Source: Variovorax sp. PBL-E5
GTDB lineage: Bacteria > Pseudomonadota > Gammaproteobacteria > Burkholderiales > Burkholderiaceae_C
Direction: 5' to 3'
NCBI RefSeq assembly: GCF_901827185.1
Contig: NZ_LR594671.1
Location: 3,224,001 to 3,288,000 of the forward strand
DNA length: 64,000 nucleotides
Positions within the stretch are counted from its first letter, which is position 1, and each line of letters opens with the position of its first letter. The position numbers were made by a program, and so were the translations under genes. The notes under the pieces were generated by a model. That model was not told the DNA's origin. It was given only the letters and a program-made list of their open reading frames with translations, and ran no database searches. Shown here piece by piece: positions 1 through 64,000 of the stretch.

Positions 1-271
1 CCCGCAGGCACGACAGGATCGACGAGGGATTGGATTCATCCCGGACCATGAACTCCATCACCTCGCGCGGCGCGATGTGCGCATGCTTCTCGTTGAAGAG
101 CGGCAGCAGTTCGCTGATCGACAGCAGCCCCTGCCAGCCGTACTTGGCGACCTCGGCCGACTGCGGCAGCAGCGAAGTCTGGTAGTTGACGTCGAGCATG
201 CGCGCGGTGTTCTCCGCGCGCTCGGTGTAGCGCGACATCCAGTAGAGGTGATCGGCGGTGCGTGACAACAT
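1..271 (-). CDS. Alpha-E domain protein (DUF403), N-terminal part, runs off the window
   Basis: The reading frame starts with ATG at 271 and is open to the window edge (about 90 codons seen). The start MLSRTADHLYWMSRYTERAE carries the helical alpha-E signature, and the same pattern (ENMFWLGRYTERAENA) occurs in the C-terminal half of the fused protein at 8023-10731. Alpha-E proteins are all-helical partners of circularly permuted ATP-grasp enzymes and transglutaminase-like proteins in a predicted peptide-ligation or modification system; no reaction has been shown for them that I know of. The gene lies 20 bp downstream of the ATP-grasp gene at 292-1806 on the same strand, so the two are very likely co-transcribed. 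The C-terminus and any further operon members are outside the window. Confidence 0.85.
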   Translation of the reverse strand, partial: MLSRTADHLYWMSRYTERAENTARMLDVNYQTSLLPQSAEVAKYGWQGLLSISELLPLFNEKHAHIAPREVMEFMVRDESNPSSILSCLR

Positions 272-291
272 GGTGCGATCTCCTCTTGCGG

Positions 292-1806
292 TCAGGTCGA
301 CGGGGTTTGCGCTTGCGCTTGCGTTTGCGACTGCGCCGGCACGCGCGGCCTGGCGCTGCGATCGGCCTCGAGGATCCAGGTGTCCTTGGTGCCGCCGCCC
401 TGCGACGAATTGACCACCAGCGAGCCTTCCTTGAGCGCGACCCGCGTCAGTCCGCCGGGCACCATCTGCACTTCCTTGCCCGACAGCACGAAAGGCCGCA
501 GGTCGATGTGGCGCGGCGCGATGCCGGCCTCGACGAAGGTCGGCGAGGTCGACAGCGCGAGCGTCGGCTGCGCGATGTAGCCGTCGGGTTTGGCCAGCAC
601 GGCCTTCTTGAAGTCCTCGATCTCGGCCTGCGTCGCGGCCGGGCCGATCAGCATGCCGTAGCCGCCGGCGCCGTGCACTTCCTTGACCACGAGGTCCTTC
701 ATGTTGGCCATCGTGTAGTCGAGCTCGTCCTTGTTGCGGCACATGTAGGTCGGCACGTTCTTGAGGATCGGCTTCTCGTTCAGGTAGAACTCGATCATCT
801 TCGGCACATAGGGGTAGATGGACTTGTCGTCCGCCACGCCGGTGCCGACCGCATTGCAGATCACGACGTTGCCTTCGCGGTAGGCGCGCATCAGGCCCGC
901 GGTGCCCAGCGTCGAGGTCGGGCGGAACACTTCGGGGTCGAGAAAATCATCGTCCACGCGCCGGTAGATCACGTCCACCCGCTTCGGCCCGCGCGTGGTG
1001 CGCATGTAGACGAAGTCGTCCTTGACGAAGAGGTCCTGCCCCTCGACCAGCTCGATGCCCATCTGCTGCGCGAGGAAGGCATGCTCGAAGTAGGCGCTGT
1101 TGTACATGCCGGGCGTGAGCACCACCACCGTCGGCTCGGCGGTCGCGGGCGGTGCGGAGGCGCGCAAGGTTTCGAGCAGCAGGTCGGGATAGTGGGCGAC
1201 CGGCGCGACGCGGTTCTGGCTGAACAGGTCGGGGAAGAGCCGCATCATCATCTTGCGGTTCTCCAGCATGTAGCTCACGCCGCTGGGCACGCGCAGGTTG
1301 TCCTCCAGCACGTAGTACTCGCCCTTGCCGTCGGCGTCGGGTGCGCGCACGATGTCGATGCCGGAGATGTGCGAGTAGATGTCGTTGGGCACCTTCACGC
1401 CGGCCATCTCGGGCCGGTACTGTGCGTTGTTCAGGATCTGCTCGGCCGGCACGACGCCGGCCTTGATGATTTCCTGGTCGTGGTAGACGTCGTGGATGAA
1501 GCGGTTGAGCGCGGTCACGCGCTGCACCAGGCCTTTTTCCATGCTCTCCCACTCGTGCGCCGGGATGATGCGCGGCAGCAGGTCGAAGGGAATCAGGCGC
1601 TCGGTGCCGGAGCCGTCCTCGTCCTTCGCGCCGTAGACCGCGAAGGTGATGCCGACGCGGCGGAAGATCATTTCGGCCTCTTCGCGCCGCGATCGCATCA
1701 CCTCGCCAGGCTGCTGCGCGAGCCATTGGTCGTAGCGCTTGTAGTGATTTCGCACCGCTGCGCCGTGGTAGGGCAGCTGCTCGTACATCTCGTCGAATTT
1801 GTGCAT
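292..1806 (-). CDS. Circularly permuted ATP-grasp type 2 protein (DUF404/DUF407)
   Basis: The 504-residue protein starts MHKFDEMYEQLPYHGAAVR, a typical start for the circularly permuted ATP-grasp family. Family landmarks are VLTPGMYNSAYFEHAFLA (about residues 230-247), VDVIYRRVDDDFLDPE, GNVVICNAVGTGVADDKS, VVKEVHGAGGYGM and RHIDLRPFVL. ATP-grasp enzymes join a carboxylate to an amine or thiol at the cost of ATP; the substrate here is unknown. The last 20 or so residues are a Gln/Ala/Thr tail encoded by hexanucleotide repeats (306-335) and are probably disordered. Downstream is the separate alpha-E gene. A paralogue fused to alpha-E lies at 8023-10731. Confidence 0.9.
   Translation of the reverse strand: MHKFDEMYEQLPYHGAAVRNHYKRYDQWLAQQPGEVMRSRREEAEMIFRRVGITFAVYGAKDEDGSGTERLIPFDLLPRIIPAHEWESMEKGLVQRVTALNRFIHDVYHDQEIIKAGVVPAEQILNNAQYRPEMAGVKVPNDIYSHISGIDIVRAPDADGKGEYYVLEDNLRVPSGVSYMLENRKMMMRLFPDLFSQNRVAPVAHYPDLLLETLRASAPPATAEPTVVVLTPGMYNSAYFEHAFLAQQMGIELVEGQDLFVKDDFVYMRTTRGPKRVDVIYRRVDDDFLDPEVFRPTSTLGTAGLMRAYREGNVVICNAVGTGVADDKSIYPYVPKMIEFYLNEKPILKNVPTYMCRNKDELDYTMANMKDLVVKEVHGAGGYGMLIGPAATQAEIEDFKKAVLAKPDGYIAQPTLALSTSPTFVEAGIAPRHIDLRPFVLSGKEVQMVPGGLTRVALKEGSLVVNSSQGGGTKDTWILEADRSARPRVPAQSQTQAQAQTPST
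306..335. repeat. Hexanucleotide repeat encoding a Gln-rich tail
   Basis: Five consecutive hexamers of the form TTTGCG, CTTGCG, CTTGCG, TTTGCG, ACTGCG lie in the 3' end of the minus-strand ATP-grasp gene and encode alternating Gln-Ala / Gln-Thr. A comparable CAATCG repeat sits at the 3' end of the transglutaminase gene near 11655. Confidence 0.8.
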
Positions 1807-1901
1807 GGGACGACCAATCTCCTTGGCCGTAGCTTAGCAAGTTCGAGGCCAAAGTCCGTCGGATTTCGCGCCCCTGCGAGGCGCCCGCCATCAAATTCGG
1901 C

Positions 1902-4382
1902 TCAGGGCACGAGGTGATGCCAGTAGCGCCGGGCCTCCTGCCGCTCGCATTTCACGGTGCCCGGAACCACGCTTGACCACGTGGCCGCGCCGCAGTGCGG
2001 CGAGTCGACGACGGCGATGCCGCGCGCGCGGTAACGCGCGATCACCTCCGGCGCCGGATGGCCGAAGCGGTTGCGCCAGCCGGCCTGGACCAGCGTGATG
2101 CGCGGCTGCACGGCATCGAGCAGGAAGGGGCTCGACGAGGTCTTGCTGCCGTGGTGCGGCGCCAGCAGCACGTCGGCATGCAGGGCCGTCGACCGGCCCG
2201 CCAGCGCCATCTCCTGCAGCCGCTCGATGTCGCCGGCCAGCAGCGCCGACGCATGGCCGTTGTCGATGCGCAGCACGCAGGAGACGGCATTGGGCTTGAC
2301 CGATGGCGTGTAGTCGTCCGCGAGCGGATGGACGATCTCGAACCCGACGCCGTCCCAGGTCCAGTGCTGGCCAGCCACGCAGCGCTGCGCCGCCCGCAGG
2401 GCCTGCAGCGGATGCCCGGCCTCGATCGAACTCAGCAGGCGCGCCTGCGGCTGCATCGCGAGCACCGCGGGCGCGCCGCCGGTGTGGTCGCTGTCGCGGT
2501 GGCTCAGCACGAGCAGATCGAGCCGCTCGCCGAAGGCGCGCAAGAGCGGCACCAGCACGCGGTGGCCGGCATCGCTTTCGAGGCTGTAGCGCGGGCCGGT
2601 GTCGTAGAGCAGGCTGTGCGTGGCGGTGCGCACCAGCACCGCATTGCCCTGGCCGATGTCCGCGGCCAGCAATTCGAACTCGCCCGCGGCCGGGCGTGGC
2701 GCCTGCCACAGCAGCACCGGCAGCAGCAGCGGCAACCCGAGCGCGCGCATCGACCACGGCAGCCGCATCGCGAGCAGCACGCCGCCGGCCACGCCCGCCA
2801 TGGCCGCCCACACGGGAGGCGCGGCCATCGACACGGTCGCGAAGGGCAGACTGGCCAGCCATTGGAGGAGCCAGGCCAGCACCTGCACCGACCGGGCAGC
2901 CACGTCCCACAGCGGCGCCCATGCGACGCCGAGCATGGCGAGCGGCGTGACCACGAGCGTGACCCAGGGGATCGCGACCGCGTTGGCCAGGAGGCCGACG
3001 ACGGAGATCTGCTGGAACAGCAGCAGGCCGAGTGGCGTCAGCGCCAGCGTCACGACCCATTGCTCGTGCCACAGCCGCGCCGCCCGGCCCATCCAGCCGG
3101 GCCGGCCTTCGCCCTGCGATCCGGGATCGGCAGCAAACAGCACGCCGACGGCCACGAAGCTCAGCCAGAAGCCCGCCTGCATCAACGCCCAGGGATCGAC
3201 CCCCACAACGACCGCACAGGCGCACAGCCAGACGAAAGGCCAGGGCCAGCGACGCCCGGCGAGACGCAGCAGACCGACCGTGACCAGCATCAGCACGGTG
3301 CGCTGCGACGGCACGCCCCAGCCGCTGAAGACCGAATAGAGCGTCGCCAGCAGCACGCCGCCGACCAGACCGGCCTGCTGCGCCGGCCACCACAGCATCA
3401 GCCGGCCGCTGCGGCGCCAGAGCGCGCCGACTGCCAGTGCGGCAAGCCAGGCAAACATGGTGATGTGCAAACCTGAGATCGACATCAGGTGCGCCACGCC
3501 GGTGGCGCGAAACACATCCCAATCGGCGCGCTCGATCGCGTTCTGGTCGCCGGTGACGAGCGCGGCGATCACGCCGGCCATGCGCCGGTCGGCGACGCGC
3601 TCGAAGACCGCATCGCGCACGGCCTCGCGCGCTCGCTCGACCGGATGGCGCCAGGTGTCGCCGATGCGCTCGGGGCGCGCGTCATGGGCGCCGGTGCGCA
3701 CGTAGCCGGTGGCCTGTTCGCCCTGCTCCCACAGCCGCAATTCCTCGTCGAAGCCATGCGGATTGAGGCTGCCATGCGGCGCCTTGAGCCGCACCGTCAT
3801 GCGCCAGCGCTCGCCGGCATGCACGGGCGCGGGCAGGCCGCTCGCCGCTCTTTGCAGCGAGGGGTCGTCGGACGCGCGGCCCCAGAGGCCGGTGTTGTCC
3901 GCATACCAGCCGAGCGCGATGCGCGGCGGCACGCGCGGCGGGCCGCCCTCCTTCGTCGCACCATCGGCCCAGCGCACCGACTCGACTTCGAGCGGGAAGC
4001 GCGCGGCAGCCTCGCTGCGTTGCGGCATCTGCGCGACCACGCCCACCACGTCCACGTCGCGACCTTCCAGCGCCGGCGCGAGCGCGTCGTCCGCATACCA
4101 GGCCGATCGCCAGCCTGCGGCGCCGACACCGGCCAGCACGCCCAGCAGCAGCGCCGCGGCGAGCATGCCGAGGCCGCGCGGCAAGCGGCGGCCCACACGC
4201 AGCAACCCCATCCCCGCTACCGCGGCCGCAAGCATCGCCGCATAGATCCACCAGCGCCACAGCGCCGCCTGCTGCAATTGCAGCGCCGCGCCCGGCACCG
4301 AGCCCGCCATCACGGCAAAGGCACCGAGGCCACGCGTTTCCGGGCCCGGCGTCAAACGAAAACTCCCGACGACATCTTGCAA
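1902..4382 (-). CDS. comEC: ComEC/Rec2 family DNA-uptake channel protein
   Basis: The 826-residue membrane protein has the ComEC layout: N-terminal helices with a DUF4131-like soluble part, the Competence domain with the hallmark HLMSISGLHITMFAWLA (around residues 290-305) followed by many hydrophobic helices, and a C-terminal metallo-beta-lactamase domain starting near residue 565 with LSHRDSDHTGG (about residues 625-635) and LLAPHHGSKTSSS. The family forms the inner-membrane pore that brings single-stranded DNA into the cytoplasm in natural transformation. The gene is full length and unbroken, but no other competence gene is in the window, so transformability cannot be judged. It is divergent from the transglutaminase operon at 4477. 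Confidence 0.93.
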   Translation of the reverse strand: MQDVVGSFRLTPGPETRGLGAFAVMAGSVPGAALQLQQAALWRWWIYAAMLAAAVAGMGLLRVGRRLPRGLGMLAAALLLGVLAGVGAAGWRSAWYADDALAPALEGRDVDVVGVVAQMPQRSEAAARFPLEVESVRWADGATKEGGPPRVPPRIALGWYADNTGLWGRASDDPSLQRAASGLPAPVHAGERWRMTVRLKAPHGSLNPHGFDEELRLWEQGEQATGYVRTGAHDARPERIGDTWRHPVERAREAVRDAVFERVADRRMAGVIAALVTGDQNAIERADWDVFRATGVAHLMSISGLHITMFAWLAALAVGALWRRSGRLMLWWPAQQAGLVGGVLLATLYSVFSGWGVPSQRTVLMLVTVGLLRLAGRRWPWPFVWLCACAVVVGVDPWALMQAGFWLSFVAVGVLFAADPGSQGEGRPGWMGRAARLWHEQWVVTLALTPLGLLLFQQISVVGLLANAVAIPWVTLVVTPLAMLGVAWAPLWDVAARSVQVLAWLLQWLASLPFATVSMAAPPVWAAMAGVAGGVLLAMRLPWSMRALGLPLLLPVLLWQAPRPAAGEFELLAADIGQGNAVLVRTATHSLLYDTGPRYSLESDAGHRVLVPLLRAFGERLDLLVLSHRDSDHTGGAPAVLAMQPQARLLSSIEAGHPLQALRAAQRCVAGQHWTWDGVGFEIVHPLADDYTPSVKPNAVSCVLRIDNGHASALLAGDIERLQEMALAGRSTALHADVLLAPHHGSKTSSSPFLLDAVQPRITLVQAGWRNRFGHPAPEVIARYRARGIAVVDSPHCGAATWSSVVPGTVKCERQEARRYWHHLVP

Positions 4383-4476
4383 TCCATCCCTTGCGCTTGT
4401 TCTGTGGCGCGCTAATTGCTATCTGCGTGGGCTAGTATGCGTCTCACCCGAGGCCCGCTCGACGTCACGAGAAAAA

Positions 4477-7400
4477 ATGTCCATCCACGCCGCTCTCCAC
4501 CACGTCACGCACTACCGATACGACCGCCCGGTGCAGCTCGGGCCGCAGGTGATCCGGCTGCGGCCGGCGCCGCATTGCCGCAGCCAGGTGATCTCGTACT
4601 CGCTGCGGGTCGAGCCCGAGCAGCACTTCATCAACTGGCAGCAGGATCCGTTCGCGAACTACCAGGCGCGCCTGGTGTTCCCCGAGAAGACGCGGGACTT
4701 CAAGGTCACGGTCGACCTCGTGGTCGAGATGGCGGTCTACAACCCCTTCGACTTCTTCCTCGAGCCGCAGGCCGAGAACTTCCCCTTCACCTACACCGAA
4801 TCGCAGTCGCAGGAACTCGCGCCCTACCTCGTGGCCGACCCGGCCACGCCCCTGGTGCAGGCCTATCTCGACAAGATCGACCGCAAGCCGCAGCGCACCA
4901 TCGACTTCCTGGTCGGCCTCAACCAGCAGGTGCAGAAGGACGTCGACTACCTGATCCGCATGGAGCCCGGCGTGCAGACGCCCGAACAGACGCTCGCCAA
5001 CGGCTCCGGCTCCTGCCGCGACTCGGGCTGGCTGCTGGTCCAGTTGCTGCGGCATGTCGGCCTTGCGGCGCGCTTCGTCTCGGGCTACCTGATCCAGCTC
5101 ACGCCCGACGTCAAGGCGCTCGATGGCCCGAGCGGCACCACGGTCGACTTCACCGACCTGCATGCATGGTGCGAGGTCTACCTGCCCGGCGCCGGCTGGA
5201 TCGGCCTCGATGCCACCTCGGGCCTGATGGCCGGCGAAGGCCATATCCCGCTCGCCTGCACGCCGACGCCGTCGAGCGCGGCGCCGATCGAAGGCGGGGT
5301 CGACCATGCCGAGGTCGAGTTCGGCCACGAGATGACCGTCACGCGCATCCACGAATCGCCGCGCGTGACCAAGCCCTACACCGAAGCGCAATGGGCCGAG
5401 GTGCTGGCGCTCGGCGACGCCGTCGATGCGCGCCTCGCGGCCGGCGACGTGCGCCTCACGATGGGCGGCGAGCCGACCTTCGTGGCGACCAGCGACCGCG
5501 ATGCCGCCGAGTGGAACACCGACGCGCTCGGCCCCACCAAGCGCGGCTACGCGACCGAACTCGTGCACAAGCTGCGCGCCGAATACGGCCAGGGCGGCTT
5601 CCTGCATTTCGGCCAGGGCAAGTGGTACCCGGGCGAACAGCTGCCGCGCTGGGCGCTGTCGATCTTCTGGCGCGCCGACGGCCAGGCGCTGTGGCACGAC
5701 CCCGCGCTGTTCGCGGACGAGCGCCATCCCACGCACTACACCAGCGAGCATGCGCGCCGCTTCACGAGCGCGCTGGCGGGCAAGCTCGGCCTGACCGACC
5801 GTTTCGTGCAGGCCGGCTACGAGGACACCTACTACTACCTCTGGCGCGAGCGCCGCCTGCCGGTCAATGTCGATCCCTTCGATTCGAAGCTCGACGACGA
5901 ACTCGAACGCGTGCGCCTGCGGCGCGTGTTCACGCAGAAGCTCGATGCCGTGATCGGCTACATGCTGCCGATCGAGGCCGCGAATGCCGACATCGATGCA
6001 CCCGCGCTCGCCGGCCCGGGGTGGAAGACCGGTCCCTGGTTCCTGCGCGACGACCGCATGTACCTGATCCCCGGCGATTCGCCGATGGGCTATCGGCTGC
6101 CGCTCGATTCGCAGCCCTGGGCGAGCAAGAGCGACTATCCCTACCTGATCGAGCGCGATCCGACCGCGCCGCGCGCCGTGTTGCCGAGTGCCGAAACACT
6201 GCGTGCGCGCCATGCGACCGGTGAGGGTGCGCAGGCGGCCGACATCGGCACCGTGCCCTACGCCTTCGGCACGCCGCAGCAATCGTCGGTTGCGCTGCGG
6301 CTGCAGGCCGCGCGAAGCCGCACGGCCGCGATGGGCGATGCCGGCACCGAGGCGAACGCGATGGCCGGCGTCGATGCAGCCGCGACGCGCCAGCCGCAAC
6401 GCGGCGAATCGGCCGGCTGGGTCACGCGCACCGCGCTGTGCGTCGAGGTGCGCGACCCGCGCCGCGCCAATGGCCCGGCGGCAGAAAAGGTAGGCAGCGC
6501 CTCGGGCGTGCTCTACGTCTTCATGCCGCCGCTGGCGCGGCTGGAGGACTACCTCGATCTCGTCGCCGCAGTCGAGGCCACCGCGCGCGAACTCGGCGTG
6601 CGCATCGTGATGGAAGGCTATCCGCCACCGCGCGATCCGCGCCTGAAGATGCTGCAGGTCACGCCCGACCCGGGCGTGATCGAGGTCAACATCCATCCCG
6701 CGCACAACTGGCGCGAGCTGGTCGACCACACCGAGTTCCTCTACAACGCCGCGTTCGAGACGCGCCTGTCGGCCGAGAAGTTCATGACCGACGGCCGCCA
6801 TACCGGCACCGGCGGCGGCAACCATTTCGTGCTCGGCGGCGCGACACCGGCCGACAGCCCCTTCCTGCGCCGGCCCGAACTGCTCGCCAGCCTGCTGCTC
6901 TACTGGCACAACCATCCGTCGCTCAGCTACCTGTTCTCGGGCCTGTTCATCGGGCCGACCAGCCAGGCGCCGCGCGTCGACGAGGCGCGCAACGACCAGC
7001 TCTACGAACTCGAGATCGCGCTCAAGCAGATCGCACGCAACCGCGAGATCCACGGCCAGAACATGCCGCCCTGGCTGGTGGACCGCACGCTGCGCAACAT
7101 CCTGGTCGACGTCACCGGCAACACGCACCGCAGCGAGTTCTGCATCGACAAGCTCTATTCGCCCGATTCGAGCACCGGCCGCCTCGGCCTGCTGGAGCTG
7201 CGCGCCTTCGAGATGCCGCCGCATGCGCGCATGAGCATCGCGCAGCAGCTCCTGCTGCGCGCCTTCGTCGCCCGCTTCTGGGATGCGCCCTGCCAGGCGC
7301 CCGCGACGCGCTGGGGCACCGAGCTGCACGACCGCTTCCTGCTGCCGACCTTCGTGAAGATGGACTTCGCGGACGTCATCGCCGAGATGCGCCAGGCCGG

Positions 7401-7995
7401 CTTCGGCTTCGATGCCGACTGGTTCGCACCGCATCTCGAATTCCGCTTCCCGCTCGTCGGGCAAGTGCAGGCGATGGGCATCGAGCTGTCGCTGCGCAAC
7501 GCGCTCGAACCGTGGCACGTGATGGGCGAGGAAGGCTCGGCCGGCGGCACCGTGCGCTATGTCGATTCGTCGCTGGAGCGCATCGAGGTGCGCGCGACCG
7601 GCCTCAACGAAAGCCGCCACGTGATCACCGTCAACGGCCGCGTGCTGCCGCTGCAGCCCACCGGCACGGTGGGCGAATTCGTGGCCGGCGTGCGCTACAA
7701 GGCCTGGAACCCGCCCTCGGCGCTGCACCCGGGCATCGGCGCCCATGCGCCGCTCACCTTCGACATCGTCGACACCTGGATGAAGCGCTCGCTCGGCGGC
7801 TGCCAGTACTTCGTCGCGCATCCGGGCGGCCGCAACTACGACACCTTCCCGGTCAATGCCTACGAGGCCGAGAGCCGTCGCCATTCGCGCTTCTCGCGCA
7901 TGGGCCATACGCCGGGGCCGATGAGCACGCCGCCGGCGACCATCGAGCTGGCGGGCAGCCGCGAATTCCCGTTCACGCTGGATCTGCGACGCTGA
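4477..7995 (+). CDS. Large transglutaminase-like / DUF2126 protein
   Basis: The 1172-residue protein has a transglutaminase N-terminal beta domain (MSIHAALHHVTHYRYDRPVQ), then a transglutaminase/protease core with a Cys-His-Asp triad: Cys180 in GSGSCRDSGW, His229 in DLHAWCEVY and Asp245 in WIGLDATSG. From about residue 320 to the end it carries the long DUF2126 region, including VRLTMGGEPTFVA, PGVIEVNIHPAHNW, GTGGGNHFVLGG and HRSEFCIDKLYSPDS. The GGEP and HRSEF blocks resemble amidoligase/glutamine-synthetase-like chemistry, but that is inference. It starts an operon with the fused ATP-grasp/alpha-E gene (27-bp gap) and a second transglutaminase. Start is ATG 4477 behind a weak purine-rich GAGAAAAA. 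Confidence 0.92.
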   Translation: MSIHAALHHVTHYRYDRPVQLGPQVIRLRPAPHCRSQVISYSLRVEPEQHFINWQQDPFANYQARLVFPEKTRDFKVTVDLVVEMAVYNPFDFFLEPQAENFPFTYTESQSQELAPYLVADPATPLVQAYLDKIDRKPQRTIDFLVGLNQQVQKDVDYLIRMEPGVQTPEQTLANGSGSCRDSGWLLVQLLRHVGLAARFVSGYLIQLTPDVKALDGPSGTTVDFTDLHAWCEVYLPGAGWIGLDATSGLMAGEGHIPLACTPTPSSAAPIEGGVDHAEVEFGHEMTVTRIHESPRVTKPYTEAQWAEVLALGDAVDARLAAGDVRLTMGGEPTFVATSDRDAAEWNTDALGPTKRGYATELVHKLRAEYGQGGFLHFGQGKWYPGEQLPRWALSIFWRADGQALWHDPALFADERHPTHYTSEHARRFTSALAGKLGLTDRFVQAGYEDTYYYLWRERRLPVNVDPFDSKLDDELERVRLRRVFTQKLDAVIGYMLPIEAANADIDAPALAGPGWKTGPWFLRDDRMYLIPGDSPMGYRLPLDSQPWASKSDYPYLIERDPTAPRAVLPSAETLRARHATGEGAQAADIGTVPYAFGTPQQSSVALRLQAARSRTAAMGDAGTEANAMAGVDAAATRQPQRGESAGWVTRTALCVEVRDPRRANGPAAEKVGSASGVLYVFMPPLARLEDYLDLVAAVEATARELGVRIVMEGYPPPRDPRLKMLQVTPDPGVIEVNIHPAHNWRELVDHTEFLYNAAFETRLSAEKFMTDGRHTGTGGGNHFVLGGATPADSPFLRRPELLASLLLYWHNHPSLSYLFSGLFIGPTSQAPRVDEARNDQLYELEIALKQIARNREIHGQNMPPWLVDRTLRNILVDVTGNTHRSEFCIDKLYSPDSSTGRLGLLELRAFEMPPHARMSIAQQLLLRAFVARFWDAPCQAPATRWGTELHDRFLLPTFVKMDFADVIAEMRQAGFGFDADWFAPHLEFRFPLVGQVQAMGIELSLRNALEPWHVMGEEGSAGGTVRYVDSSLERIEVRATGLNESRHVITVNGRVLPLQPTGTVGEFVAGVRYKAWNPPSALHPGIGAHAPLTFDIVDTWMKRSLGGCQYFVAHPGGRNYDTFPVNAYEAESRRHSRFSRMGHTPGPMSTPPATIELAGSREFPFTLDLRR

Positions 7996-8022
7996 CGGGG
8001 GTGATGTGACAATCCACGGATC

Positions 8023-10731
8023 GTGGACTCACTGAACGAATCTCTCTTCGACGCACCGGCGCTGGAAGCACCGGCCGTGCTCGCGTCGGCGCTCGCCCCC
8101 GCCGCAGCGCCCGGACACTTCGACGAATTGCGCGGCGCGCCGACACCGCCGGAGCCATCTGCCACCGGCGTCGCCTCGCAGCCGGCGCCGCTGCACGATG
8201 CGTCCTCCGCCCCGTCCGTGCGGCCGGCCACCGGCGACGACCCGGCCACCGAAGAACGCCCGCCGCTCGCACCCGCCTGGTCCGCGTTCTTCGAGCATCT
8301 CGGCGCCGGCGGCTTCGGCGATCTGCCGCGGCGCTCGATCAACCTCGAGCGGCAGATCCGCGACAACGGCGTCACTTACAACGTCTATGCGGACGCCGAC
8401 GGTCCGCAGCGGCCCTGGTCGCTCGATCTCTTCCCGCTGATCGTCTCGCCCGACAGCTGGGCGCAGATCGAGGCCGGCGTGCTGCAGCGCGTGCGCGTGC
8501 TCGACCGCGTGATGGCCGATGTCTACGGCGCGCAGCAACTGCTGGCCGAAGGCCTGCTGCCGCCGGCGCTGGTGCAGGGCCATCCGGGCTACCTGCGCGC
8601 GATGCACGGCGTCGCGCCGCCCGGCGACACCTGGCTGCACATCGCCGCCTTCGACCTGGCGCGCGGACCCGACGGCAACTGGTGGGTCGTCTCGCAACGC
8701 ACGCAGGCGCCCTCGGGCCTCGGCTATCTGATCGAGAACCGGCTCGCGATCTCGCGCCAGTTCCCGCAGGCCTTCGAGGCGCTGCACGTGCAGCGCATGG
8801 CCGCGACCTACAGCGCGATGATGGAAGGCCTGCAGCACATGTGCCCGGCCGGCGCGCCGCCGCACGTCGTGCTGCTGACGCCGGGGCCGTACAGCGAAAC
8901 CTACTTCGAGCATGCCTACCTCGCGCGCTACCTCGGCATCACGCTGGTCGAAGGCAGCGACCTCACGGTGCGCGACCAGCGCCTGTACCTGAAGACGCTG
9001 CAGGGCCTGCGCCCGGTGCACGGGCTCATCAAGCGCCTGGACGACGAGTTCCTCGATCCGCTCGAGCTCAGGCCCGACTCCACGCTCGGCGTGCCGGGTC
9101 TGCTGCAGGCGATCCGCGCCGGCAACGTGCTGGTGGCCAACATGCCCGGCTCGGCCTTTCTCGAATCGCCGGCGCTGCTCGGCTTCCTGCCCGCGCTGGC
9201 GCGCCGCCTGATCGGCGAGAAGCTGCAACTGCCGGCGCTGCCGACCTGGTGGTGCGGCGAACGCGCCGCCATGGAAGCGGTGCTGCCGCAGCTGCGCGAT
9301 TGCGCGATCAAATCCACCTACGCCGGCTACGACACGCACACCAATTTCGACGCCGTGCTCGGCAGCCGCATGAGCCGGCGCGAACTCGACGAATGGGCCG
9401 GCCGCATCGTGCGCCAGGGCGACGAGCACACGGTGCAGAGCTACCTGCCGATGTCGCAGATGCCCACCTGGTCGCAGCGCGTCGGGCCCGGCCGGATCGC
9501 GCCGCGCTCGGTGCTGCTGCGCGTGTTCGCGGTCAGCGACGGCGCGCAGTCCTGGCGCGTGCTGCCCGGCGGCCTCGCGCGGCTGCTGGACGCCTCGGCC
9601 CAGATCGCGTCGATGCAGCGCGGCGGCAGCAGCGCCGACGTCTGGGTGCAGATGCAGACGCGCGGCGAGGTCGACCGCAGCACGCGGCTGCAGCCGCACG
9701 CAACGCCGGCCTCGCTCGCGCGGCATCGCGCGCCGGTGACAAGCCGCGCCGCCGAGAACATGTTCTGGCTCGGCCGCTACACCGAGCGCGCCGAGAACGC
9801 GGTGCGCCTCGCACGGCTCACGCTCGACCTGCTGGGCGGCGAGGATCTTTCTTCGCCCGCCCTGCTGACCTGGCTGCACGGCATGGCGGTGCGCAATGCG
9901 CTGGTGCCGCGCGAAGTGCCGAGCCCGCCGCGATCGCGGCGCGTGTTCGAGCGCGCGCTGATCGCGGAGCTGGGCGATGTCGAACGCGGCGGCAGCGTCG
10001 GCTACAGCCTGCGCTGCATCCGGCAGGCGGCTGCCGCGGTGCGCGAGCGGCTGTCGCAGGACCACTGGAACCAGATCGTGCGCGCCGAGAACGAATTCCT
10101 GCGCCGCTCGGCCGAACTGGCCGACGAGGCCGGCGACGGCGGCTATGCGAGCGGCGCCGCGCTGCGCAACCTCGAATCGGCGAGCGGCGCACTGGCCGCC
10201 ATCACCGGCGCACAGACCGACCGCATGACGCGCGACGATGCCTGGCGGCTGCTGTCGATCGGCCGCCATATCGAGCGGCTCGGCTTCCTGTCGAGCGCGC
10301 TGCAGGCCGGCTTCGAGACCGCCTCGGTGCACGAGGTCAGCGGCTTCGAGGCCATGATCGCGCTCTTCGACAGCACCATCACCTTCCATGCGCGCTACCA
10401 GCAGCGGCGCGATGTCGCGACCATGGTCGACCTGCTGGTGCTCGACGGCGACAACCCGCGCTCGCTGGCCTGGGTCACGCAGACGCTGCGCGGGCGCATC
10501 GCGCGGCTGGCCGGCAGCGCGCCGGGCAAGCTGAGCGCGCTTTCGCACGAGCTGCCCGATCCCGCCGGCTGGACGCTCGAGCGGCTGTGCGAAGCCGGGC
10601 CAGCGGCCCGCTATCCGGCGCTGGAGCAGTTGCTGGGAGCCTGCGAGACCGCGGCCTACCATGTGTCGGATGCGATCGGCATCCGCTACTTCACCTTGAC
10701 TTCCGACCCGGTACGCTCCGTCGGCGCCTGA
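8023..10731 (+). CDS. Fused circularly permuted ATP-grasp + alpha-E protein
   Basis: The 902-residue protein starts with GTG at 8023. Residues 1-80 are Ala/Pro-rich and look disordered. Residues about 90-560 are a circularly permuted ATP-grasp unit (RSINLERQIRDNGVTYNVYA, VVLLTPGPYSETYFEHAYLA, LIKRLDDEFLDPLELR, CAIKSTYAGYDTHTN). From about residue 575 (SRAAENMFWLGRYTERAENA) to the end it is an alpha-E helical domain. The minus strand at 1-1806 carries the same two domains as separate genes, so the window holds both the split and the fused form. It lies between two transglutaminase-like genes in one operon. The substrate is unknown; peptide or isopeptide bond formation is the published prediction for this association. 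Confidence 0.9.
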   Translation: MDSLNESLFDAPALEAPAVLASALAPAAAPGHFDELRGAPTPPEPSATGVASQPAPLHDASSAPSVRPATGDDPATEERPPLAPAWSAFFEHLGAGGFGDLPRRSINLERQIRDNGVTYNVYADADGPQRPWSLDLFPLIVSPDSWAQIEAGVLQRVRVLDRVMADVYGAQQLLAEGLLPPALVQGHPGYLRAMHGVAPPGDTWLHIAAFDLARGPDGNWWVVSQRTQAPSGLGYLIENRLAISRQFPQAFEALHVQRMAATYSAMMEGLQHMCPAGAPPHVVLLTPGPYSETYFEHAYLARYLGITLVEGSDLTVRDQRLYLKTLQGLRPVHGLIKRLDDEFLDPLELRPDSTLGVPGLLQAIRAGNVLVANMPGSAFLESPALLGFLPALARRLIGEKLQLPALPTWWCGERAAMEAVLPQLRDCAIKSTYAGYDTHTNFDAVLGSRMSRRELDEWAGRIVRQGDEHTVQSYLPMSQMPTWSQRVGPGRIAPRSVLLRVFAVSDGAQSWRVLPGGLARLLDASAQIASMQRGGSSADVWVQMQTRGEVDRSTRLQPHATPASLARHRAPVTSRAAENMFWLGRYTERAENAVRLARLTLDLLGGEDLSSPALLTWLHGMAVRNALVPREVPSPPRSRRVFERALIAELGDVERGGSVGYSLRCIRQAAAAVRERLSQDHWNQIVRAENEFLRRSAELADEAGDGGYASGAALRNLESASGALAAITGAQTDRMTRDDAWRLLSIGRHIERLGFLSSALQAGFETASVHEVSGFEAMIALFDSTITFHARYQQRRDVATMVDLLVLDGDNPRSLAWVTQTLRGRIARLAGSAPGKLSALSHELPDPAGWTLERLCEAGPAARYPALEQLLGACETAAYHVSDAIGIRYFTLTSDPVRSVGA

Positions 10732-10736
10732 CCCCC

Positions 10737-11720
10737 ATGCTGCTCCACGTCACGCACGAAACCCGCTATGCCTATGCACCGCCGGTCGAGACGGCGCAGC
10801 ACCTGGCGCACCTGAAGCCGATCGCCTGCGCTTCGCAGCGCCTGGTGAGCCACGCGCTCACGATCGAGCCTGCGCCCGCGCAACGCAGCGAGTCGCCCGA
10901 TGTCTACGGCAATGCGCGCGCCTTCTTCGCACTCGATTCCACGCATGACGAACTGGTGGTCACCGCCGAGAGCGTGGTCGAGACCGCGGTGCCGCAGCTC
11001 TCGCCGGCGGCCGACCGCGCGCTGCCCTGGGAAGCGGTGCGCGAGCGTTTCCGCTATGCCAAGGGCGCAGCCTTCGACCCGGCCTGCGAATTCGTCTTTC
11101 CGTCGACCTACGTGCCGCGGCACGAGGACTTCGCGGCCTATGCGCGGCCCAGCTTCGTGCCCGGCCGGCCGCTGTTCGACGCGGCCATGGACCTGGCGCT
11201 GCGCATGCATCGCGACTTCGTCTACGACGCCGAGAGCACCGAGATCAACACGCCGGCCATCGAGGCGCTGGCGCAGCGCAAGGGCGTGTGCCAGGACTTC
11301 GCCCACATCATGATCGCGTGCCTGCGCACCATGGGATTGCCGGCGCGCTATGTCAGCGGCTATCTGCTGACACAGCCGCCGCCGGGCGAACCGCGCCTGG
11401 TCGGCGCCGACGCCTCGCATGCCTGGGTGTCGGTCTATCTGCCGGGCACCGAGGGGCCCGGCGACTGGAGCGGCTTCGATCCGACCAACGGCCGCCAGCC
11501 CGGCGCGGATTACGTCATGCTCGCCATCGGCCGCGACTACGCCGATGTCTCGCCGATGCGCGGCGTGCTGCACGGCGGCGCGCGGCATACGCTCGACGTG
11601 CGGGTCACCGTGCAGCCGCTCGAAGAGCTGCGCGAGGAAGCGGCACGGGCCGCGCAATCGCAATCGCAATCGCAATCGCAAAATCAAACCCCGAACCACC
11701 AGGACAAGGAACCCTCATGA
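10737..11720 (+). CDS. Transglutaminase-like family protein
   Basis: The 327-residue protein has an N-terminal beta domain (MLLHVTHETRYAYAPPVETA) and a transglutaminase core with Cys185 in KGVCQDFAHI, His228 in ASHAWVSVY and Asp248 in SGFDPTN. The enzyme family cross-links or cleaves peptide amide bonds. It follows the ATP-grasp/alpha-E fusion by 5 bp and its TGA overlaps the ATG of the RidA gene (ATGA at 11717), so coupling is likely. The C-terminal 25 residues are a Gln-Ser tail encoded by four perfect CAATCG hexamers (11655-11678), which could vary in length by slippage without shifting the frame. Confidence 0.9.
   Translation: MLLHVTHETRYAYAPPVETAQHLAHLKPIACASQRLVSHALTIEPAPAQRSESPDVYGNARAFFALDSTHDELVVTAESVVETAVPQLSPAADRALPWEAVRERFRYAKGAAFDPACEFVFPSTYVPRHEDFAAYARPSFVPGRPLFDAAMDLALRMHRDFVYDAESTEINTPAIEALAQRKGVCQDFAHIMIACLRTMGLPARYVSGYLLTQPPPGEPRLVGADASHAWVSVYLPGTEGPGDWSGFDPTNGRQPGADYVMLAIGRDYADVSPMRGVLHGGARHTLDVRVTVQPLEELREEAARAAQSQSQSQSQNQTPNHQDKEPS
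11655..11678. repeat. (CAATCG)4 hexanucleotide repeat in coding sequence
   Basis: Four perfect CAATCG units encode Gln-Ser repeats at the C-terminus of the transglutaminase-like protein. Units are six bases, so copy-number changes stay in frame. Confidence 0.9.
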
Positions 11721-12172
11721 GCATCTACGACAAACTCACCAGCCTCGGCATCACGCTGCCGCCCGTTGCCACGCCGGCCGCGGCCTATGTGCCCTTCGTG
11801 CAGACCGGCAACCTGGTCTTCCTCTCCGGCCACATCGCGAGGAAGGACGGCAAGCCCTGGGTCGGCCAGTTCGGCGCCGGCATCGAGACGGCCGAGGGCC
11901 GACAGGCCGCGCGCGCAATCGCGATCGACCTGCTCGGCACGCTGCATGCGGCCATCGGCGATCTGAACAAGGTCCGGCGCATCGTCAAGCTGATGAGCCT
12001 GGTCAACTCGACCGCGAGCTTCACCGAGCAGCACCTGGTCACCAACGGTGCGAGCGAACTGATGGCCGAGGTCTTCGGCGACAAGGGCGCGCACGCGCGC
12101 AGCGCCTTCGGTGTCGCGCAGATTCCGATGGGCGCTTGCGTCGAGATCGAGCTCATCGCCGAAATCGAATGA
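11717..12172 (+). CDS. RidA/YjgF/YER057c family protein
   Basis: The 151-residue protein reads MSIYDKLTSLGITLPPVATP and carries the RidA-type blocks GNLVFLSGHIARKDGKPW, LGTLHAAIGDLNKVRRIVKL and the C-terminal HARSAFGVAQIPMGACVEIE. The C-terminal Arg that contacts the substrate carboxylate in deaminating RidA proteins is present (ARSAFGV). It is longer than the classic ~128-residue RidA and fits the YjgH/Rid-like subgroup seen in many Burkholderiales. RidA hydrolyses reactive enamine/imine intermediates from PLP enzymes. The start overlaps the stop of the transglutaminase gene (ATGA), which may only reflect tight packing. Confidence 0.9.
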   Translation: MSIYDKLTSLGITLPPVATPAAAYVPFVQTGNLVFLSGHIARKDGKPWVGQFGAGIETAEGRQAARAIAIDLLGTLHAAIGDLNKVRRIVKLMSLVNSTASFTEQHLVTNGASELMAEVFGDKGAHARSAFGVAQIPMGACVEIELIAEIE

Positions 12173-12197
12173 CTCTCTGGGCATGCCGGAGCGCTGA

Positions 12198-12650
12198 TTG
12201 GACGATACCGACCGCCACCTGCTGAGCCTGCTGCGGGCCAACGCGCGCGAGTCGGCGGCGCTGCTCGCGCGCAAGCTCGAGCTGGCGCGCACGACGGTGG
12301 TGGCACGCATCGCGCGCCTGGAGCGCGATGGCGTGATCGCCGGCTACGGCGTGCGGCTCGGGCAGCAGCTCGAGCAGGCCGCGGTGCGGGCCTACTGCGG
12401 CCTGAGCGTGGCGCCCAGGATGGGTGCCGGCGTCGTCCGCGCGCTCGAACGGCTGCCGGAGGTCGAGGAGGTCTCGGCCGTCAGCGGCCAGTACGACTAC
12501 ATGGTGCTCCTGCACTGCGAGACCAACGAGCAGCTCGACGCCCTGCTCGATCGCATCGGACTGATCGAGGGCATCCGAAAGACCCACACGTCGGTGGTGC
12601 TGAGCCGCAAGGTGGACCGCCGCAGCGCGGTCGCGCCGCCCGAACGCTGA
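12198..12650 (+). CDS. Lrp/AsnC family transcriptional regulator
   Basis: The 150-residue protein has an AsnC-type winged helix-turn-helix (MDDTDRHLLSLLRANARESA, then TTVVARIARLERDGVIAGYG) and a RAM ligand-binding domain (VSAVSGQYDYMVLLHC). The chosen start is TTG at 12198 because the alignment begins exactly there and a CGGAG lies about 7 bases upstream; no ATG is available in frame nearby. The family senses amino acids or related small molecules and binds DNA as an octamer. It lies 25 bp after the RidA gene and may be in the same transcript. Its targets cannot be told from the sequence. Confidence 0.88.
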   Translation: MDDTDRHLLSLLRANARESAALLARKLELARTTVVARIARLERDGVIAGYGVRLGQQLEQAAVRAYCGLSVAPRMGAGVVRALERLPEVEEVSAVSGQYDYMVLLHCETNEQLDALLDRIGLIEGIRKTHTSVVLSRKVDRRSAVAPPER

Positions 12651-12685
12651 GACAAGGCCGCGCACGTCTCGATCGAGGCGCCCGA

Positions 12686-13099
12686 TCAGCCTTTGGGCAT
12701 GCGGCCCATGTCCATGTGCAGCAGGTTCCAGCGATGCCCGTCGAGGTCGGCGAAGCCGCTGCCGTACATCCAGCCCTGCACCTCGGCGGGCTCGCCGAAC
12801 ACGGTGGCGCCTGCGGCCTTGGCCTTGCGCGTGAGGGTGTCGACTTCCTCGCGCGAATTCGCGCCGAGGGACAGCATGACCTCGGCCGCCTTCGCGGCAT
12901 CGGAGACGCCGGCGCCCGCCATGGCCGCGAAGGCCGATTCGGGGAACAGATTGACGATCACGCCGGGGTCGCCGACCACCAGGCTCACCATGTGGCTCTG
13001 ACCATGCCGGTCGTTGATGGCGAAGCCGAGGGCCTCGAAGAATGCGCGTGATCGGGCGAGGTCCCTGACGGGCAGGTTGAGCCAGAGATTCTGTGCCAT
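12686..13099 (-). CDS. VOC (glyoxalase/bleomycin-resistance) family protein
   Basis: The 137-residue protein starts MAQNLWLNLPVRDLARSRAF at ATG 13099, preceded by an AAGGATCC ribosome-binding site; an upstream in-frame ATG at 13171 would run through the promoter and is not favoured. It has a single betaalphabetabetabeta-type VOC fold with ALGFAINDRHGQSHMVSLVV and ends GSGFADLDGHRWNLLHMDM, the usual metal-ligand neighbourhood (D-GH-W). Members are dioxygenases, isomerases or resistance proteins; the substrate is unknown. A 13-bp palindrome overlaps its probable -35 box. Confidence 0.85.
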   Translation of the reverse strand: MAQNLWLNLPVRDLARSRAFFEALGFAINDRHGQSHMVSLVVGDPGVIVNLFPESAFAAMAGAGVSDAAKAAEVMLSLGANSREEVDTLTRKAKAAGATVFGEPAEVQGWMYGSGFADLDGHRWNLLHMDMGRMPKG

Positions 13100-13155
13100 G
13101 GGGATCCTTGAACGGAGGGTTTCGAATGCGGTGAACCCAACCTTAGCACGCAAAA

Positions 13156-13168
13156 TGGACATCGTCCA
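13156..13168. promoter_or_regulatory. Palindromic candidate operator upstream of the VOC gene
   Basis: TGGAC-ATC-GTCCA is a perfect 5+5 inverted repeat with a 3-bp centre. On the minus strand it covers TGGACG, which sits 17 bp from TAAGGT, a plausible -35/-10 pair for the VOC gene. A repressor bound here would block polymerase. No regulator gene is adjacent, so the binding protein is unknown. Confidence 0.4.
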
Positions 13169-13211
13169 CATTGCATCGGATGTGCCCCGCTTTCAAGGGG
13201 CGCGCCACCGC

Positions 13212-13829
13212 TCAGGCGCGCAGCGGCAGCGCCAGTCCGATCGCCATGAACACGCCGCCGCAGGCCTGGTTAAAGCGCCGGCCCACGCGCCGCAACCAGG
13301 GGCTGATGCGATGCGCCATGCTGGCGATGAGCAGTTCGATCGCGATCTCGATGACGGCGAAGGTCCCGGCCATGATGACGAACTGGCCGAAGAGACTGCG
13401 CGCCGGGTCGATGAACTGCGGCAGGAAAGCCGTGAAGAAAAGCAGGCCTTTGGGATTGGTGAGCGCCGAGAGCGCGCCCTGCCGGAACAGCGAGAAGCCC
13501 GTGCGGGGCTGCGCCGAAGCCTCGACGTCGATGCCGATCGGCGGCGAGCGCCAGACCTGGATGCCGAGCCAGACGAGGTAGGCGCCGCCGACCCACTTCA
13601 TCACGGTCAACCCCACCAGCGAGGCCTTGAGCAGCGCCCCGATGCCGAACATCGAAAGGGCCACGACCGCGATGAAGCCGAGCGCGCCGCCGAAGATGGT
13701 GTAGAGCGTCTTGCGCCGGCCGTGCAATGCGCCATGCGTCAGCGCCAGCAGGCCGTTGGGGCCGGGCGACAGCGAAAGCCCGAGGGCCGCCAGAAGGTAG
13801 ATGAGCCAGGTTGCGAGGTTCATGGACAT
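13212..13829 (-). CDS. LysE/RhtB family amino-acid exporter
   Basis: The 205-residue protein starts MSMNLATWLIYLLAALGLSL and has the LysE signature SPGPNGLLALTHGALHGRRK (residues about 21-40) followed by five further hydrophobic stretches and VGGAYLVWLGIQVWRSPP, typical for the six-helix LysE/RhtB inner-membrane exporters of amino acids and homoserine lactones. ATG 13829 and ATG 13823 are both possible starts; two residues are at stake. The gene diverges from murA, with about 65 bp between the starts. Confidence 0.9.
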   Translation of the reverse strand: MSMNLATWLIYLLAALGLSLSPGPNGLLALTHGALHGRRKTLYTIFGGALGFIAVVALSMFGIGALLKASLVGLTVMKWVGGAYLVWLGIQVWRSPPIGIDVEASAQPRTGFSLFRQGALSALTNPKGLLFFTAFLPQFIDPARSLFGQFVIMAGTFAVIEIAIELLIASMAHRISPWLRRVGRRFNQACGGVFMAIGLALPLRA

Positions 13830-13895
13830 GCATGCTGCGGGGTGCGGGCGCGACGGTCAAGCGGGTTCGCGCCGGCCGCCGGGTACAGTGCGGGA

Positions 13896-15197
13896 ATGTC
13901 GAATCTCATCGTGCACGGCGGCGCGCCGCTTCGCGGCCGCGTGACCCCTTCCGCCAACAAGAATGCCGTGCTACCGGTGCTGTGCGCGACGCTGCTGAGC
14001 TTCGAGCCGCTGCGCCTGCACGGCGTCCCCGACATCACCGACGTACGCAAGATCCTCGAGATCTTCCGCACCCTGGGCAGCGAGGTGCAGATGGACCACG
14101 CGACCGGCACGCTGGCACTGCATCACCGCGACACCGCCTTCGACGCCGCGCGCCACCGGCTGCCGGAGGAAATGCGCTCGTCCATCATGCTGGTGCCGCC
14201 GCTGCTCGCGCGCTTCGGCGTCGCGCGGCTGGAGGACAACGTCAAGGGCTGCACGCTGGGCGTGCGCGAGATCGATCCGCACGTCGATGTGTTTCGCCGC
14301 TTCGGCGGCGAGGTCGAGCGTGTCGATGGTTCCCTGCTGGTGCGCAGCGGCGGCCGGCTCAGGCCGACGGATCACTGGCTCGACTACGCCTCGGTCACCA
14401 CCACCGAGAACTTCGTGCTGTGCGCCGCGGCCGCGGATGGCACATCGGTGCTGACCAACGCGGCGTCGGAGCCGCACGTGCAGGAGTTCTGCCGCTTCAT
14501 GGCGATGATCGGCGTGCGCATCGAAGGCATCGGCACCTCGCGCCTGACCGTGCACGGCGGCCAGCCGCTGGGCGGCGGCGAGTTCCGGTTCGACGAGGAC
14601 TTCCACGAGATCACGACCTTCCTGGCGCTCGGCGCGATCACCGGCGGCGACGTGAGCGTGCGCAACAGCGCGCCCGGGAACTTCCCGCTGATCGACCGCA
14701 CCTTCGCCAAGTTCGGCGTGCGGATCGCGCACGAGGACGGCTGGTCGCGCGCCATCCGCAGCGGCCCGCTGAAGGTGCAGACGCCCTTCACCAGCAACGT
14801 GCTGACCAAGGTCGAGGCGGCGCCGTGGCCCTACTTTCCGGTCGACCTGCTGCCCATCTTCATCGCGCTGGGCGTGCGTGCGCAGGGCAACGCGATGTTC
14901 TGGAACAAGGTCTACGACGGCGCGCTGGGCTGGACGGGCGAGCTGTCGAAGTTCGGCGCCCACGTGTTCTCGTCCGATCCGCACCGGCTCATCACCTTCG
15001 GCGGCAATCCGCTGGTGCCGGCGGTGGTGGAGAGCCCCTACATCATCCGCGTCGCGATCGCGCTCTTCATGGTGGCGGCCAGCATCGAGGGGCGCTCCGA
15101 GATCCGCAATGCCACGCCGATCCGCCGCGCGCATCCCGGCTTCGTCGAGAACCTGCGCGGCCTCGGCGTGCAGGTGGAGTGGACGAGCGAGGAATGA
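13896..15197 (+). CDS. murA: UDP-N-acetylglucosamine 1-carboxyvinyltransferase (MurA)
   Basis: The 433-residue protein matches EPSP-synthase-fold MurA, which transfers enolpyruvate from PEP to UDP-GlcNAc in the first step of peptidoglycan synthesis. The catalytic lysine region is present (TPSANKNAVLPVLCATLL) and the flexible-loop cysteine attacked by fosfomycin is kept as Cys119 in KGCTLGVREIDPHVDV. Other blocks are TTENFVLCAAAADGTSVL and FFDEDFHEI-like FDEDFHEITTFLALGAITGG. In many betaproteobacteria the main murA sits upstream of hisG; here there is no his gene, so this may be a second copy. It stands alone between lysE and the PPOX gene. Confidence 0.85.
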   Translation: MSNLIVHGGAPLRGRVTPSANKNAVLPVLCATLLSFEPLRLHGVPDITDVRKILEIFRTLGSEVQMDHATGTLALHHRDTAFDAARHRLPEEMRSSIMLVPPLLARFGVARLEDNVKGCTLGVREIDPHVDVFRRFGGEVERVDGSLLVRSGGRLRPTDHWLDYASVTTTENFVLCAAAADGTSVLTNAASEPHVQEFCRFMAMIGVRIEGIGTSRLTVHGGQPLGGGEFRFDEDFHEITTFLALGAITGGDVSVRNSAPGNFPLIDRTFAKFGVRIAHEDGWSRAIRSGPLKVQTPFTSNVLTKVEAAPWPYFPVDLLPIFIALGVRAQGNAMFWNKVYDGALGWTGELSKFGAHVFSSDPHRLITFGGNPLVPAVVESPYIIRVAIALFMVAASIEGRSEIRNATPIRRAHPGFVENLRGLGVQVEWTSEE

Positions 15198-15237
15198 GGT
15201 CAGCCGGCGGCTGCGCGCCCCGCCGCTTCGCCGCCTT

Positions 15238-15750
15238 TCACTTTCGGAGGACCGGGCCTGCGAGCGCGCGTTCGAGCTCGTCCGGGCCCACATCGCGCGC
15301 GGCGCCGAAGCCGGCGATGTGCCGGCCATGTGCCAGGCGGATGGCGACGAAACGGAAGTCGTCGAGCTGCGTCATCGGCTCGGCCTCGGGAAATCTTTCC
15401 AGGTAGGCGGCCCGGCATGCGTGCCACGCGGGGCTGTCGGGGACCGGCATCGTGGCCTCGCCCGCCAGGGTCACGCGCGGCAAGGCATGGACCGGCTCGC
15501 CGGCCACCCCGGGCTGCATGACGAGCAGCGACACGCCGGGCCGTCGCAGCAGATGACCAGTGTGGGCCGCCAGACCGCTGACATGGAGCGCCAGGCATCC
15601 CAACGAGGGCACCACCGCGAACGGCACCACCGCGAACGGCACCATCGACACGAAGGGTGCGCCATCGTCGTCGAGCGTCCCGAGTGCCGCGACGCGCTGC
15701 GAGTGCAGCAGCGCGCGCAAGGCGCCGGGCAATCCGCCTTCGGCGGTCAA
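15238..15750 (-). CDS. Pyridoxamine 5'-phosphate oxidase-like (split-barrel FMN-binding) protein
   Basis: The 170-residue protein has the split-barrel pattern LRALLHSQRVAALGTLDDDG followed by FVSMVPFAVV and LHVSGLAAHTGHLLRRPGVS, as in HugZ/PPOX-like flavin or haem-binding proteins; the C-terminal FRFVAIRLAHGRHIAGFGAA is also typical. The start is TTG 15750, whose last two bases overlap the stop of the small upstream gene (TTGA), so translation is probably coupled. The DNA at 15610-15639 is a perfect tandem duplication of 15 bases, which doubles the peptide VPFAV. The substrate is not known. Confidence 0.75.
   Translation of the reverse strand: MTAEGGLPGALRALLHSQRVAALGTLDDDGAPFVSMVPFAVVPFAVVPSLGCLALHVSGLAAHTGHLLRRPGVSLLVMQPGVAGEPVHALPRVTLAGEATMPVPDSPAWHACRAAYLERFPEAEPMTQLDDFRFVAIRLAHGRHIAGFGAARDVGPDELERALAGPVLRK
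15610..15639. repeat. Tandem 15-bp duplication inside the PPOX-like gene
   Basis: CACCACCGCGAACGG occurs twice without a gap and then continues CACCATCG. The protein reads VPFAVVPFAVVPS, so the duplication is in frame and adds five residues to a beta strand or loop. Confidence 0.9.
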
Positions 15751-15950
15751 GCGCTCGCCTTGCGCTCCGGGTAGCGCACCTGATACCCGTTGCGGTAGAT
15801 GCCGACCACCAGGCCGTGCACGACATCCGCTGGCCGCGCGGTCACGAAAGAGTGGTCATCGGTCCGGTAGGCGACGATGGTGCAGGCCGAGCTCTTGCTC
15901 AGCGTGCGGGCCACGCCGTTGGCCTGGCTGGCTGTCGGATAGGTGTTCAT
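15747..15950 (-). CDS. Small hypothetical protein coupled to the PPOX-like gene
   Basis: The 67-residue protein starts MNTYPTASQANGVARTLSKS and ends HGLVVGIYRNGYQVRYPERKASA. ATG 15950 is chosen because GGAAACC lies 7 bases upstream; an ATG at 16004 lacks this. It has no signal peptide, membrane segment or known motif that I can see. Its TGA overlaps the TTG start of the PPOX-like gene, so the pair is probably one translational unit. The function is unknown. Confidence 0.65.
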   Translation of the reverse strand: MNTYPTASQANGVARTLSKSSACTIVAYRTDDHSFVTARPADVVHGLVVGIYRNGYQVRYPERKASA

Positions 15951-16070
15951 TCTGGTTTCCAAGAATGCCATGGACTCAGGGCTTGACGAGCCGCAGCCCT
16001 GCACGCATGCGTCAGCCGCGTGAATTTTTCGTGACCTTCTGCACGTTCCATCGCGTGGCTGGCGAGGCGG

Positions 16071-16670
16071 CTATGTTCGCATCTTCTTCGTGAGGGCGGC
16101 TTTCACGCCGGGCCATTCGGCATCGATGATGCTGAAGCGCACCGAGTTGCGCTTGCGGCCGTCGGGCATGATGCGCTCGTTGCGAACGATGCCCTCCTGC
16201 TTCGCGCCGAGGCGCAGGATCGCCGCTCGCGACCGCTCGTTCAGCTCGTCGGTGGTGAACTGGACGCGCACCGAATCCAGGGCCTCGAAGGCGTGCGTCA
16301 GAAGCAGAAGCTTCGCCTCGGTGTTGACGCCCGTGCGCTGCATCGACGCGCTCAGCCAGGTGCTGCCGATTTCGAGTTTTCGATGCACGGCATCGATCTT
16401 CCAGAAGCGGGTGGAGCCGACGACCCGGCCGTTGCGCCGCAGGACGATGGCAAAAGGCATCACCGTGCCGGCCTCGCGCCCGGCCAATGCGGCGTCGATG
16501 TAGGCGTCGACGGTGTCGGGCCCGGGGACGACGGTCAGCTTCGAGTTCCACAACTCGCCGTCGGCCGCCGCCGCCAGCAGCGCCTGCCGGTCCTCGGCGC
16601 GAAGCGGCCGGAGCTCGACGGTGTCTCCGGTCAGGGTGGGTTGAATGCGTTGCGGGGATCGCTGGGACAT
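16071..16670 (-). CDS. GNAT family N-acetyltransferase (RimJ/RimL type)
   Basis: The 199-residue protein contains the GNAT fold: TVELRPLRAEDRQALLAAA at the start, VVGSTRFWKIDAVHRKLEIG in the core, and the acetyl-CoA-binding helix region RTGVNTEAKLLLLTHAFEAL, followed by VQFTTDELNERSRAAILRLG and EGIVRNERIMPDGRKRNSVR. The pattern is that of RimJ/RimL-like acetyltransferases that modify protein N-termini or small amines. Start is ATG 16670. The neighbouring lysine-degradation genes lie upstream on the same strand with a ~100-bp gap, so co-transcription is possible but uncertain. Confidence 0.88.
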   Translation of the reverse strand: MSQRSPQRIQPTLTGDTVELRPLRAEDRQALLAAAADGELWNSKLTVVPGPDTVDAYIDAALAGREAGTVMPFAIVLRRNGRVVGSTRFWKIDAVHRKLEIGSTWLSASMQRTGVNTEAKLLLLTHAFEALDSVRVQFTTDELNERSRAAILRLGAKQEGIVRNERIMPDGRKRNSVRFSIIDAEWPGVKAALTKKMRT

Positions 16671-16769
16671 GGGACTTCGGGGAACGGGCGAACAGCGAGA
16701 GATTGTCGGCCATCGACGCCTGGAACCTGCTCGACCTGAGCCCGCGCCATCCGATGCCGCAGAAGGTCG

Positions 16770-18275
16770 TCACTCGAAGCGGATCCCCTGCGCCAGCGGC
16801 AGCCGGCTCGAGAAGTTGAGGGTGTTGGTGCTGCGCCGCATGTACTGCTTCCAGGCGTCGGAGCCGCTCTCGCGATCGCCGCCGGTGTCCTTCTCGCCGC
16901 CGAAGGCGCCGCCGATCTCGGCACCGCTCGGACCGATGTTGACGTTGGCCATGCCGCAATCGGAACCCGCCGCCGAGAGAAAGCGCTCGACCTCGCGCAG
17001 GTCGTTCGAGAAGATGCACGACGACAGCCCCTGGGGCACGTCGTTGTGCAGCGCGATGGCCTCGTCGAAGGCGTCGTAGGCCAGCACGTAGAGCAGCGGC
17101 GCGAAGGTTTCGCGGCGCACCACCGCGGTCTGCGCCGGCATCTCGACGATCGCGGGCCGCACGTAGAACGCCTGCGCGAAGCGTTCGGCATGGACACGCT
17201 CCCCGCCGGTGACGACGCGGCCGCCCTGCGCCATGGCGTCTTCGAGCGCGCGCTGCATCGCCTCCCAGGCCGCCTGGTCGATCAGTGGTCCGACGAGCGT
17301 GCCGGGCTCCAGCGGATGGCCGATGCGCAGGCTGTCGTAGGCCGGCACCAGCTTCGACAGCAGCCGCTCCCTGACGGTGCGATGGACGATGAGCCGGCGC
17401 AGCGAGGTGCAGCGCTGGCCTGCGGTGCCGACCGCGCTGAACAGGATCGCGCGCAGCGCCAGGTCGAGGTCGGCTTCGGGCGTCACGATCATCGCGTTGT
17501 TGCCGCCGAGCTCGAGGATGCGGCGGCCGAAGCGCGCCGCGACCCGCGGACCGACCGCGCGTCCCATGCGCGTGGAGCCGGTTGCCGAGACCAGCGGAAT
17601 GTCGGTGCTGTCGACCAGCGCCTCGGCCTGTGCGGCACCGCCGATCACGATCTGGGCCAGGCCCGCGGGCGCCCGCTCGCCGAAGCGCGCGATGGCCCGC
17701 TCCAGCGCCCTGAAAGTTGCCAGGCCCGACAGCGGCGCCTTCTCCGACGGCTTGAAGAGCACCGGATCGCCGCACACCAGCGCGAGGGCCGTGTTCCATG
17801 CGAACACCGCGCTCGGGAAATTGAAGGCCGTGATGACGGCGACGGGCCCGAGCGGGTGGTACTGCTCCATGATCCGGTGCCCGGGCCGTTCCGACACGAT
17901 GGTCCGGCCGTAGAGCTGGCGCGACAGGCCGAGCGCGAAGTCGCAGATGTCCACGCCTTCCTGCACTTCACCGAGGCCCTCCTCGGCAATCTTGCCGACC
18001 TCGATCGAGACGACCCGGCCGATGTCGGCCTTGGCGCTGCGCAGTTCGTCGCCCCAGAGCCGGACCAGTTCGCCGCGCACCGGCGCCGGCACGTCGCGCC
18101 ATCGCGCGAACGCGGACTTCGCGCGGGCGATCAGCGCCGGCATCCCGGCCAGCGGGGTCTCGTGCAGGCGCGCGAGTTCGGCACCGTCGATGGGCGAGCG
18201 CACGGGCAGCGTGCCGCCGGCCCGTTCCGCCGCGCCGATGCCGCAGCGTTCGAAGAGGGAGAGCGGATCGTTCAT
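16770..18275 (-). CDS. L-aminoadipate-semialdehyde (piperideine-6-carboxylate) dehydrogenase
   Basis: The 501-residue aldehyde dehydrogenase resembles the ALDH7A1/AmaB branch: SERPGHRIMEQYHPLGPVAV, NFPSAVFAWNTALALVCGDP, LELGGNNAMIV with the catalytic Glu, GTAGQRCTSLRRL with the nucleophilic Cys, and the diagnostic C-terminal NVNIGPSGAEIGGAFGGEK. That family oxidises alpha-aminoadipate semialdehyde, in equilibrium with piperideine-6-carboxylate, to alpha-aminoadipate with NAD(P)+. The start ATG 18275 overlaps the TGA of the lysine-dehydrogenase-like gene (ATGA), which supplies this substrate. The two together make a short lysine-degradation route. Confidence 0.88.
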   Translation of the reverse strand: MNDPLSLFERCGIGAAERAGGTLPVRSPIDGAELARLHETPLAGMPALIARAKSAFARWRDVPAPVRGELVRLWGDELRSAKADIGRVVSIEVGKIAEEGLGEVQEGVDICDFALGLSRQLYGRTIVSERPGHRIMEQYHPLGPVAVITAFNFPSAVFAWNTALALVCGDPVLFKPSEKAPLSGLATFRALERAIARFGERAPAGLAQIVIGGAAQAEALVDSTDIPLVSATGSTRMGRAVGPRVAARFGRRILELGGNNAMIVTPEADLDLALRAILFSAVGTAGQRCTSLRRLIVHRTVRERLLSKLVPAYDSLRIGHPLEPGTLVGPLIDQAAWEAMQRALEDAMAQGGRVVTGGERVHAERFAQAFYVRPAIVEMPAQTAVVRRETFAPLLYVLAYDAFDEAIALHNDVPQGLSSCIFSNDLREVERFLSAAGSDCGMANVNIGPSGAEIGGAFGGEKDTGGDRESGSDAWKQYMRRSTNTLNFSSRLPLAQGIRFE

Positions 18276-19471
18276 GGCTGTGGCTCCTTGCGGGTCCTGC
18301 GTCGCAGCGACGGCGGCCAGGTATGCGCGGGCGCCGGGCCGCGATGCAGCTCGGCCGGCCATGCTGCAGCCGCAGGCGTGTCGCCGAGTGCCGCATAGCA
18401 GCTGCCGACGCGGGTGGCCAGGAAGGCGTCCAGCGGCACCTGCTCCTGGCCGACGAAACCGCGCGCCGGCAGGTGGCCGTTGCGCAGCAGCTCGACCACG
18501 CCGACCACGCCCGCCGCCGTCGCCAGTTCGATCGCCGTGCGCTCGACGCCGCGCAAGCGGCCGCCGGCGATGCGGGCTACACGGCTCTCCTGCTCGAAGC
18601 GGCCGGCGCGCAGCCCGCACGCCGATGCGAACACGATGACCCTGTCCTCGCGGCTGTGCGGCACCGCATGCTCCAGCACCTGCCGCAGCAGGTCGCGCCG
18701 TTCGACCAGGCGCAGGTCGTGCAGGAGAAAGTCCATCGCATCGCGGTGGCCCGGATAGCGGATCGTCTTGTAGTCGAGGTTGCGCACGCGGCCCGCCAGC
18801 GTCTCGCACAGCGTGCCCAGGCCGCCCGAGGTGTTGAAGGCTTCGAAGGTCTCGCCGTCGAGCACGAAACTCTCATGACCCTCCAGCGGCTGCACCGACA
18901 CCTGCCGGCCCTGCACGATGGCCGCGCATGGATGGCAGTACTCGTTGATGACGCCGTCGATGCTCCAGGTGAAGTTGTAGCGCAGCCGCCCGGTCGCATG
19001 GCGCGACAGCGCGCCGACGCGCAGCCGCAGGTCGTGCAAGGTGTCGAAGCGGCCGGCCAGGTGGGCGCCCAGCATCCCGATCACGCCCGGCGCCAGCCCG
19101 CTCTGCGGCATCATCACACTGCGCGCGCCCTCGGCCAGAAGACGGATCGCGGCGGTGGCCGCCACGTCTTCCGTCAGATCGAAGTAATGCACGTTGCATG
19201 CGCGCGCCGCGGCGGCGACGCGCGCCGCAAGATGGAAAGGCAGCGCGTTGATCACCACGTCGTGGCCGGCCAGCGCCGCGGCCAGCGCCGCGTCGTCGCC
19301 GACGTCGAGAACGATGCGCTCGACCAGACGGTCGTCCGGCACCGGCACCGGATGCGCGCGATCGGCGAGCGTGACCGCAAGCCGGTGGTATTCCGCCACC
19401 ATGTCGGCCACCGTGCTGCCCACCTTGCCGGCACCCAGCACGAGGACTTTGCGAAGGGGGATCGGGCTCAT
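18272..19471 (-). CDS. Lysine 6-dehydrogenase-like protein (saccharopine dehydrogenase family)
   Basis: The 399-residue protein has an N-terminal Rossmann fold (RKVLVLGAGKVGSTVADMVA) and a saccharopine-dehydrogenase-type C-terminal domain. The block FEAFNTSGGLGTLCETLAG and then LDYKTIRYPGHRDAMDFLL closely follow the pattern I recall for bacterial L-lysine 6-dehydrogenase, which oxidises the epsilon-amino group of lysine to give the semialdehyde/piperideine-6-carboxylate. A true saccharopine dehydrogenase is the alternative, but no lysine-ketoglutarate reductase is next to it. ATG 19471 has AGGAG upstream. It forms a two-gene operon with the aminoadipate-semialdehyde dehydrogenase. Confidence 0.75.
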   Translation of the reverse strand: MSPIPLRKVLVLGAGKVGSTVADMVAEYHRLAVTLADRAHPVPVPDDRLVERIVLDVGDDAALAAALAGHDVVINALPFHLAARVAAAARACNVHYFDLTEDVAATAAIRLLAEGARSVMMPQSGLAPGVIGMLGAHLAGRFDTLHDLRLRVGALSRHATGRLRYNFTWSIDGVINEYCHPCAAIVQGRQVSVQPLEGHESFVLDGETFEAFNTSGGLGTLCETLAGRVRNLDYKTIRYPGHRDAMDFLLHDLRLVERRDLLRQVLEHAVPHSREDRVIVFASACGLRAGRFEQESRVARIAGGRLRGVERTAIELATAAGVVGVVELLRNGHLPARGFVGQEQVPLDAFLATRVGSCYAALGDTPAAAAWPAELHRGPAPAHTWPPSLRRRTRKEPQP

Positions 19472-19627
19472 GACGAACTCCTGTTCAACCAGAAGGAACT
19501 GTAGGAGCGAGGGCTGGCAGCGGGAAGCCGCCATTGCGTCGCAAGGGCCGGCGATTCGGCCGTAACGACGGCGCGAACGATCGAATCGTCAGGACTTCGG
19601 TCCACAATGGACCGCATGGAGACACGT

Positions 19628-20455
19628 ATGACGAAGATCCACGAGACTGCATCCGGCGAGAACCCCGGCGGGCCCTCCGACCCGCTGGTACGCACCGCGC
19701 GCGATGCGCGCGGCGTCGTCACGCTGACGCTCAACCGCCCGCGCACCTTCAATGCGCTGTCCGCCGCGATGCTGGACGCGCTGCAGGCCGAGCTGGATGC
19801 GATCGCGCACGACGATGCGGCGCGCGTGGTGATCCTGGCCGCCGAGGGCCGCGCCTTCTGCGCCGGCCACGACCTGAAGGAGATGCGCGCGCAACCTTCG
19901 CTCGATCACTACCAGGCCCTGTTCGCGCAATGCACGCGCGTGATGCTCGCGATCCAGCATCTGCCGGTGCCGGTGATCGCGCGCGTGCAGGGCATCGCCA
20001 CCGCGGCCGGCTGCCAGCTGGTCGCGATGTGCGACCTGGCCGTCGCGGCATCGGACGCACGCTTCGCGGTCAGCGGCGTGACGCTCGGCCTCTTCTGTTC
20101 GACGCCCGGCGTCGCGCTGTCGCGCAACCTCTCGCGCAAGGCGGCGTTCGAGATGCTCGTGACGGGCGAGTTCATCGATGCCGCGCGCGCCATGGAACAA
20201 GGCTTGGTCAATCGCGTCGCCGAGCCCGCGCAGCTGGATGCCGAGGTCGAGCGCCTCGCGGCGAGCATCGTGGCCAAGCCGCGCGTCGCGGTGGCGATGG
20301 GCAAAGCGCTGTTCTACCGGCAGATCGAGAAGAACATCGCCGCCGCCTACGAGGACGCCGGCCGCACGATGGCCTGCAACATGATGGACGAGGCGGCGCT
20401 CGAAGGCGTGCAGGCCTTCATCGACAAGCGGCCACCGGACTGGGCCGCGCGCTGA
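19628..20455 (+). CDS. Enoyl-CoA hydratase/isomerase family protein
   Basis: The 275-residue crotonase-fold protein has VVTLTLNRPRTFNALSAAML, the first oxyanion-hole segment EGRAFCAGHDLKEM and the second segment IATAAGCQLVAMCDLAVAAS. It resembles the ECHDC3-like branch rather than FadB-type hydratases. The usual second catalytic Glu position is occupied differently (TLGLFCSTPGVALS), so hydratase activity is not certain. ATG 19628 is chosen over ATGs at 19607 and 19616 because GGAG lies six bases upstream of it. It is divergent from the lysine genes. Confidence 0.85.
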   Translation: MTKIHETASGENPGGPSDPLVRTARDARGVVTLTLNRPRTFNALSAAMLDALQAELDAIAHDDAARVVILAAEGRAFCAGHDLKEMRAQPSLDHYQALFAQCTRVMLAIQHLPVPVIARVQGIATAAGCQLVAMCDLAVAASDARFAVSGVTLGLFCSTPGVALSRNLSRKAAFEMLVTGEFIDAARAMEQGLVNRVAEPAQLDAEVERLAASIVAKPRVAVAMGKALFYRQIEKNIAAAYEDAGRTMACNMMDEAALEGVQAFIDKRPPDWAAR

Positions 20456-20470
20456 GCTGCGTGCGCGGCG

Positions 20471-21514
20471 CTAGGCCGCAAGTGCGCGCGACGAGCCGCG
20501 AATCACCAGCTCACCCGGCAGCAGCAACTGACGCGGCGCCGTCTCCAGCCCCTTGAGCCGCTCGATCAGGCAGACCGCTGCGGTGCGGCCGATCGCATCG
20601 GTGGGCTGCGAGATGACGCTCAGGCCGGGCCCGATCAGCGATGTCCATTCGGGATCGTCGAAGCCGACGAAACCCAGCTCCTCGCCGAAGCGCCAGCCGA
20701 GCTTCGCCATCGCCGCCGCGACGCGCAGCGTGACGACCGCATTGCCGGCGATCACCGCCGCGCGCCGCCCGCGCTTCGCGCGCTGGCGCAAGGCGCGCAG
20801 CGCCGCTTCGAGCGCATCGGCGTCGCCTTCCGTGCTTTCGAATACCTGCCCGGCCACGCGCGGCGCGTCCGACGCATGCGCCTCCATGCAGCCGCCGAAG
20901 GCCGCGGTGCGTTCGCGCCGCGAGCTCACGCCCTTCTGCGGCTCGGTGATGTACAGCAGCTCGCACCATCCGCCTTCGACGAGGTGGCCGCAGGCGGTCT
21001 TCATCGCGGCCGCATTGTCGAGCGACACGAAATCGGTGTGCATGCCGGCATGGCGCCGATCCACCAGCACCGCGGGCCGGCCATGCAGCGCATCGGCATC
21101 GACCAGGCCGGCGCCGCGGCCCAGCGTGTTGAGGATGAAGCCGTCGACCTGGTAGCCCGCCAGCGCATCGATCGCCTCGCGCTCGCGGTCGATGTCGTTG
21201 CCGAGGTTGAACAGCATCACGAGGTAGCCCGCATCCTGGCAGGCCTTCTCGGCGCCGCGCAGCACCGCGACCGAATAGGGATTGGTGATGTCGGCGACGA
21301 TGAGGCCGATCAGCCGCGAGCGGCCATGGCTCAGCGCCTGCGCCATCAGGCTCGGCGTGTAGGCGAGCTGGGTGACGGCGACTTCGACGCGCGCCGCGAT
21401 GTCGGGGCTCAGCAGGCGCTCGCGGTGATTCAGGAATCGGGAAACGGTGGCCTTGGACACCCCTGCCGCTTTCGCGACATCCGCGATCGTTGCTCGTGGC
21501 GGCCTCGCCTTCAC
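20471..21514 (-). CDS. ptxS: LacI-family regulator, PtxS-like
   Basis: The 347-residue protein has a LacI HTH and hinge (ATIADVAKAAGVSKATVSRF; residues about 8-27) and a periplasmic-binding-protein-like sensor (LIGLIVADITNPYSVAVLRG). The sequence pattern is like Pseudomonas PtxS, the repressor of 2-ketogluconate use. It is the last gene of a run kguE-kguK-kguD-ptxS and a perfect TGAAACCGGTTTCA, the site established for PtxS, lies upstream of the first gene of the run at 27184-27197. It starts with GTG 21514, overlapping the stop of kguD (GTGA). Expected effector is 2-ketogluconate; that is inference from the family. Confidence 0.82.
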   Translation of the reverse strand: MKARPPRATIADVAKAAGVSKATVSRFLNHRERLLSPDIAARVEVAVTQLAYTPSLMAQALSHGRSRLIGLIVADITNPYSVAVLRGAEKACQDAGYLVMLFNLGNDIDREREAIDALAGYQVDGFILNTLGRGAGLVDADALHGRPAVLVDRRHAGMHTDFVSLDNAAAMKTACGHLVEGGWCELLYITEPQKGVSSRRERTAAFGGCMEAHASDAPRVAGQVFESTEGDADALEAALRALRQRAKRGRRAAVIAGNAVVTLRVAAAMAKLGWRFGEELGFVGFDDPEWTSLIGPGLSVISQPTDAIGRTAAVCLIERLKGLETAPRQLLLPGELVIRGSSRALAA

Positions 21515-22497
21515 GCCGCAGCCGTATCGAAAACCGCTGCCGGCCGCTCGCCCGCCAGCGCCTGCAACAGGCAGGTGGTCGCCAGCTCGGCCATCGCGTG
21601 GCGCGTCTCGTGCGTGGCCGAGCCGATGTGGGGCAGCGGCGTCACGCGCGGGTGGGTGCGCAGCGGCGAGGCCTTGGGCAAGGGCTCGGTGGCGAACACG
21701 TCGAGCCCCGCGGCGCGCAGCGTGCCTTGGTCGAGCGCGGCGAGCAGCGCGTCTTCCTGCACGGTCGCGCCGCGCCCGCCGTTGATGAAGATCGCGCCCG
21801 GCTTCATCGCGCCGAACACGCGCGCATCGATCATGCCGCGCGTGCTGTCCGACAGCGGCAGCATCGCGACCACGATGTCGGCACGCGCCAGCAGATCGTC
21901 CAGCGGCGTATGGATGGCGCGGCCCTGCAGCTCGGGCGCCTGCGCCGCCAGGTCGACCGGATGGCGCGCGTGGTAAAGCACCGGCATGCCGAAGCCGAGC
22001 GCGGCGCGGCGCGCGATCGCCTGACCGATGCGGCCGAAGCCCAGCAGGCCGAGCGTCTTGCCGTGCACGTCGAAGCCGAACAGTTCGTCGCCGATGTTCT
22101 TGTCCCAGCGGCCTTCACGCACCAGGTTCGACAGCTCGACCACGCGGCGGCAGGTCGCCATCAGGATCGCGAACACCGTGTCGGCCACCGTCTCGTCGAG
22201 CACGCCGGGCGTGTGGCACAGCAGGATGCCGCGCGCATGCAGCTCGGACAGCGCGTAGTTGTCGACGCCGACCGAGACGCTGGCGATCGCCTCGAGCTTC
22301 GGCGCCCGGTCGAGCAGCGCGGCATCGACCGGATAGGCCGAACCGATCATGCCCTGGGCCGTGGGCAGCGCGGCCTCGAAGGCCTCGCGCTGCGCGGCGA
22401 TGCGCGGATTGGCCACCGTGACCTCGTGCACCGCCTGCAGGCGCGCCAGCTGGTCATCGGGCAGTTCGCGGAACACCAGCACCTTCTTTTTTTGCAT
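21511..22497 (-). CDS. kguD: D-isomer 2-hydroxyacid dehydrogenase, probable 2-ketogluconate(-6-P) reductase
   Basis: The 328-residue protein has the NAD(P)-binding motif LGLLGFGRIGQAIARRAALG and the catalytic residues of the D-2-hydroxyacid dehydrogenases: Arg in NGGRGATVQED, Glu in FATEPLPKAS and His in TPLPHIGSATHETR. The pattern fits glyoxylate/2-ketogluconate reductases. Next to kguK and kguE it is expected to reduce 6-phospho-2-ketogluconate to 6-phosphogluconate. ATG 22497 overlaps the upstream stop (TGATG); a GTG one codon earlier is also possible. A direct 2-ketogluconate reductase (TkrA/GhrB) role cannot be excluded. Confidence 0.82.
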   Translation of the reverse strand: MQKKKVLVFRELPDDQLARLQAVHEVTVANPRIAAQREAFEAALPTAQGMIGSAYPVDAALLDRAPKLEAIASVSVGVDNYALSELHARGILLCHTPGVLDETVADTVFAILMATCRRVVELSNLVREGRWDKNIGDELFGFDVHGKTLGLLGFGRIGQAIARRAALGFGMPVLYHARHPVDLAAQAPELQGRAIHTPLDDLLARADIVVAMLPLSDSTRGMIDARVFGAMKPGAIFINGGRGATVQEDALLAALDQGTLRAAGLDVFATEPLPKASPLRTHPRVTPLPHIGSATHETRHAMAELATTCLLQALAGERPAAVFDTAAA

Positions 22498-23447
22498 CAC
22501 AAGTTCGCCTCATTGAGTTGGGCCCGCGTCGGCAGGCCTTCGGTATCGCCAAGCACCTGCACGGCGCGCGCGCCGATCCAGGCGCCGCGCCGCACCGCAT
22601 CGGGCACCGGCCGGCCTTCGAGCAGCGCGCTGATCACGCCGGCCGCGAAGCCGTCGCCGGCGCCGACCGTGTCGATCACCTCTTTCACGGGGAAGCCGTC
22701 GACGCGCCCCGTGCCGGCCACGTCGCTGTCGTAGTAGGCGCCGTTGGCGCCGAGCTTGACCACCACCAGCTTCGCGCCGAGCGCGCGATAGAAATGCGCG
22801 ATGCCTTCGGGCGTCGGCTCGCCAGTGAGGAACACGCCCTCTTCCATGCCCGGCAGCACCCAGTCGGCGCGCGCGGCGAGGCCGTTGATCTCCTGCCGCA
22901 TGCGCTCGGGCGAGGACCAGAGCGTGGGCCGCAGGTTGGGATCGAAGGAGATCGTGCGGCCGGCCGCGCGCATCACCGCCATGCTGCGGATCGCGGCCTG
23001 CAGGCTGGTGTCGGAGATGGCCGGGAACACGCCGGTCGCATGCAGGTGCCGTGCCGAACGCAGCCAGGCCTCGTCGACATCGGCCGGGCCCATGTGGCTG
23101 GCGGCCGAACCCTTGCGGTGGTATTCGACCGGCGGATCGCTGCCGTCGGTCACGCGGCCCTTGAACTGGAAGCCCGTGCGCTGCGTCGCGTCGCTGACCA
23201 CGTGCGAGCAGTCGATGCCCTCGGCCTGCATCGCGGCCAGCAGTGCGCGGCCCATCGAGTCGGTGCCGAGGCGGCTGGCCCAGCCGACCTGGAGCCCGAG
23301 GCGCGCCAGGCCGATGGCGACATTGGTCTCGGCGCCGGCGGTGCGCTTGTGGAAGGCGGTCGCGTTCTCGATCGGTCCGGGGCGGTCGGCCACCAGCAGC
23401 AGCATAGCTTCGCCGAACAGCGCGACGTCGAAGGCAGGCTTCGTCAT
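22497..23447 (-). CDS. kguK: PfkB-family sugar kinase, probable 2-ketogluconate kinase
   Basis: The 316-residue ribokinase/PfkB-fold protein starts DVALFGEAMLLLVADRPGPI, has the sugar-binding GAETNVAIGLARLGLQVGW and ends with the PfkB signature DTVGAGDGFAAGV, where the Asp is the catalytic base. The pattern resembles both KdgK and KguK; the adjacent kguE-like, kguD-like and ptxS-like genes point to 2-ketogluconate kinase. ATG 23447 overlaps the stop of kguE (ATGA). It is full length. Confidence 0.82.
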   Translation of the reverse strand: MTKPAFDVALFGEAMLLLVADRPGPIENATAFHKRTAGAETNVAIGLARLGLQVGWASRLGTDSMGRALLAAMQAEGIDCSHVVSDATQRTGFQFKGRVTDGSDPPVEYHRKGSAASHMGPADVDEAWLRSARHLHATGVFPAISDTSLQAAIRSMAVMRAAGRTISFDPNLRPTLWSSPERMRQEINGLAARADWVLPGMEEGVFLTGEPTPEGIAHFYRALGAKLVVVKLGANGAYYDSDVAGTGRVDGFPVKEVIDTVGAGDGFAAGVISALLEGRPVPDAVRRGAWIGARAVQVLGDTEGLPTRAQLNEANL

Positions 23448-24190
23448 GACACAGCGCGCAGCGCGCGGATGTGCGCGACCTGGTCGCGCGTGACGGCGAG
23501 CAGGTCGTCGCCGATCAGCGGGTATTCGATCGCATGCGGCACGTCGGCCGGCAATGCGCGCAGCACCGCGCGCCACGGCGCGACCGAGTCGGCCAGCGGC
23601 ACCGCCACCCATTTCGCGGGCAGGCGCTGCACGCCCTTGCAATGCACGTAGCGCACGCGCGAGGCCAGTGCCGAGGCGGCCTGCAGCGGGCATTCGCCGA
23701 GCCAGTGCCAGTTGCCCATGTCGAAGGTCATGCCGAGGTCGAGCCCCGCGTGGTCGGCCGCCTTGAAGAAGGCCTGCAATGCAGGCAGCGAACCGGCCGA
23801 CACGGTCTGGTCGTTCTCGATCACGAGCTCGATGCGGGTCTCGTCCAGCTGCGCCTTCAGGCCCGCCAGCGCGCCGTGCGAGGACACGCGGAAATCGCCG
23901 ATCGCCGTCTTGAGCCGGCGCGCGCCGAGCGCGGTCGCGGCGGCGAGGCCGCGCGCGAGCGCGGCGCTGTCGAGCATGCCCCCTTCGGCCCACAGACCTT
24001 CGGGACTCGAATAGACCGAAGCCAGTCCGGCCAGCGCCGGCAGCTCCGACGACGGATCGCGCAGCAGCTCGCCGCGCACCTCGACGCCGTCGGCGCCGGC
24101 CGCCTTCGCGAGTTGCGCGCACCACAGCTGGCCGTGCCGGCCGACTTCGGCTGCGCCGTAGGACGAAAGCGAGATCAGTACCTGGAACAC
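23444..24190 (-). CDS. kguE: KguE-like sugar phosphate isomerase/epimerase (TIM barrel)
   Basis: The 248-residue protein starts with GTG 24190 and reads FQVLISLSSYGAAEVGRHGQ, the distinctive start I recall for Pseudomonas KguE, an AP-endonuclease-2-type TIM barrel. Likely metal ligands are in LVIENDQTVSAG (Glu), LGMTFDMGNWHWLGE (Asp, His), YVHCKGVQ (His) and HAIEYPL (Glu). KguE has no proven catalytic step in 2-ketogluconate use that I know of; an epimerase role is assumed. Only 1 bp separates it from the ABC ATPase gene upstream, which ties the transporter to the kgu genes. Confidence 0.82.
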   Translation of the reverse strand: MFQVLISLSSYGAAEVGRHGQLWCAQLAKAAGADGVEVRGELLRDPSSELPALAGLASVYSSPEGLWAEGGMLDSAALARGLAAATALGARRLKTAIGDFRVSSHGALAGLKAQLDETRIELVIENDQTVSAGSLPALQAFFKAADHAGLDLGMTFDMGNWHWLGECPLQAASALASRVRYVHCKGVQRLPAKWVAVPLADSVAPWRAVLRALPADVPHAIEYPLIGDDLLAVTRDQVAHIRALRAVS

Positions 24191-24191
24191 G

Positions 24192-24971
24192 TCAATGCGC
24201 TTGGTGAGAGGAGAGGATTTGCCCGAGGAACTGCTTGGTCTTCTCGTTCTTGGGATGAGCGAAGAACTCTTCCGGCGGCGCCTCTTCGACGATCCTTCCC
24301 TCGGCCATGAAGATCACGCGGTCGGCCACGCTGCGTGCGAAGCCCATCTCGTGCGTGACGCACAGCATCGTCATGCCGTCCTCGGCCAGGCCGATCATGG
24401 TGTCGAGCACTTCCTTGACCATCTCGGGATCGAGCGCCGAAGTGGGTTCGTCGAACAGCATGATCTTGGGCGTCATGCACAGCGCGCGCGCGATCGCCAC
24501 GCGCTGCTGCTGGCCGCCCGACAGCTGGCTCGGGTACTTGGCGGCCTGCTCGGGAATGCGCACGCGCGTCAGGTACTTCATGGCGATCGCTTCGGCCTCG
24601 GCCTTGTTCAGGCCGCGCGAACGCATCGGCGCCAGCGTGCAGTTCTGCAGGATGGTGAGGTGCGGGAACAGGTTGAACTGCTGGAACACCATGCCGACCT
24701 CGGCGCGCACGGCGTCGATGTTCCTGCCGCCGGCCGTGAGCTCGATGCCGTCGACCACGATGCGGCCCTTCTGCACCGTCTCGAGCCGGTTGATGCAGCG
24801 GATCAGCGTCGACTTGCCCGAGCCGGACGGCCCGCAGATCACGATGCGTTCGCCGCTCTTCACCGACAGGTCGATGCCGGTCAGCACCTGGAAGGTGCCG
24901 TACCACTTGTTCACCGCCTCCATCCGGATGATGGTGTCGGCGCCCGCCTGGGTCGTGACTGCGTCCGTCAT
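24192..24971 (-). CDS. Polar-amino-acid-type ABC transporter ATPase
   Basis: The 259-residue ATPase has Walker [10 protein letters not shown], the Q-loop [11 protein letters not shown], the signature [15 protein letters not shown] and Walker [15 protein letters not shown], followed by the H-loop [15 protein letters not shown]. The sequence is of the GlnQ/PAAT class, which normally energises uptake of polar amino acids. Its place directly before kguE and behind a PtxS-type operator suggests it energises import of a sugar acid such as 2-ketogluconate instead. It is 13 bp downstream of the binding-protein gene. Confidence 0.92.
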
Positions 24972-24984
24972 GGCTTCTCGCGTC

Positions 24985-25782
24985 CTACTGCAGCTTGGGC
25001 AGATCAGCGCCGAGCCACTTGTTGTAGAGCTTGTTGAGCTCGCCGTTGGCGGTGTTCTTCTGAACGAAGTCGTTCACGTTCTTGAGCAGGTCGTCCTGGC
25101 CCGGACGCATCGCGATCGCCATGGCCTGCTGCACCAGCGTGAACTTGTTTTCGAAGGTGTTGGCCGGCACGCGCTTGGCGATCTGCGCCGCCACGGTGAC
25201 CGAGCAGCCGATCGCATCGACCTGACCCGACATCAGCGCCTGCATGGCCGAGGCGTCGTCGTCGAAGCGGCGGATCTCGGTGCCTTCGGGCGCGGCCTTG
25301 GTCACGGCCACGTCCTGCGTGCTGGCGCGGGCCACGCCGACGCGCACGCCCTTCAGGTCGGCCGCGCTCTTGATCGCGCTGCCCTTCTTGCCATAGAGAA
25401 CGATGGTCGCGGCCGCATAGGGCGTCGAGAACTGCACCTGCTTGGCACGCTCGGGCGTGATGGCCAGCGAAGCCACCAGCAGGTCGACCTTGTTGGTCAG
25501 GAGGAAGGGAATGCGGTTCGGCCCGGTGACCGGCACGATGTTGGCCTTGACGCCCCAGTCCTTGGCCAGCAGCTTGGCGACGTCGGCGTCGTAGCCGTCG
25601 GGCTGGTTCTTGGCATCGGTGGTGCCGTAGGGCGGGAAGTCGACCAGCATGCCGATGGTGATCTCGCCTTTCTTCTTGATGTCGGCCACGCTCTGGGCCG
25701 AGGCGAAGGGTGCGAACGCCGTGAGCGCGGCGCCCAGGGCGATGGCTGCGAGGGCCGTGCGGCGGGCGATGGAATGGTTCAT
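24985..25782 (-). CDS. ABC transporter periplasmic binding protein (PAAT/SBP family 3)
   Basis: The 265-residue protein starts [20 protein letters not shown], a signal peptide ending ASA-QS near residue 30, with AAGGAG upstream of ATG 25782. The mature part is a family-3 solute-binding protein: [40 protein letters not shown] and [20 protein letters not shown]. In classical amino-acid binders an Arg and Asp hold the alpha-carboxylate and amine; here the region [19 protein letters not shown] keeps the Arg. The ligand is unknown; 2-ketogluconate or another sugar acid is suggested by the operon. Confidence 0.9.
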
Positions 25783-25838
25783 GTCGGAGTCTCCTTGATT
25801 TGAAGTCGGATGAGAAAAGAAAACGCAGTGCTCAGTGC

Positions 25839-26492
25839 TCAGCGCGCCAGGGCACGCGCGCGGCGACGCTCCATGTGCGCAGCCAGCAGCGACAGCGGCC
25901 AGCAGATCACGAAGTAGATCGCCGCCACCGTCGTGAAGACGTACAGCGGCTGGAAGGTCGCGTTGTTGATGATCTGCCCGGCGCGCGTGATCTCGGTGAA
26001 GCCGATGATGGCCGCCAGCGAAGTGCCCTTGATGATCTGCACCACGTAACCCACGGTCGGCGCGAGCGCGATCTTGAAGGCCTGCGGCAGCACCACGTCG
26101 CGCATGCGTGCGCTGTAGTTGAGGCTCAGCGCTTCCGCCGCTTCCCATTGGCCGCGCGGCACCGCCTCGATGCAGCCACGCCAGATCTCGCCGAGGAAGG
26201 CCGCGCTGTTGAGCACCAGCGCGACGCCGGCGGCAATCCACGGATTGATGTCGAAGCCGAGCACCGGCGCGCCGAAGAAGATCAGGAACAGTTGCAGCAG
26301 CAGCGGCGTGCCCTGGAAGATCTGGATGAAGCCGGTCGACAGCGTGCGCGCGGTCTTGCTGTCCGACGTGCGCGCCAGCGCGACCACGAGGCCCAGGATC
26401 GCACCGCCGACGAAGGCGATCAGCGACAGCGCCAGCGTCCACCTGGCCGCTTCGAGGATGAACAGGAATTCGGGAGTGCCGAAGGTACGCAT
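25839..26492 (-). CDS. PAAT-type ABC transporter permease
   Basis: The 217-residue inner-membrane permease has the EAA-loop region AAEALSLNYSARMRDVVLPQ followed by IALAPTVGYVVQIIKGTSLA, and about five hydrophobic helices. The FIQIFQGTPLLLQLFLIFFG segment is typical of GlnP/HisMQ-like permeases. It lies between the other permease (5-bp gap) and the binding-protein gene (56-bp gap) and belongs to the same operon. Confidence 0.92.
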   Translation of the reverse strand: MRTFGTPEFLFILEAARWTLALSLIAFVGGAILGLVVALARTSDSKTARTLSTGFIQIFQGTPLLLQLFLIFFGAPVLGFDINPWIAAGVALVLNSAAFLGEIWRGCIEAVPRGQWEAAEALSLNYSARMRDVVLPQAFKIALAPTVGYVVQIIKGTSLAAIIGFTEITRAGQIINNATFQPLYVFTTVAAIYFVICWPLSLLAAHMERRRARALAR

Positions 26493-26497
26493 GGTGT

Positions 26498-27169
26498 TCA
26501 GCGCCGGTCCGGATAGTTGAGCGTGCGCTGGTAGATCAGCTTGAACAGCGCCGAGAAGGCCAGCGCCAGCGCGAGGTAGATCGCGGCGACCACGATGTAG
26601 ATCTCGAAGCTGCGGAAGGTCTGCGATTGCAGGTTGGCCGCGACCGAGGTGAGGTCATCGGCCGAGATCACCGACACCACGGCCGAGCTCAGCATCAGCA
26701 AAATGAACTGGCTGGTGAGCGCCGGATAGATGGCCTTCAGCGCCGGCTTGATGATGACGAAGCGGAAGATCTCCCACGGCTTGAGGTTGAGCGCCCTGCC
26801 CGCCTCGATCTGGCCCTTGGGGATCGACTCGATGCCGGCGCGGATGATCTCGGTCGCGTAGGCGCCGAGGTTCACCACCATCGCAGTCAGCGCCGCGGTG
26901 TAGGGCGACCAGCGCAAGCCGATGGCCGGCAGCGCGAAGAAAAAGAAGAACAGCTGCACCAGGAAGGGCGTGTTGCGGATGACCTCGATGTACGCATTGA
27001 CGATGAAGCGCAGCCAGCCCGGCCCCGAGGTCTTGCCCCAGGCGCAGAAGATGGCGACCACCAGGCCCAGCAGCGTGGCGACGAGCGAGAGCTGGATGGT
27101 GATCCACGTGCCCTTGAGCAACAGCGGCCAGGCGGCGAAGACGGCTTCGAACTGGAATTGGTAGTGCAC
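26498..27169 (-). CDS. PAAT-type ABC transporter permease, first gene of the ptxS operon
   Basis: The 223-residue permease reads MHYQFQFEAVFAAWPLLLKG and has the family blocks YIEVIRNTPFLVQLFFFFFA and EAGRALNLKPWEIFRFVIIK (EAA loop). The start is GTG 27169. There is no visible Shine-Dalgarno sequence; instead TATACT (a good -10 hexamer on this strand, 27177-27182) lies just 8 bases upstream of the start codon, so either the mRNA is leaderless or the real promoter lies further up. A perfect PtxS-type operator sits immediately beyond at 27184-27197. Confidence 0.9.
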   Translation of the reverse strand: MHYQFQFEAVFAAWPLLLKGTWITIQLSLVATLLGLVVAIFCAWGKTSGPGWLRFIVNAYIEVIRNTPFLVQLFFFFFALPAIGLRWSPYTAALTAMVVNLGAYATEIIRAGIESIPKGQIEAGRALNLKPWEIFRFVIIKPALKAIYPALTSQFILLMLSSAVVSVISADDLTSVAANLQSQTFRSFEIYIVVAAIYLALALAFSALFKLIYQRTLNYPDRR

Positions 27170-27176
27170 GGCGGCA

Positions 27177-27182
27177 AGTATA
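27177..27182 (-). promoter_or_regulatory. Candidate -10 box of the ABC-kgu-ptxS operon
   Basis: TATACT on the minus strand matches five of six consensus bases. No convincing -35 box is seen at 16-18 bp, which is common for promoters needing an activator or tolerating a weak -35. If used, transcription would start at or next to the GTG start codon. Confidence 0.4.
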
Positions 27183-27183
27183 T

Positions 27184-27197
27184 TGAAACCGGTTTCA
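27184..27197. promoter_or_regulatory. PtxS-type operator TGAAACCGGTTTCA
   Basis: The 14-bp sequence is a perfect palindrome and equals the operator reported for PtxS of Pseudomonas. It lies 1 bp upstream of the candidate -10 box of the eight-gene operon whose last gene encodes a PtxS-like LacI regulator. A bound repressor would occlude the spacer of the promoter. It could also affect the divergent gene at 27248, 50 bp away. Confidence 0.85.
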
Positions 27198-27205
27198 GCG
27201 CCACA

Positions 27206-27221
27206 CTAGGGATTCCCCTAG
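27206..27221. promoter_or_regulatory. Second inverted repeat in the 27170-27247 spacer
   Basis: CTAGGG-ATTC-CCCTAG has perfect 6-bp arms around a 4-bp centre. It lies between the PtxS-type operator and the start of the CorA-like gene, so it could serve either direction. The binding protein is unknown. Confidence 0.4.
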
Positions 27222-27247
27222 GCGCCTCGCCTGCCTAAACTGACGCG

Positions 27248-28951
27248 ATGCTGATCACCGACACATCGGACGCCGCGACGAAGCTCGACAGCGCGAGCGC
27301 CACGCCGGTCGTGCGTCATCTGCGCCAGACCCTGCTGTGGCCGCTGCGGCTGATGCCGACCACGCAGCCGCGCCATGCGCATCGCGGCCCGTGGCAGGTG
27401 CTGCGCGAACTCGGCGATGCCTCGCCCTGGCGCGAGGAGATCGACGAATACAACGGCAGCAGCGATCATTTCCACGAACGGCACTACAACGAGTTCGTGA
27501 GCTTCCTGCCCTATGTGCAGCGCTTTCTCTATGGCGACGGCCGCCGCGGGCGCGAGGCCGGAACGGACATCGGCAGCGAATCGCCGATGCGCGTGTTCCG
27601 CCGCCACGATGTCGCCGCCGTGCGCGTGGTGCCGAAGCCCGGCGACGCGGCGGTCACGCTGCAGGTGGTGCATGTCGATCTGTACTTCTTCTTCGACGTC
27701 GACGTGGTGCTGCTCAACGTCGAGGTCGGCGCCGACGACCTCGGGCTGCCGCAGGCGCAGGAGCTGCTCTACCGCTTCGGCCGCGCCTACCCCGGCGGCT
27801 GGGACGCGCAGGGCCAGGCCTTGCATTGCATGAACAGCGTCGAATGGCTGGCCGCGGACGGCCGCGTGCTCGCGCGCTCCGATGCGCAGCAGCGCGAGGC
27901 CTTTCTCTCGCACGTGGCCGAGCACCGCGCGCCGCGCCTCGCGGCCCACTGGGCCTGGCTGATGCAGCCGCTGGTGAGCGACCATTCCGACGAGCCGGGC
28001 GCATTGCGTTTTCGCCAGCTCGAGTACTACCGCATGCCGGTGATGGCCTACCTCTCGCTCGACGATCCGCGGCGCCTGTCGCGCAGCGACTTCATCCGGC
28101 TCGCGATGGTCACGGGCGCCGCGGAGCCCGCGGTCGGCGGCGCCGGACCGCTGCCCTATGCCGAGGCGCAGGTGGCCGACTTCGAGCAGCGCTACTGCTA
28201 CGACCGCTTCTGGGTCGATGCCGGCGCCGCGCCCAACACGCGCTACCTGTGCAACGGCCGCGCGCTGATCGTGGTCGGCGATGCGCGCTCCGAATTCTTC
28301 GGCTGCCGCGACCGCGGCGTGCTCGCGCAGTTCAGGCACCAGCACTTCCTGCTGTTCCTGATCGCGCATTTCCAGAAGGCGGCGCTGCTGATGTTCTCGG
28401 ACCGGCTGGTGGAGGCGCTGCGCAATCTCGACGTGCACGACGTCGCGAGCGTCAAGCGCTTCAAGCGCGCGATCCGCATGAGCTTCGAGGGCTTCCTGCG
28501 CTTCACGCACCGCTACTGGTTCCACGAAATCTCGGAGCAGGCGCAGGTGCGCGCGCTGTTCCATCTGTGCACCACGCACCTGGGGCTCGATCCGCTGTAC
28601 GACGAAGTCAAGGTGCGCATCGCCGACATGAACACGTACCTCGATGCCGACAGCCTGCGCCGCCAGGCCAACACGGTGGTGCGGCTCACGGTGGTGACGC
28701 TGTTCGGCCTGATCGGCACCATCACCACCGGCTTCCTCGGCATGAACCTGCTGGCCGAGGCCGATGCGCCGTGGTGGCGCAAGGCGGCCTGGCTGTTCGG
28801 CATCGGCATCTTCACGACCTGGCTCACGGTCTACACGATGATCAAGTCGAAGCGGCTGTCGGACTTCATCGATGCGCTGTCGGACGAGCGCCATACCTTT
28901 CGCACCAAGCTGGCGGTGCTGGCGCGGGTCTGGCGGGCGGGGGCGGATTAG
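27248..28951 (+). CDS. CorA-like membrane protein with GMN motif and an unrecognised N-terminal region
   Basis: The 567-residue protein has a long soluble N-terminal part that I do not recognise (residues 1-460; blocks include WREEIDEYNGSSDHFHERHY and LQVVHVDLYFFFDVDVVLLN). The C-terminal ~100 residues look like CorA: a long helix ending RRQANTVVRLTVVTLFGLIG, then TTGFLGMNLL with Gly-Met-Asn at residues 498-500, a short loop with WWRK, and a second helix GIGIFTTWLTVYTMIKSKRL. In CorA the GMN motif at the end of TM1 forms the selectivity filter for Mg2+. Whether this protein carries metal ions is inference. It has no visible ribosome-binding site of note and is convergent with the patatin gene, 15 bp away. 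Confidence 0.75.
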   Translation: MLITDTSDAATKLDSASATPVVRHLRQTLLWPLRLMPTTQPRHAHRGPWQVLRELGDASPWREEIDEYNGSSDHFHERHYNEFVSFLPYVQRFLYGDGRRGREAGTDIGSESPMRVFRRHDVAAVRVVPKPGDAAVTLQVVHVDLYFFFDVDVVLLNVEVGADDLGLPQAQELLYRFGRAYPGGWDAQGQALHCMNSVEWLAADGRVLARSDAQQREAFLSHVAEHRAPRLAAHWAWLMQPLVSDHSDEPGALRFRQLEYYRMPVMAYLSLDDPRRLSRSDFIRLAMVTGAAEPAVGGAGPLPYAEAQVADFEQRYCYDRFWVDAGAAPNTRYLCNGRALIVVGDARSEFFGCRDRGVLAQFRHQHFLLFLIAHFQKAALLMFSDRLVEALRNLDVHDVASVKRFKRAIRMSFEGFLRFTHRYWFHEISEQAQVRALFHLCTTHLGLDPLYDEVKVRIADMNTYLDADSLRRQANTVVRLTVVTLFGLIGTITTGFLGMNLLAEADAPWWRKAAWLFGIGIFTTWLTVYTMIKSKRLSDFIDALSDERHTFRTKLAVLARVWRAGAD

Positions 28952-28966
28952 GGGCCGCGGCCCTGT

Positions 28967-31900
28967 TCAGTTCCCGTAGGTATCCCGGGCGCGCGGCAGC
29001 CAGACCTCGATTGCATCGGCCGCGCCCTTGAGCGAGCGCGGCAACAGCTTGATGGTCCACGGCTGCCCGGTCGGCGATGCGGCGGTCTGCACCAGCGCCT
29101 GGGCGCAGGCGCGCTGCGACTCGTCGCGGATGATCACGCTCGGCTGCGGATGGCCGGTGGGCGGCGAGCGCCCGGCCTGGCGCGAGGTGCGCAGCACGTC
29201 CTCGACCGGCGGCACCGAGGCACCGAGCGCGTGCCAGGGCTCGCGCAACGCGCGCGCCGCGTCGCGCAGCGCCGGTCCGTAGAGCTGGATGTAGACCACG
29301 ACGCCACGGCACACGTCGGCTGCGGGCACCGGTGCGCCCCCGGCCTCGGGCGGCGTCGCACCGGCCTCTCCGGACGCTGCGCCGACCTGTCCCGGTTCGA
29401 TGCCACGCATGGCCGAAGGCGCAGGAGCCTCCACCGGCGGCGGCGCGGCCGCGACCTGGACGGCAGGGCCGCCGGTCACCACGTCGCGCAGCCACACCAC
29501 CGCCGGCCATGGGGTCGGTGCCGTGCCGCTGCAGTTTTCCTTCGACGCCGTCTGGCCGCTGTAGTCGCGCGCCCAGTAGCGCGGCGCACAGGCCGGCGCC
29601 CGCGTCGGCTGCAGGCAGTCGATGCCGTTGCCCGCGTCGAGCAGGCGCGCACAGGCCGGCGTGCGCTGTTGCGGCGCTTCCTTGGCGCACGCGCGCTTGG
29701 CATCGTCGACGATCTGCACCGAGAGACGGAACTTGGCCATGAAGTTGTCGCTGCCCTCGCGGCACAGCAGGTCGCCGGTACGCAGCAATTCGGCCGCCAG
29801 CAGCGAGGGCGCTTCGCTCGCCGAGGTGCCGGCCGGCAGGTGCGCCCAGACGTTGCTCAGGTCCTTGAAGGCGGTGTTCTCGGACTGCTCGGTCGCAGCC
29901 TGCTGCGAGCGCCAGTTGTCGATGCCCTGCCAGGCCGCGACGCCGAAGGTGGCGGCGGTGCCCAGCCCGACCGATGCCGTCACCGCACCGGCCTTGATCA
30001 CGCGCGCCTGCAGGCGGCTCATCTTGCCGACGGCCGCGGCCGCAGCGCCGTCGCTGCGCTCGCCGGCCGTGCGCGGCGCATCGGCATCGTCCACCGGCAG
30101 CGACTGGCCATCGTCGGGCACGAAAAGCCCCTGCGCACCCGCCGCGACCTGGTCGAGCAGCTCGCCCTTGAGCCGGTGGCCGATCTCGGCGCCGAGCTGG
30201 AAGTAGCTTTCCCACTGCGCCTCGTCGAAGAACTGGTCGGTGGTCGGCTGTTGCGGAAAGAGCGGATTGGCAGCCTTGAAGTTCACCAGGTCGACCGGCA
30301 GCGCGGCCGAGACATTGGGCTTGACCAGCACGATCTGCCCCGTGGCGCCGCTGGCGTAGCGCACGTTCGCCATCGCAAGACAGGCCTGGCTGCTGGGCGA
30401 AGCGAGGTCGTTGAGCGAACCGAAGGCCTCCCGGTGCGACCACTCGGCGTCCGGTTGCGGTTTCATGAAGGTGATCTCGGCATTGAGGTCGATGCGCGCG
30501 CGGCGGATCAGGATCTCGAGGTCGCAGAAGCGGTAGTCCGGATCCGCGCCGCAGTCCGCGATCACGATCAGCGCGGCCTGCTGACGCAGCAGCGCATAGG
30601 CGCCGGTGTTCTCGAAATGGCCGCCGTCGCTCAGGTACCAGTTGGCCGAGCTGCTGCCCGGGAAGGCGCCAAAGCATTCGAGCAACAGGAAGCGCGTCTT
30701 CATCAGGAGCGTGCTGCCACGCGCGGCGGCGCCGCGCTGCACCATGCCGGCGTCGGCGCTGTCCCACCAATAGCCGAGCCGGAGGCCCGCGAACACCGAC
30801 AGCGCGGAGATGCCGCGCTTGGTCACGCGGCCCAGGCCCGGCGCGATCGCGGCGCCCGAGATCGCGGTCCAGGCACCGAGCGTGAGCGCGGCCTTGGCAC
30901 GGGCCTGCAGCCACGCGCCGCCGCCGGCCTGCATCCAGCCGAGCGGACCGATGGTCAGCGGCAGGCCCTTGCGATCGCGATTGAACAGCCGCTCCTTGGA
31001 GTCGTGCGTCTGGTTGATGCAGACATTGACCAGATGCACCGGCCCGCCGTGCAGATGCGGCGCATAGTGCAGCTGCGCGATGTCGTCGTGCGCATCGACC
31101 TCGCCCACCGGCACCTGCGGCGGTTCGAGCCCCGAGATCTCGTCGGTCGGGCTGGCGCCGAGCCGCCGCGCATTGGCCGCACCGAGGTAGCCGCGCACGA
31201 TGCGCGCGCGGTAGAACATGTGCAGCGACGAGATGTTGAGAAAGGCGAAGTTGCGCCCCGTGACCAGTGCATAGGAGCCCACGATCACGCCGATGGTCCC
31301 GAGCCAGACCCAGCCGCGCGAGAAGTCGAGCCCTTCGGGCGTGAAGACCTGCAGCAACACGGCTGCGTACACCACGCCGATCCACCAGGCCGCAAGGCAG
31401 AAGGCCAGCACCAGCCCGAGCAGGCTGGCCAGCGTCAGCAGCACCGTCTTGCCGATGCCGGGCGCCTGGCCCTTCTGCGACAGCAGCGTCGGCAGCACGC
31501 CGCGCAGCGCCGCCGCCGCGACCAGCAGCACGGCGCCGTAGGAGATGCGCTGCTGCTGATTGTCGGCCGCCAGCCACCAGGCGCTGCGGTCGAGCAGGCC
31601 GAGCAGGCCGATCAGCAGCGCGGTGTTGAGCACCGAGGCCAGCGCATCGGTCAGCTCGTTGCGCAGCTGGCTGGCGTTGCGCTGCCGGCCGCGCCAGAGC
31701 CCCCACAGCAAGGCGACGATCCAGCACAGCGCGAAGCCGACGAAGGCCGGCGCGAGCCATTGCGGGCCGCTGTAGTGATGGACCAGTTGCGGACCCACCC
31801 AACACGCGCCGGCGCCGAGCGCGCACCACATGCCGACCTGCAGGAACATCGAGGAGGGAGATGGCTTGTCGCGCACCGACCAGTAAGCGCACGCGAGCAC

Positions 31901-32533
31901 CAGCGACGCGATGAAGGGTCCGATCCAGGTGAACCACAGCGTCGGCACCTGCGTGGCCCATTGCACGATCGCAAGCAGCGCCTGCGTGCTGGTGAGTTCG
32001 GCGCCGGCGAGCGCCACGTCGGCCTGTGCGCCATCGAGGTCCACCGCGCGGAACACCGCATCCCACAGCAGCAGGTTGGTGGCGGCGAGCACCATGCCGA
32101 TCAGGCTCGCGGCGATCGCGATCTCGACGTGCGTGCCCAGCAGGTTGCGCAGGTAGAGCGCGGTCGCGAACAGCGTGTCGCGCATGCCGCCCGGGATCAG
32201 GTAGCGGCCGTTGGCGCGCAGCCACCAGCCGAAGCGCGAGCGGTCGACATCGCCGAGCGTGCGCTCGATCTCGCGCACCTCGTCGGCCGAGCCGGCATTG
32301 GTGCACAGCCGTCCCAGCGCGGCGCCGATGTAGCCGCCGCCGGACACGGTGGAGATCAGGTCGAAGCGCAGCAACTGCCGGCGCGACGCCAGCGCCTTGA
32401 GCAGGCCGAGGCAGAAGGTCGCGCTGCGGATGCCACCGCCCGAGAGCGCCAGCCCCCAGGGCCGTCCGCCGTCGTCGCTGCCGTTGAGCGCCATGCGACG
32501 GGCGTTCACCAGCTTCTGGATGGTGTCGTCCAT
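28967..32533 (-). CDS. Patatin-like phospholipase with a large membrane insertion
   Basis: The 1188-residue protein opens with the patatin glycine-rich loop LALSGGGIRSATFCLGLLKA (oxyanion hole) and the nucleophile Ser64 in STVSGGGYIG. The second half of the dyad, Asp636 in LSDGGHFENTGAYALL, is more than 570 residues away. Between them (about residues 120-450) lie roughly eight to ten hydrophobic stretches, so the hydrolase domain appears split by a polytopic membrane region. After residue ~760 comes another hydrophobic segment and a Pro/Ala-rich part with several Cys. Patatins cleave acyl chains from lipids. ATG 32533 has GAGGAG upstream. The neighbours are two further hydrolase genes. Confidence 0.85.
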   Translation of the reverse strand: MDDTIQKLVNARRMALNGSDDGGRPWGLALSGGGIRSATFCLGLLKALASRRQLLRFDLISTVSGGGYIGAALGRLCTNAGSADEVREIERTLGDVDRSRFGWWLRANGRYLIPGGMRDTLFATALYLRNLLGTHVEIAIAASLIGMVLAATNLLLWDAVFRAVDLDGAQADVALAGAELTSTQALLAIVQWATQVPTLWFTWIGPFIASLVLACAYWSVRDKPSPSSMFLQVGMWCALGAGACWVGPQLVHHYSGPQWLAPAFVGFALCWIVALLWGLWRGRQRNASQLRNELTDALASVLNTALLIGLLGLLDRSAWWLAADNQQQRISYGAVLLVAAAALRGVLPTLLSQKGQAPGIGKTVLLTLASLLGLVLAFCLAAWWIGVVYAAVLLQVFTPEGLDFSRGWVWLGTIGVIVGSYALVTGRNFAFLNISSLHMFYRARIVRGYLGAANARRLGASPTDEISGLEPPQVPVGEVDAHDDIAQLHYAPHLHGGPVHLVNVCINQTHDSKERLFNRDRKGLPLTIGPLGWMQAGGGAWLQARAKAALTLGAWTAISGAAIAPGLGRVTKRGISALSVFAGLRLGYWWDSADAGMVQRGAAARGSTLLMKTRFLLLECFGAFPGSSSANWYLSDGGHFENTGAYALLRQQAALIVIADCGADPDYRFCDLEILIRRARIDLNAEITFMKPQPDAEWSHREAFGSLNDLASPSSQACLAMANVRYASGATGQIVLVKPNVSAALPVDLVNFKAANPLFPQQPTTDQFFDEAQWESYFQLGAEIGHRLKGELLDQVAAGAQGLFVPDDGQSLPVDDADAPRTAGERSDGAAAAAVGKMSRLQARVIKAGAVTASVGLGTAATFGVAAWQGIDNWRSQQAATEQSENTAFKDLSNVWAHLPAGTSASEAPSLLAAELLRTGDLLCREGSDNFMAKFRLSVQIVDDAKRACAKEAPQQRTPACARLLDAGNGIDCLQPTRAPACAPRYWARDYSGQTASKENCSGTAPTPWPAVVWLRDVVTGGPAVQVAAAPPPVEAPAPSAMRGIEPGQVGAASGEAGATPPEAGGAPVPAADVCRGVVVYIQLYGPALRDAARALREPWHALGASVPPVEDVLRTSRQAGRSPPTGHPQPSVIIRDESQRACAQALVQTAASPTGQPWTIKLLPRSLKGAADAIEVWLPRARDTYGN

Positions 32534-32644
32534 GCGGCTCCTCGTGGTTCGGCGTGGAATATTTCACCTTTGGCAGGCGCGATCAATGGGACGAATGGTC
32601 TATGCCGGATTCAGTAAGCTCGGCGCGGCGCCTTTGCCCGCTCG

Positions 32645-33567
32645 ATGAATTCGCACGCCATGTCCATGCTGCCCTCCTTCGCCTTCGCACACCGGTGCCT
32701 GCGGCCATGCCGGCTGCATGCGGCGCTCGCCGTCGCGGCCTGTGCCCTGCTCGCGGCCTGCGCCGGCCATGGTCCTTGCGACGCATCGCCCTATGCGTCA
32801 TCGCCGCAGTTCAAGGGCTGCGGTTTCCGCAACCCGCCGAACCCGCAGGCCCTGCCCTCGGCGAGCCCATGGAAGATCTGGCCGAGGTTCCTGTTCGAGA
32901 CCAAGACCGGCACCATGCCGATCGACCCGATTCCGGTGCACGCGCTCGGCGCCGCACAGCTCGATGCGCTCGATCCGCAAGCCAACCACGTGGCGCGCAT
33001 CGAGCATTCGTCGAGCCTGCTCAAGCTGCGCGGCAGCTACTGGCTGATCGATCCGATGTTCAGCGAGCGCGCGTCGCCCTTCCAGTGGATCGGGCCCAAG
33101 CGCTTCGACGAATCGCCGATCGCACTCGCGCAGCTGCCGGCGATCGAGGGCGTCATCATTTCGCACGACCACTACGACCATCTCGATGCCGCGATCATCG
33201 GCTACCTGGCGCAGCGCGCGCAACGCTTCTACGACAGTGGCGACGGCGGCTATTCGCCGAACTTCAGGCAATCGGCGAACGCTTCGGCGGCTTCGACCTG
33301 GCGCTGATCGAGAACGGCGCCTACGACAGCCACTGGCCCTCGGTCCACATGACGCCGGAGCAAAGCGTGCAGGCCTTCGAGGACGTGCACGCCCAGGTGC
33401 TGCTGCCGGTGCACAACAGCACCTTCGACCTCGCTTTTCATCCGTGGCAGGAGCCGATGGCGCGCATCGCGAAGCTGGCCGAGGACAAGCACATGACTTG
33501 CTCCCTCCCCTTCTGGGGGAGGGTTGGGGTGGGGGCTTGCGGGCCTTTGATTTGGCGTTGTGTTTGA
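32645..33567 (+). pseudogene. Broken NAPE-PLD/RomA-like MBL-fold hydrolase
   Basis: The first frame (from ATG 32645) gives a lipoprotein signal (ALLAACAG) and the MBL motif IISHDHYDHLDAAIIGYLAQ, then jumps to RFYDSGDGGYSPNFRQ: relative to the family roughly 90 residues of the central domain are missing. At about 33275 the frame breaks; restoring one A in CAATCGG gives FRQIGERFGGFDLALIENGA, and the remainder (HMTPEQSVQAF, LLPVHNSTFDLAFHPW) continues in the other frame. The 3' end runs into the inverted repeat at 33497, which replaces the native C-terminus. Three separate lesions make function very unlikely, unless one is a sequencing error. Confidence 0.8.
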
Positions 33568-33608
33568 TGTGAGGCCGGAGCCGGGAATTCGCCCCGGCGG
33601 GCGAGTCA
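33497..33608. repeat. Left arm of a ~460-bp intergenic element
   Basis: The arm runs from CTTGCTCCCTCCCC to GCGGGCGAGTCA. Its reverse complement matches 33853-33958 over most of its length (shared blocks GAGGCCGGAGCCGGGA and TTCGCCCCGGCGGGCGA). It begins where the pseudogene loses its natural end. Confidence 0.85.
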
Positions 33609-33610
33609 TT

Positions 33611-33645
33611 GGCAATTGGCAATTGGCAATTGGCAATTGGCAATT
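33611..33645. repeat. (GGCAATT)5 tandem repeat
   Basis: Five perfect copies of the heptamer GGCAATT are followed by degenerate GGCAGCT. It is too short in period and spacing for CRISPR and lies just inside the left arm of the element. Confidence 0.95.
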
Positions 33646-33827
33646 GGCAGCTGGCAGCGTTACTCGATGCCATTTGCGCAGCCGAGCGAAGCGATGGCCC
33701 GAGAAACACATATACGCGCCATGGCGCGTTGACCCCAAGCCCCTCTGTGCGCGCCGAAAAGCGAGCACCGCAGGTTGCCCGTAGCGAAGCGGAGGGTCGC
33801 GCACAGTGGGGTCGCCTTTCTTTGCTT

Positions 33828-33853
33828 ACTTTCTTTGGCGAGACAAAGAAAGT
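33828..33853. repeat. Perfect hairpin inside the intergenic element
   Basis: ACTTTCTTTG (33828-33837) and CAAAGAAAGT (33844-33853) pair fully around the loop GCGAGA. A third direct copy CTTTCTTTG lies just upstream at 33817. This T/A-rich hairpin abutting the right arm is of a kind I recall as dispersed in Comamonadaceae genomes. Confidence 0.85.
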
Positions 33854-33958
33854 GAGTCGCCCGCCGGGGCGAACTCCCGGCTCCGGCCTCCGATCAAACG
33901 CAGCGCACAGTTCAAAGCCCCGGAAGCCCCCTCCCCAACCCTCCGGGGAGGGAGCAAG
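33853..33958. repeat. Right arm of the ~460-bp intergenic element
   Basis: The arm runs TGAGTCGCCCGCCGGGGCG to GGGGAGGGAGCAAG and is an imperfect inverted copy of 33497-33608. Immediate flanks show no obvious target duplication. Confidence 0.85.
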
Positions 33959-34057
33959 ACCTCGACAGAGGACCTACGCCGCCCGCTGTATGGCCGCCAA
34001 GCGCCATCCGAGTCACAGTCGTCGTCCCGCCGCAGCCCGGCGCCGACAGGACACGCC

Positions 34058-35656
34058 ATGAGCAGCAACCGCTATCCGATCATCTACGTGCGCGGCTACG
34101 CGATGACCGCGTCGGAGCGCGACGAGACGGCGGCGGATCCGTTCTGCGGCTTCAATGTCGGCTCGACGGTGTACCGCGCCACGGTCGACAAGAACGCGGC
34201 GGCGCAGAAGTTCGTCTTCGAGTCGCCGGTGGTGCGGCTGCTGTCGGAATACGGCTACCAGAACGTCTACCAGAACGGCCTCGACATCCTCGATCCGGAC
34301 TGGAAGCCGCCGCCGGACGATACCGGCCGCGACGTGGACGGCATCGCATCCACCTCGATCGTCATCTATCGCTACTACGACGCCGGGTCCGCGCTCCTGG
34401 GCGACGGCCAGGCGCGCGACGTCAAGACCTACGCGACAGGACTCGGCCAGTTGATCCTGCGCGTGCGCGACCTGGTCTCGCAGCACCCCGGCGCCGGCTT
34501 GACGAAGGACGAATTCCGCTGCTACCTCGTCGCGCATTCGATGGGCGGCCTCGTGGTGCGCGCCTTCCTGCAGAACCATGCGCTCGGCACGCCCGAAGCG
34601 CGTGCCAGCGTCGACAAGGTGTTCACCTTCGCGACGCCGCACAACGGCATCGACGTTGCCGGCATCAACGTGCCGACCTGGCTCTCGGCCAGCGAGATGA
34701 ATACCTTCAACCGCGACAAGATGGCCGACTACCTCGACACGTCGGCCGCGGCCGACGGGCGCGTCGACTGCCTGCCCGCCGGCATCCAGCCGTCGCCGGA
34801 GCGCTTCTTCTGCATGATCGGCAGCAACCGCGGCGACTACGAAGTGGCGCAAGGCCTGTCGCGCATGTTCGCCGGCCAGGGCAGCGACGGCCTGGTGCGC
34901 ATCGACAATGCCGCGCTCTGGTACAAGGACGACGCCGGCAAGCTCAAGCCGACGGCGCGCGCGTTCACCTACCGTTCGCACTCCGGCTTCTTCGGCATCG
35001 TCAATTCCGAGGAGGCCTACCAGAATCTGGTGCGCTTCCTGTTCGGCGACGTGCGGGTCGACCTGTGGTTCGATGTCGACCAGGTCGCCTTGCCGCCCGA
35101 CATCCCGAAGGACGCGGACGTCGATGCGCTCTACCAGGTCGAGCTGCTGGCCGCGCCGCGCGGCAAGCGCTGGTACCTGAGCCGGCGCGTCGCCGAGGAG
35201 GACTCGCCGGCCTGCCGCACCCACAAGGAACTGACCGACGCCGCGAACCCCGACAACAAGTCGATCTACCTGTCGACCGTGTTCCTCGCCAACCGCGCGA
35301 AGGTGGATCCGAACCGGCGCACGCTGGCCTACGCGATGACGCTGGGTGTGCGCGTGCCCGACTACCAGGTCAACAAGAAGTTCTGGCTCGACGGCCACTA
35401 CGAAGGCAGCTCGCTCTACCGCGACACGCTGATCATCGAGATGGAACCGCCGCCCGAAGGCAGCACCAGCCACCAGTGGAACGTGAAATACGGCTGGCAG
35501 ACCGACACCGCCGGGCAGGCCTCGCTGCCGATCAGCTATCAGCAGGTGATCGACGGCAAGCTCGAGTTCGTGGTGCCGCTCTCGCAGCAGGGCGCGGCGC
35601 TCAGCACGCCGGGCATCACGGGCCGCGTGCGGCTGCAGGTCGGCGCCTGGAGTTGA
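34058..35656 (+). CDS. Alpha/beta-hydrolase (lipase/PGAP1-like) protein
   Basis: The 532-residue protein starts MSSNRYPIIYVRGYAMTASE and contains the serine-hydrolase elbow VAHSMGGLVVRAF with Ser161, followed by KVFTFATPHNGIDVAG, the pattern of PGAP1-like/lipase-class alpha/beta hydrolases. The acidic residue is probably in GSDGLVRIDNAALW and the His in YRSHSGFFGIVNSEEAY. Residues 330-532 form a beta-rich C-terminal region with no motif I know. No signal peptide or membrane helix is seen, so it may act in the cytoplasm or be secreted by another route. ATG 34058 is used; longer frames read through the repeat element. Confidence 0.82.
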   Translation: MSSNRYPIIYVRGYAMTASERDETAADPFCGFNVGSTVYRATVDKNAAAQKFVFESPVVRLLSEYGYQNVYQNGLDILDPDWKPPPDDTGRDVDGIASTSIVIYRYYDAGSALLGDGQARDVKTYATGLGQLILRVRDLVSQHPGAGLTKDEFRCYLVAHSMGGLVVRAFLQNHALGTPEARASVDKVFTFATPHNGIDVAGINVPTWLSASEMNTFNRDKMADYLDTSAAADGRVDCLPAGIQPSPERFFCMIGSNRGDYEVAQGLSRMFAGQGSDGLVRIDNAALWYKDDAGKLKPTARAFTYRSHSGFFGIVNSEEAYQNLVRFLFGDVRVDLWFDVDQVALPPDIPKDADVDALYQVELLAAPRGKRWYLSRRVAEEDSPACRTHKELTDAANPDNKSIYLSTVFLANRAKVDPNRRTLAYAMTLGVRVPDYQVNKKFWLDGHYEGSSLYRDTLIIEMEPPPEGSTSHQWNVKYGWQTDTAGQASLPISYQQVIDGKLEFVVPLSQQGAALSTPGITGRVRLQVGAWS

Positions 35657-35674
35657 GCCGGATGCGCGCGTGCT

Positions 35675-35854
35675 TCAGCGGTGCCTGCGCCGTTCGCGTG
35701 CACGCCGCACCTGGCGGCTCTGGCTGGCCGCGGTCGCGGCGCGTTCGCGCTCGGTCTTCTTCTGCTGGCTGCGGCGCGACCACCAGCGCGTCAGCAGAAA
35801 GCTGACGAGGCCGAAGCCGAAGGCGACGATGAGGCTGATGAGGGTGGCGTCCAC
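35675..35854 (-). CDS. Small single-pass membrane protein downstream of parC
   Basis: The 59-residue protein starts with GTG 35854, with GGAG 7 bases upstream. It has one membrane helix ([20 protein letters not shown]) followed by a strongly basic tail ([20 protein letters not shown] and [10 protein letters not shown]). The helix-then-positive pattern suggests an N-out/C-in inner-membrane protein. It follows parC by 17 bp on the same strand. No family is recognised. Confidence 0.65.
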
Positions 35855-35871
35855 TTGTTCTCCAGAGCGGC

Positions 35872-38256
35872 CTACTGTACGCGCACGATGCTCGCCGGCT
35901 TGAAGCCGAGGTCGGCCGCCTTGCCCTTGCGCGCGCGGGCGGCGCGCGCATTGTTGAGCGTGCGGATCTCCAGCGTCTCCTCGCGTTCCTTGCCGCCGCG
36001 GCCGATGCCTTCGATGCGCACGCTGCGCGTGTAGGCCGCGGCGCCTGCGAGCGTGTCCTTGGGATCGAGGTCGATCAGCGTGAGCCCGCGGCCGCCCTTG
36101 GGCAGCGCCTTCAGCTCGCCGATCTCGAAGCTCAGGATGCGCCCGCCGGTCGATGCGCAGGCCACGTGCGTCGCCGCCGGCAGCGGCTCGGCGCCGCCCG
36201 CGCCGCCGACCAGCGAGGGCCGGCACAGCTGCTCGCCCTCGCCGACGTCGATGAAGGCCTTGCCGCCGCGCTGGCGCGAGACCATGTTCTCGACCGCCGC
36301 GATGAAGCCGTAGCCGCCGCTGTTCGACAGCAGCAGGCTGGCGCCGAGCGGGCCGGCGAAATAGTGCGCGACGTGCGTGCCGCTGTCGAGATCGATCAGC
36401 GTCGTCACCGGCTGGCCGTCGCCACGGCCGCCCGGCAGCGAGGCCACCGCGACGCTGTAGACGCGCACGCCCTTCTCCTTGGCGGTGCCGAACACCAGCA
36501 GCGTGTCGACCGAACGGCATTCGAAGGCGCCGTATAGCGCATCGCCGGACTTGAAGCTGTATTCGGGTGCCGGCGCGCCCGCGGCACGCTCGCTGGCCCA
36601 GCCCTTCTGCGTGCGGACCCAGCCCTTCTGCGAGACGATCACCGTAACCGGCTCGTCGACCACGCGCACTTCGGCGACGGCGCGCTTCTCGGCCTGGATC
36701 AGCGTGCGGCGCGCGTCTTCGAAGCTCTTGGCATCGGCCTCGATCTCCTTCACCAGCAGGCGGCGCAGCGCCGCGGGGCTGCCAAGGATGTCCTCGAGCT
36801 TCTTCTGCTCTTCGCGCAGGCCCTTGAGCTCCTGCTCGATCTTGATGGCCTCCAGGCGCGCCAGCTGGCGCAGCCTGATTTCGAGAATGTCCTCGGCCTG
36901 CCGATCGCTGAGCGCGAAGCGCGCGATCAGCGCCGCCTTCGGATCGTCGGCGGCGCGGATGATCGCGATCACCTCGTCGATGTTCAGCAGCACCAGCTGC
37001 CGTCCCTCGAGGATGTGGATGCGGTCCTGCACCTTGCCCAGGCGATGCCGCGAGCGCTTTTCGACAGTGATCTCGCGGAAGGCGATCCATTCGTTGAGCA
37101 TCTGGCGCAGCGATTTCTGCGTCGGCTTGCCGTCGATGCCGACCATTGTCAGGTTGATCGGCGAGGAGGTCTCGAGCGAGGTCTGCGACAGCAAGGTGGT
37201 GACGAACTCGTCCTGGCTGATGCGCGAGGTCTTGGGCTCGAACACCAGGCGCACGGCCGCGTCCTTGCTCGATTCGTCGCGCACCACGTCGAGCACCGAG
37301 AGCACGGCCGCCTTCAGCTGCGTCTGCTCGGCCGACAGCGCCTTCTTGCCGGTGCGGACCTTGGGGTTGGTGAGTTCCTCGATTTCCTCCAGCACCTTCT
37401 GCGTGCTGACGCCGGGCGGCAGTTCGTTGACCACCAGTTGCCACTGGCCGCGCGCGAGGTCCTCGATCTTCCAGCGCGCGCGCACCTTGAGCGAGCCGCG
37501 GCCGGTGCGGTAGGCCTCGGCGATGTCGGCGGCGCTGCTGATGATCTGCGCGCCGCCGGGGTAGTCGGGGCCCGGCACCAGGGTCAACAGCTCTTCTTCG
37601 CTGAGCTTGCCGTTGGACTTGATCAGCGCCACGCAGGCATCGGCGATCTCGCGCAGGTTGTGGCTCGGGATCTCGGTGGCCAGGCCGACCGCGATGCCGC
37701 TGGCGCCGTTGAGCAGCGTGAAGGGCAGCCGCGCGGGCAGCAGGCGCGGCTCTTCGGTCGAGCCGTCGTAGTTGGGGATGAAGTCGACCGTGCCTTCGTC
37801 GATCTCGTCGAGCAGGAGGCTGGTGATGCGCGCGAGGCGCGCCTCGGTGTAGCGCATGGCGGCGGCGCCGTCGCCGTCGCGGCTGCCGAAGTTGCCCTGG
37901 CCGTCGACCAGCGGATAGCGCTGCGAGAAGTCCTGCGCCATGCGCACCAGCGCGTCGTAGGCGGCCTGGTCGCTGTGCGGATGGAAGCGGCCGAGCACGT
38001 CGCCGACCACGCGCGCGCTCTTGACCGGCTTGGCGCCGACGGTGCCGTTGGCGCCGCCGAAGCCCAGGCCCATGCGCGACATCGAATAGAGGATGCGCCG
38101 CTGCACCGGCTTCTGGCCGTCGCTGACGTCCGGCAGCGCGCGGCCTTTGACGACGCTGAGCGCGTATTCGAGGTAGGCGGTCTGCGCGTAGTCGGCGAGC
38201 GTGAGCGCGCCGTCTTCTTCGGGGCTCTGGAGATCGAGAGGCGGTTGGGAGTCCAT
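35872..38256 (-). CDS. parC: DNA topoisomerase IV subunit A
   Basis: The 794-residue protein has the type IIA topoisomerase A-subunit layout: [20 protein letters not shown], the quinolone-resistance region [20 protein letters not shown], and the DNA-attacking Tyr136 in [14 protein letters not shown]. The C-terminal half contains beta-pinwheel repeats ([40 protein letters not shown]). With ParE it decatenates daughter chromosomes. Ser/Asp positions of the quinolone pocket read HSDQAAYDA. It shares a strand with parE but three genes lie between them. Confidence 0.95.
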
Positions 38257-38292
38257 GTCTTGGCTGCTTCTTCTTCGGTGTGGGTTCGGTGT

Positions 38293-39180
38293 CTATTCGG
38301 TGATCGGTGTCGAGCGGCCGGGCACGCGCGGCATATAGGGCGAGATCCGGAGTTCCGGCATCGCCGGCATGTCCTGCGGCTCGGCGGGCGGCATGTTGCC
38401 GCGCCCGATCGCGCCGCCGATCTGCATGCGGATGCGGCCGGGCGTGCGGCCGCCGCCCAGGGCGACCGAGGGCTTGAGGTAGGCGTAGAGCTGCAGCACG
38501 GTCTTCACGTAGTCCTGCGTCTCGCGGTAGTTGGGGATCTTGTTGCCGGCGCGCTGGACTGCGCCCTCGCCCGCGTTGTAGGCGGCGAGCGCGAGCTCGA
38601 TCTCGCCGGGAAACATCGCGATCAGGTCGTGCAGGTAGCGCGTGCCGGTGGCGATGTTGATGCGCGGATCGAAGAGCTTCTTCTCGATCGTGTTTCGCTT
38701 GTCGGCCGACACGCCGTAGCGCTGCGCGGTCGCCGGCAGCACCTGCATGAGGCCGAGCGCGCCCTTGGGCGAGACCGCCTGCGCATCGAAGCCCGACTCG
38801 GTGGCGACCAGCGCCTGCAGCAGTTCGTAGTCGATCGCATGCTTGCGCGAGGCGTCTCGCAGCGCGGCCTTGGCCACCTTGTAGCTGGGCGATGCCTCGA
38901 ACAGCGACATCAGGGTCTGCGAGGCCTTCGGCACCTTGCCGCCGATCGCACCCCGGCGCGCGAGCGGCCCGATGCCATCGGCCGTGTCGAAACTCTGGCC
39001 GCCGCGAAAGAAGATCTGGTAGCGCGCGTCGAGCTTCTCGGAGGCGAAATGAGCCACGCCCTTGTCATCGATGTAGCCGTAGATGTCGGCCGCATGGACA
39101 CCCATCGAGCAGGCCACCAGCAGCCACGCCACGATCCACCGGATGTGCCGCCTCAGGCTGCCGGACCACGAGTTCTTCAT
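38293..39180 (-). CDS. Lytic transglycosylase (SLT domain)
   Basis: The 295-residue protein has a signal peptide ([20 protein letters not shown]), a short DUF4124-like segment ([20 protein letters not shown]) and a goose-lysozyme-like SLT domain with the catalytic Glu in [20 protein letters not shown], then [18 protein letters not shown] and [19 protein letters not shown]. Such enzymes cleave peptidoglycan glycan strands with anhydro-muramic acid formation in the periplasm. ATG 39180 is chosen since it gives the signal peptide. It sits next to parC, as in related genomes. Confidence 0.9.
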
Positions 39181-39202
39181 GCGCTTCGAGCCATGGACAG
39201 GA

Positions 39203-40024
39203 TCAGGAACCCGACCGTCGGCGATCGAACTCGTCGATGAAAAGGCGCAGGCCCGTGTCGACGTAGGACATCTTGAGCGCGTCGAGCACGAGCAGATCGC
39301 GCTGCAGATGCGCGGGCCAGAGCGGATCCGGCAACGCGCTGAAATCGCAGGCCACGGTATTCCAGTCCTCGACACACAGGAGGAAGCTCGCAATCCGCTC
39401 CTGGAGGAATGCCTTGAACTGGTAGATGTTGGCCGCAGGGTTGTGAGCGGTGAAGGTCACGAGATGACGCGCCAGCGGGTGGCCCGGATCCTCCGCGATG
39501 CGAAACAGGGCCTCGCCGACCTCGAACCACCGCCGCCAGAAACGAGGCGTGGCCACGAAGTAGTTGCAGAACACCGTGGTGCGCGTACTCATGACGAGTT
39601 GCCGCAGATCGACGCGCCATCCCGCGGCATCGAAAAAGGCCTGCGACACCGGCAGCAAGCCGGGATGAAAGCGCTCGCCCTGCTCGAAGACATTGCGGAA
39701 ATAGCAGGCCGCGCCCCACACCGGAGAAAACAGGTAGACGTCCGCGCGGGAAGCCGTGCCGTCCCCGACGAACTGCCGCACCGCCTCGGCACTCAACCCC
39801 GTCTTGGTCCTGAACTTCGGCGAAAAGAAACCGTAGAGATCGTTCTCGTTCAGGACGCTGCCCAGAAAGAAGCGCCGGATGCTCCAGTACTCGAACCAGT
39901 CGGGCCGGGCGTTCGCCAGATTGTCCATCGGGACGAAGCCGGGATCGAGCGCGGCCCGGGTCGCTTCGTCGTAGAAGATCTGATGAAGGTGAATCTGCCG
40001 CAGGGGGGGCGCAAGCGCTTTCAC
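39203..40024 (-). CDS. Hypothetical protein, glycan-cluster type
   Basis: The 273-residue soluble protein starts MKALAPPLRQIHLHQIFYDE and has the blocks FVPMDNLANARPDWFEYWSI, LNENDLYGFFSPKFRTKTGL and DVYLFSPVWGAACYFRNVFE. I recall similar proteins of unknown function beside glycosyltransferases and methyltransferases in surface-polysaccharide clusters, where they look like degenerate glycosyltransferase-fold proteins. The Asp-rich and aromatic residues could form a sugar site, but this is inference. It is 13 bp downstream of a methyltransferase gene and the two form a pair inserted between the transglycosylase and parE. Confidence 0.65.
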   Translation of the reverse strand: MKALAPPLRQIHLHQIFYDEATRAALDPGFVPMDNLANARPDWFEYWSIRRFFLGSVLNENDLYGFFSPKFRTKTGLSAEAVRQFVGDGTASRADVYLFSPVWGAACYFRNVFEQGERFHPGLLPVSQAFFDAAGWRVDLRQLVMSTRTTVFCNYFVATPRFWRRWFEVGEALFRIAEDPGHPLARHLVTFTAHNPAANIYQFKAFLQERIASFLLCVEDWNTVACDFSALPDPLWPAHLQRDLLVLDALKMSYVDTGLRLFIDEFDRRRSGS

Positions 40025-40037
40025 AGCGAGGTCTCTC

Positions 40038-40664
40038 TCAGTACACGCCGAGCACGTTCACGCGCTGATAGTGCTCATGGAACGCCGCCTGAAGGCGCCG
40101 AGCCTGCGCCTGGGTCTGCTCGTCGACCTGCAGCCCGACACCGAAGAAGTACAGGTCGTGCGCGCTCAGATCCTGGAAGAAGGCCCAGACCGAAAACCAG
40201 GCGTCGTGGTTGACGATGCCGGCGAAGTCCGCGGCTGCAAGATTGCAGTAGTAGTTTTGCCCCTGACCGTGCGTCAGCGGCGAATCGAAAGGCAGGAACT
40301 CGGCGGTGCCGTGCTGGCGGCGCCCGTGGGTGGCGCAGGTCATGATGACGAGCCCGTCGCCCTTCACCATCCGCAGCATGTTGAGCCAGGTCTTCTTCCA
40401 GCCGGGGTTGTGCTCCATGGCCTCGCAGGAGATCAGCACGTCGGCGCAGTTGGCCGCCCCGCCGTAATCTTCGCCACGACAGACCAGATCGACGTCGTTG
40501 CCCTCGCCGACATCGAGCCCCACGTAGTTGCAGCCCGAGAAGAACTCGCGCACCGAGCCGTTGATGTTCAAGCTGCCAACCTCGATCACGCTCTTGCCCT
40601 GGAAGAAGCCGGGCAAGTGCTGACTCACGCTGTTGACGAAAAACCGCTGCTGTTGATGTGACAC
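40038..40664 (-). CDS. SAM-dependent methyltransferase, class I
   Basis: The 208-residue protein has motif I as KSVIEVGSLNINGSVREFFS, an acidic motif II in YVGLDVGEGNDVDLVCRGED, and DVLISCEAMEHNPGWKKTWL. The variant VGSLNINGS in place of the usual VLDxGxGxG resembles methyltransferases associated with glycan or rhamnose modification. GTG 40664 is favoured as the start because GGGGAGAGG lies directly upstream; ATG 40682 would add six residues. It is 107 bp downstream of parE and pairs with the hypothetical gene at 39203. Confidence 0.75.
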   Translation of the reverse strand: MSHQQQRFFVNSVSQHLPGFFQGKSVIEVGSLNINGSVREFFSGCNYVGLDVGEGNDVDLVCRGEDYGGAANCADVLISCEAMEHNPGWKKTWLNMLRMVKGDGLVIMTCATHGRRQHGTAEFLPFDSPLTHGQGQNYYCNLAAADFAGIVNHDAWFSVWAFFQDLSAHDLYFFGVGLQVDEQTQAQARRLQAAFHEHYQRVNVLGVY

Positions 40665-40770
40665 GATCCTCTCCCCTTCCATGGTTATCCGGCCCCCGCG
40701 CGCCCCGTCCGTCGACGCGGAGCGGGCCGCCGCGCCGTTCACCGGACGCCGCTCTGAATGGGTCTTGCCT

Positions 40771-42768
<1,998 letters not shown>

Positions 42769-42779
42769 GGCGCGGGATT

Positions 42780-43475
42780 CTAGGCGCTGCCCTTGGAGGC
42801 CCCCGGATCGCGCGATGCCTGCCGCAGGCGGGCGGCATCCCGCTTCATGGCCGCGAGCAGCGCCTCGACGCCGAGCGCGAAGGTCGCGTCCCAGTGTGCC
42901 GGCTTGAAGTACGGTGCGACGCCGACGAGCTGCGGACATTCGCGCACGACGAACTCGTCGCTCACCGGCTCGGCCGCCGAGGGGCCCTTGGCATAGCCCG
43001 CGCTTTCGTCGAGCCCGGCGCCCGTGATGTAGTAGCCGATAGCGCGGAAGTAGCGCGCGGCGGTTTCGGCGTCCGGCACCACCGCGCTGATCAGCACCAG
43101 GATGGATTCGATGAAGCGCACGCCCGTCGGCGTGTTGAGGCGATGCACCGCGACCAGCGGAAAGAGCGCAGGAAAGCGGCTTGCCATCGCCCGGTAATCG
43201 TAGATGCTGCGGCGGACACGGTCGATCGGCGACAGGCCGGGAGGCGGCGGCTCGATCGAGCGCAGCGCATGGTCGACCATCGCATCGAGCAGATGCTGCT
43301 TGCTGGGGAAATGATGGTAGAGGCTCATGGCCTCCCGGCCCAGCCGCTGGCCGACCTTGCGCATGCTGAGTGCGGCCAGCCCGTCGGCCTCGACCTCGTC
43401 GAGCGCGGCCTGCACGATGCGTTCGGGCGACAACGGCAGCGCTGCCGCGCGCCTTGGGTTCCGGCTTGTCTTCAT
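42780..43475 (-). CDS. TetR family transcriptional regulator
   Basis: The 231-residue protein has a TetR HTH (SPERIVQAALDEVEADGLAA and MRKVGQRLGREAMSLYHHFP) with the family's YHHF motif, then a TetR_C-like ligand domain. The start ATG 43475 is 10 bp from a CTTAC-ATC-GTAAG palindrome and 41 bp from a second with the same arms before the divergent hydroxylase gene, so the regulator most likely represses itself and that gene. The inducer is unknown; a fatty acid or lipid-like compound fits the target enzyme. It is co-directional with parE, 11 bp upstream. Confidence 0.9.
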   Translation of the reverse strand: MKTSRNPRRAAALPLSPERIVQAALDEVEADGLAALSMRKVGQRLGREAMSLYHHFPSKQHLLDAMVDHALRSIEPPPPGLSPIDRVRRSIYDYRAMASRFPALFPLVAVHRLNTPTGVRFIESILVLISAVVPDAETAARYFRAIGYYITGAGLDESAGYAKGPSAAEPVSDEFVVRECPQLVGVAPYFKPAHWDATFALGVEALLAAMKRDAARLRQASRDPGASKGSA

Positions 43476-43484
43476 GCTTGAAAT

Positions 43485-43497
43485 CTTACATCGTAAG
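43485..43497. promoter_or_regulatory. TetR operator 1 (CTTACATCGTAAG)
   Basis: CTTAC-ATC-GTAAG has perfect 5-bp arms around a 3-bp centre, 9 bp upstream of the tetR start codon. The same arms recur at 43516-43528. Confidence 0.75.
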
Positions 43498-43515
43498 GGA
43501 TAGACTTCGAGCAGC

Positions 43516-43528
43516 CTTACGCCGTAAG
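43516..43528. promoter_or_regulatory. TetR operator 2 (CTTACGCCGTAAG)
   Basis: CTTAC-GCC-GTAAG shares its arms with operator 1, and the centres are 31 bp apart (three helical turns). It lies 12 bp upstream of the ATG of the hydroxylase gene. Confidence 0.75.
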
Positions 43529-43540
43529 AAGAAGTGCTCC

Positions 43541-44311
43541 ATGGAAGCTGTCGACCTGGTCGGCCTGCTGGTGCCGACGACTTATCTCGTGCTGCTGGCG
43601 ATCGAGGCCCGCTGGCCGGCCCGGCGTTTTCCTGCGCGACGCGGCTGGCGCTGGCTGGGCGTGGGCTTCCTGGTATTGATCGGCACCACGGGCGCGGTGG
43701 TGCCGATGCTGCTGCCACTCGACTGGATGGCCGCGCATCGCTGGATGGACGGCACGCCGCTCGGCGTGGTCGGCGGCACCGCGGTCGGCTGGCTGGTGCT
43801 GTCCGGCCTGGCTTTCGCCTGGCACCGCGCCTCGCATGCGATCTCGCCGCTCTGGCGCTTCGGCCACCAGATGCACCACAGCCCGCAGCGCATCGACATT
43901 TCCGGCTCGGCGCTGTTCCATCCGGCCGAGATGGTGGTGCAGGTGCTGATCCAGCTGTTCGCCACGGTGATCGTGCTCGGCCTCGATCCGCTGGCGGCCG
44001 CGCTGGTCGGCTACGTCGCGGCCTTCCACGGCATGTTCCAGCACTGGAACGTGCGCACGCCGCAATGGCTGGGCTATGTCATCCAGCGGCCCGAAGCGCA
44101 TTGCGTGCACCACCGCCGCGGGCTGCATGCCTGCAATTACGGCGACCTGCCCTGGTGGGATCTTCTGTTCGGGAGCTTTCGCAATCCACGCGATTTCGAC
44201 GGCGACTGCGGCTTCGAGGCGCCCGCCGACCGCAGCCTGGGCGCGATGCTGGCCTGGCGCGACGTGAACGCGCCGCTGTACGGCACGGCCAGCCGGGGCG
44301 CGGCGAACTGA
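43541..44311 (+). CDS. Sterol desaturase / fatty acid hydroxylase family protein
   Basis: The 256-residue membrane protein carries the family's histidine boxes that hold a di-iron centre: HRASH in LAFAWHRASHAIS, HQMHH in RFGHQMHHSPQ, and HCVHH in EAHCVHHRRGLHACNYGDLP. It has about four membrane helices. Members hydroxylate or desaturate lipid chains using O2. The first Met at 43541 follows a short AAGAAG-type site. Two TetR-type palindromes lie in the 65-bp spacer to the divergent tetR, so expression is probably induced by the ligand of that regulator. Confidence 0.88.
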   Translation: MEAVDLVGLLVPTTYLVLLAIEARWPARRFPARRGWRWLGVGFLVLIGTTGAVVPMLLPLDWMAAHRWMDGTPLGVVGGTAVGWLVLSGLAFAWHRASHAISPLWRFGHQMHHSPQRIDISGSALFHPAEMVVQVLIQLFATVIVLGLDPLAAALVGYVAAFHGMFQHWNVRTPQWLGYVIQRPEAHCVHHRRGLHACNYGDLPWWDLLFGSFRNPRDFDGDCGFEAPADRSLGAMLAWRDVNAPLYGTASRGAAN

Positions 44312-44423
44312 AACCGTCGCGCGAGCGGCCGGCGGCGAACGCATCAAAGCCGGCCGAAAATTTCAACAATCGCCGCCGCGAGCGATCCCGTCCGCGGCAC
44401 CGCTTTTGGGTACATTGCACGGG

Positions 44424-45647
44424 ATGTCTTCATCCCCCGCCCGCCCTTCTCTCGGCCTCGTGCAGGTCCTGTTCTGCGGCGCCATGGTCGTCACGCTGTC
44501 GATGGGCATCCGCCATGGCTTCGGACTCTGGCTGCAGCCGATCACGCAGGAGCAGGGCTGGTCGCGGCAGACCTTCTCGTTCGCGATCGCGATCCAGAAC
44601 CTGGCCTGGGGCGTGATCGGCGTGTTCGCGGGCATGCTGGCAGACAAGCTGGGCGCGTTCCGGGTGCTGCTGATCGGCGCCGTGTGCTATGCGCTCGGGC
44701 TGGCCGGCATGGCGCTGTCGCCGACGCCGCTGCTGTTCACGCTGACGGCCGGCGTGCTGATCGGCGCGGCGCAGGCGGGCACCACCTACGCCGTCGTCTA
44801 TGGCGTGATCGGGCGGCAGATTGCGCCCGAGCGCCGCTCCTGGGCCATGGGCGTGGCGGCGTCGGCCGGCTCCTTCGGGCAGTTCCTCATGGTGCCGATC
44901 GAGGGCCAACTGATCTCGCGGCTCGGCTGGCACACGGCGCTGATCGTGCTCGCGATGATGGTGCTGGTGATCGTGCCGCTGGCCTTCGGCCTGCGCGAGC
45001 CGCGCAGCTCGGCCGCGGCCACCGTGCCACGCGAGCAGACGGTCGTGCGCGCGGTGGCCGAAGCCTTCCGCTACCCGAGCTTCGGCTTCCTGATGGCCGG
45101 CTATTTCGTCTGCGGCTTCCAGTTGGCGTTCATCGGCGTGCACATGCCGAGCTACCTGCGCGACAAGGGCCTCGGGCCCGAGGTCGCGAGCTATGCGCTG
45201 GCGCTGGTCGGGCTGTTCAATGTCTTCGGCTCCTACCTCGCGGGCATGCTGGGCCAGCGCTTCGCCAAGCGCAAGATCCTGGCCGTGATCTACCTGGGCC
45301 GCGCGATCGCGATCGCGCTCTTCATCGGGTTGCCGATCTCGCCGCTCTCGACCTATGTGTTCGCGGCGGTGCTCGGCTTCCTCTGGCTGTCGACGGTGCC
45401 GACCACCAACGCGCTGGTGGCGCAGATCTTCGGCGTGGCGCACCTGTCGATGCTGAGCGGCTTCGTGTTCCTGAGCCACCAGGTCGGCTCGTTCCTCGGC
45501 ATCTGGCTCGGCGGCTATCTCTACGACAGCACCGGCAGCTACGACATCCTGTGGTACATCGCCATCGCGCTCGGCGTGTTCGCCGCGCTGATCAATCTGC
45601 CGGTGCGGGAAAGCGCGATCGCACGGCCGATCGCGCAACCCGCCTGA
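44424..45647 (+). CDS. MFS transporter, oxalate/formate- or monocarboxylate-type
   Basis: The 407-residue protein has 12 predicted helices and major-facilitator motifs: GIRHGFGLWLQPITQEQGWS, then GVFAGMLADKLGAFRVLLIG (motif A type DKxG). The start and QEQGWSRQTFSFAIAIQNLA segment recall the OFA/monocarboxylate group of MFS carriers. The substrate is probably a small organic anion. ATG 44424 has only a weak CACGGG upstream. The small membrane gene at 45660 follows closely. Confidence 0.88.
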   Translation: MSSSPARPSLGLVQVLFCGAMVVTLSMGIRHGFGLWLQPITQEQGWSRQTFSFAIAIQNLAWGVIGVFAGMLADKLGAFRVLLIGAVCYALGLAGMALSPTPLLFTLTAGVLIGAAQAGTTYAVVYGVIGRQIAPERRSWAMGVAASAGSFGQFLMVPIEGQLISRLGWHTALIVLAMMVLVIVPLAFGLREPRSSAAATVPREQTVVRAVAEAFRYPSFGFLMAGYFVCGFQLAFIGVHMPSYLRDKGLGPEVASYALALVGLFNVFGSYLAGMLGQRFAKRKILAVIYLGRAIAIALFIGLPISPLSTYVFAAVLGFLWLSTVPTTNALVAQIFGVAHLSMLSGFVFLSHQVGSFLGIWLGGYLYDSTGSYDILWYIAIALGVFAALINLPVRESAIARPIAQPA

Positions 45648-45659
45648 GCCTGCACGACC

Positions 45660-45806
45660 ATGAACACGAAGCCGACGCTGCACCAACGCCTGCGCCATGC
45701 CGGGTGGCTGGCCGCAGCGGCGATCGTGCTGGCCGGCGTGTTCGCGCTCTACACCCGGCCGGCGTTCATGGTGACGCTGATCGACCAGTTCTGGGCCTGC
45801 TTTTGA
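45660..45806 (+). CDS. Small membrane protein, 48 residues
   Basis: The protein starts MNTKPTLHQRLRHAGWLAAA, has one membrane helix (AAAAIVLAGVFALYTRPAF) and ends [13 protein letters not shown] recall near-identical small proteins ending in DQ(L/F)WACF in Comamonadaceae, which supports it being a gene; its function is unknown. It lies 12 bp after the MFS gene, and its TGA overlaps the TTG start of the methyltransferase gene, so the two are probably translationally coupled. Confidence 0.75.
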   Translation: MNTKPTLHQRLRHAGWLAAAAIVLAGVFALYTRPAFMVTLIDQFWACF

Positions 45807-46339
45807 AGCACGCGACGCTCACGCCCTCGCCCTGGATCGTGCGCTGGTCGCACCTGCCCGCAGCCGATGCCGCGGTGCTCGACGTCGCCTGCGGCGCGGG
45901 CCGGCACATGCAGTGGTTCGCGCAACGCGGCCATGCGGTGACCGGCGTGGACCGCTCGCCGGAGGCCGTCGATGCGGCCGGCCGCTTCGGACACGCCGTG
46001 CTGGCCGACATCGAGGCCGGGCCATGGCCCTTCGCCGGCCAGCGCTTCGGCGCCGTGGTCGTGACCAACTACCTCTGGCGGCCGCGCCTGCCCGACATCG
46101 TCGCGGCGGTCGCGACCGGCGGCGTGCTGCTGTACGAAACGTTCGCAATGGGCAATGAGACCGTCGGCAAGCCGTCGCGACCGGATTTCCTGCTCGCGCC
46201 CGGCGAGTTGCTCGCCGCCTGTGCACCCTTGCGGGTGGTGGCCTACGAGGACGGCTTCCTGAGCGGGCCGGAGCGCTTCGTCCAGCGCATCGCGGCCGTG
46301 CGCCCGTCCGGCGCCGCGCCTGCGCGCCACCCCCTCTAG
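45803..46339 (+). CDS. Class I SAM-dependent methyltransferase
   Basis: The 178-residue protein has motif [21 protein letters not shown], motif [17 protein letters not shown], and post-motif [20 protein letters not shown] with [17 protein letters not shown], the pattern of TehB/UbiE-like small methyltransferases. TTG 45803 is taken as the start because it overlaps the preceding TGA (TTGA) and gives [17 protein letters not shown]. The substrate is unknown. Confidence 0.85.
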
Positions 46340-46446
46340 GGAAAGCCCGCACGGGCCTTCGCCGCCGGACCGTTCCGGCCCGCGCCGGGGCCGTCCGGCG
46401 GATCAGTAGAATGTGTACCTTTCGTGCAACCGACAAAGAGATTCCC

Positions 46447-47337
46447 TTGGAGCAACTGACAGGCAGCATCGTCGCGCTCGTCACGCCGATGCATGACGAC
46501 GGCAGTGTCGACTATCCCGCCTTGCGCCGGCTCATCGACTGGCACATCGACGAAGGCACCGATTGCCTCGGCGTGGTCGGCACCACGGGCGAGTCGCCGA
46601 CGGTCGATGTCGAAGAGCACTGCGAGATCATCCGCGTCTCGGTCGAGCAGGCCCGCGGGCGCGTGCCCATCATGGCCGGCTGCGGCGCGAATTCCACCAA
46701 GGAAGCGATCGAGCTCGCCAGGTTCGCCAAGGGCGTCGGCGCCGACTCGCAATTACAGGTCGTGCCCTACTACAACAAGCCGACGCAGGAAGGCCAGTAC
46801 CGGCACTTCAAGGCGATCGCCGAAGCGGTGGGTGACCTGCCGACCGTGCTCTACAACGTACCGGGCCGCACCGTCGCCGATATGGCGCACGACACCGTGC
46901 TGCGCCTCGCGCAGGTGCCCGGGATCATCGGCATCAAGGAAGCGACCGGCAACATCGAGCGTGCGCAGTGGCTGATCCGCGACCTGCCGAAGAATTTCGC
47001 CGTCTACTCGGGCGACGATCCGACCGCCGTGGCGCTGATGCTGTGCGGCGGCCAGGGCAACATCAGCGTCACCGCCAATGTCGCGCCGCGCAAGATGCAT
47101 GAGCTCTGCATGGCGGCGATCGCCGGCGATGCGAAGCGCGCGATGCAGATCCAGTTCGAACTGATGCCCCTGCACCGCCACCTGTTCGTCGAGCCCAACC
47201 CCATTCCCGTCAAGTGGGCCATGGCTCGCCTGGGCCTGTGCGGCGGCGCGCTGCGGTTGCCGCTCACCGAGCTCGGCGAAGCGAGCCGCCCGGTGGTCGA
47301 ATCCGCGCTGCGCGCGAGCGGCCTGCTCAAGGACTGA
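46447..47337 (+). CDS. dapA: 4-hydroxy-tetrahydrodipicolinate synthase
   Basis: The 296-residue TIM-barrel aldolase condenses pyruvate with aspartate semialdehyde in lysine and diaminopimelate synthesis. It shows [20 protein letters not shown], the catalytic Tyr in [13 protein letters not shown] and the Schiff-base Lys in [18 protein letters not shown] 46447 is preferred: it gives [15 protein letters not shown] at family length, with AAGAG seven bases upstream; the in-frame ATG 46411 overlaps a TAGAAT hexamer (46407-46412) that looks like a -10 box, and would add 12 odd residues. bamC follows by 113 bp. Confidence 0.93.
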
Positions 47338-47450
47338 GCCATCTTTACTCGCCGTACGCGAACGCCGGCAACCTTTTGCGCGGCCTGCGCTCTGAAAGAC
47401 GGGCGCTGCGGCCCATCGATAGATCGAACCATCCTCCAAGGAAGACGACG

Positions 47451-48533
47451 TTGAACACCATTTCGCGATTTGCACTGCTGGCACTGGTCACCAGCCTCGC
47501 TGCCTGCTCGGCCCTCGAAGGCGACAAGATCGACTACAAGAGCGCCGGCAAGGCACCCACGCTCGAAGTGCCGCCCGATCTCACGCAGCTGTCGCGCGAA
47601 AACCGCTATGCCGTGCCCGGTGGCACCGTCAGCGCCAATTCGTACCAGGCCGGCATTGCCAATGCGCCGGGCGTGCCGACCGCGGTCAGCTCCGTCGGCG
47701 ACGTGCGCATGGAGCGTTCGGGTTCCGAGCGCTGGATCGTCGTCGGCCGCACACCCGAGCAGCTCTGGGAACCGGTGCGCGACTTCTGGCAGGAGAACGG
47801 CTTTCTGCTCACCACCGACCAGCGCAACCTCGGGATCATGGAAACCGACTGGGCCGAGAACCGCGCCAAGCTGCCGCAGGACATCATCCGCAGCACGCTC
47901 GGCAAGATCGTCGACCCGATCTATTCGACCGGCGAACTCGACCGCTTCCGCACGCGCATGGAACGCACGCCCAACGGCACCGAGATCTTCGTCAGCCATC
48001 GCGGCATGCAGGAGGTCTACAGCACGTCGCGCCAGGACCAGACGGTGTGGCAGCCCCGGCCGAGCGACCCCGAACTCGAAGCCGAATTCCTGCGCCGCCT
48101 GATGGTCAAGCTCGGCGTCTCGCAGGAGCAATCGAAGATCCTGGCCGCGACCGCCGCGACGCCGCAGACATCGCGCGTCGCCAACGTCGGCGGCCAGCCG
48201 GTGGTGCAGATCAGCGAAGGCTTCGAGCGAGCATGGCGCCGCGTCGGCCTGGCACTCGATCGCACCGGCTTCACGGTCGAGGACCGCGACCGCAGCGCCG
48301 GCATCTACTTCGTGCGCTACGTGACGCCGGATCCGAACAAGAAGGAGCCCAGCTTCTTCGGCAAGATCTTCAGCAGCAGTTCTTCCAAGAACGAAGCGCC
48401 GCTCAAGTTCCGCATCCTGGTCAAGAGCCAGGGCGAAGCGAGCACGGTCTCGGTGTTGAACGAGGCGGGTGTGCCGGAGTCTTCGGCCAATGCACAACGA
48501 ATCGTTCAAGTCATCGCCGATGACCTGAAGTAG
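47451..48533 (+). CDS. bamC: Outer-membrane assembly lipoprotein BamC
   Basis: The 360-residue protein starts at TTG 47451 with AAGGAAG upstream and has a lipoprotein signal (RFALLALVTSLAAC with lipobox LAAC). The N-terminal lasso region (KAPTLEVPPDLTQLSRENRY) and two helix-grip domains (RWIVVGRTPEQLWEPVRDFW and QISEGFERAWRRVGLALDRT) are those of BamC/NlpB. It is a subunit of the BAM complex that folds outer-membrane proteins. Placement after dapA is the conserved order in proteobacteria. Confidence 0.9.
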   Translation: MNTISRFALLALVTSLAACSALEGDKIDYKSAGKAPTLEVPPDLTQLSRENRYAVPGGTVSANSYQAGIANAPGVPTAVSSVGDVRMERSGSERWIVVGRTPEQLWEPVRDFWQENGFLLTTDQRNLGIMETDWAENRAKLPQDIIRSTLGKIVDPIYSTGELDRFRTRMERTPNGTEIFVSHRGMQEVYSTSRQDQTVWQPRPSDPELEAEFLRRLMVKLGVSQEQSKILAATAATPQTSRVANVGGQPVVQISEGFERAWRRVGLALDRTGFTVEDRDRSAGIYFVRYVTPDPNKKEPSFFGKIFSSSSSKNEAPLKFRILVKSQGEASTVSVLNEAGVPESSANAQRIVQVIADDLK

Positions 48534-48548
48534 CGGCAACAAGTCCCC

Positions 48549-49325
48549 ATGCTGCGTTTTCGCAGTCTCGGGAGCGGCAGCACCGGCAACGCCACGGTGG
48601 TCGAAGCGGTCAGCGATGGCCGCACGTCGAGACTGCTGATCGACTGCGGCTTCGCGCTGCGGCATCTCGATGCACGGTTGGCGCGTGCCGGACTCGCTGC
48701 GGGCGACATCGATGCGATCTTCGTCACGCATGAACACGGCGATCACATCGGCTGCGCGCATGCGCTGTCGCGCCGCGATCGCATCCCGGTCTGGATGAGC
48801 GAAGGCACCTGGCTGGCGACCGGCGGGCGCGACTTCGAGGGACGGCTGAAGCTCGCGCGCGACGGCGCCGACATCCATGTCGGCGACCTCGTGGTGCAGC
48901 CGTTCACCGTGCCGCACGATGCGCGCGAACCGCTGCAATTGCGCTGCACCGACGGCGCGCGCTGCCTCGGCGTGCTGACCGACCTGGGCCACGCGACACC
49001 GCACGTGCTTGCGCAGTTGACGCGACTCGATGCCTTGCTGCTCGAGTTCAACCACGACAGCGACATGCTGGCCGCTTCGGCCTACCCGCCGTTCCTCAAG
49101 CTGCGCGTCGGCGGCAACTACGGCCACTTGTCGAATGCCGCCGCCGCGGCCATTGCACACGCGGTGCATCACGACGGCTTGCGGCATGTGCTGGCGGCCC
49201 ATCTGAGCGAACAGAACAACCGTCCCGACATCGTTCGACGCATGCTGGCCGATGCGCTGGGTGCGCATGAGGACGAGATGCTCGCCGCGAACGCCGCGGA
49301 CGGATCACCCTGGCTCGATCTTTGA
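48549..49325 (+). CDS. MBL-fold metallo-hydrolase (YycJ-like)
   Basis: The 258-residue protein starts MLRFRSLGSGSTGNATVVEA and has the metallo-beta-lactamase motif VTHEHGDHIGCAHAL, LTDLGHATPHV and FNHDSDML, as in YycJ-type single-domain hydrolases, whose members include predicted 5'-exonucleases. It lies 15 bp after bamC in the dapA-bamC-MBL order that is typical of betaproteobacteria. Start ATG 48549. The true substrate is not known. Confidence 0.88.
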   Translation: MLRFRSLGSGSTGNATVVEAVSDGRTSRLLIDCGFALRHLDARLARAGLAAGDIDAIFVTHEHGDHIGCAHALSRRDRIPVWMSEGTWLATGGRDFEGRLKLARDGADIHVGDLVVQPFTVPHDAREPLQLRCTDGARCLGVLTDLGHATPHVLAQLTRLDALLLEFNHDSDMLAASAYPPFLKLRVGGNYGHLSNAAAAAIAHAVHHDGLRHVLAAHLSEQNNRPDIVRRMLADALGAHEDEMLAANAADGSPWLDL

Positions 49326-49332
49326 GGCCATG

Positions 49333-49357
49333 AAAAAAGGCCGCCCGAAGGCGGCCT
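49333..49357 (-). terminator. Rho-independent terminator of the small lipoprotein gene
   Basis: On the minus strand AGGCCGCC-TTCG-GGCGGCCT is followed by TTTTT, a perfect 8-bp stem with a U tail. It lies 30 bp after the stop of the lipoprotein gene. On the plus strand it has no U tail. Confidence 0.88.
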
Positions 49358-49387
49358 GCGTCGAAACGCTGATGCGCGTGAAGCGAC

Positions 49388-49651
49388 TCAGGGCTTCTTC
49401 GCTGCGTCGGTGGCCGCATTCGCTGCGTCGAGCGCGGAAGACGCACTGGACGAAGGCGCCATGGCCGAATCGGAAGCCGCGGGCGCCGGCATCGAGGACG
49501 AATCGGATGCAGCAGGTGCCATGGGCGCAGCGGGTGGCGTGACCTCGGCGGGCGGTGGCGTGCTGACGGCAGGTGCGGTCTCTTCCTTCTTGCCGCATGC
49601 GGTCAATGCAGCAGCGACGATCAAAGAGGCAAGCAGGACGGACTTCTTCAT
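49388..49651 (-). CDS. Small Ala/Ser/Pro-rich lipoprotein
   Basis: The 87-residue protein starts MKKSVLLASLIVAAALTAC, a lipoprotein signal with lipobox LTAC and a following GKKEE. The rest is low-complexity Ala/Ser/Pro (PAAPMAPAASDSSSMPAPAA) and probably extends from the membrane as a disordered chain. ATG 49651 has AAGGAGC upstream and a TAGAAT hexamer about 45 bp away. Ends with a strong terminator, so it is a one-gene transcript. No function is known. Confidence 0.75.
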   Translation of the reverse strand: MKKSVLLASLIVAAALTACGKKEETAPAVSTPPPAEVTPPAAPMAPAASDSSSMPAPAASDSAMAPSSSASSALDAANAATDAAKKP

Positions 49652-49745
49652 TTAGTGGGCTCCTTAGGGTGAAGATCTGGAACGGAAAATTCTAGACCTC
49701 CACCCTCGCCGGACTATGTCTGGGCCGATGATTCGCGGCATTGGC

Positions 49746-50255
49746 TTACAAACCGAGCGTCGTTGCCGGAAATCCCGGTTTCGCATGGCGAAGGCACTCG
49801 TCGAGCCGCTCGCGAAGCGCCCGGCGGCCTTCGGGCTCGCGGCCGCAAACGCCTCGGCCGTGCTCGATGTCGATGCGGTTCAGGAACCAGGACGGCGTCC
49901 AGATCGCGCTCGGCACCTGCGGCAGGCCGGGCCCCTCGCAGGCACGGCATTCGATGATGTGGCTCCACATGCGGCGCCAATGGACGAAGCGCGCATGTTC
50001 GCGATCGAAGACATCGAAGCGCTGCGCCAGCAGAACGAGGCGGCGACCCGCCGACGCCCAGGCCTGCAGCGCATCGACGATGGCACGCTCACCGAGCGGC
50101 CAGTCGTCGAAGGCCGGATCGCTCAGCACGATCTCGCGCCAGTTCTGATGCGCAGCCGCGGCCAGCGCGGCGTGCACATGCGCATGGAATGCATGGCGGC
50201 CATCGACCGGACCTTCCGGCAGATCGATATTCGGAATTTCATTCTCATTCGGCAT
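49746..50255 (-). CDS. Conserved-type hypothetical protein downstream of the cupin gene
   Basis: The 169-residue protein starts MPNENEIPNIDLPEGPVDGR and has WREIVLSDPAFDDWPLGERA, LVLLAQRFDVFDREHARFVH, a CRAC pair and SAIWTPSWFLNRIDIEHGRG. There is no signal peptide or membrane segment. It overlaps the end of the cupin gene by 11 bp, so the two are likely one operon. I recall such proteins beside the cupin in Comamonadaceae, without a function. Confidence 0.75.
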   Translation of the reverse strand: MPNENEIPNIDLPEGPVDGRHAFHAHVHAALAAAAHQNWREIVLSDPAFDDWPLGERAIVDALQAWASAGRRLVLLAQRFDVFDREHARFVHWRRMWSHIIECRACEGPGLPQVPSAIWTPSWFLNRIDIEHGRGVCGREPEGRRALRERLDECLRHAKPGFPATTLGL

Positions 50256-51381
50256 GCAACCACCCCGCTTCGCACCAGTCGCCCAACAAGGCCAACGCGT
50301 CGTCGCTGGCGCCCTTCAGATCGCGCGCGCCGAGGGCGCGCTCGTCCGCCAGCCGACGCATGAGTTTCGCATCGCGCCCCGAGGCGCGAAAGCTTTCGCC
50401 GTTGATGTAGAGATGCCGCGCGTCATACAGCATGCGCGTGCGGCGGTCGAGCGCCACGGCATTCCATTCGGAAGGGAGTTCGCCCTGCTCGAACCAGACA
50501 CTGGCCTTGGGCTCCGTCATCGATTCACCCAGCGCGCGGTCGATCGCGTCAGCCTCCCGCAAGGCAGCCATCACCGCGTCGCGCGCAAAGGCCTGCAGCG
50601 CGGGCGGCATCGCGGCGGGCGCATCGAGCGCAGGTTGCGCGGGGTCGCGGTAATGCACGGCAGCCCGCGTGGCCTCTTCCAGCGCGTCGGCCTGTGCCTC
50701 CGCGATGCGCGCGAGCAGATCCGCACCGAGCGGGGCAGCGGCCGGCGAGCGCAATCCGATCGAACAGGTCATGCAATCGCCACCGACCGCGACGCCATCG
50801 TGCGCATAGCGCGGCGGCAGGTACAGCATGTCGCCGGGTTCAAGCACGAAGCTCTGCTCGGGCTCGAACTGCGCAAGGATCTTGAGCGGAACGTCCGGCT
50901 GCAGCCGAAGGTCGCGCTGCCTGCCGATCGACCAGCGGCGGCGCCCCTGGACCTGCAGCAGAAACACGTCGTAACTGTCGAAGTGCGGGCCGACGCCGCC
51001 CTCGTCGCTGGCATAGCTGATCATCAGATCGTCCAGGCGCGCATCAGGCACGAAACGGAACTGTTGCAACAGTTCGTAGGCGCGTTGGTGATGCAGATCG
51101 ACGCCTTGCACCAGCAGCGTCCAGCCCGGCTGTCCCGGCGAAGGCAAGGCCCGGCGTGCGAAGGGGCCGTGACGCAGCGTCCAGCCGCTCTTGCCGTGGC
51201 GAATCAGCCGCGACTCGACGCCCTCCTGCCCGGCCAGCGCGAACAGCGCCGCGCGCTCGATCGGCGGCGCCATGGCAGGCATCGCCTGGCGCACCAGCAA
51301 CGGCTTCTTCTGCCAGTGACGGCGCATGAACAGGCTTGCACTGAGGCCGCCGAGCAAAGACAAGGGTTGGTGAATCTCCAT
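50245..51381 (-). CDS. JmjC-type cupin, ribosomal-oxygenase-like (YcfD/RoxA)
   Basis: The 378-residue protein starts MEIHQPLSLLGGLSASLFMR and has the 2-oxoglutarate oxygenase fold: FMRRHWQKKPLLVRQAMP, the Fe-binding HFDSYDVFLLQVQGRRRW (HxD) and DMLYLPPRYAHDGVAVG with the second His. YcfD hydroxylates an arginine of ribosomal protein L16; this protein matches the family in length and layout. The C-terminal winged-helix-like part is present. ATG 51381 lies only 16 bp from the divergent slyD start, and its ribosome-binding site GGGGGAG is formed by the complement of the slyD leader. Confidence 0.85.
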   Translation of the reverse strand: MEIHQPLSLLGGLSASLFMRRHWQKKPLLVRQAMPAMAPPIERAALFALAGQEGVESRLIRHGKSGWTLRHGPFARRALPSPGQPGWTLLVQGVDLHHQRAYELLQQFRFVPDARLDDLMISYASDEGGVGPHFDSYDVFLLQVQGRRRWSIGRQRDLRLQPDVPLKILAQFEPEQSFVLEPGDMLYLPPRYAHDGVAVGGDCMTCSIGLRSPAAAPLGADLLARIAEAQADALEEATRAAVHYRDPAQPALDAPAAMPPALQAFARDAVMAALREADAIDRALGESMTEPKASVWFEQGELPSEWNAVALDRRTRMLYDARHLYINGESFRASGRDAKLMRRLADERALGARDLKGASDDALALLGDWCEAGWLHAE

Positions 51382-51404
51382 GGGAGAATTCTCCCCCATG
51401 GAAA
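51376..51404. promoter_or_regulatory. Palindromic spacer holding both start sites of the cupin and slyD genes
   Basis: Reading inward from both ends gives CCATGGGAGAATTCTCCCCCATGG: each strand offers a purine run (GGGAG or GGGGGAG) 9-11 bases before its ATG. Only 16 bp separate the two start codons, so the promoters must lie inside the other gene. The shape may be chance from overlapping Shine-Dalgarno sequences, or a hairpin that ties translation of the two. Confidence 0.6.
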
Positions 51405-51922
51405 TCTCAGAACAATGCGTGGTCGGCCTGACCTGGACCTTGAAGGACACCCTGGGCGAAGTCCTGGACGTGCTCGACGATCCGGTCGAATTCCTGGTCG
51501 GCGGCGACGACCTCTTCGACGCGATCGAAGCCGCACTGCTCGGCCATGAGCCGGGTGCGAGGGTCCAGCTCCAACTCGAACCCGAGCAGGCCTTCGGCGA
51601 CTTCAACGACCAGTTGCTGTTCCTCGAGCCGCGCACGCTGTTCCCCGAAGGCACCGAGGAAGGCATGACCTTCGACGGCGCCGCGCTGCCGCAGGGCGTG
51701 AACCCCGACATGCCCAAGGACGTGATCTACACCGTGAGCGAAATCTATCCCGAGCATCTGGTGCTCGACGGCAACCATCCCCTCGCCGGCATCGCGATCC
51801 GCCTCGACATCATGGTGAGATCGGTGCGCGAAGCGACAGAGGAAGAGATCGGCAAAGGCACCGCCGGCACAGGCTTTTTCAAAGTCCCGCCCATAGCCCC
51901 GGGCAACGACCTACTGCACTGA
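51398..51922 (+). CDS. FKBP-type peptidyl-prolyl isomerase (SlyD-like)
   Basis: The 174-residue protein starts MEISEQCVVGLTWTLKDTLG and has the FKBP core with PVEFLVGGDDLFDAIEAALL, the inserted-in-flap region GARVQLQLEPEQAFGDFNDQ, and EHLVLDGNHPLAGIAIRLDI (the SlyD NHPLAG motif). It lacks the metal-binding His-rich tail of E. coli SlyD. SlyD acts as a folding helper and prolyl isomerase in the cytoplasm. It starts 16 bp from the divergent cupin gene and ends before a perfect 12-bp hairpin. Confidence 0.88.
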   Translation: MEISEQCVVGLTWTLKDTLGEVLDVLDDPVEFLVGGDDLFDAIEAALLGHEPGARVQLQLEPEQAFGDFNDQLLFLEPRTLFPEGTEEGMTFDGAALPQGVNPDMPKDVIYTVSEIYPEHLVLDGNHPLAGIAIRLDIMVRSVREATEEEIGKGTAGTGFFKVPPIAPGNDLLH

Positions 51923-51948
51923 ACCGAACGAACCAACACGCCCAAAGA

Positions 51949-51976
51949 AAAGGCGCCGCTCAAAAGCGGCGCCTTT
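51949..51976 (+). terminator. Terminator hairpin after the slyD-like gene
   Basis: AAAGGCGCCGCT-CAAA-AGCGGCGCCTTT is a perfect 12-bp stem with a TTT end. It serves slyD on the plus strand and, being symmetric with AAA/TTT flanks, could also stop the minus-strand transcript that ends at 52074. Confidence 0.88.
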
Positions 51977-52073
51977 CGTGAAACGCCGCGGAACCGGCTT
52001 AGCCGGGCCGCCGGTGTTGCCCCCGGCAGGGGGAAGGCGTAGCGACACGAAGTGCGCGAAGCCTGGGGGCGAG

Positions 52074-52565
52074 TCAAAGTCTCGAGATCTGACCGTTGTC
52101 GATCCGCACGCGATCGCCGATGCGCAGATCGCCCGGCGTCGGAACATCGAAGGCCCGGTAGGCACCGTTGTCGGTCTGCACCGACACGCGATAGCTTTGA
52201 TAGGTGCGCGGGCCGTTCTGGTTGGCCTCGATGTTGTTGCCCAGCAGCGCGCCGCCGACCACGCCGAGTGCGGTGGCCGCGACACGGCCGTTGCCGCGTC
52301 CGATCTGGTTGCCGAGCACACCGCCGATCACGCCACCCGCCACGGCGCCGCCGCCGGTAGTACCGGTGCCACCGGTCTGACTCTGGAGCACTTCGATGTT
52401 GGCCACGCGGCCATATTCGACATAAGCGCCCTGGGCCTGGGGGTACGCGGGCTGGTAGGGATAGCGCGTGGTCTGATAGACCGGTGCCGGCGCGACGCAG
52501 GCCGTCAGCGTGGAGAGCGCAAGCACCGACGCGGTGATGGCAACAAGGCGAAACGAGATCTTCAT
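52074..52565 (-). CDS. Glycine-zipper 2TM lipoprotein
   Basis: The 163-residue protein starts MKISFRLVAITASVLALSTL and has a lipobox LTAC followed by VAPAPVYQTTRYPYQ. The middle holds the glycine zipper AVAGGVIGGVLGNQIGRGNG and VGGALLGNNIEANQNG, the SlyB/17-kDa-antigen type, and the end reads DVPTPGDLRIGDRVRIDNGQ. Such proteins sit in the outer membrane and some rise under envelope stress. ATG 52565 has GGAG upstream. Confidence 0.88.
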   Translation of the reverse strand: MKISFRLVAITASVLALSTLTACVAPAPVYQTTRYPYQPAYPQAQGAYVEYGRVANIEVLQSQTGGTGTTGGGAVAGGVIGGVLGNQIGRGNGRVAATALGVVGGALLGNNIEANQNGPRTYQSYRVSVQTDNGAYRAFDVPTPGDLRIGDRVRIDNGQISRL

Positions 52566-52760
52566 GGTGGGTACTCCTCGAAAAGGGCGCGATCGGGGTC
52601 TCGAAAGAAACCCCCGCACATGGGCTTTAACGCGTCCGGCGCCTTCGGGATGACGACCGGAACATGTTGAAACCTTCGACGATCCGCGCCATGGCCGGTT
52701 CCGCTCTTTACCTGTGGGTTACGGGCGCGGGCACGTGAAGGAGACCGCCTGCAGCGGGCT

Positions 52761-53768
52761 TCAGGCGATCTTGCGCGCGTGCGCCCGCATCGCTTCATCG
52801 TCGACGGCCGGGCGCCGCGCATAGCGCTGCGCGATCACCGCGCAGGCCATCAGCTGGATCTGATGGAACAGCATCAGCGGCAGCACGATCGCGCCGACCG
52901 CCTGCGAGGCGAACAGCACCTTCGCCATCGGAATGCCGCTCGCCAGGCTCTTCTTGGAGCCGCAGAAGACGATGGTGATCTCGTCGGCCTTGCTGAAGCC
53001 CAGGCGCCGGGCGACGAAAGTCGTGAAGCCGAGCGCAAGCGCCAGCAGCACCACGCACACCACCAGCAGCCCGGCCAGCGCAGACAGCGGAACCTGCTTC
53101 CACAGGCCTTCGATCACGGCCGCGCTGAATGCGGTGTAGACCACCAGCAGGATCGAGCCGCGATCGACCACGGTCAGGATCGCGGCACGCCGCTTCACGA
53201 AGCCGCCGATCCATGGCCGCAGCAGATGGCCGGCGATGAAAGGAACCATCAGCTGCAGCAGGATGTGCCAGATCGCATCGAGCGACGAGCCTGCCGCGCC
53301 ATTCGGCACGACGACCAGATTGACCAGCACGGGCGTCACGAAGACGCCGAGCAGCGTCGACGCGGAAGCACTGCAGACGGCGGCCGGGATGTTGCCGCGC
53401 GCCATCGAGGTGAAGGCGATCGCCGACTGCACGGTGGCCGGCAGCACGCACAGGTACAGCACGCCGGTATAGAGCTCGGGCGTGACGAGCGGCGTGAGCA
53501 CCGGCCGCAGCAGCAGGCCCAGCACCGGGAACATCACGAAGGTGCTGATGAATACCAGCAGGTGCAGCCGCCAGTGCGTGATGCCGCCAAGGATGGCCTC
53601 GCGCGACAGCTTGGCGCCATGCAGGAAGAACAACAGACCGATCGCGACGGTCGTGAGGTGCTCGAAGAACCGGCCTGTCGCGCCGCCGGCCGGCCACAGG
53701 CTGGCGAGAACGACTACGGCAACGAGGGCAATGGTGAAGTTGTCGGGAAGAAAGCGTGAACGGGCCAT
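52761..53768 (-). CDS. Bile-acid:sodium symporter-like transporter (SBF-like/YfeH)
   Basis: The 335-residue membrane protein starts MARSRFLPDNFTIALVAVVV and has ten or so hydrophobic segments. VAIGLLFFLHGAKLSREAIL, YLCVLPATVQSAIAFTSMAR and IVFCGSKKSLASGIPMAKVL are typical of the SLC10A7/YfeH group (SBF-like) of the BART superfamily. The substrate is not known. It is divergent from a LysR gene with two palindromes in the 70-bp spacer. Confidence 0.88.
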   Translation of the reverse strand: MARSRFLPDNFTIALVAVVVLASLWPAGGATGRFFEHLTTVAIGLLFFLHGAKLSREAILGGITHWRLHLLVFISTFVMFPVLGLLLRPVLTPLVTPELYTGVLYLCVLPATVQSAIAFTSMARGNIPAAVCSASASTLLGVFVTPVLVNLVVVPNGAAGSSLDAIWHILLQLMVPFIAGHLLRPWIGGFVKRRAAILTVVDRGSILLVVYTAFSAAVIEGLWKQVPLSALAGLLVVCVVLLALALGFTTFVARRLGFSKADEITIVFCGSKKSLASGIPMAKVLFASQAVGAIVLPLMLFHQIQLMACAVIAQRYARRPAVDDEAMRAHARKIA

Positions 53769-53778
53769 GGCGCAGATT

Positions 53779-53790
53779 GGACCGCGGTCC
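53779..53790. promoter_or_regulatory. Palindrome GGACCGCGGTCC
   Basis: The sequence is a perfect 12-bp palindrome 10 bp upstream of the SBF-like start codon. It could be a binding site, but it contains GC-rich restriction-site-like sequence and might occur by chance. Confidence 0.35.
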
Positions 53791-53811
53791 GATTGAAAAG
53801 TGAAATGGATT

Positions 53812-53824
53812 TATCTGATAGATA
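53812..53824. promoter_or_regulatory. LysR-box-like site TATCTGATAGATA
   Basis: TATCT-GAT-AGATA has perfect 5-bp arms within an AT-rich stretch 14 bp before the lysR start codon and matches the general T-N11-A form of LysR sites. It lies between divergent lysR and SBF-like genes. Confidence 0.55.
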
Positions 53825-53838
53825 TATGATTCTTGCGC

Positions 53839-54780
53839 ATGAACGTGACCTTGCGCCAGCTTCGCGTCTTCCGAGCCGTGGCCGCGGGCCGCAACTTCAG
53901 CCGCGCGGGCGACCAGGTGGGCCTCACGCAGCCGGCGGTCAGCCGCTCGATCTCCGAACTCGAGGCGCAACTCGGTCTGAAACTGCTCGACCGCACCACG
54001 CGCGAGGTCGCATTGACCGAAGCCGGCCAATCGCTCGCCGCGCGGCTCGACCGGGTGCTCGACGAACTCGAACAGGCCTTGGCCGACACCCACGACATGG
54101 CGAGCGCGCGGCGCGGCAAGGTGCGGGTGGCCAGCAGCCCGACACTGTCCGCCAATCTGATGCCGGGCTGCATCGCCGAGTGCGCGCGGCGCCACCCCGA
54201 GATCGAATTCGTGCTGCTCGACCGCATCCAGAAAGACGTGCTCGACAGCGTGCGTGCCGGCGAAGTCGACTTCGGCGTCGTGGTCGAGCCGCCCGCCGCC
54301 GATGACCTGTACGGCGAAACCATTCTCGAAGACCCGTTCTGCCTGATTCTGCATCCCTCCCATCGCCTCGCCACACGCAGCAGCGTGCGCTGGTCGGCGC
54401 TCGATGGCGAGTCGCTGGTGCTGCTCGATCACGCCTCCGGCAGCCGGCGCCTGATCGACGATGCGCTTGCCGGACATGGCGCGCACTGCGAAGTGCGGCA
54501 GCAGGTCGGCCATGCGACCACCGCCTTTCGCATGGTCGAGGCCGGCATCGGGATCAGCGTGATGCCTGCGCTGGCCGTGCCACCGGCCGGCCTGCAGGCG
54601 CTGGCCGTGCGCCCGCTCGTGCCGCGGATGCAGCGCGCGATCATGCTGGTGCATCGGCGCAACCGCGCGCCCTCCCCGCTGGCGCAGCGGGTGTGGCGGC
54701 TGGTCCGAGAGACCGTCGCCCTCAGCCCGTCGAGCCGAAGCCCCCCGCACCCCGCTCGCTCGACGCCGAGAACGAAGTGA
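53839..54780 (+). CDS. LysR family transcriptional regulator
   Basis: The 313-residue protein starts MNVTLRQLRVFRAVAAGRNF with the LysR winged HTH (SRAGDQVGLTQPAVSRSISE) and a type-2 periplasmic-binding-like sensor (KVRVASSPTLSANLMPGCIA and GIGISVMPALAV). ATG 53839 is chosen over an upstream TTG. Its gene diverges from the SBF-like transporter, which it likely controls. The last 59 bp overlap the 3' end of dut on the opposite strand, which gives the tail SSRSPPHPARSTPRTK an odd make-up. Confidence 0.88.
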   Translation: MNVTLRQLRVFRAVAAGRNFSRAGDQVGLTQPAVSRSISELEAQLGLKLLDRTTREVALTEAGQSLAARLDRVLDELEQALADTHDMASARRGKVRVASSPTLSANLMPGCIAECARRHPEIEFVLLDRIQKDVLDSVRAGEVDFGVVVEPPAADDLYGETILEDPFCLILHPSHRLATRSSVRWSALDGESLVLLDHASGSRRLIDDALAGHGAHCEVRQQVGHATTAFRMVEAGIGISVMPALAVPPAGLQALAVRPLVPRMQRAIMLVHRRNRAPSPLAQRVWRLVRETVALSPSSRSPPHPARSTPRTK

Positions 54781-55201
54781 CGACGGTGAAGCGCGGGCGC
54801 AGGATGGGCACGAATATCATCTGCGCGATGCGCTCGCCGGGCTCGATGCGGATCGGCTCGCTGCCGGCCGGATTGCGGTTCCACACGCTGACCATCACCG
54901 TGCCGGTGTAGTCCGCATCGATGACGCCGACGGAGTTGCCGAGCACGAGGCCACGCTTGTGACCCATCCCCGAACGCGGCGCGATCAGGGCCGCGATGCC
55001 GGGATCGGCGATGTGCATCGCGAAGCCCGCCGAGATCAGGATCGCCGGGCTGCCGGGCGCGATCGAGAGGCTCTGGTCGGCGCACGCATGCAGGTCGATG
55101 GCCGCGGCCATCGACGACTGGTATTCGGGCAGGCCCCATTCCTCGAGCCTCGGGTCGAGGATCAGGAACTCTATGTCGGGGCGCGAAGGGGTCAGCTGCA
55201 T
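54722..55201 (-). CDS. dut: dUTP diphosphatase
   Basis: The 159-residue protein has the five dUTPase motifs, including AAAIDLHACADQ (motif 1), APRSGMGHKRGLVL (motif 2), GVIDADYTGTVMVSV (motif 3, catalytic Asp), GERIAQMIFVP (motif 4) and ERGAGGFGSTG (motif 5). Trimeric dUTPase hydrolyses dUTP to dUMP and keeps uracil out of DNA. It is the last gene of the coaBC run on the minus strand. Start ATG 55201. Confidence 0.95.
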   Translation of the reverse strand: MQLTPSRPDIEFLILDPRLEEWGLPEYQSSMAAAIDLHACADQSLSIAPGSPAILISAGFAMHIADPGIAALIAPRSGMGHKRGLVLGNSVGVIDADYTGTVMVSVWNRNPAGSEPIRIEPGERIAQMIFVPILRPRFTVVTSFSASSERGAGGFGSTG

Positions 55202-55267
55202 GTCAGTCGTCGGATTCGTTGAGGTTCGGCGCTATTGTCTCAGCACCGCACCCGCCGCCACGAAGCC

Positions 55268-55726
55268 TCACTTGCCGGACGTCTTCTTCTGCTGCTGCTT
55301 GCGCGCCTCTTCCGCGAGCCATTCGCGCCAGTTCGCCATCCCGGGCGGCAGCGCCCAGCGCCGCAGCCGATGAGCCAGCCAGAGGCCGCCCACGAGAACC
55401 AGCACGACGATCGAGAACGACACCTTGAGCGTCAGCAGCGCGAGCAAGGCGAAGACCCAGCCGATCGCCAGCGCCTTGGCGAGGTTGTGCGCGCCCTGGC
55501 CGCCGCTCTCGCCGCGCGGCACTTCGCCGTTCGATTGCGCGCTGCGCCGCGCTGCGGCAACCGCGCTGTCCGTCGCGCCGTGCGGCGCCGAGGACGGCGT
55601 CATGCCGACATCGAGCCCATGCTCGCCTTCCTGCGGCGGACGCTGCGGCAGCGCCGCCTGGGCCGAAAGGCGCTCGACGTAGCGCGCGAAATCGCCGTCG
55701 GGCGGCGTGTTCCAGTCCGGATTCAT
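55268..55726 (-). CDS. Hypothetical membrane protein between coaBC and dut
   Basis: The 152-residue protein starts [20 protein letters not shown], has a disordered N-terminal half and two adjacent membrane helices around residues 85-125 (LAKALAIGWVFALLALLTLK and VSFSIVVLVLVGGLWLAHRL), and ends in a basic Gln/Lys tail. ATG 55726 overlaps the coaBC stop (ATGA), so it is part of the coaBC-dut operon. Its function is unknown. Confidence 0.8.
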   Translation of the reverse strand: MNPDWNTPPDGDFARYVERLSAQAALPQRPPQEGEHGLDVGMTPSSAPHGATDSAVAAARRSAQSNGEVPRGESGGQGAHNLAKALAIGWVFALLALLTLKVSFSIVVLVLVGGLWLAHRLRRWALPPGMANWREWLAEEARKQQQKKTSGK

Positions 55727-56949
55727 CGCTGCCGTCCGGACGGCAACCGTGCCGCGATCTCGGCCGCCAGTTCGCGTGCCAGCATGAGCTTGGGCGCGCG
55801 CGGCAGCTCGCGCACGCCGTCGGCATCGACCAGCAGCAGGCTGTTGTGGTCCTGTCCGAAAGTCAGCGGACCGATGTTGCCGACCAGGAGCGGAATGCCC
55901 TTGCGCGCACGCTTGGCCTTCGCATGCTCGACGAGGTTCTCGCTTTCGGCCGCGAAGCCGACGCAGAACAGTTCGCCGGCCTTGGCGCGCGCGCCCTGGG
56001 CCACGGTCAGCAGGATGTCGTCGTTCTCGACGAAGTGCAGCACCGGCGGCTGGCCGCTGCCATCCTTCTTGATCTTGTGTTCGCTGTGCGAAGCCGGTCG
56101 CCAGTCGGCCACCGCGGCCGTGGCGACGAAGACGCTCGCGCGCTGCGTGGCGCCGAGCGTGGCTTCGAGCATCTGCCGCGCCGAGGTCACGTCGAGACGC
56201 TGCACGCCGCGCGGCGTCGGCAGATGCACCGGCCCGGCGATCAGCGTGACCTCGGCACCGGCCTCGCGGGCCGCGCGCGCGATCGCGAAGCCCATCTTGC
56301 CCGACGAATGGTTGGTGATGCCGCGGATCGGATCGAGCGCCTCGAAGGTCGGGCCGGCGGTGACGACCACGTGCTCGCCGGCCAGCACCTTGGGCTGGAA
56401 CTCGGCCACGATCTCTTCGAACAACTGGGCGGGTTCGAGCATCCGGCCGTCGCCGGTCTCGCCGCAGGCCTGCCAGCCATTGCCCACGCCCAGCACGCGC
56501 GCGCCGTCGGCATCGACCTGCCGCAGGTTGCGCTGGGTGGCCGGATGCACCCACATCTCGCGGTTCATCGCCGGCGCGATCAAGAGCGGCACGCGCTCGG
56601 CCGGGCGCGCCAGGCACAGCAGGCTCAGCAGCTCGTCGGAACGGCCCTGCACCAGGCGCGCGATGAAGTCGGCGCTGGCCGGCGCCAGCACGATCGCATC
56701 GGCCTCGCGGCTCAGGTTGATGTGCGGCATGTTGTTGGGCTCGCGCACGTCCCACTGCGAGCCGTAGACGGGCCGCCCGGACAGCGCCTGCATCGTCACC
56801 GGCGTGATGAACTGCGTGGCCGCCTCGGTCATCACGACCTGGACCGTGGCGCCGGCCTTCACGAGCAGGCGGCACAACTCCGCCGACTTGTAGCAGGCGA
56901 TGCCACCCGTGAGACCCAGAACGATATGTTTGCCATCCAACTCTTGCAT
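55723..56949 (-). CDS. coaBC: Bifunctional phosphopantothenoylcysteine synthetase/decarboxylase
   Basis: The 408-residue protein has an N-terminal CoaC flavin decarboxylase part ([60 protein letters not shown] with the Asn of PAMN) and a C-terminal CoaB synthetase part ([33 protein letters not shown]). It makes 4'-phosphopantetheine for coenzyme A. ATG 56949 follows a short leader facing the pyrG promoter. Operon order coaBC-orf-dut is preserved. Confidence 0.95.
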
Positions 56950-56959
56950 GGCCGGCAGT

Positions 56960-61150
<4,191 letters not shown>

Positions 61151-61171
61151 CGATCCTGGGCTCGCCGCGCC

Positions 61172-61447
61172 ATGCGCTCGCGCATCGTCCCGATCATCCT
61201 GGTCCTGCTGCTGCTGATCCTCCAGTGGCAGCTGTGGACCGGGCGCGGCAGCGTGCGCGATGTGGCGCAGATGGAGCAGAAGATGGCCGAGCTGAAAGAG
61301 GCCAACACCAAGGCTGCGCAGAACAACGAGCGCCTGGCTTCCGAGGTCAACGACCTCAAGGAAGGCCTCGAGATGGTCGAGGAGCGGGCGCGCCAGGAGC
61401 TCGGCATGGTCAAGCCCAACGAAGTGTTCGTGCAGATCACGCACTGA
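61172..61447 (+). CDS. ftsB: Cell-division protein FtsB
   Basis: The 91-residue protein has one N-terminal membrane helix (IVPIILVLLLLILQWQLWTG) and a coiled coil (MEQKMAELKEANTKAAQNNE), then RARQELGMVKPNEVFVQI, the FtsB C-terminal signature. It forms the FtsQBL complex at the septum. Its place after eno is the conserved order. Start ATG 61172. Confidence 0.93.
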   Translation: MRSRIVPIILVLLLLILQWQLWTGRGSVRDVAQMEQKMAELKEANTKAAQNNERLASEVNDLKEGLEMVEERARQELGMVKPNEVFVQITH

Positions 61448-61470
61448 ATGGGCAGTACCCGTCTGGCGCC

Positions 61471-61992
61471 ATGACGCCCGTGCTGCCGGCCGGCTGTGTG
61501 ATCGCGGTGCTCGGTGCGCCCGGCACCGGCAAGACCTGGCTCGCGAACGCGCTCGCGCAACGCCTCGCGCAGCGCGGCGTGGTGGACACCGACGCGAGCG
61601 GACTCACGACCACCGTCTGCAACGATCTCGCGCACGCCGATGCATTGCTCTACATACCGGCGCTGGCCGCGCAGCGCGGGCACGTCATCACGCTGCTGAT
61701 GGCGCTCGACCTTCCGCGAGCCGCCGGTGTGAGCCCGCAGGAACAGGCAGGGTGGGATGCGCGCATCCGGACTGCTCTCGCCGACGCGCAGACCCCCTAC
61801 GCGGTGATCCATGGCCGCGGGACCGAACGGCTCGCCAGCGCCTGGAACGCGATACTTTCGGCGGCCGAGGCCGGCACCGCGGGCCGTTCGAACGGCAACG
61901 AAGCGCGCGGCTGGTTCTGGCCCTGCGAGAAATGCTCCGACCCTGCCTGCGAGCATCGCCTGTTCAGCGAACTCATCGGCCAGAAGCGCTGA
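61471..61992 (+). CDS. P-loop ATPase-like protein with a zinc-type tail
   Basis: The 173-residue protein starts MTPVLPAGCVIAVLGAPGTG with a Walker A motif GAPGTGKTWLANAL and later LLYIPALAAQRGHVITLLMA. The C-terminal end carries CEKCSDPACEH, which could bind zinc. I recall similar proteins after ftsB in Comamonadaceae, but no function. The next gene starts 4 bp after its stop. Confidence 0.7.
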   Translation: MTPVLPAGCVIAVLGAPGTGKTWLANALAQRLAQRGVVDTDASGLTTTVCNDLAHADALLYIPALAAQRGHVITLLMALDLPRAAGVSPQEQAGWDARIRTALADAQTPYAVIHGRGTERLASAWNAILSAAEAGTAGRSNGNEARGWFWPCEKCSDPACEHRLFSELIGQKR

Positions 61993-61996
61993 TGCC

Positions 61997-62971
61997 ATGA
62001 TCCGCCTCATGCTTTTCCTCAGACACCGCACCGCCCTCTTCTGCCTCTTGCTGGCGGCCTTCGCGTCCACGATGGTTTGGGCCGCGCCGCTCCAGGCCAC
62101 GGTCGAGAACCAGACCCGGCCGACCACCTGCGCGGAGGAAGACAACGTCTCGATGGACCTGCGCGGCGACGGCATCCGCCGCTTCCGGGTCGAGGCGCTG
62201 CCGCCCGTCTACCTCGCATCGATCGCCAAGGACCGCACGGCGCCGGATTTTTCCGGCTGCAATTTCGACGGCAGCACGCACCCGACCGATCCGCGCTATA
62301 CCTTCACGCCGCGGCGCGAGGTGCTGCACGACGGCAAGCGCTGGCTGATCGTGGGCATGGTGCTGCCGAGCTTCTGGCGGCCGAACCAGGTGCCGGTCAC
62401 GGTGGACGGGCACTCGGTCACGGGCTTCCACCTGCTCCAGATCTTTGCGAAGAAGCCCGGCCGCAAACCGCTCGAGGCGCTGGTGCTCTATCCGGCCGAC
62501 GGCTATTGGCGACTCAAGCCGCTGCCCGCGCCGCGCTTCGGCGACGGGGTCTACGGCTCGTCCTTCGTGCTGGGCCCGGTCGAGCAGGATGGACGGCCGG
62601 TGGTGAACATCGCATCGATCGCGATCGACAGCAAGCCGCTGCGGATCCGCCTCGCCTTCGCGCAGGGCGGCAGCGCCATCGCGAAGGTGACCGAGATCAG
62701 CCAGGCGCGCACCGCGCTCGACGTCACGTTGACGCAACCGACGCACGGCGATCAGCGCTTCGCGGTGCTGCGTTCGATGTATGTCGCCGCCGACAATGCC
62801 GACATGAGCGAAGTGCGGTGGCAGGCCACCCCTCGGTCCGCGTTGCAGGCCACGCCGCTGCCCGAAGTCTCGACGCTGCGGACGGTTCAGGTGCGCTTCG
62901 GCCGCAGCATCGTGTCGCGCCACAACACGAGCGCGCCGGACATCCGCTTCAGCCGCTTCGACGGCTATTGA
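61997..62971 (+). CDS. Secreted hypothetical protein
   Basis: The 324-residue protein starts MIRLMLFLRHRTALFCLLLA with a signal peptide ending VWAAP near residue 32. The mature part has VENQTRPTTCAEEDNVSMDL, then beta-rich segments such as GKRWLIVGMVLPSFWRPNQV and DGVYGSSFVLGPVEQDGRPV. No known domain is seen. It probably acts in the periplasm. Its 3' end overlaps the hslO end by 7 bp (convergent). Confidence 0.8.
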   Translation: MIRLMLFLRHRTALFCLLLAAFASTMVWAAPLQATVENQTRPTTCAEEDNVSMDLRGDGIRRFRVEALPPVYLASIAKDRTAPDFSGCNFDGSTHPTDPRYTFTPRREVLHDGKRWLIVGMVLPSFWRPNQVPVTVDGHSVTGFHLLQIFAKKPGRKPLEALVLYPADGYWRLKPLPAPRFGDGVYGSSFVLGPVEQDGRPVVNIASIAIDSKPLRIRLAFAQGGSAIAKVTEISQARTALDVTLTQPTHGDQRFAVLRSMYVAADNADMSEVRWQATPRSALQATPLPEVSTLRTVQVRFGRSIVSRHNTSAPDIRFSRFDGY

Positions 62972-63963
62972 ATCGTGGGGTTGGCGGGCAGCTGATCGCC
63001 CTGCGCGAGAAAGAGCTGGGCCACATCCACCGCATCGAAGCGGTATTGCCTGCCGCAGAAATCGCAGCCGACTTCGACGTCGCCGCGCTCCGCCAGGATG
63101 CTCCGGGCCTCGGGCTGCCCGAGCCCGCGGATCATTCCTGCAACCCGCTCGCGCGCGCAAGTGCAGGCGAAATGCGGACCGCCGTGCCCGGTCTGCGGCT
63201 CGAAGCGCAGCAACTTTTCTTCCCAGAAAAGGCGCCGCAGAATGGTGTCGACATCGAGCGTGAGCAGCTCGCCGCGCGTCAGGCTCGAGGCCAGGATCGA
63301 GATCCGGTTGTAGTCCTCGTTGCGGCCGATCTGGTCCTCGCTGGCCTGGTCGCGATCGCTCGGCGACCTGCCTTCGAGATTGGCCTCGCCCTTCACCGGC
63401 AGGCGCTGGATCAGGAGGCCCGCGGCCACCTTGTCGTCGGCGGCCAGCACCAGCGTGGTGTCGAGCTGTTCGCTCTGCAGCATGTAGTGCTGCAGCACGT
63501 CGCTCAGACGTTCGAGCTTCTCGCCCTGGTCGCCGAAGAGCGGCACCACGCCCTGGTAGGCCTGCTGACCCGGCAGCTTGTCCTTGGGATCGAGCGTGAT
63601 CGCACAGCGGCCCTTGTTGCCCACGTTGACCATGTCCGGCAAGTGCGCATCGGCCGCGACCGTGCCCATCACCTTGGCCGTGGCGCGCAGGCTCAGGTCG
63701 TGCCGCACTTCGGCCACCGCGATCTTCACCGGCCCGTCGCCGAAGATCTGCAGATTCAGTGCGCCGTTGAATTTGATGTTCGCCTGCATCAACGTGGCCG
63801 CGGCCGTCATCTCGCCGAGCAGCTCGGCCACCGGCGGCGGATAGGCGCCGGTGGCGGTGTTGGACGCGCGCCGCGCGAGGATCTCGGTCCAGGAATCGGT
63901 CAGGCGCACGATCATGCCGCGCACCGGCAGGCCGTCGAACAGGAACTTGTGCAACTCAGACAT
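62965..63963 (-). CDS. hslO: Redox-regulated chaperone Hsp33
   Basis: The 332-residue protein starts MSELHKFLFDGLPVRGMIVR and has TGAYPPPVAELLGEMTAAAT and the zinc site CTCARERVAGMIRGLG and VGCDFCGRQYRFDAVDV (four Cys). On oxidation the zinc is released and the chaperone becomes active in the cytoplasm. Start ATG 63963. The last 37 bp of the window upstream show no further gene. Confidence 0.95.
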   Translation of the reverse strand: MSELHKFLFDGLPVRGMIVRLTDSWTEILARRASNTATGAYPPPVAELLGEMTAAATLMQANIKFNGALNLQIFGDGPVKIAVAEVRHDLSLRATAKVMGTVAADAHLPDMVNVGNKGRCAITLDPKDKLPGQQAYQGVVPLFGDQGEKLERLSDVLQHYMLQSEQLDTTLVLAADDKVAAGLLIQRLPVKGEANLEGRSPSDRDQASEDQIGRNEDYNRISILASSLTRGELLTLDVDTILRRLFWEEKLLRFEPQTGHGGPHFACTCARERVAGMIRGLGQPEARSILAERGDVEVGCDFCGRQYRFDAVDVAQLFLAQGDQLPANPTIQ

Positions 63964-64000
63964 GCCTTACACCCCCATGCGCCTGCGGCGCTCCCCCTCA

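Follow-up and report, generated by a model that had tools for sequence, protein, structure and literature searches.

The 64,000-nt stretch of DNA analysed here (the window; all coordinates are positions within it) carries a run of eight co-oriented minus-strand genes from position 27169 to 20471; together with its control region, this operon spans 20471-27197. Gene families were assigned using Pfam and NCBIfam models. The operon starts with two PAAT permease genes, permease 1 (26498..27169, with a GTG start) and permease 2 (25839..26492), both of which match PF00528 and HEQRo_perm_3TM over cut-off. These are followed by a solute-binding protein of the SBP_bac_3 family (PF00497; 24985..25782), in which R112 is kept and S194 occupies the ammonium-binding Asp position, and by a GlnQ-like ABC ATPase (ABC_tran; 24192..24971). 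The remaining genes encode KguE, a TIM-barrel epimerase-like relative of PA2260 (23444..24190; AP_endonuc_2-like, below the Pfam cut-off), the 2-ketogluconokinase KguK (PfkB; 22497..23447), the 2-ketogluconate-6-phosphate reductase KguD (2-Hacid_dh, a D-2-hydroxyacid dehydrogenase; 21511..22500) and the LacI-family repressor PtxS (LacI and Peripla_BP; 20471..21514). The gene order on one strand given by the original prediction, permease-permease-binding protein-ATPase-kguE-kguK-kguD-ptxS, was borne out, as were the tight junctions it described from the ATPase gene onwards: the ATPase stop is separated by 1 bp from the GTG of kguE, and ATGA, TGATG and GTGA overlaps lead into kguK, kguD and ptxS, respectively. 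Marks of the PAAT family, which we take to be TC 3.A.1.3, are present, namely HEQRo-type permeases, an SBP_bac_3 protein and a GlnQ-like ATPase; GlnQ and the other NCBIfam equivalog models stayed below their own cut-offs for the importer genes. The kgu assignment agrees with the solved relatives, since 1yx1 ('hypothetical protein PA2260') is the single structure in the PDB that KguE matches at E ≤ 0.1, and the top PDB match of KguD is 9m0t ('Probable 2-ketogluconate reductase').

The Pseudomonas kgu operon comprises kguE-kguK-kguT-kguD with ptxS and is under the control of PtxS, KguT being an MFS carrier. The operon studied here is like it in carrying adjacent homologues of kguE, kguK and kguD, a ptxS homologue (38-42% identical to PtxS of three KguT-type loci) and the identical 14-bp operator word. 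It differs in lacking the MFS carrier KguT and in starting with four genes for an ABC importer. As proposed, the set has a PAAT system and no KguT. The importer genes are upstream of kguE, whereas the kguT of L086, L087 and L089 is located between kguK and kguD. A true KguT elsewhere in the genome was also considered and rejected, as the genome's four matches are MFS relatives at 23-30% identity, the best at 30%.

The PtxS operator, the palindrome TGAAACCGGTTTCA, was predicted to stand in perfect form ahead of the importer genes, and an exact match to the PtxS word is indeed found at 27184..27197 (minus strand). It is the sole site in the window at up to 3 mismatches (shuffled sequences would be expected to give 0.90 at this tolerance), and the 7.1 Mb genome has no other site when 1 mismatch is allowed. 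PMC5902321 reports the same word, near the -10 region, as the PtxS site of P. aeruginosa. Directly behind the operator is a -10-like TATACT (27177..27182, minus strand), marking a putative promoter, and a second palindrome, TAGGGGAATCCCTA, is located upstream of the operator (27207..27220, minus strand). The operon thus combines a LacI-type regulator with TGAAACCGGTTTCA at its presumed promoter. The GTG start of permease 1 at 27169 is only 14 nt past the operator; together with the position of the -10-like element this means that the operon transcript may be leaderless. Many of the relatives compared, though not every one, likewise have a TA-rich stretch resembling TATACT behind the operator. 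Chance occurrence of the operator was rejected from its uniqueness in the genome and from the presence of the exact word in 41 of 399 genomes of the family versus 5 of 399 for a reversed control. Of these 41 genomes, 39 were inspected: 35 have the operator at an importer set, and four (five sites, L219-L223) have it elsewhere, with no kgu gene found within 7 kb. The other two, G318 and G253, belong to the same genus as three of the 35.

We then asked how systematic the pairing of importer and kgu genes is. At the level of the window's family, a KguE search hit 46 of 399 genomes, and at that of its order 9 of 399 (6 new). A search with a KguE alignment hit 2 of 369 genomes at class level and 24 of 398 at phylum level, these two together contributing 18 new ones. 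All 70 resulting kguE loci were inspected, with flanks of about 9 kb for the family and order loci and 6 kb for the rest where the contig permitted, and KguT was sought by tblastn (E ≤ 1e-8) using the KguT-type protein of L086 as the query. A PAAT importer was found in 44 loci, KguT in 19 (L086, L087, L089 and L183-L198), neither in seven (L073, L075, L076, L078, L088, L199 and L200) and both in none. The 44 PAAT loci consist of 40 intact type-1 sets (the window and 39 others), all identical in gene order, two split type-1 sets and two type-2 sets (L059 and L085, from two families) with the gene order binding protein-permease-permease-ATPase. In the split sets (L054/L224 and L071/L225) the ATPase gene stands alone before a contig end, and the remaining importer genes terminate a different contig from that genome. 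The operator was present within 400 nt before permease 1 in all 40 intact type-1 sets, exact in 30 and with one mismatch in 10. Within the stretches inspected, 37 of the 40 were found to have ptxS, and no ptxS was found in L048, L050 (which stops at a contig end) or L063; in L083 it is on the opposite strand. Of the 20 genera in the family sample that have kguE, 18 contain type 1, which also occurs in L084 from another family. The pairing that the original prediction described is thus found well beyond this locus, with KguT never accompanying the importer and the operator conserved before the first permease gene. Four of the 46 family loci (L073, L075, L076 and L078, all from genus g53) have kgu genes with neither a PAAT importer nor KguT nearby. 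In this genus, a TRAP-type binding protein, named by eye, was seen downstream of kguD in L073, with a similar frame in L078.

A second, overlapping sample was taken from the binding protein, using the best 80 of 420 named loci (mostly Variovorax, plus Acidovorax, Xenophilus and Simplicispira). Among these 80, 77 have kguE within 2.5 kb after the binding-protein gene, and 78 have the exact operator ahead of permease 1. Of the three loci without kguE, L110 and L121 break off shortly past the binding-protein or ATPase gene, and L168 contains kguK and kguD; the operator exceptions are L140, with no exact copy at that position, and L103, which starts at the binding-protein gene. Four further loci in which no kguE was found (L215-L218, reached through the operator search of the family genomes) likewise carry the importer with kguK and kguD. 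With L168, they show that the importer stays with the kinase and the reductase even without the epimerase-like gene. The anchor of the locus is the importer, not kguE.

In classical PAAT binding proteins an Arg grips the alpha-carboxylate of the ligand and an Asp grips its alpha-ammonium. We aligned 47 type-1 binding proteins and two of type 2 with seven amino-acid-binding proteins of E. coli K-12. In this alignment, Arg112 of the window protein corresponds to Arg77 of LAO/HisJ and Arg75 of GlnH, and is found in all 47 type-1 and all seven E. coli proteins. Ser194 corresponds to Asp161 of LAO/HisJ and Asp157 of GlnH; the position is Ser in 47/47 type-1 proteins, Pro in both type-2 proteins and Asp in 7/7 E. 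coli proteins, so that the Asp expected of an amino-acid importer for the alpha-ammonium is lost. Two further residues, Arg90 and Arg152, are invariant across both kgu types. The pocket suits a carboxylate ligand without an alpha-amino group. The loss of the Asp does not by itself identify the ligand, because six of the nine comparable paralogues in the same genome (from twelve matches) also lack it, the other three having it.

The structure model, built with close homologues only as input, gave the fold (best of five: pLDDT 86.0, pTM 0.78; the other four 84.6-72.4). Among the matches listed, the nearest solved structures have amino acids, opines or deoxyfructosyl-amino acids as ligands, or are cyclohexadienyl dehydratases, and none has a sugar acid in its title; LAO D161A and other mutant structures are also among them. 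The set is like the PAAT importers GlnHPQ, ArtPIQMJ and HisJQMP in its two HEQRo-type permeases, SBP_bac_3 protein, GlnQ-like ATPase, fold and carboxylate-binding Arg, and unlike them in its Ser for the ammonium-binding Asp, its invariant Arg90 and Arg152 and its linkage to kgu genes. SocA (5l9o/5lom), NocT and OccJ share the SBP_bac_3-type fold and take ligands larger than plain amino acids. These ligands (sugar-amino-acid conjugates and opines) still contain an amino acid, whereas the predicted ligand of the window's binding protein has no alpha-amino group.

In a tree of these proteins, type 1 (95/96) and type 2 (100/100) each form a clade, and both are separate from the E. coli proteins, although the deep forks are weak. 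The fork uniting both types with the paralogue L091 has support of 85/88 among several long branches and is compatible with one or two recruitments. Within the window's genome, the paralogue set L213 has a binding protein 40% identical to that of the operon. It is flanked on one side by an SDR and a protein like 2,4-didehydro-3-deoxy-L-rhamnonate hydrolase (467 bits, cut-off 500), and on the other by a member of the enolase superfamily that is similar to talarate/galactarate dehydratase (287.5 bits, cut-off 500). Eight plasmid regions, picked mainly for being annotated, were read from the 518 and 404 records matching types 1 and 2, respectively. In L234-L236 (Azospirillum, Neorhizobium and Sinorhizobium; 56-59% by alignment) the importer is accompanied by a LacI regulator and by a 2-hydroxyacid dehydrogenase that shares 37-39% identity with KguD. 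L231, on a Variovorax plasmid, joins the importer to a KguD-like protein (74%) and a dihydroxy-acid dehydratase, which makes aldonates and similar compounds possible ligands. The type-2 relative L238 adjoins a LacI regulator and an SDR, and the opposite strand there carries gluconokinase, idnO and idnD; L233 adjoins GMC oxidoreductases. No clear sugar-acid partner was seen in L237 and L232, the latter without an annotated permease beside the binding protein. None of the eight plasmid-region binding proteins has Asp at the position equivalent to 194.

These observations suggest that the PAAT-class ABC importer is probably controlled by PtxS and takes up 2-ketogluconate (2KG) or a near ketoaldonate, replacing KguT. 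Periplasmic oxidation of glucose and gluconate would supply 2KG, or it would be met in the soil. The binding protein would clamp 2KG through its carboxylate, held by Arg112, and its sugar hydroxyls, and the two permeases and the ATPase would bring it in, an inward direction that we infer along with the substrate. KguK would then phosphorylate 2KG and KguD would reduce the product to 6-phosphogluconate. Free 2KG would release PtxS from the operator beside the promoter, and importer and enzymes would thereby be induced jointly. Periplasmic production of 2KG is possible, since the genome encodes a membrane PQQ-dehydrogenase (TIGR03074, 1071.7 bits, cut-off 832.65) and has two PF13618 (gluconate 2-dehydrogenase subunit 3) genes, both of which lie near a gene for a GMC protein; the GMC and PF13618 families are not gluconate-specific, and the GMC protein of L210 had no gluconate-dehydrogenase match in NCBIfam.

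The ligand could instead be another sugar acid, such as an aldonate (for example gluconate), 2-keto-L-gulonate or 5-ketogluconate, which would enter the kgu route after conversion, with 2KG as a side substrate. The dihydroxy-acid dehydratase of L231, the GMC oxidoreductases of L233, the gluconokinase, idnO and idnD near L238 and the SDR/FAH-hydrolase/enolase cluster around the paralogue set all speak for such a ligand. KguK and KguD, however, act on 2KG and its phosphate, their genes are the constant partners in type-1 kgu loci and KguT is never found alongside, and we regard this alternative as rather unlikely. Much less likely again is an amino acid or an amino sugar acid that is deaminated into the kgu pathway, for example D-glucosaminate, which is a sugar acid and an alpha-amino acid at once. 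The family label, the fold and the nearest structures would fit such a ligand, but the ammonium-binding Asp has given way to Ser throughout type 1 and to Pro in type 2, and no transaminase or deaminase is encoded among the eight operon genes.

It could also be argued that the importer genes are mere operon companions and that 2KG enters through a different carrier encoded elsewhere, given the MFS relatives of KguT in the genome and the one genus whose kgu genes have neither importer beside them. The recurrence of the type-1 importer beside kgu genes in 18 of the family's genera and at a single locus from a different family, its retention in loci without kguE and its alternation with KguT make this explanation highly improbable. 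Uptake of 2KG or a near ketoaldonate by the PAAT importer is thus the reading we favour, and the original prediction's proposal that the system imports 2KG or a related sugar acid is largely supported.

No PAAT importer with kgu genes was found among the matches listed in the open PMC literature (titles and abstract starts), although RegPrecise, TCDB or paper supplements may contain such a prediction; in the main text of PMC4052901, a term search did not find ketogluconate or kgu. What is new here is that the importer alternates with KguT, that there is a second PAAT type, that the Asp for the ammonium group has been lost and that some relatives have neighbours linked to sugar acids. Among the best 120 of 2729 relatives of the binding protein, most of those with a name are labelled 'polar amino acid transport system substrate-binding protein' or 'transporter substrate-binding domain-containing protein'. 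It is about an even chance that, more broadly, a PAAT branch across beta- and alphaproteobacteria has turned into a family of ketoaldonate/acid-sugar importers via loss of the Asp, has entered kgu operons on at least two occasions as a replacement for KguT, and includes many genes now labelled as amino-acid importers.

If the 2KG assignment is true, it would give a substrate to an importer set now filed under amino-acid or generic transporter labels, and would provide an example of an amino-acid pocket turned toward sugar acids. It would also mean that these organisms use ATP-driven uptake of 2-ketogluconate where other bacteria use an MFS carrier, and metabolic models for Variovorax, Acidovorax and their relatives would be corrected accordingly.

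The first permease gene of the operon (window 26498-27169) starts only 14 nt past the PtxS operator and, judged from the sequence, its transcript may therefore be leaderless. Among relatives, that is, loci of other genomes with the same type of PAAT importer beside kgu genes, this gap is 15-17 nt in L057 and L080 and longer in the others compared. Upstream of the operator lies a palindrome, TAGGGGAATCCCTA (window 27207-27220), which is possibly an activator site. In 23 of 39 relatives the 60 nt that precede the operator contain GGG-N3..5-CCC, and just two copies of TAGGGNAATCCCTA were found genome-wide at ≤1 mismatch. Adjoining the operon, saccharopine-dehydrogenase-like and aldehyde-dehydrogenase-like reading frames were recognised by eye (window 16770-19534, minus strand).

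Other arrangements were observed beside kgu genes in other genomes. A second PAAT type, ordered binding protein-permease-permease-ATPase, adjoins them at L059 and L085, from two families. Four loci of a single genus (L073, L075, L076 and L078) carry ptxS-kguE-kguK-kguD and operators with one mismatch; neither PAAT genes nor KguT were found in the locus neighbourhoods searched, and a TRAP-type binding protein was identified by eye downstream at L073. At L199 and L200, kguE adjoins kguD, and neither kguK nor KguT was found at either locus; at L200 a neighbouring three-gene set resembles gluconate 2-dehydrogenase (putative, from gene calls).

The window's own genome also encodes a KguD-like dehydrogenase (40%) whose neighbours are a GMC oxidoreductase and a gene of the PF13618 family (L211, 3481-6887). 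A paralogous PAAT set is present elsewhere in this genome (L213, G000:C1:783000-793000). Its location within a cluster of SDR, FAH hydrolase and enolase-superfamily genes with an FCD-type GntR regulator suggests that it is another acid-sugar importer.
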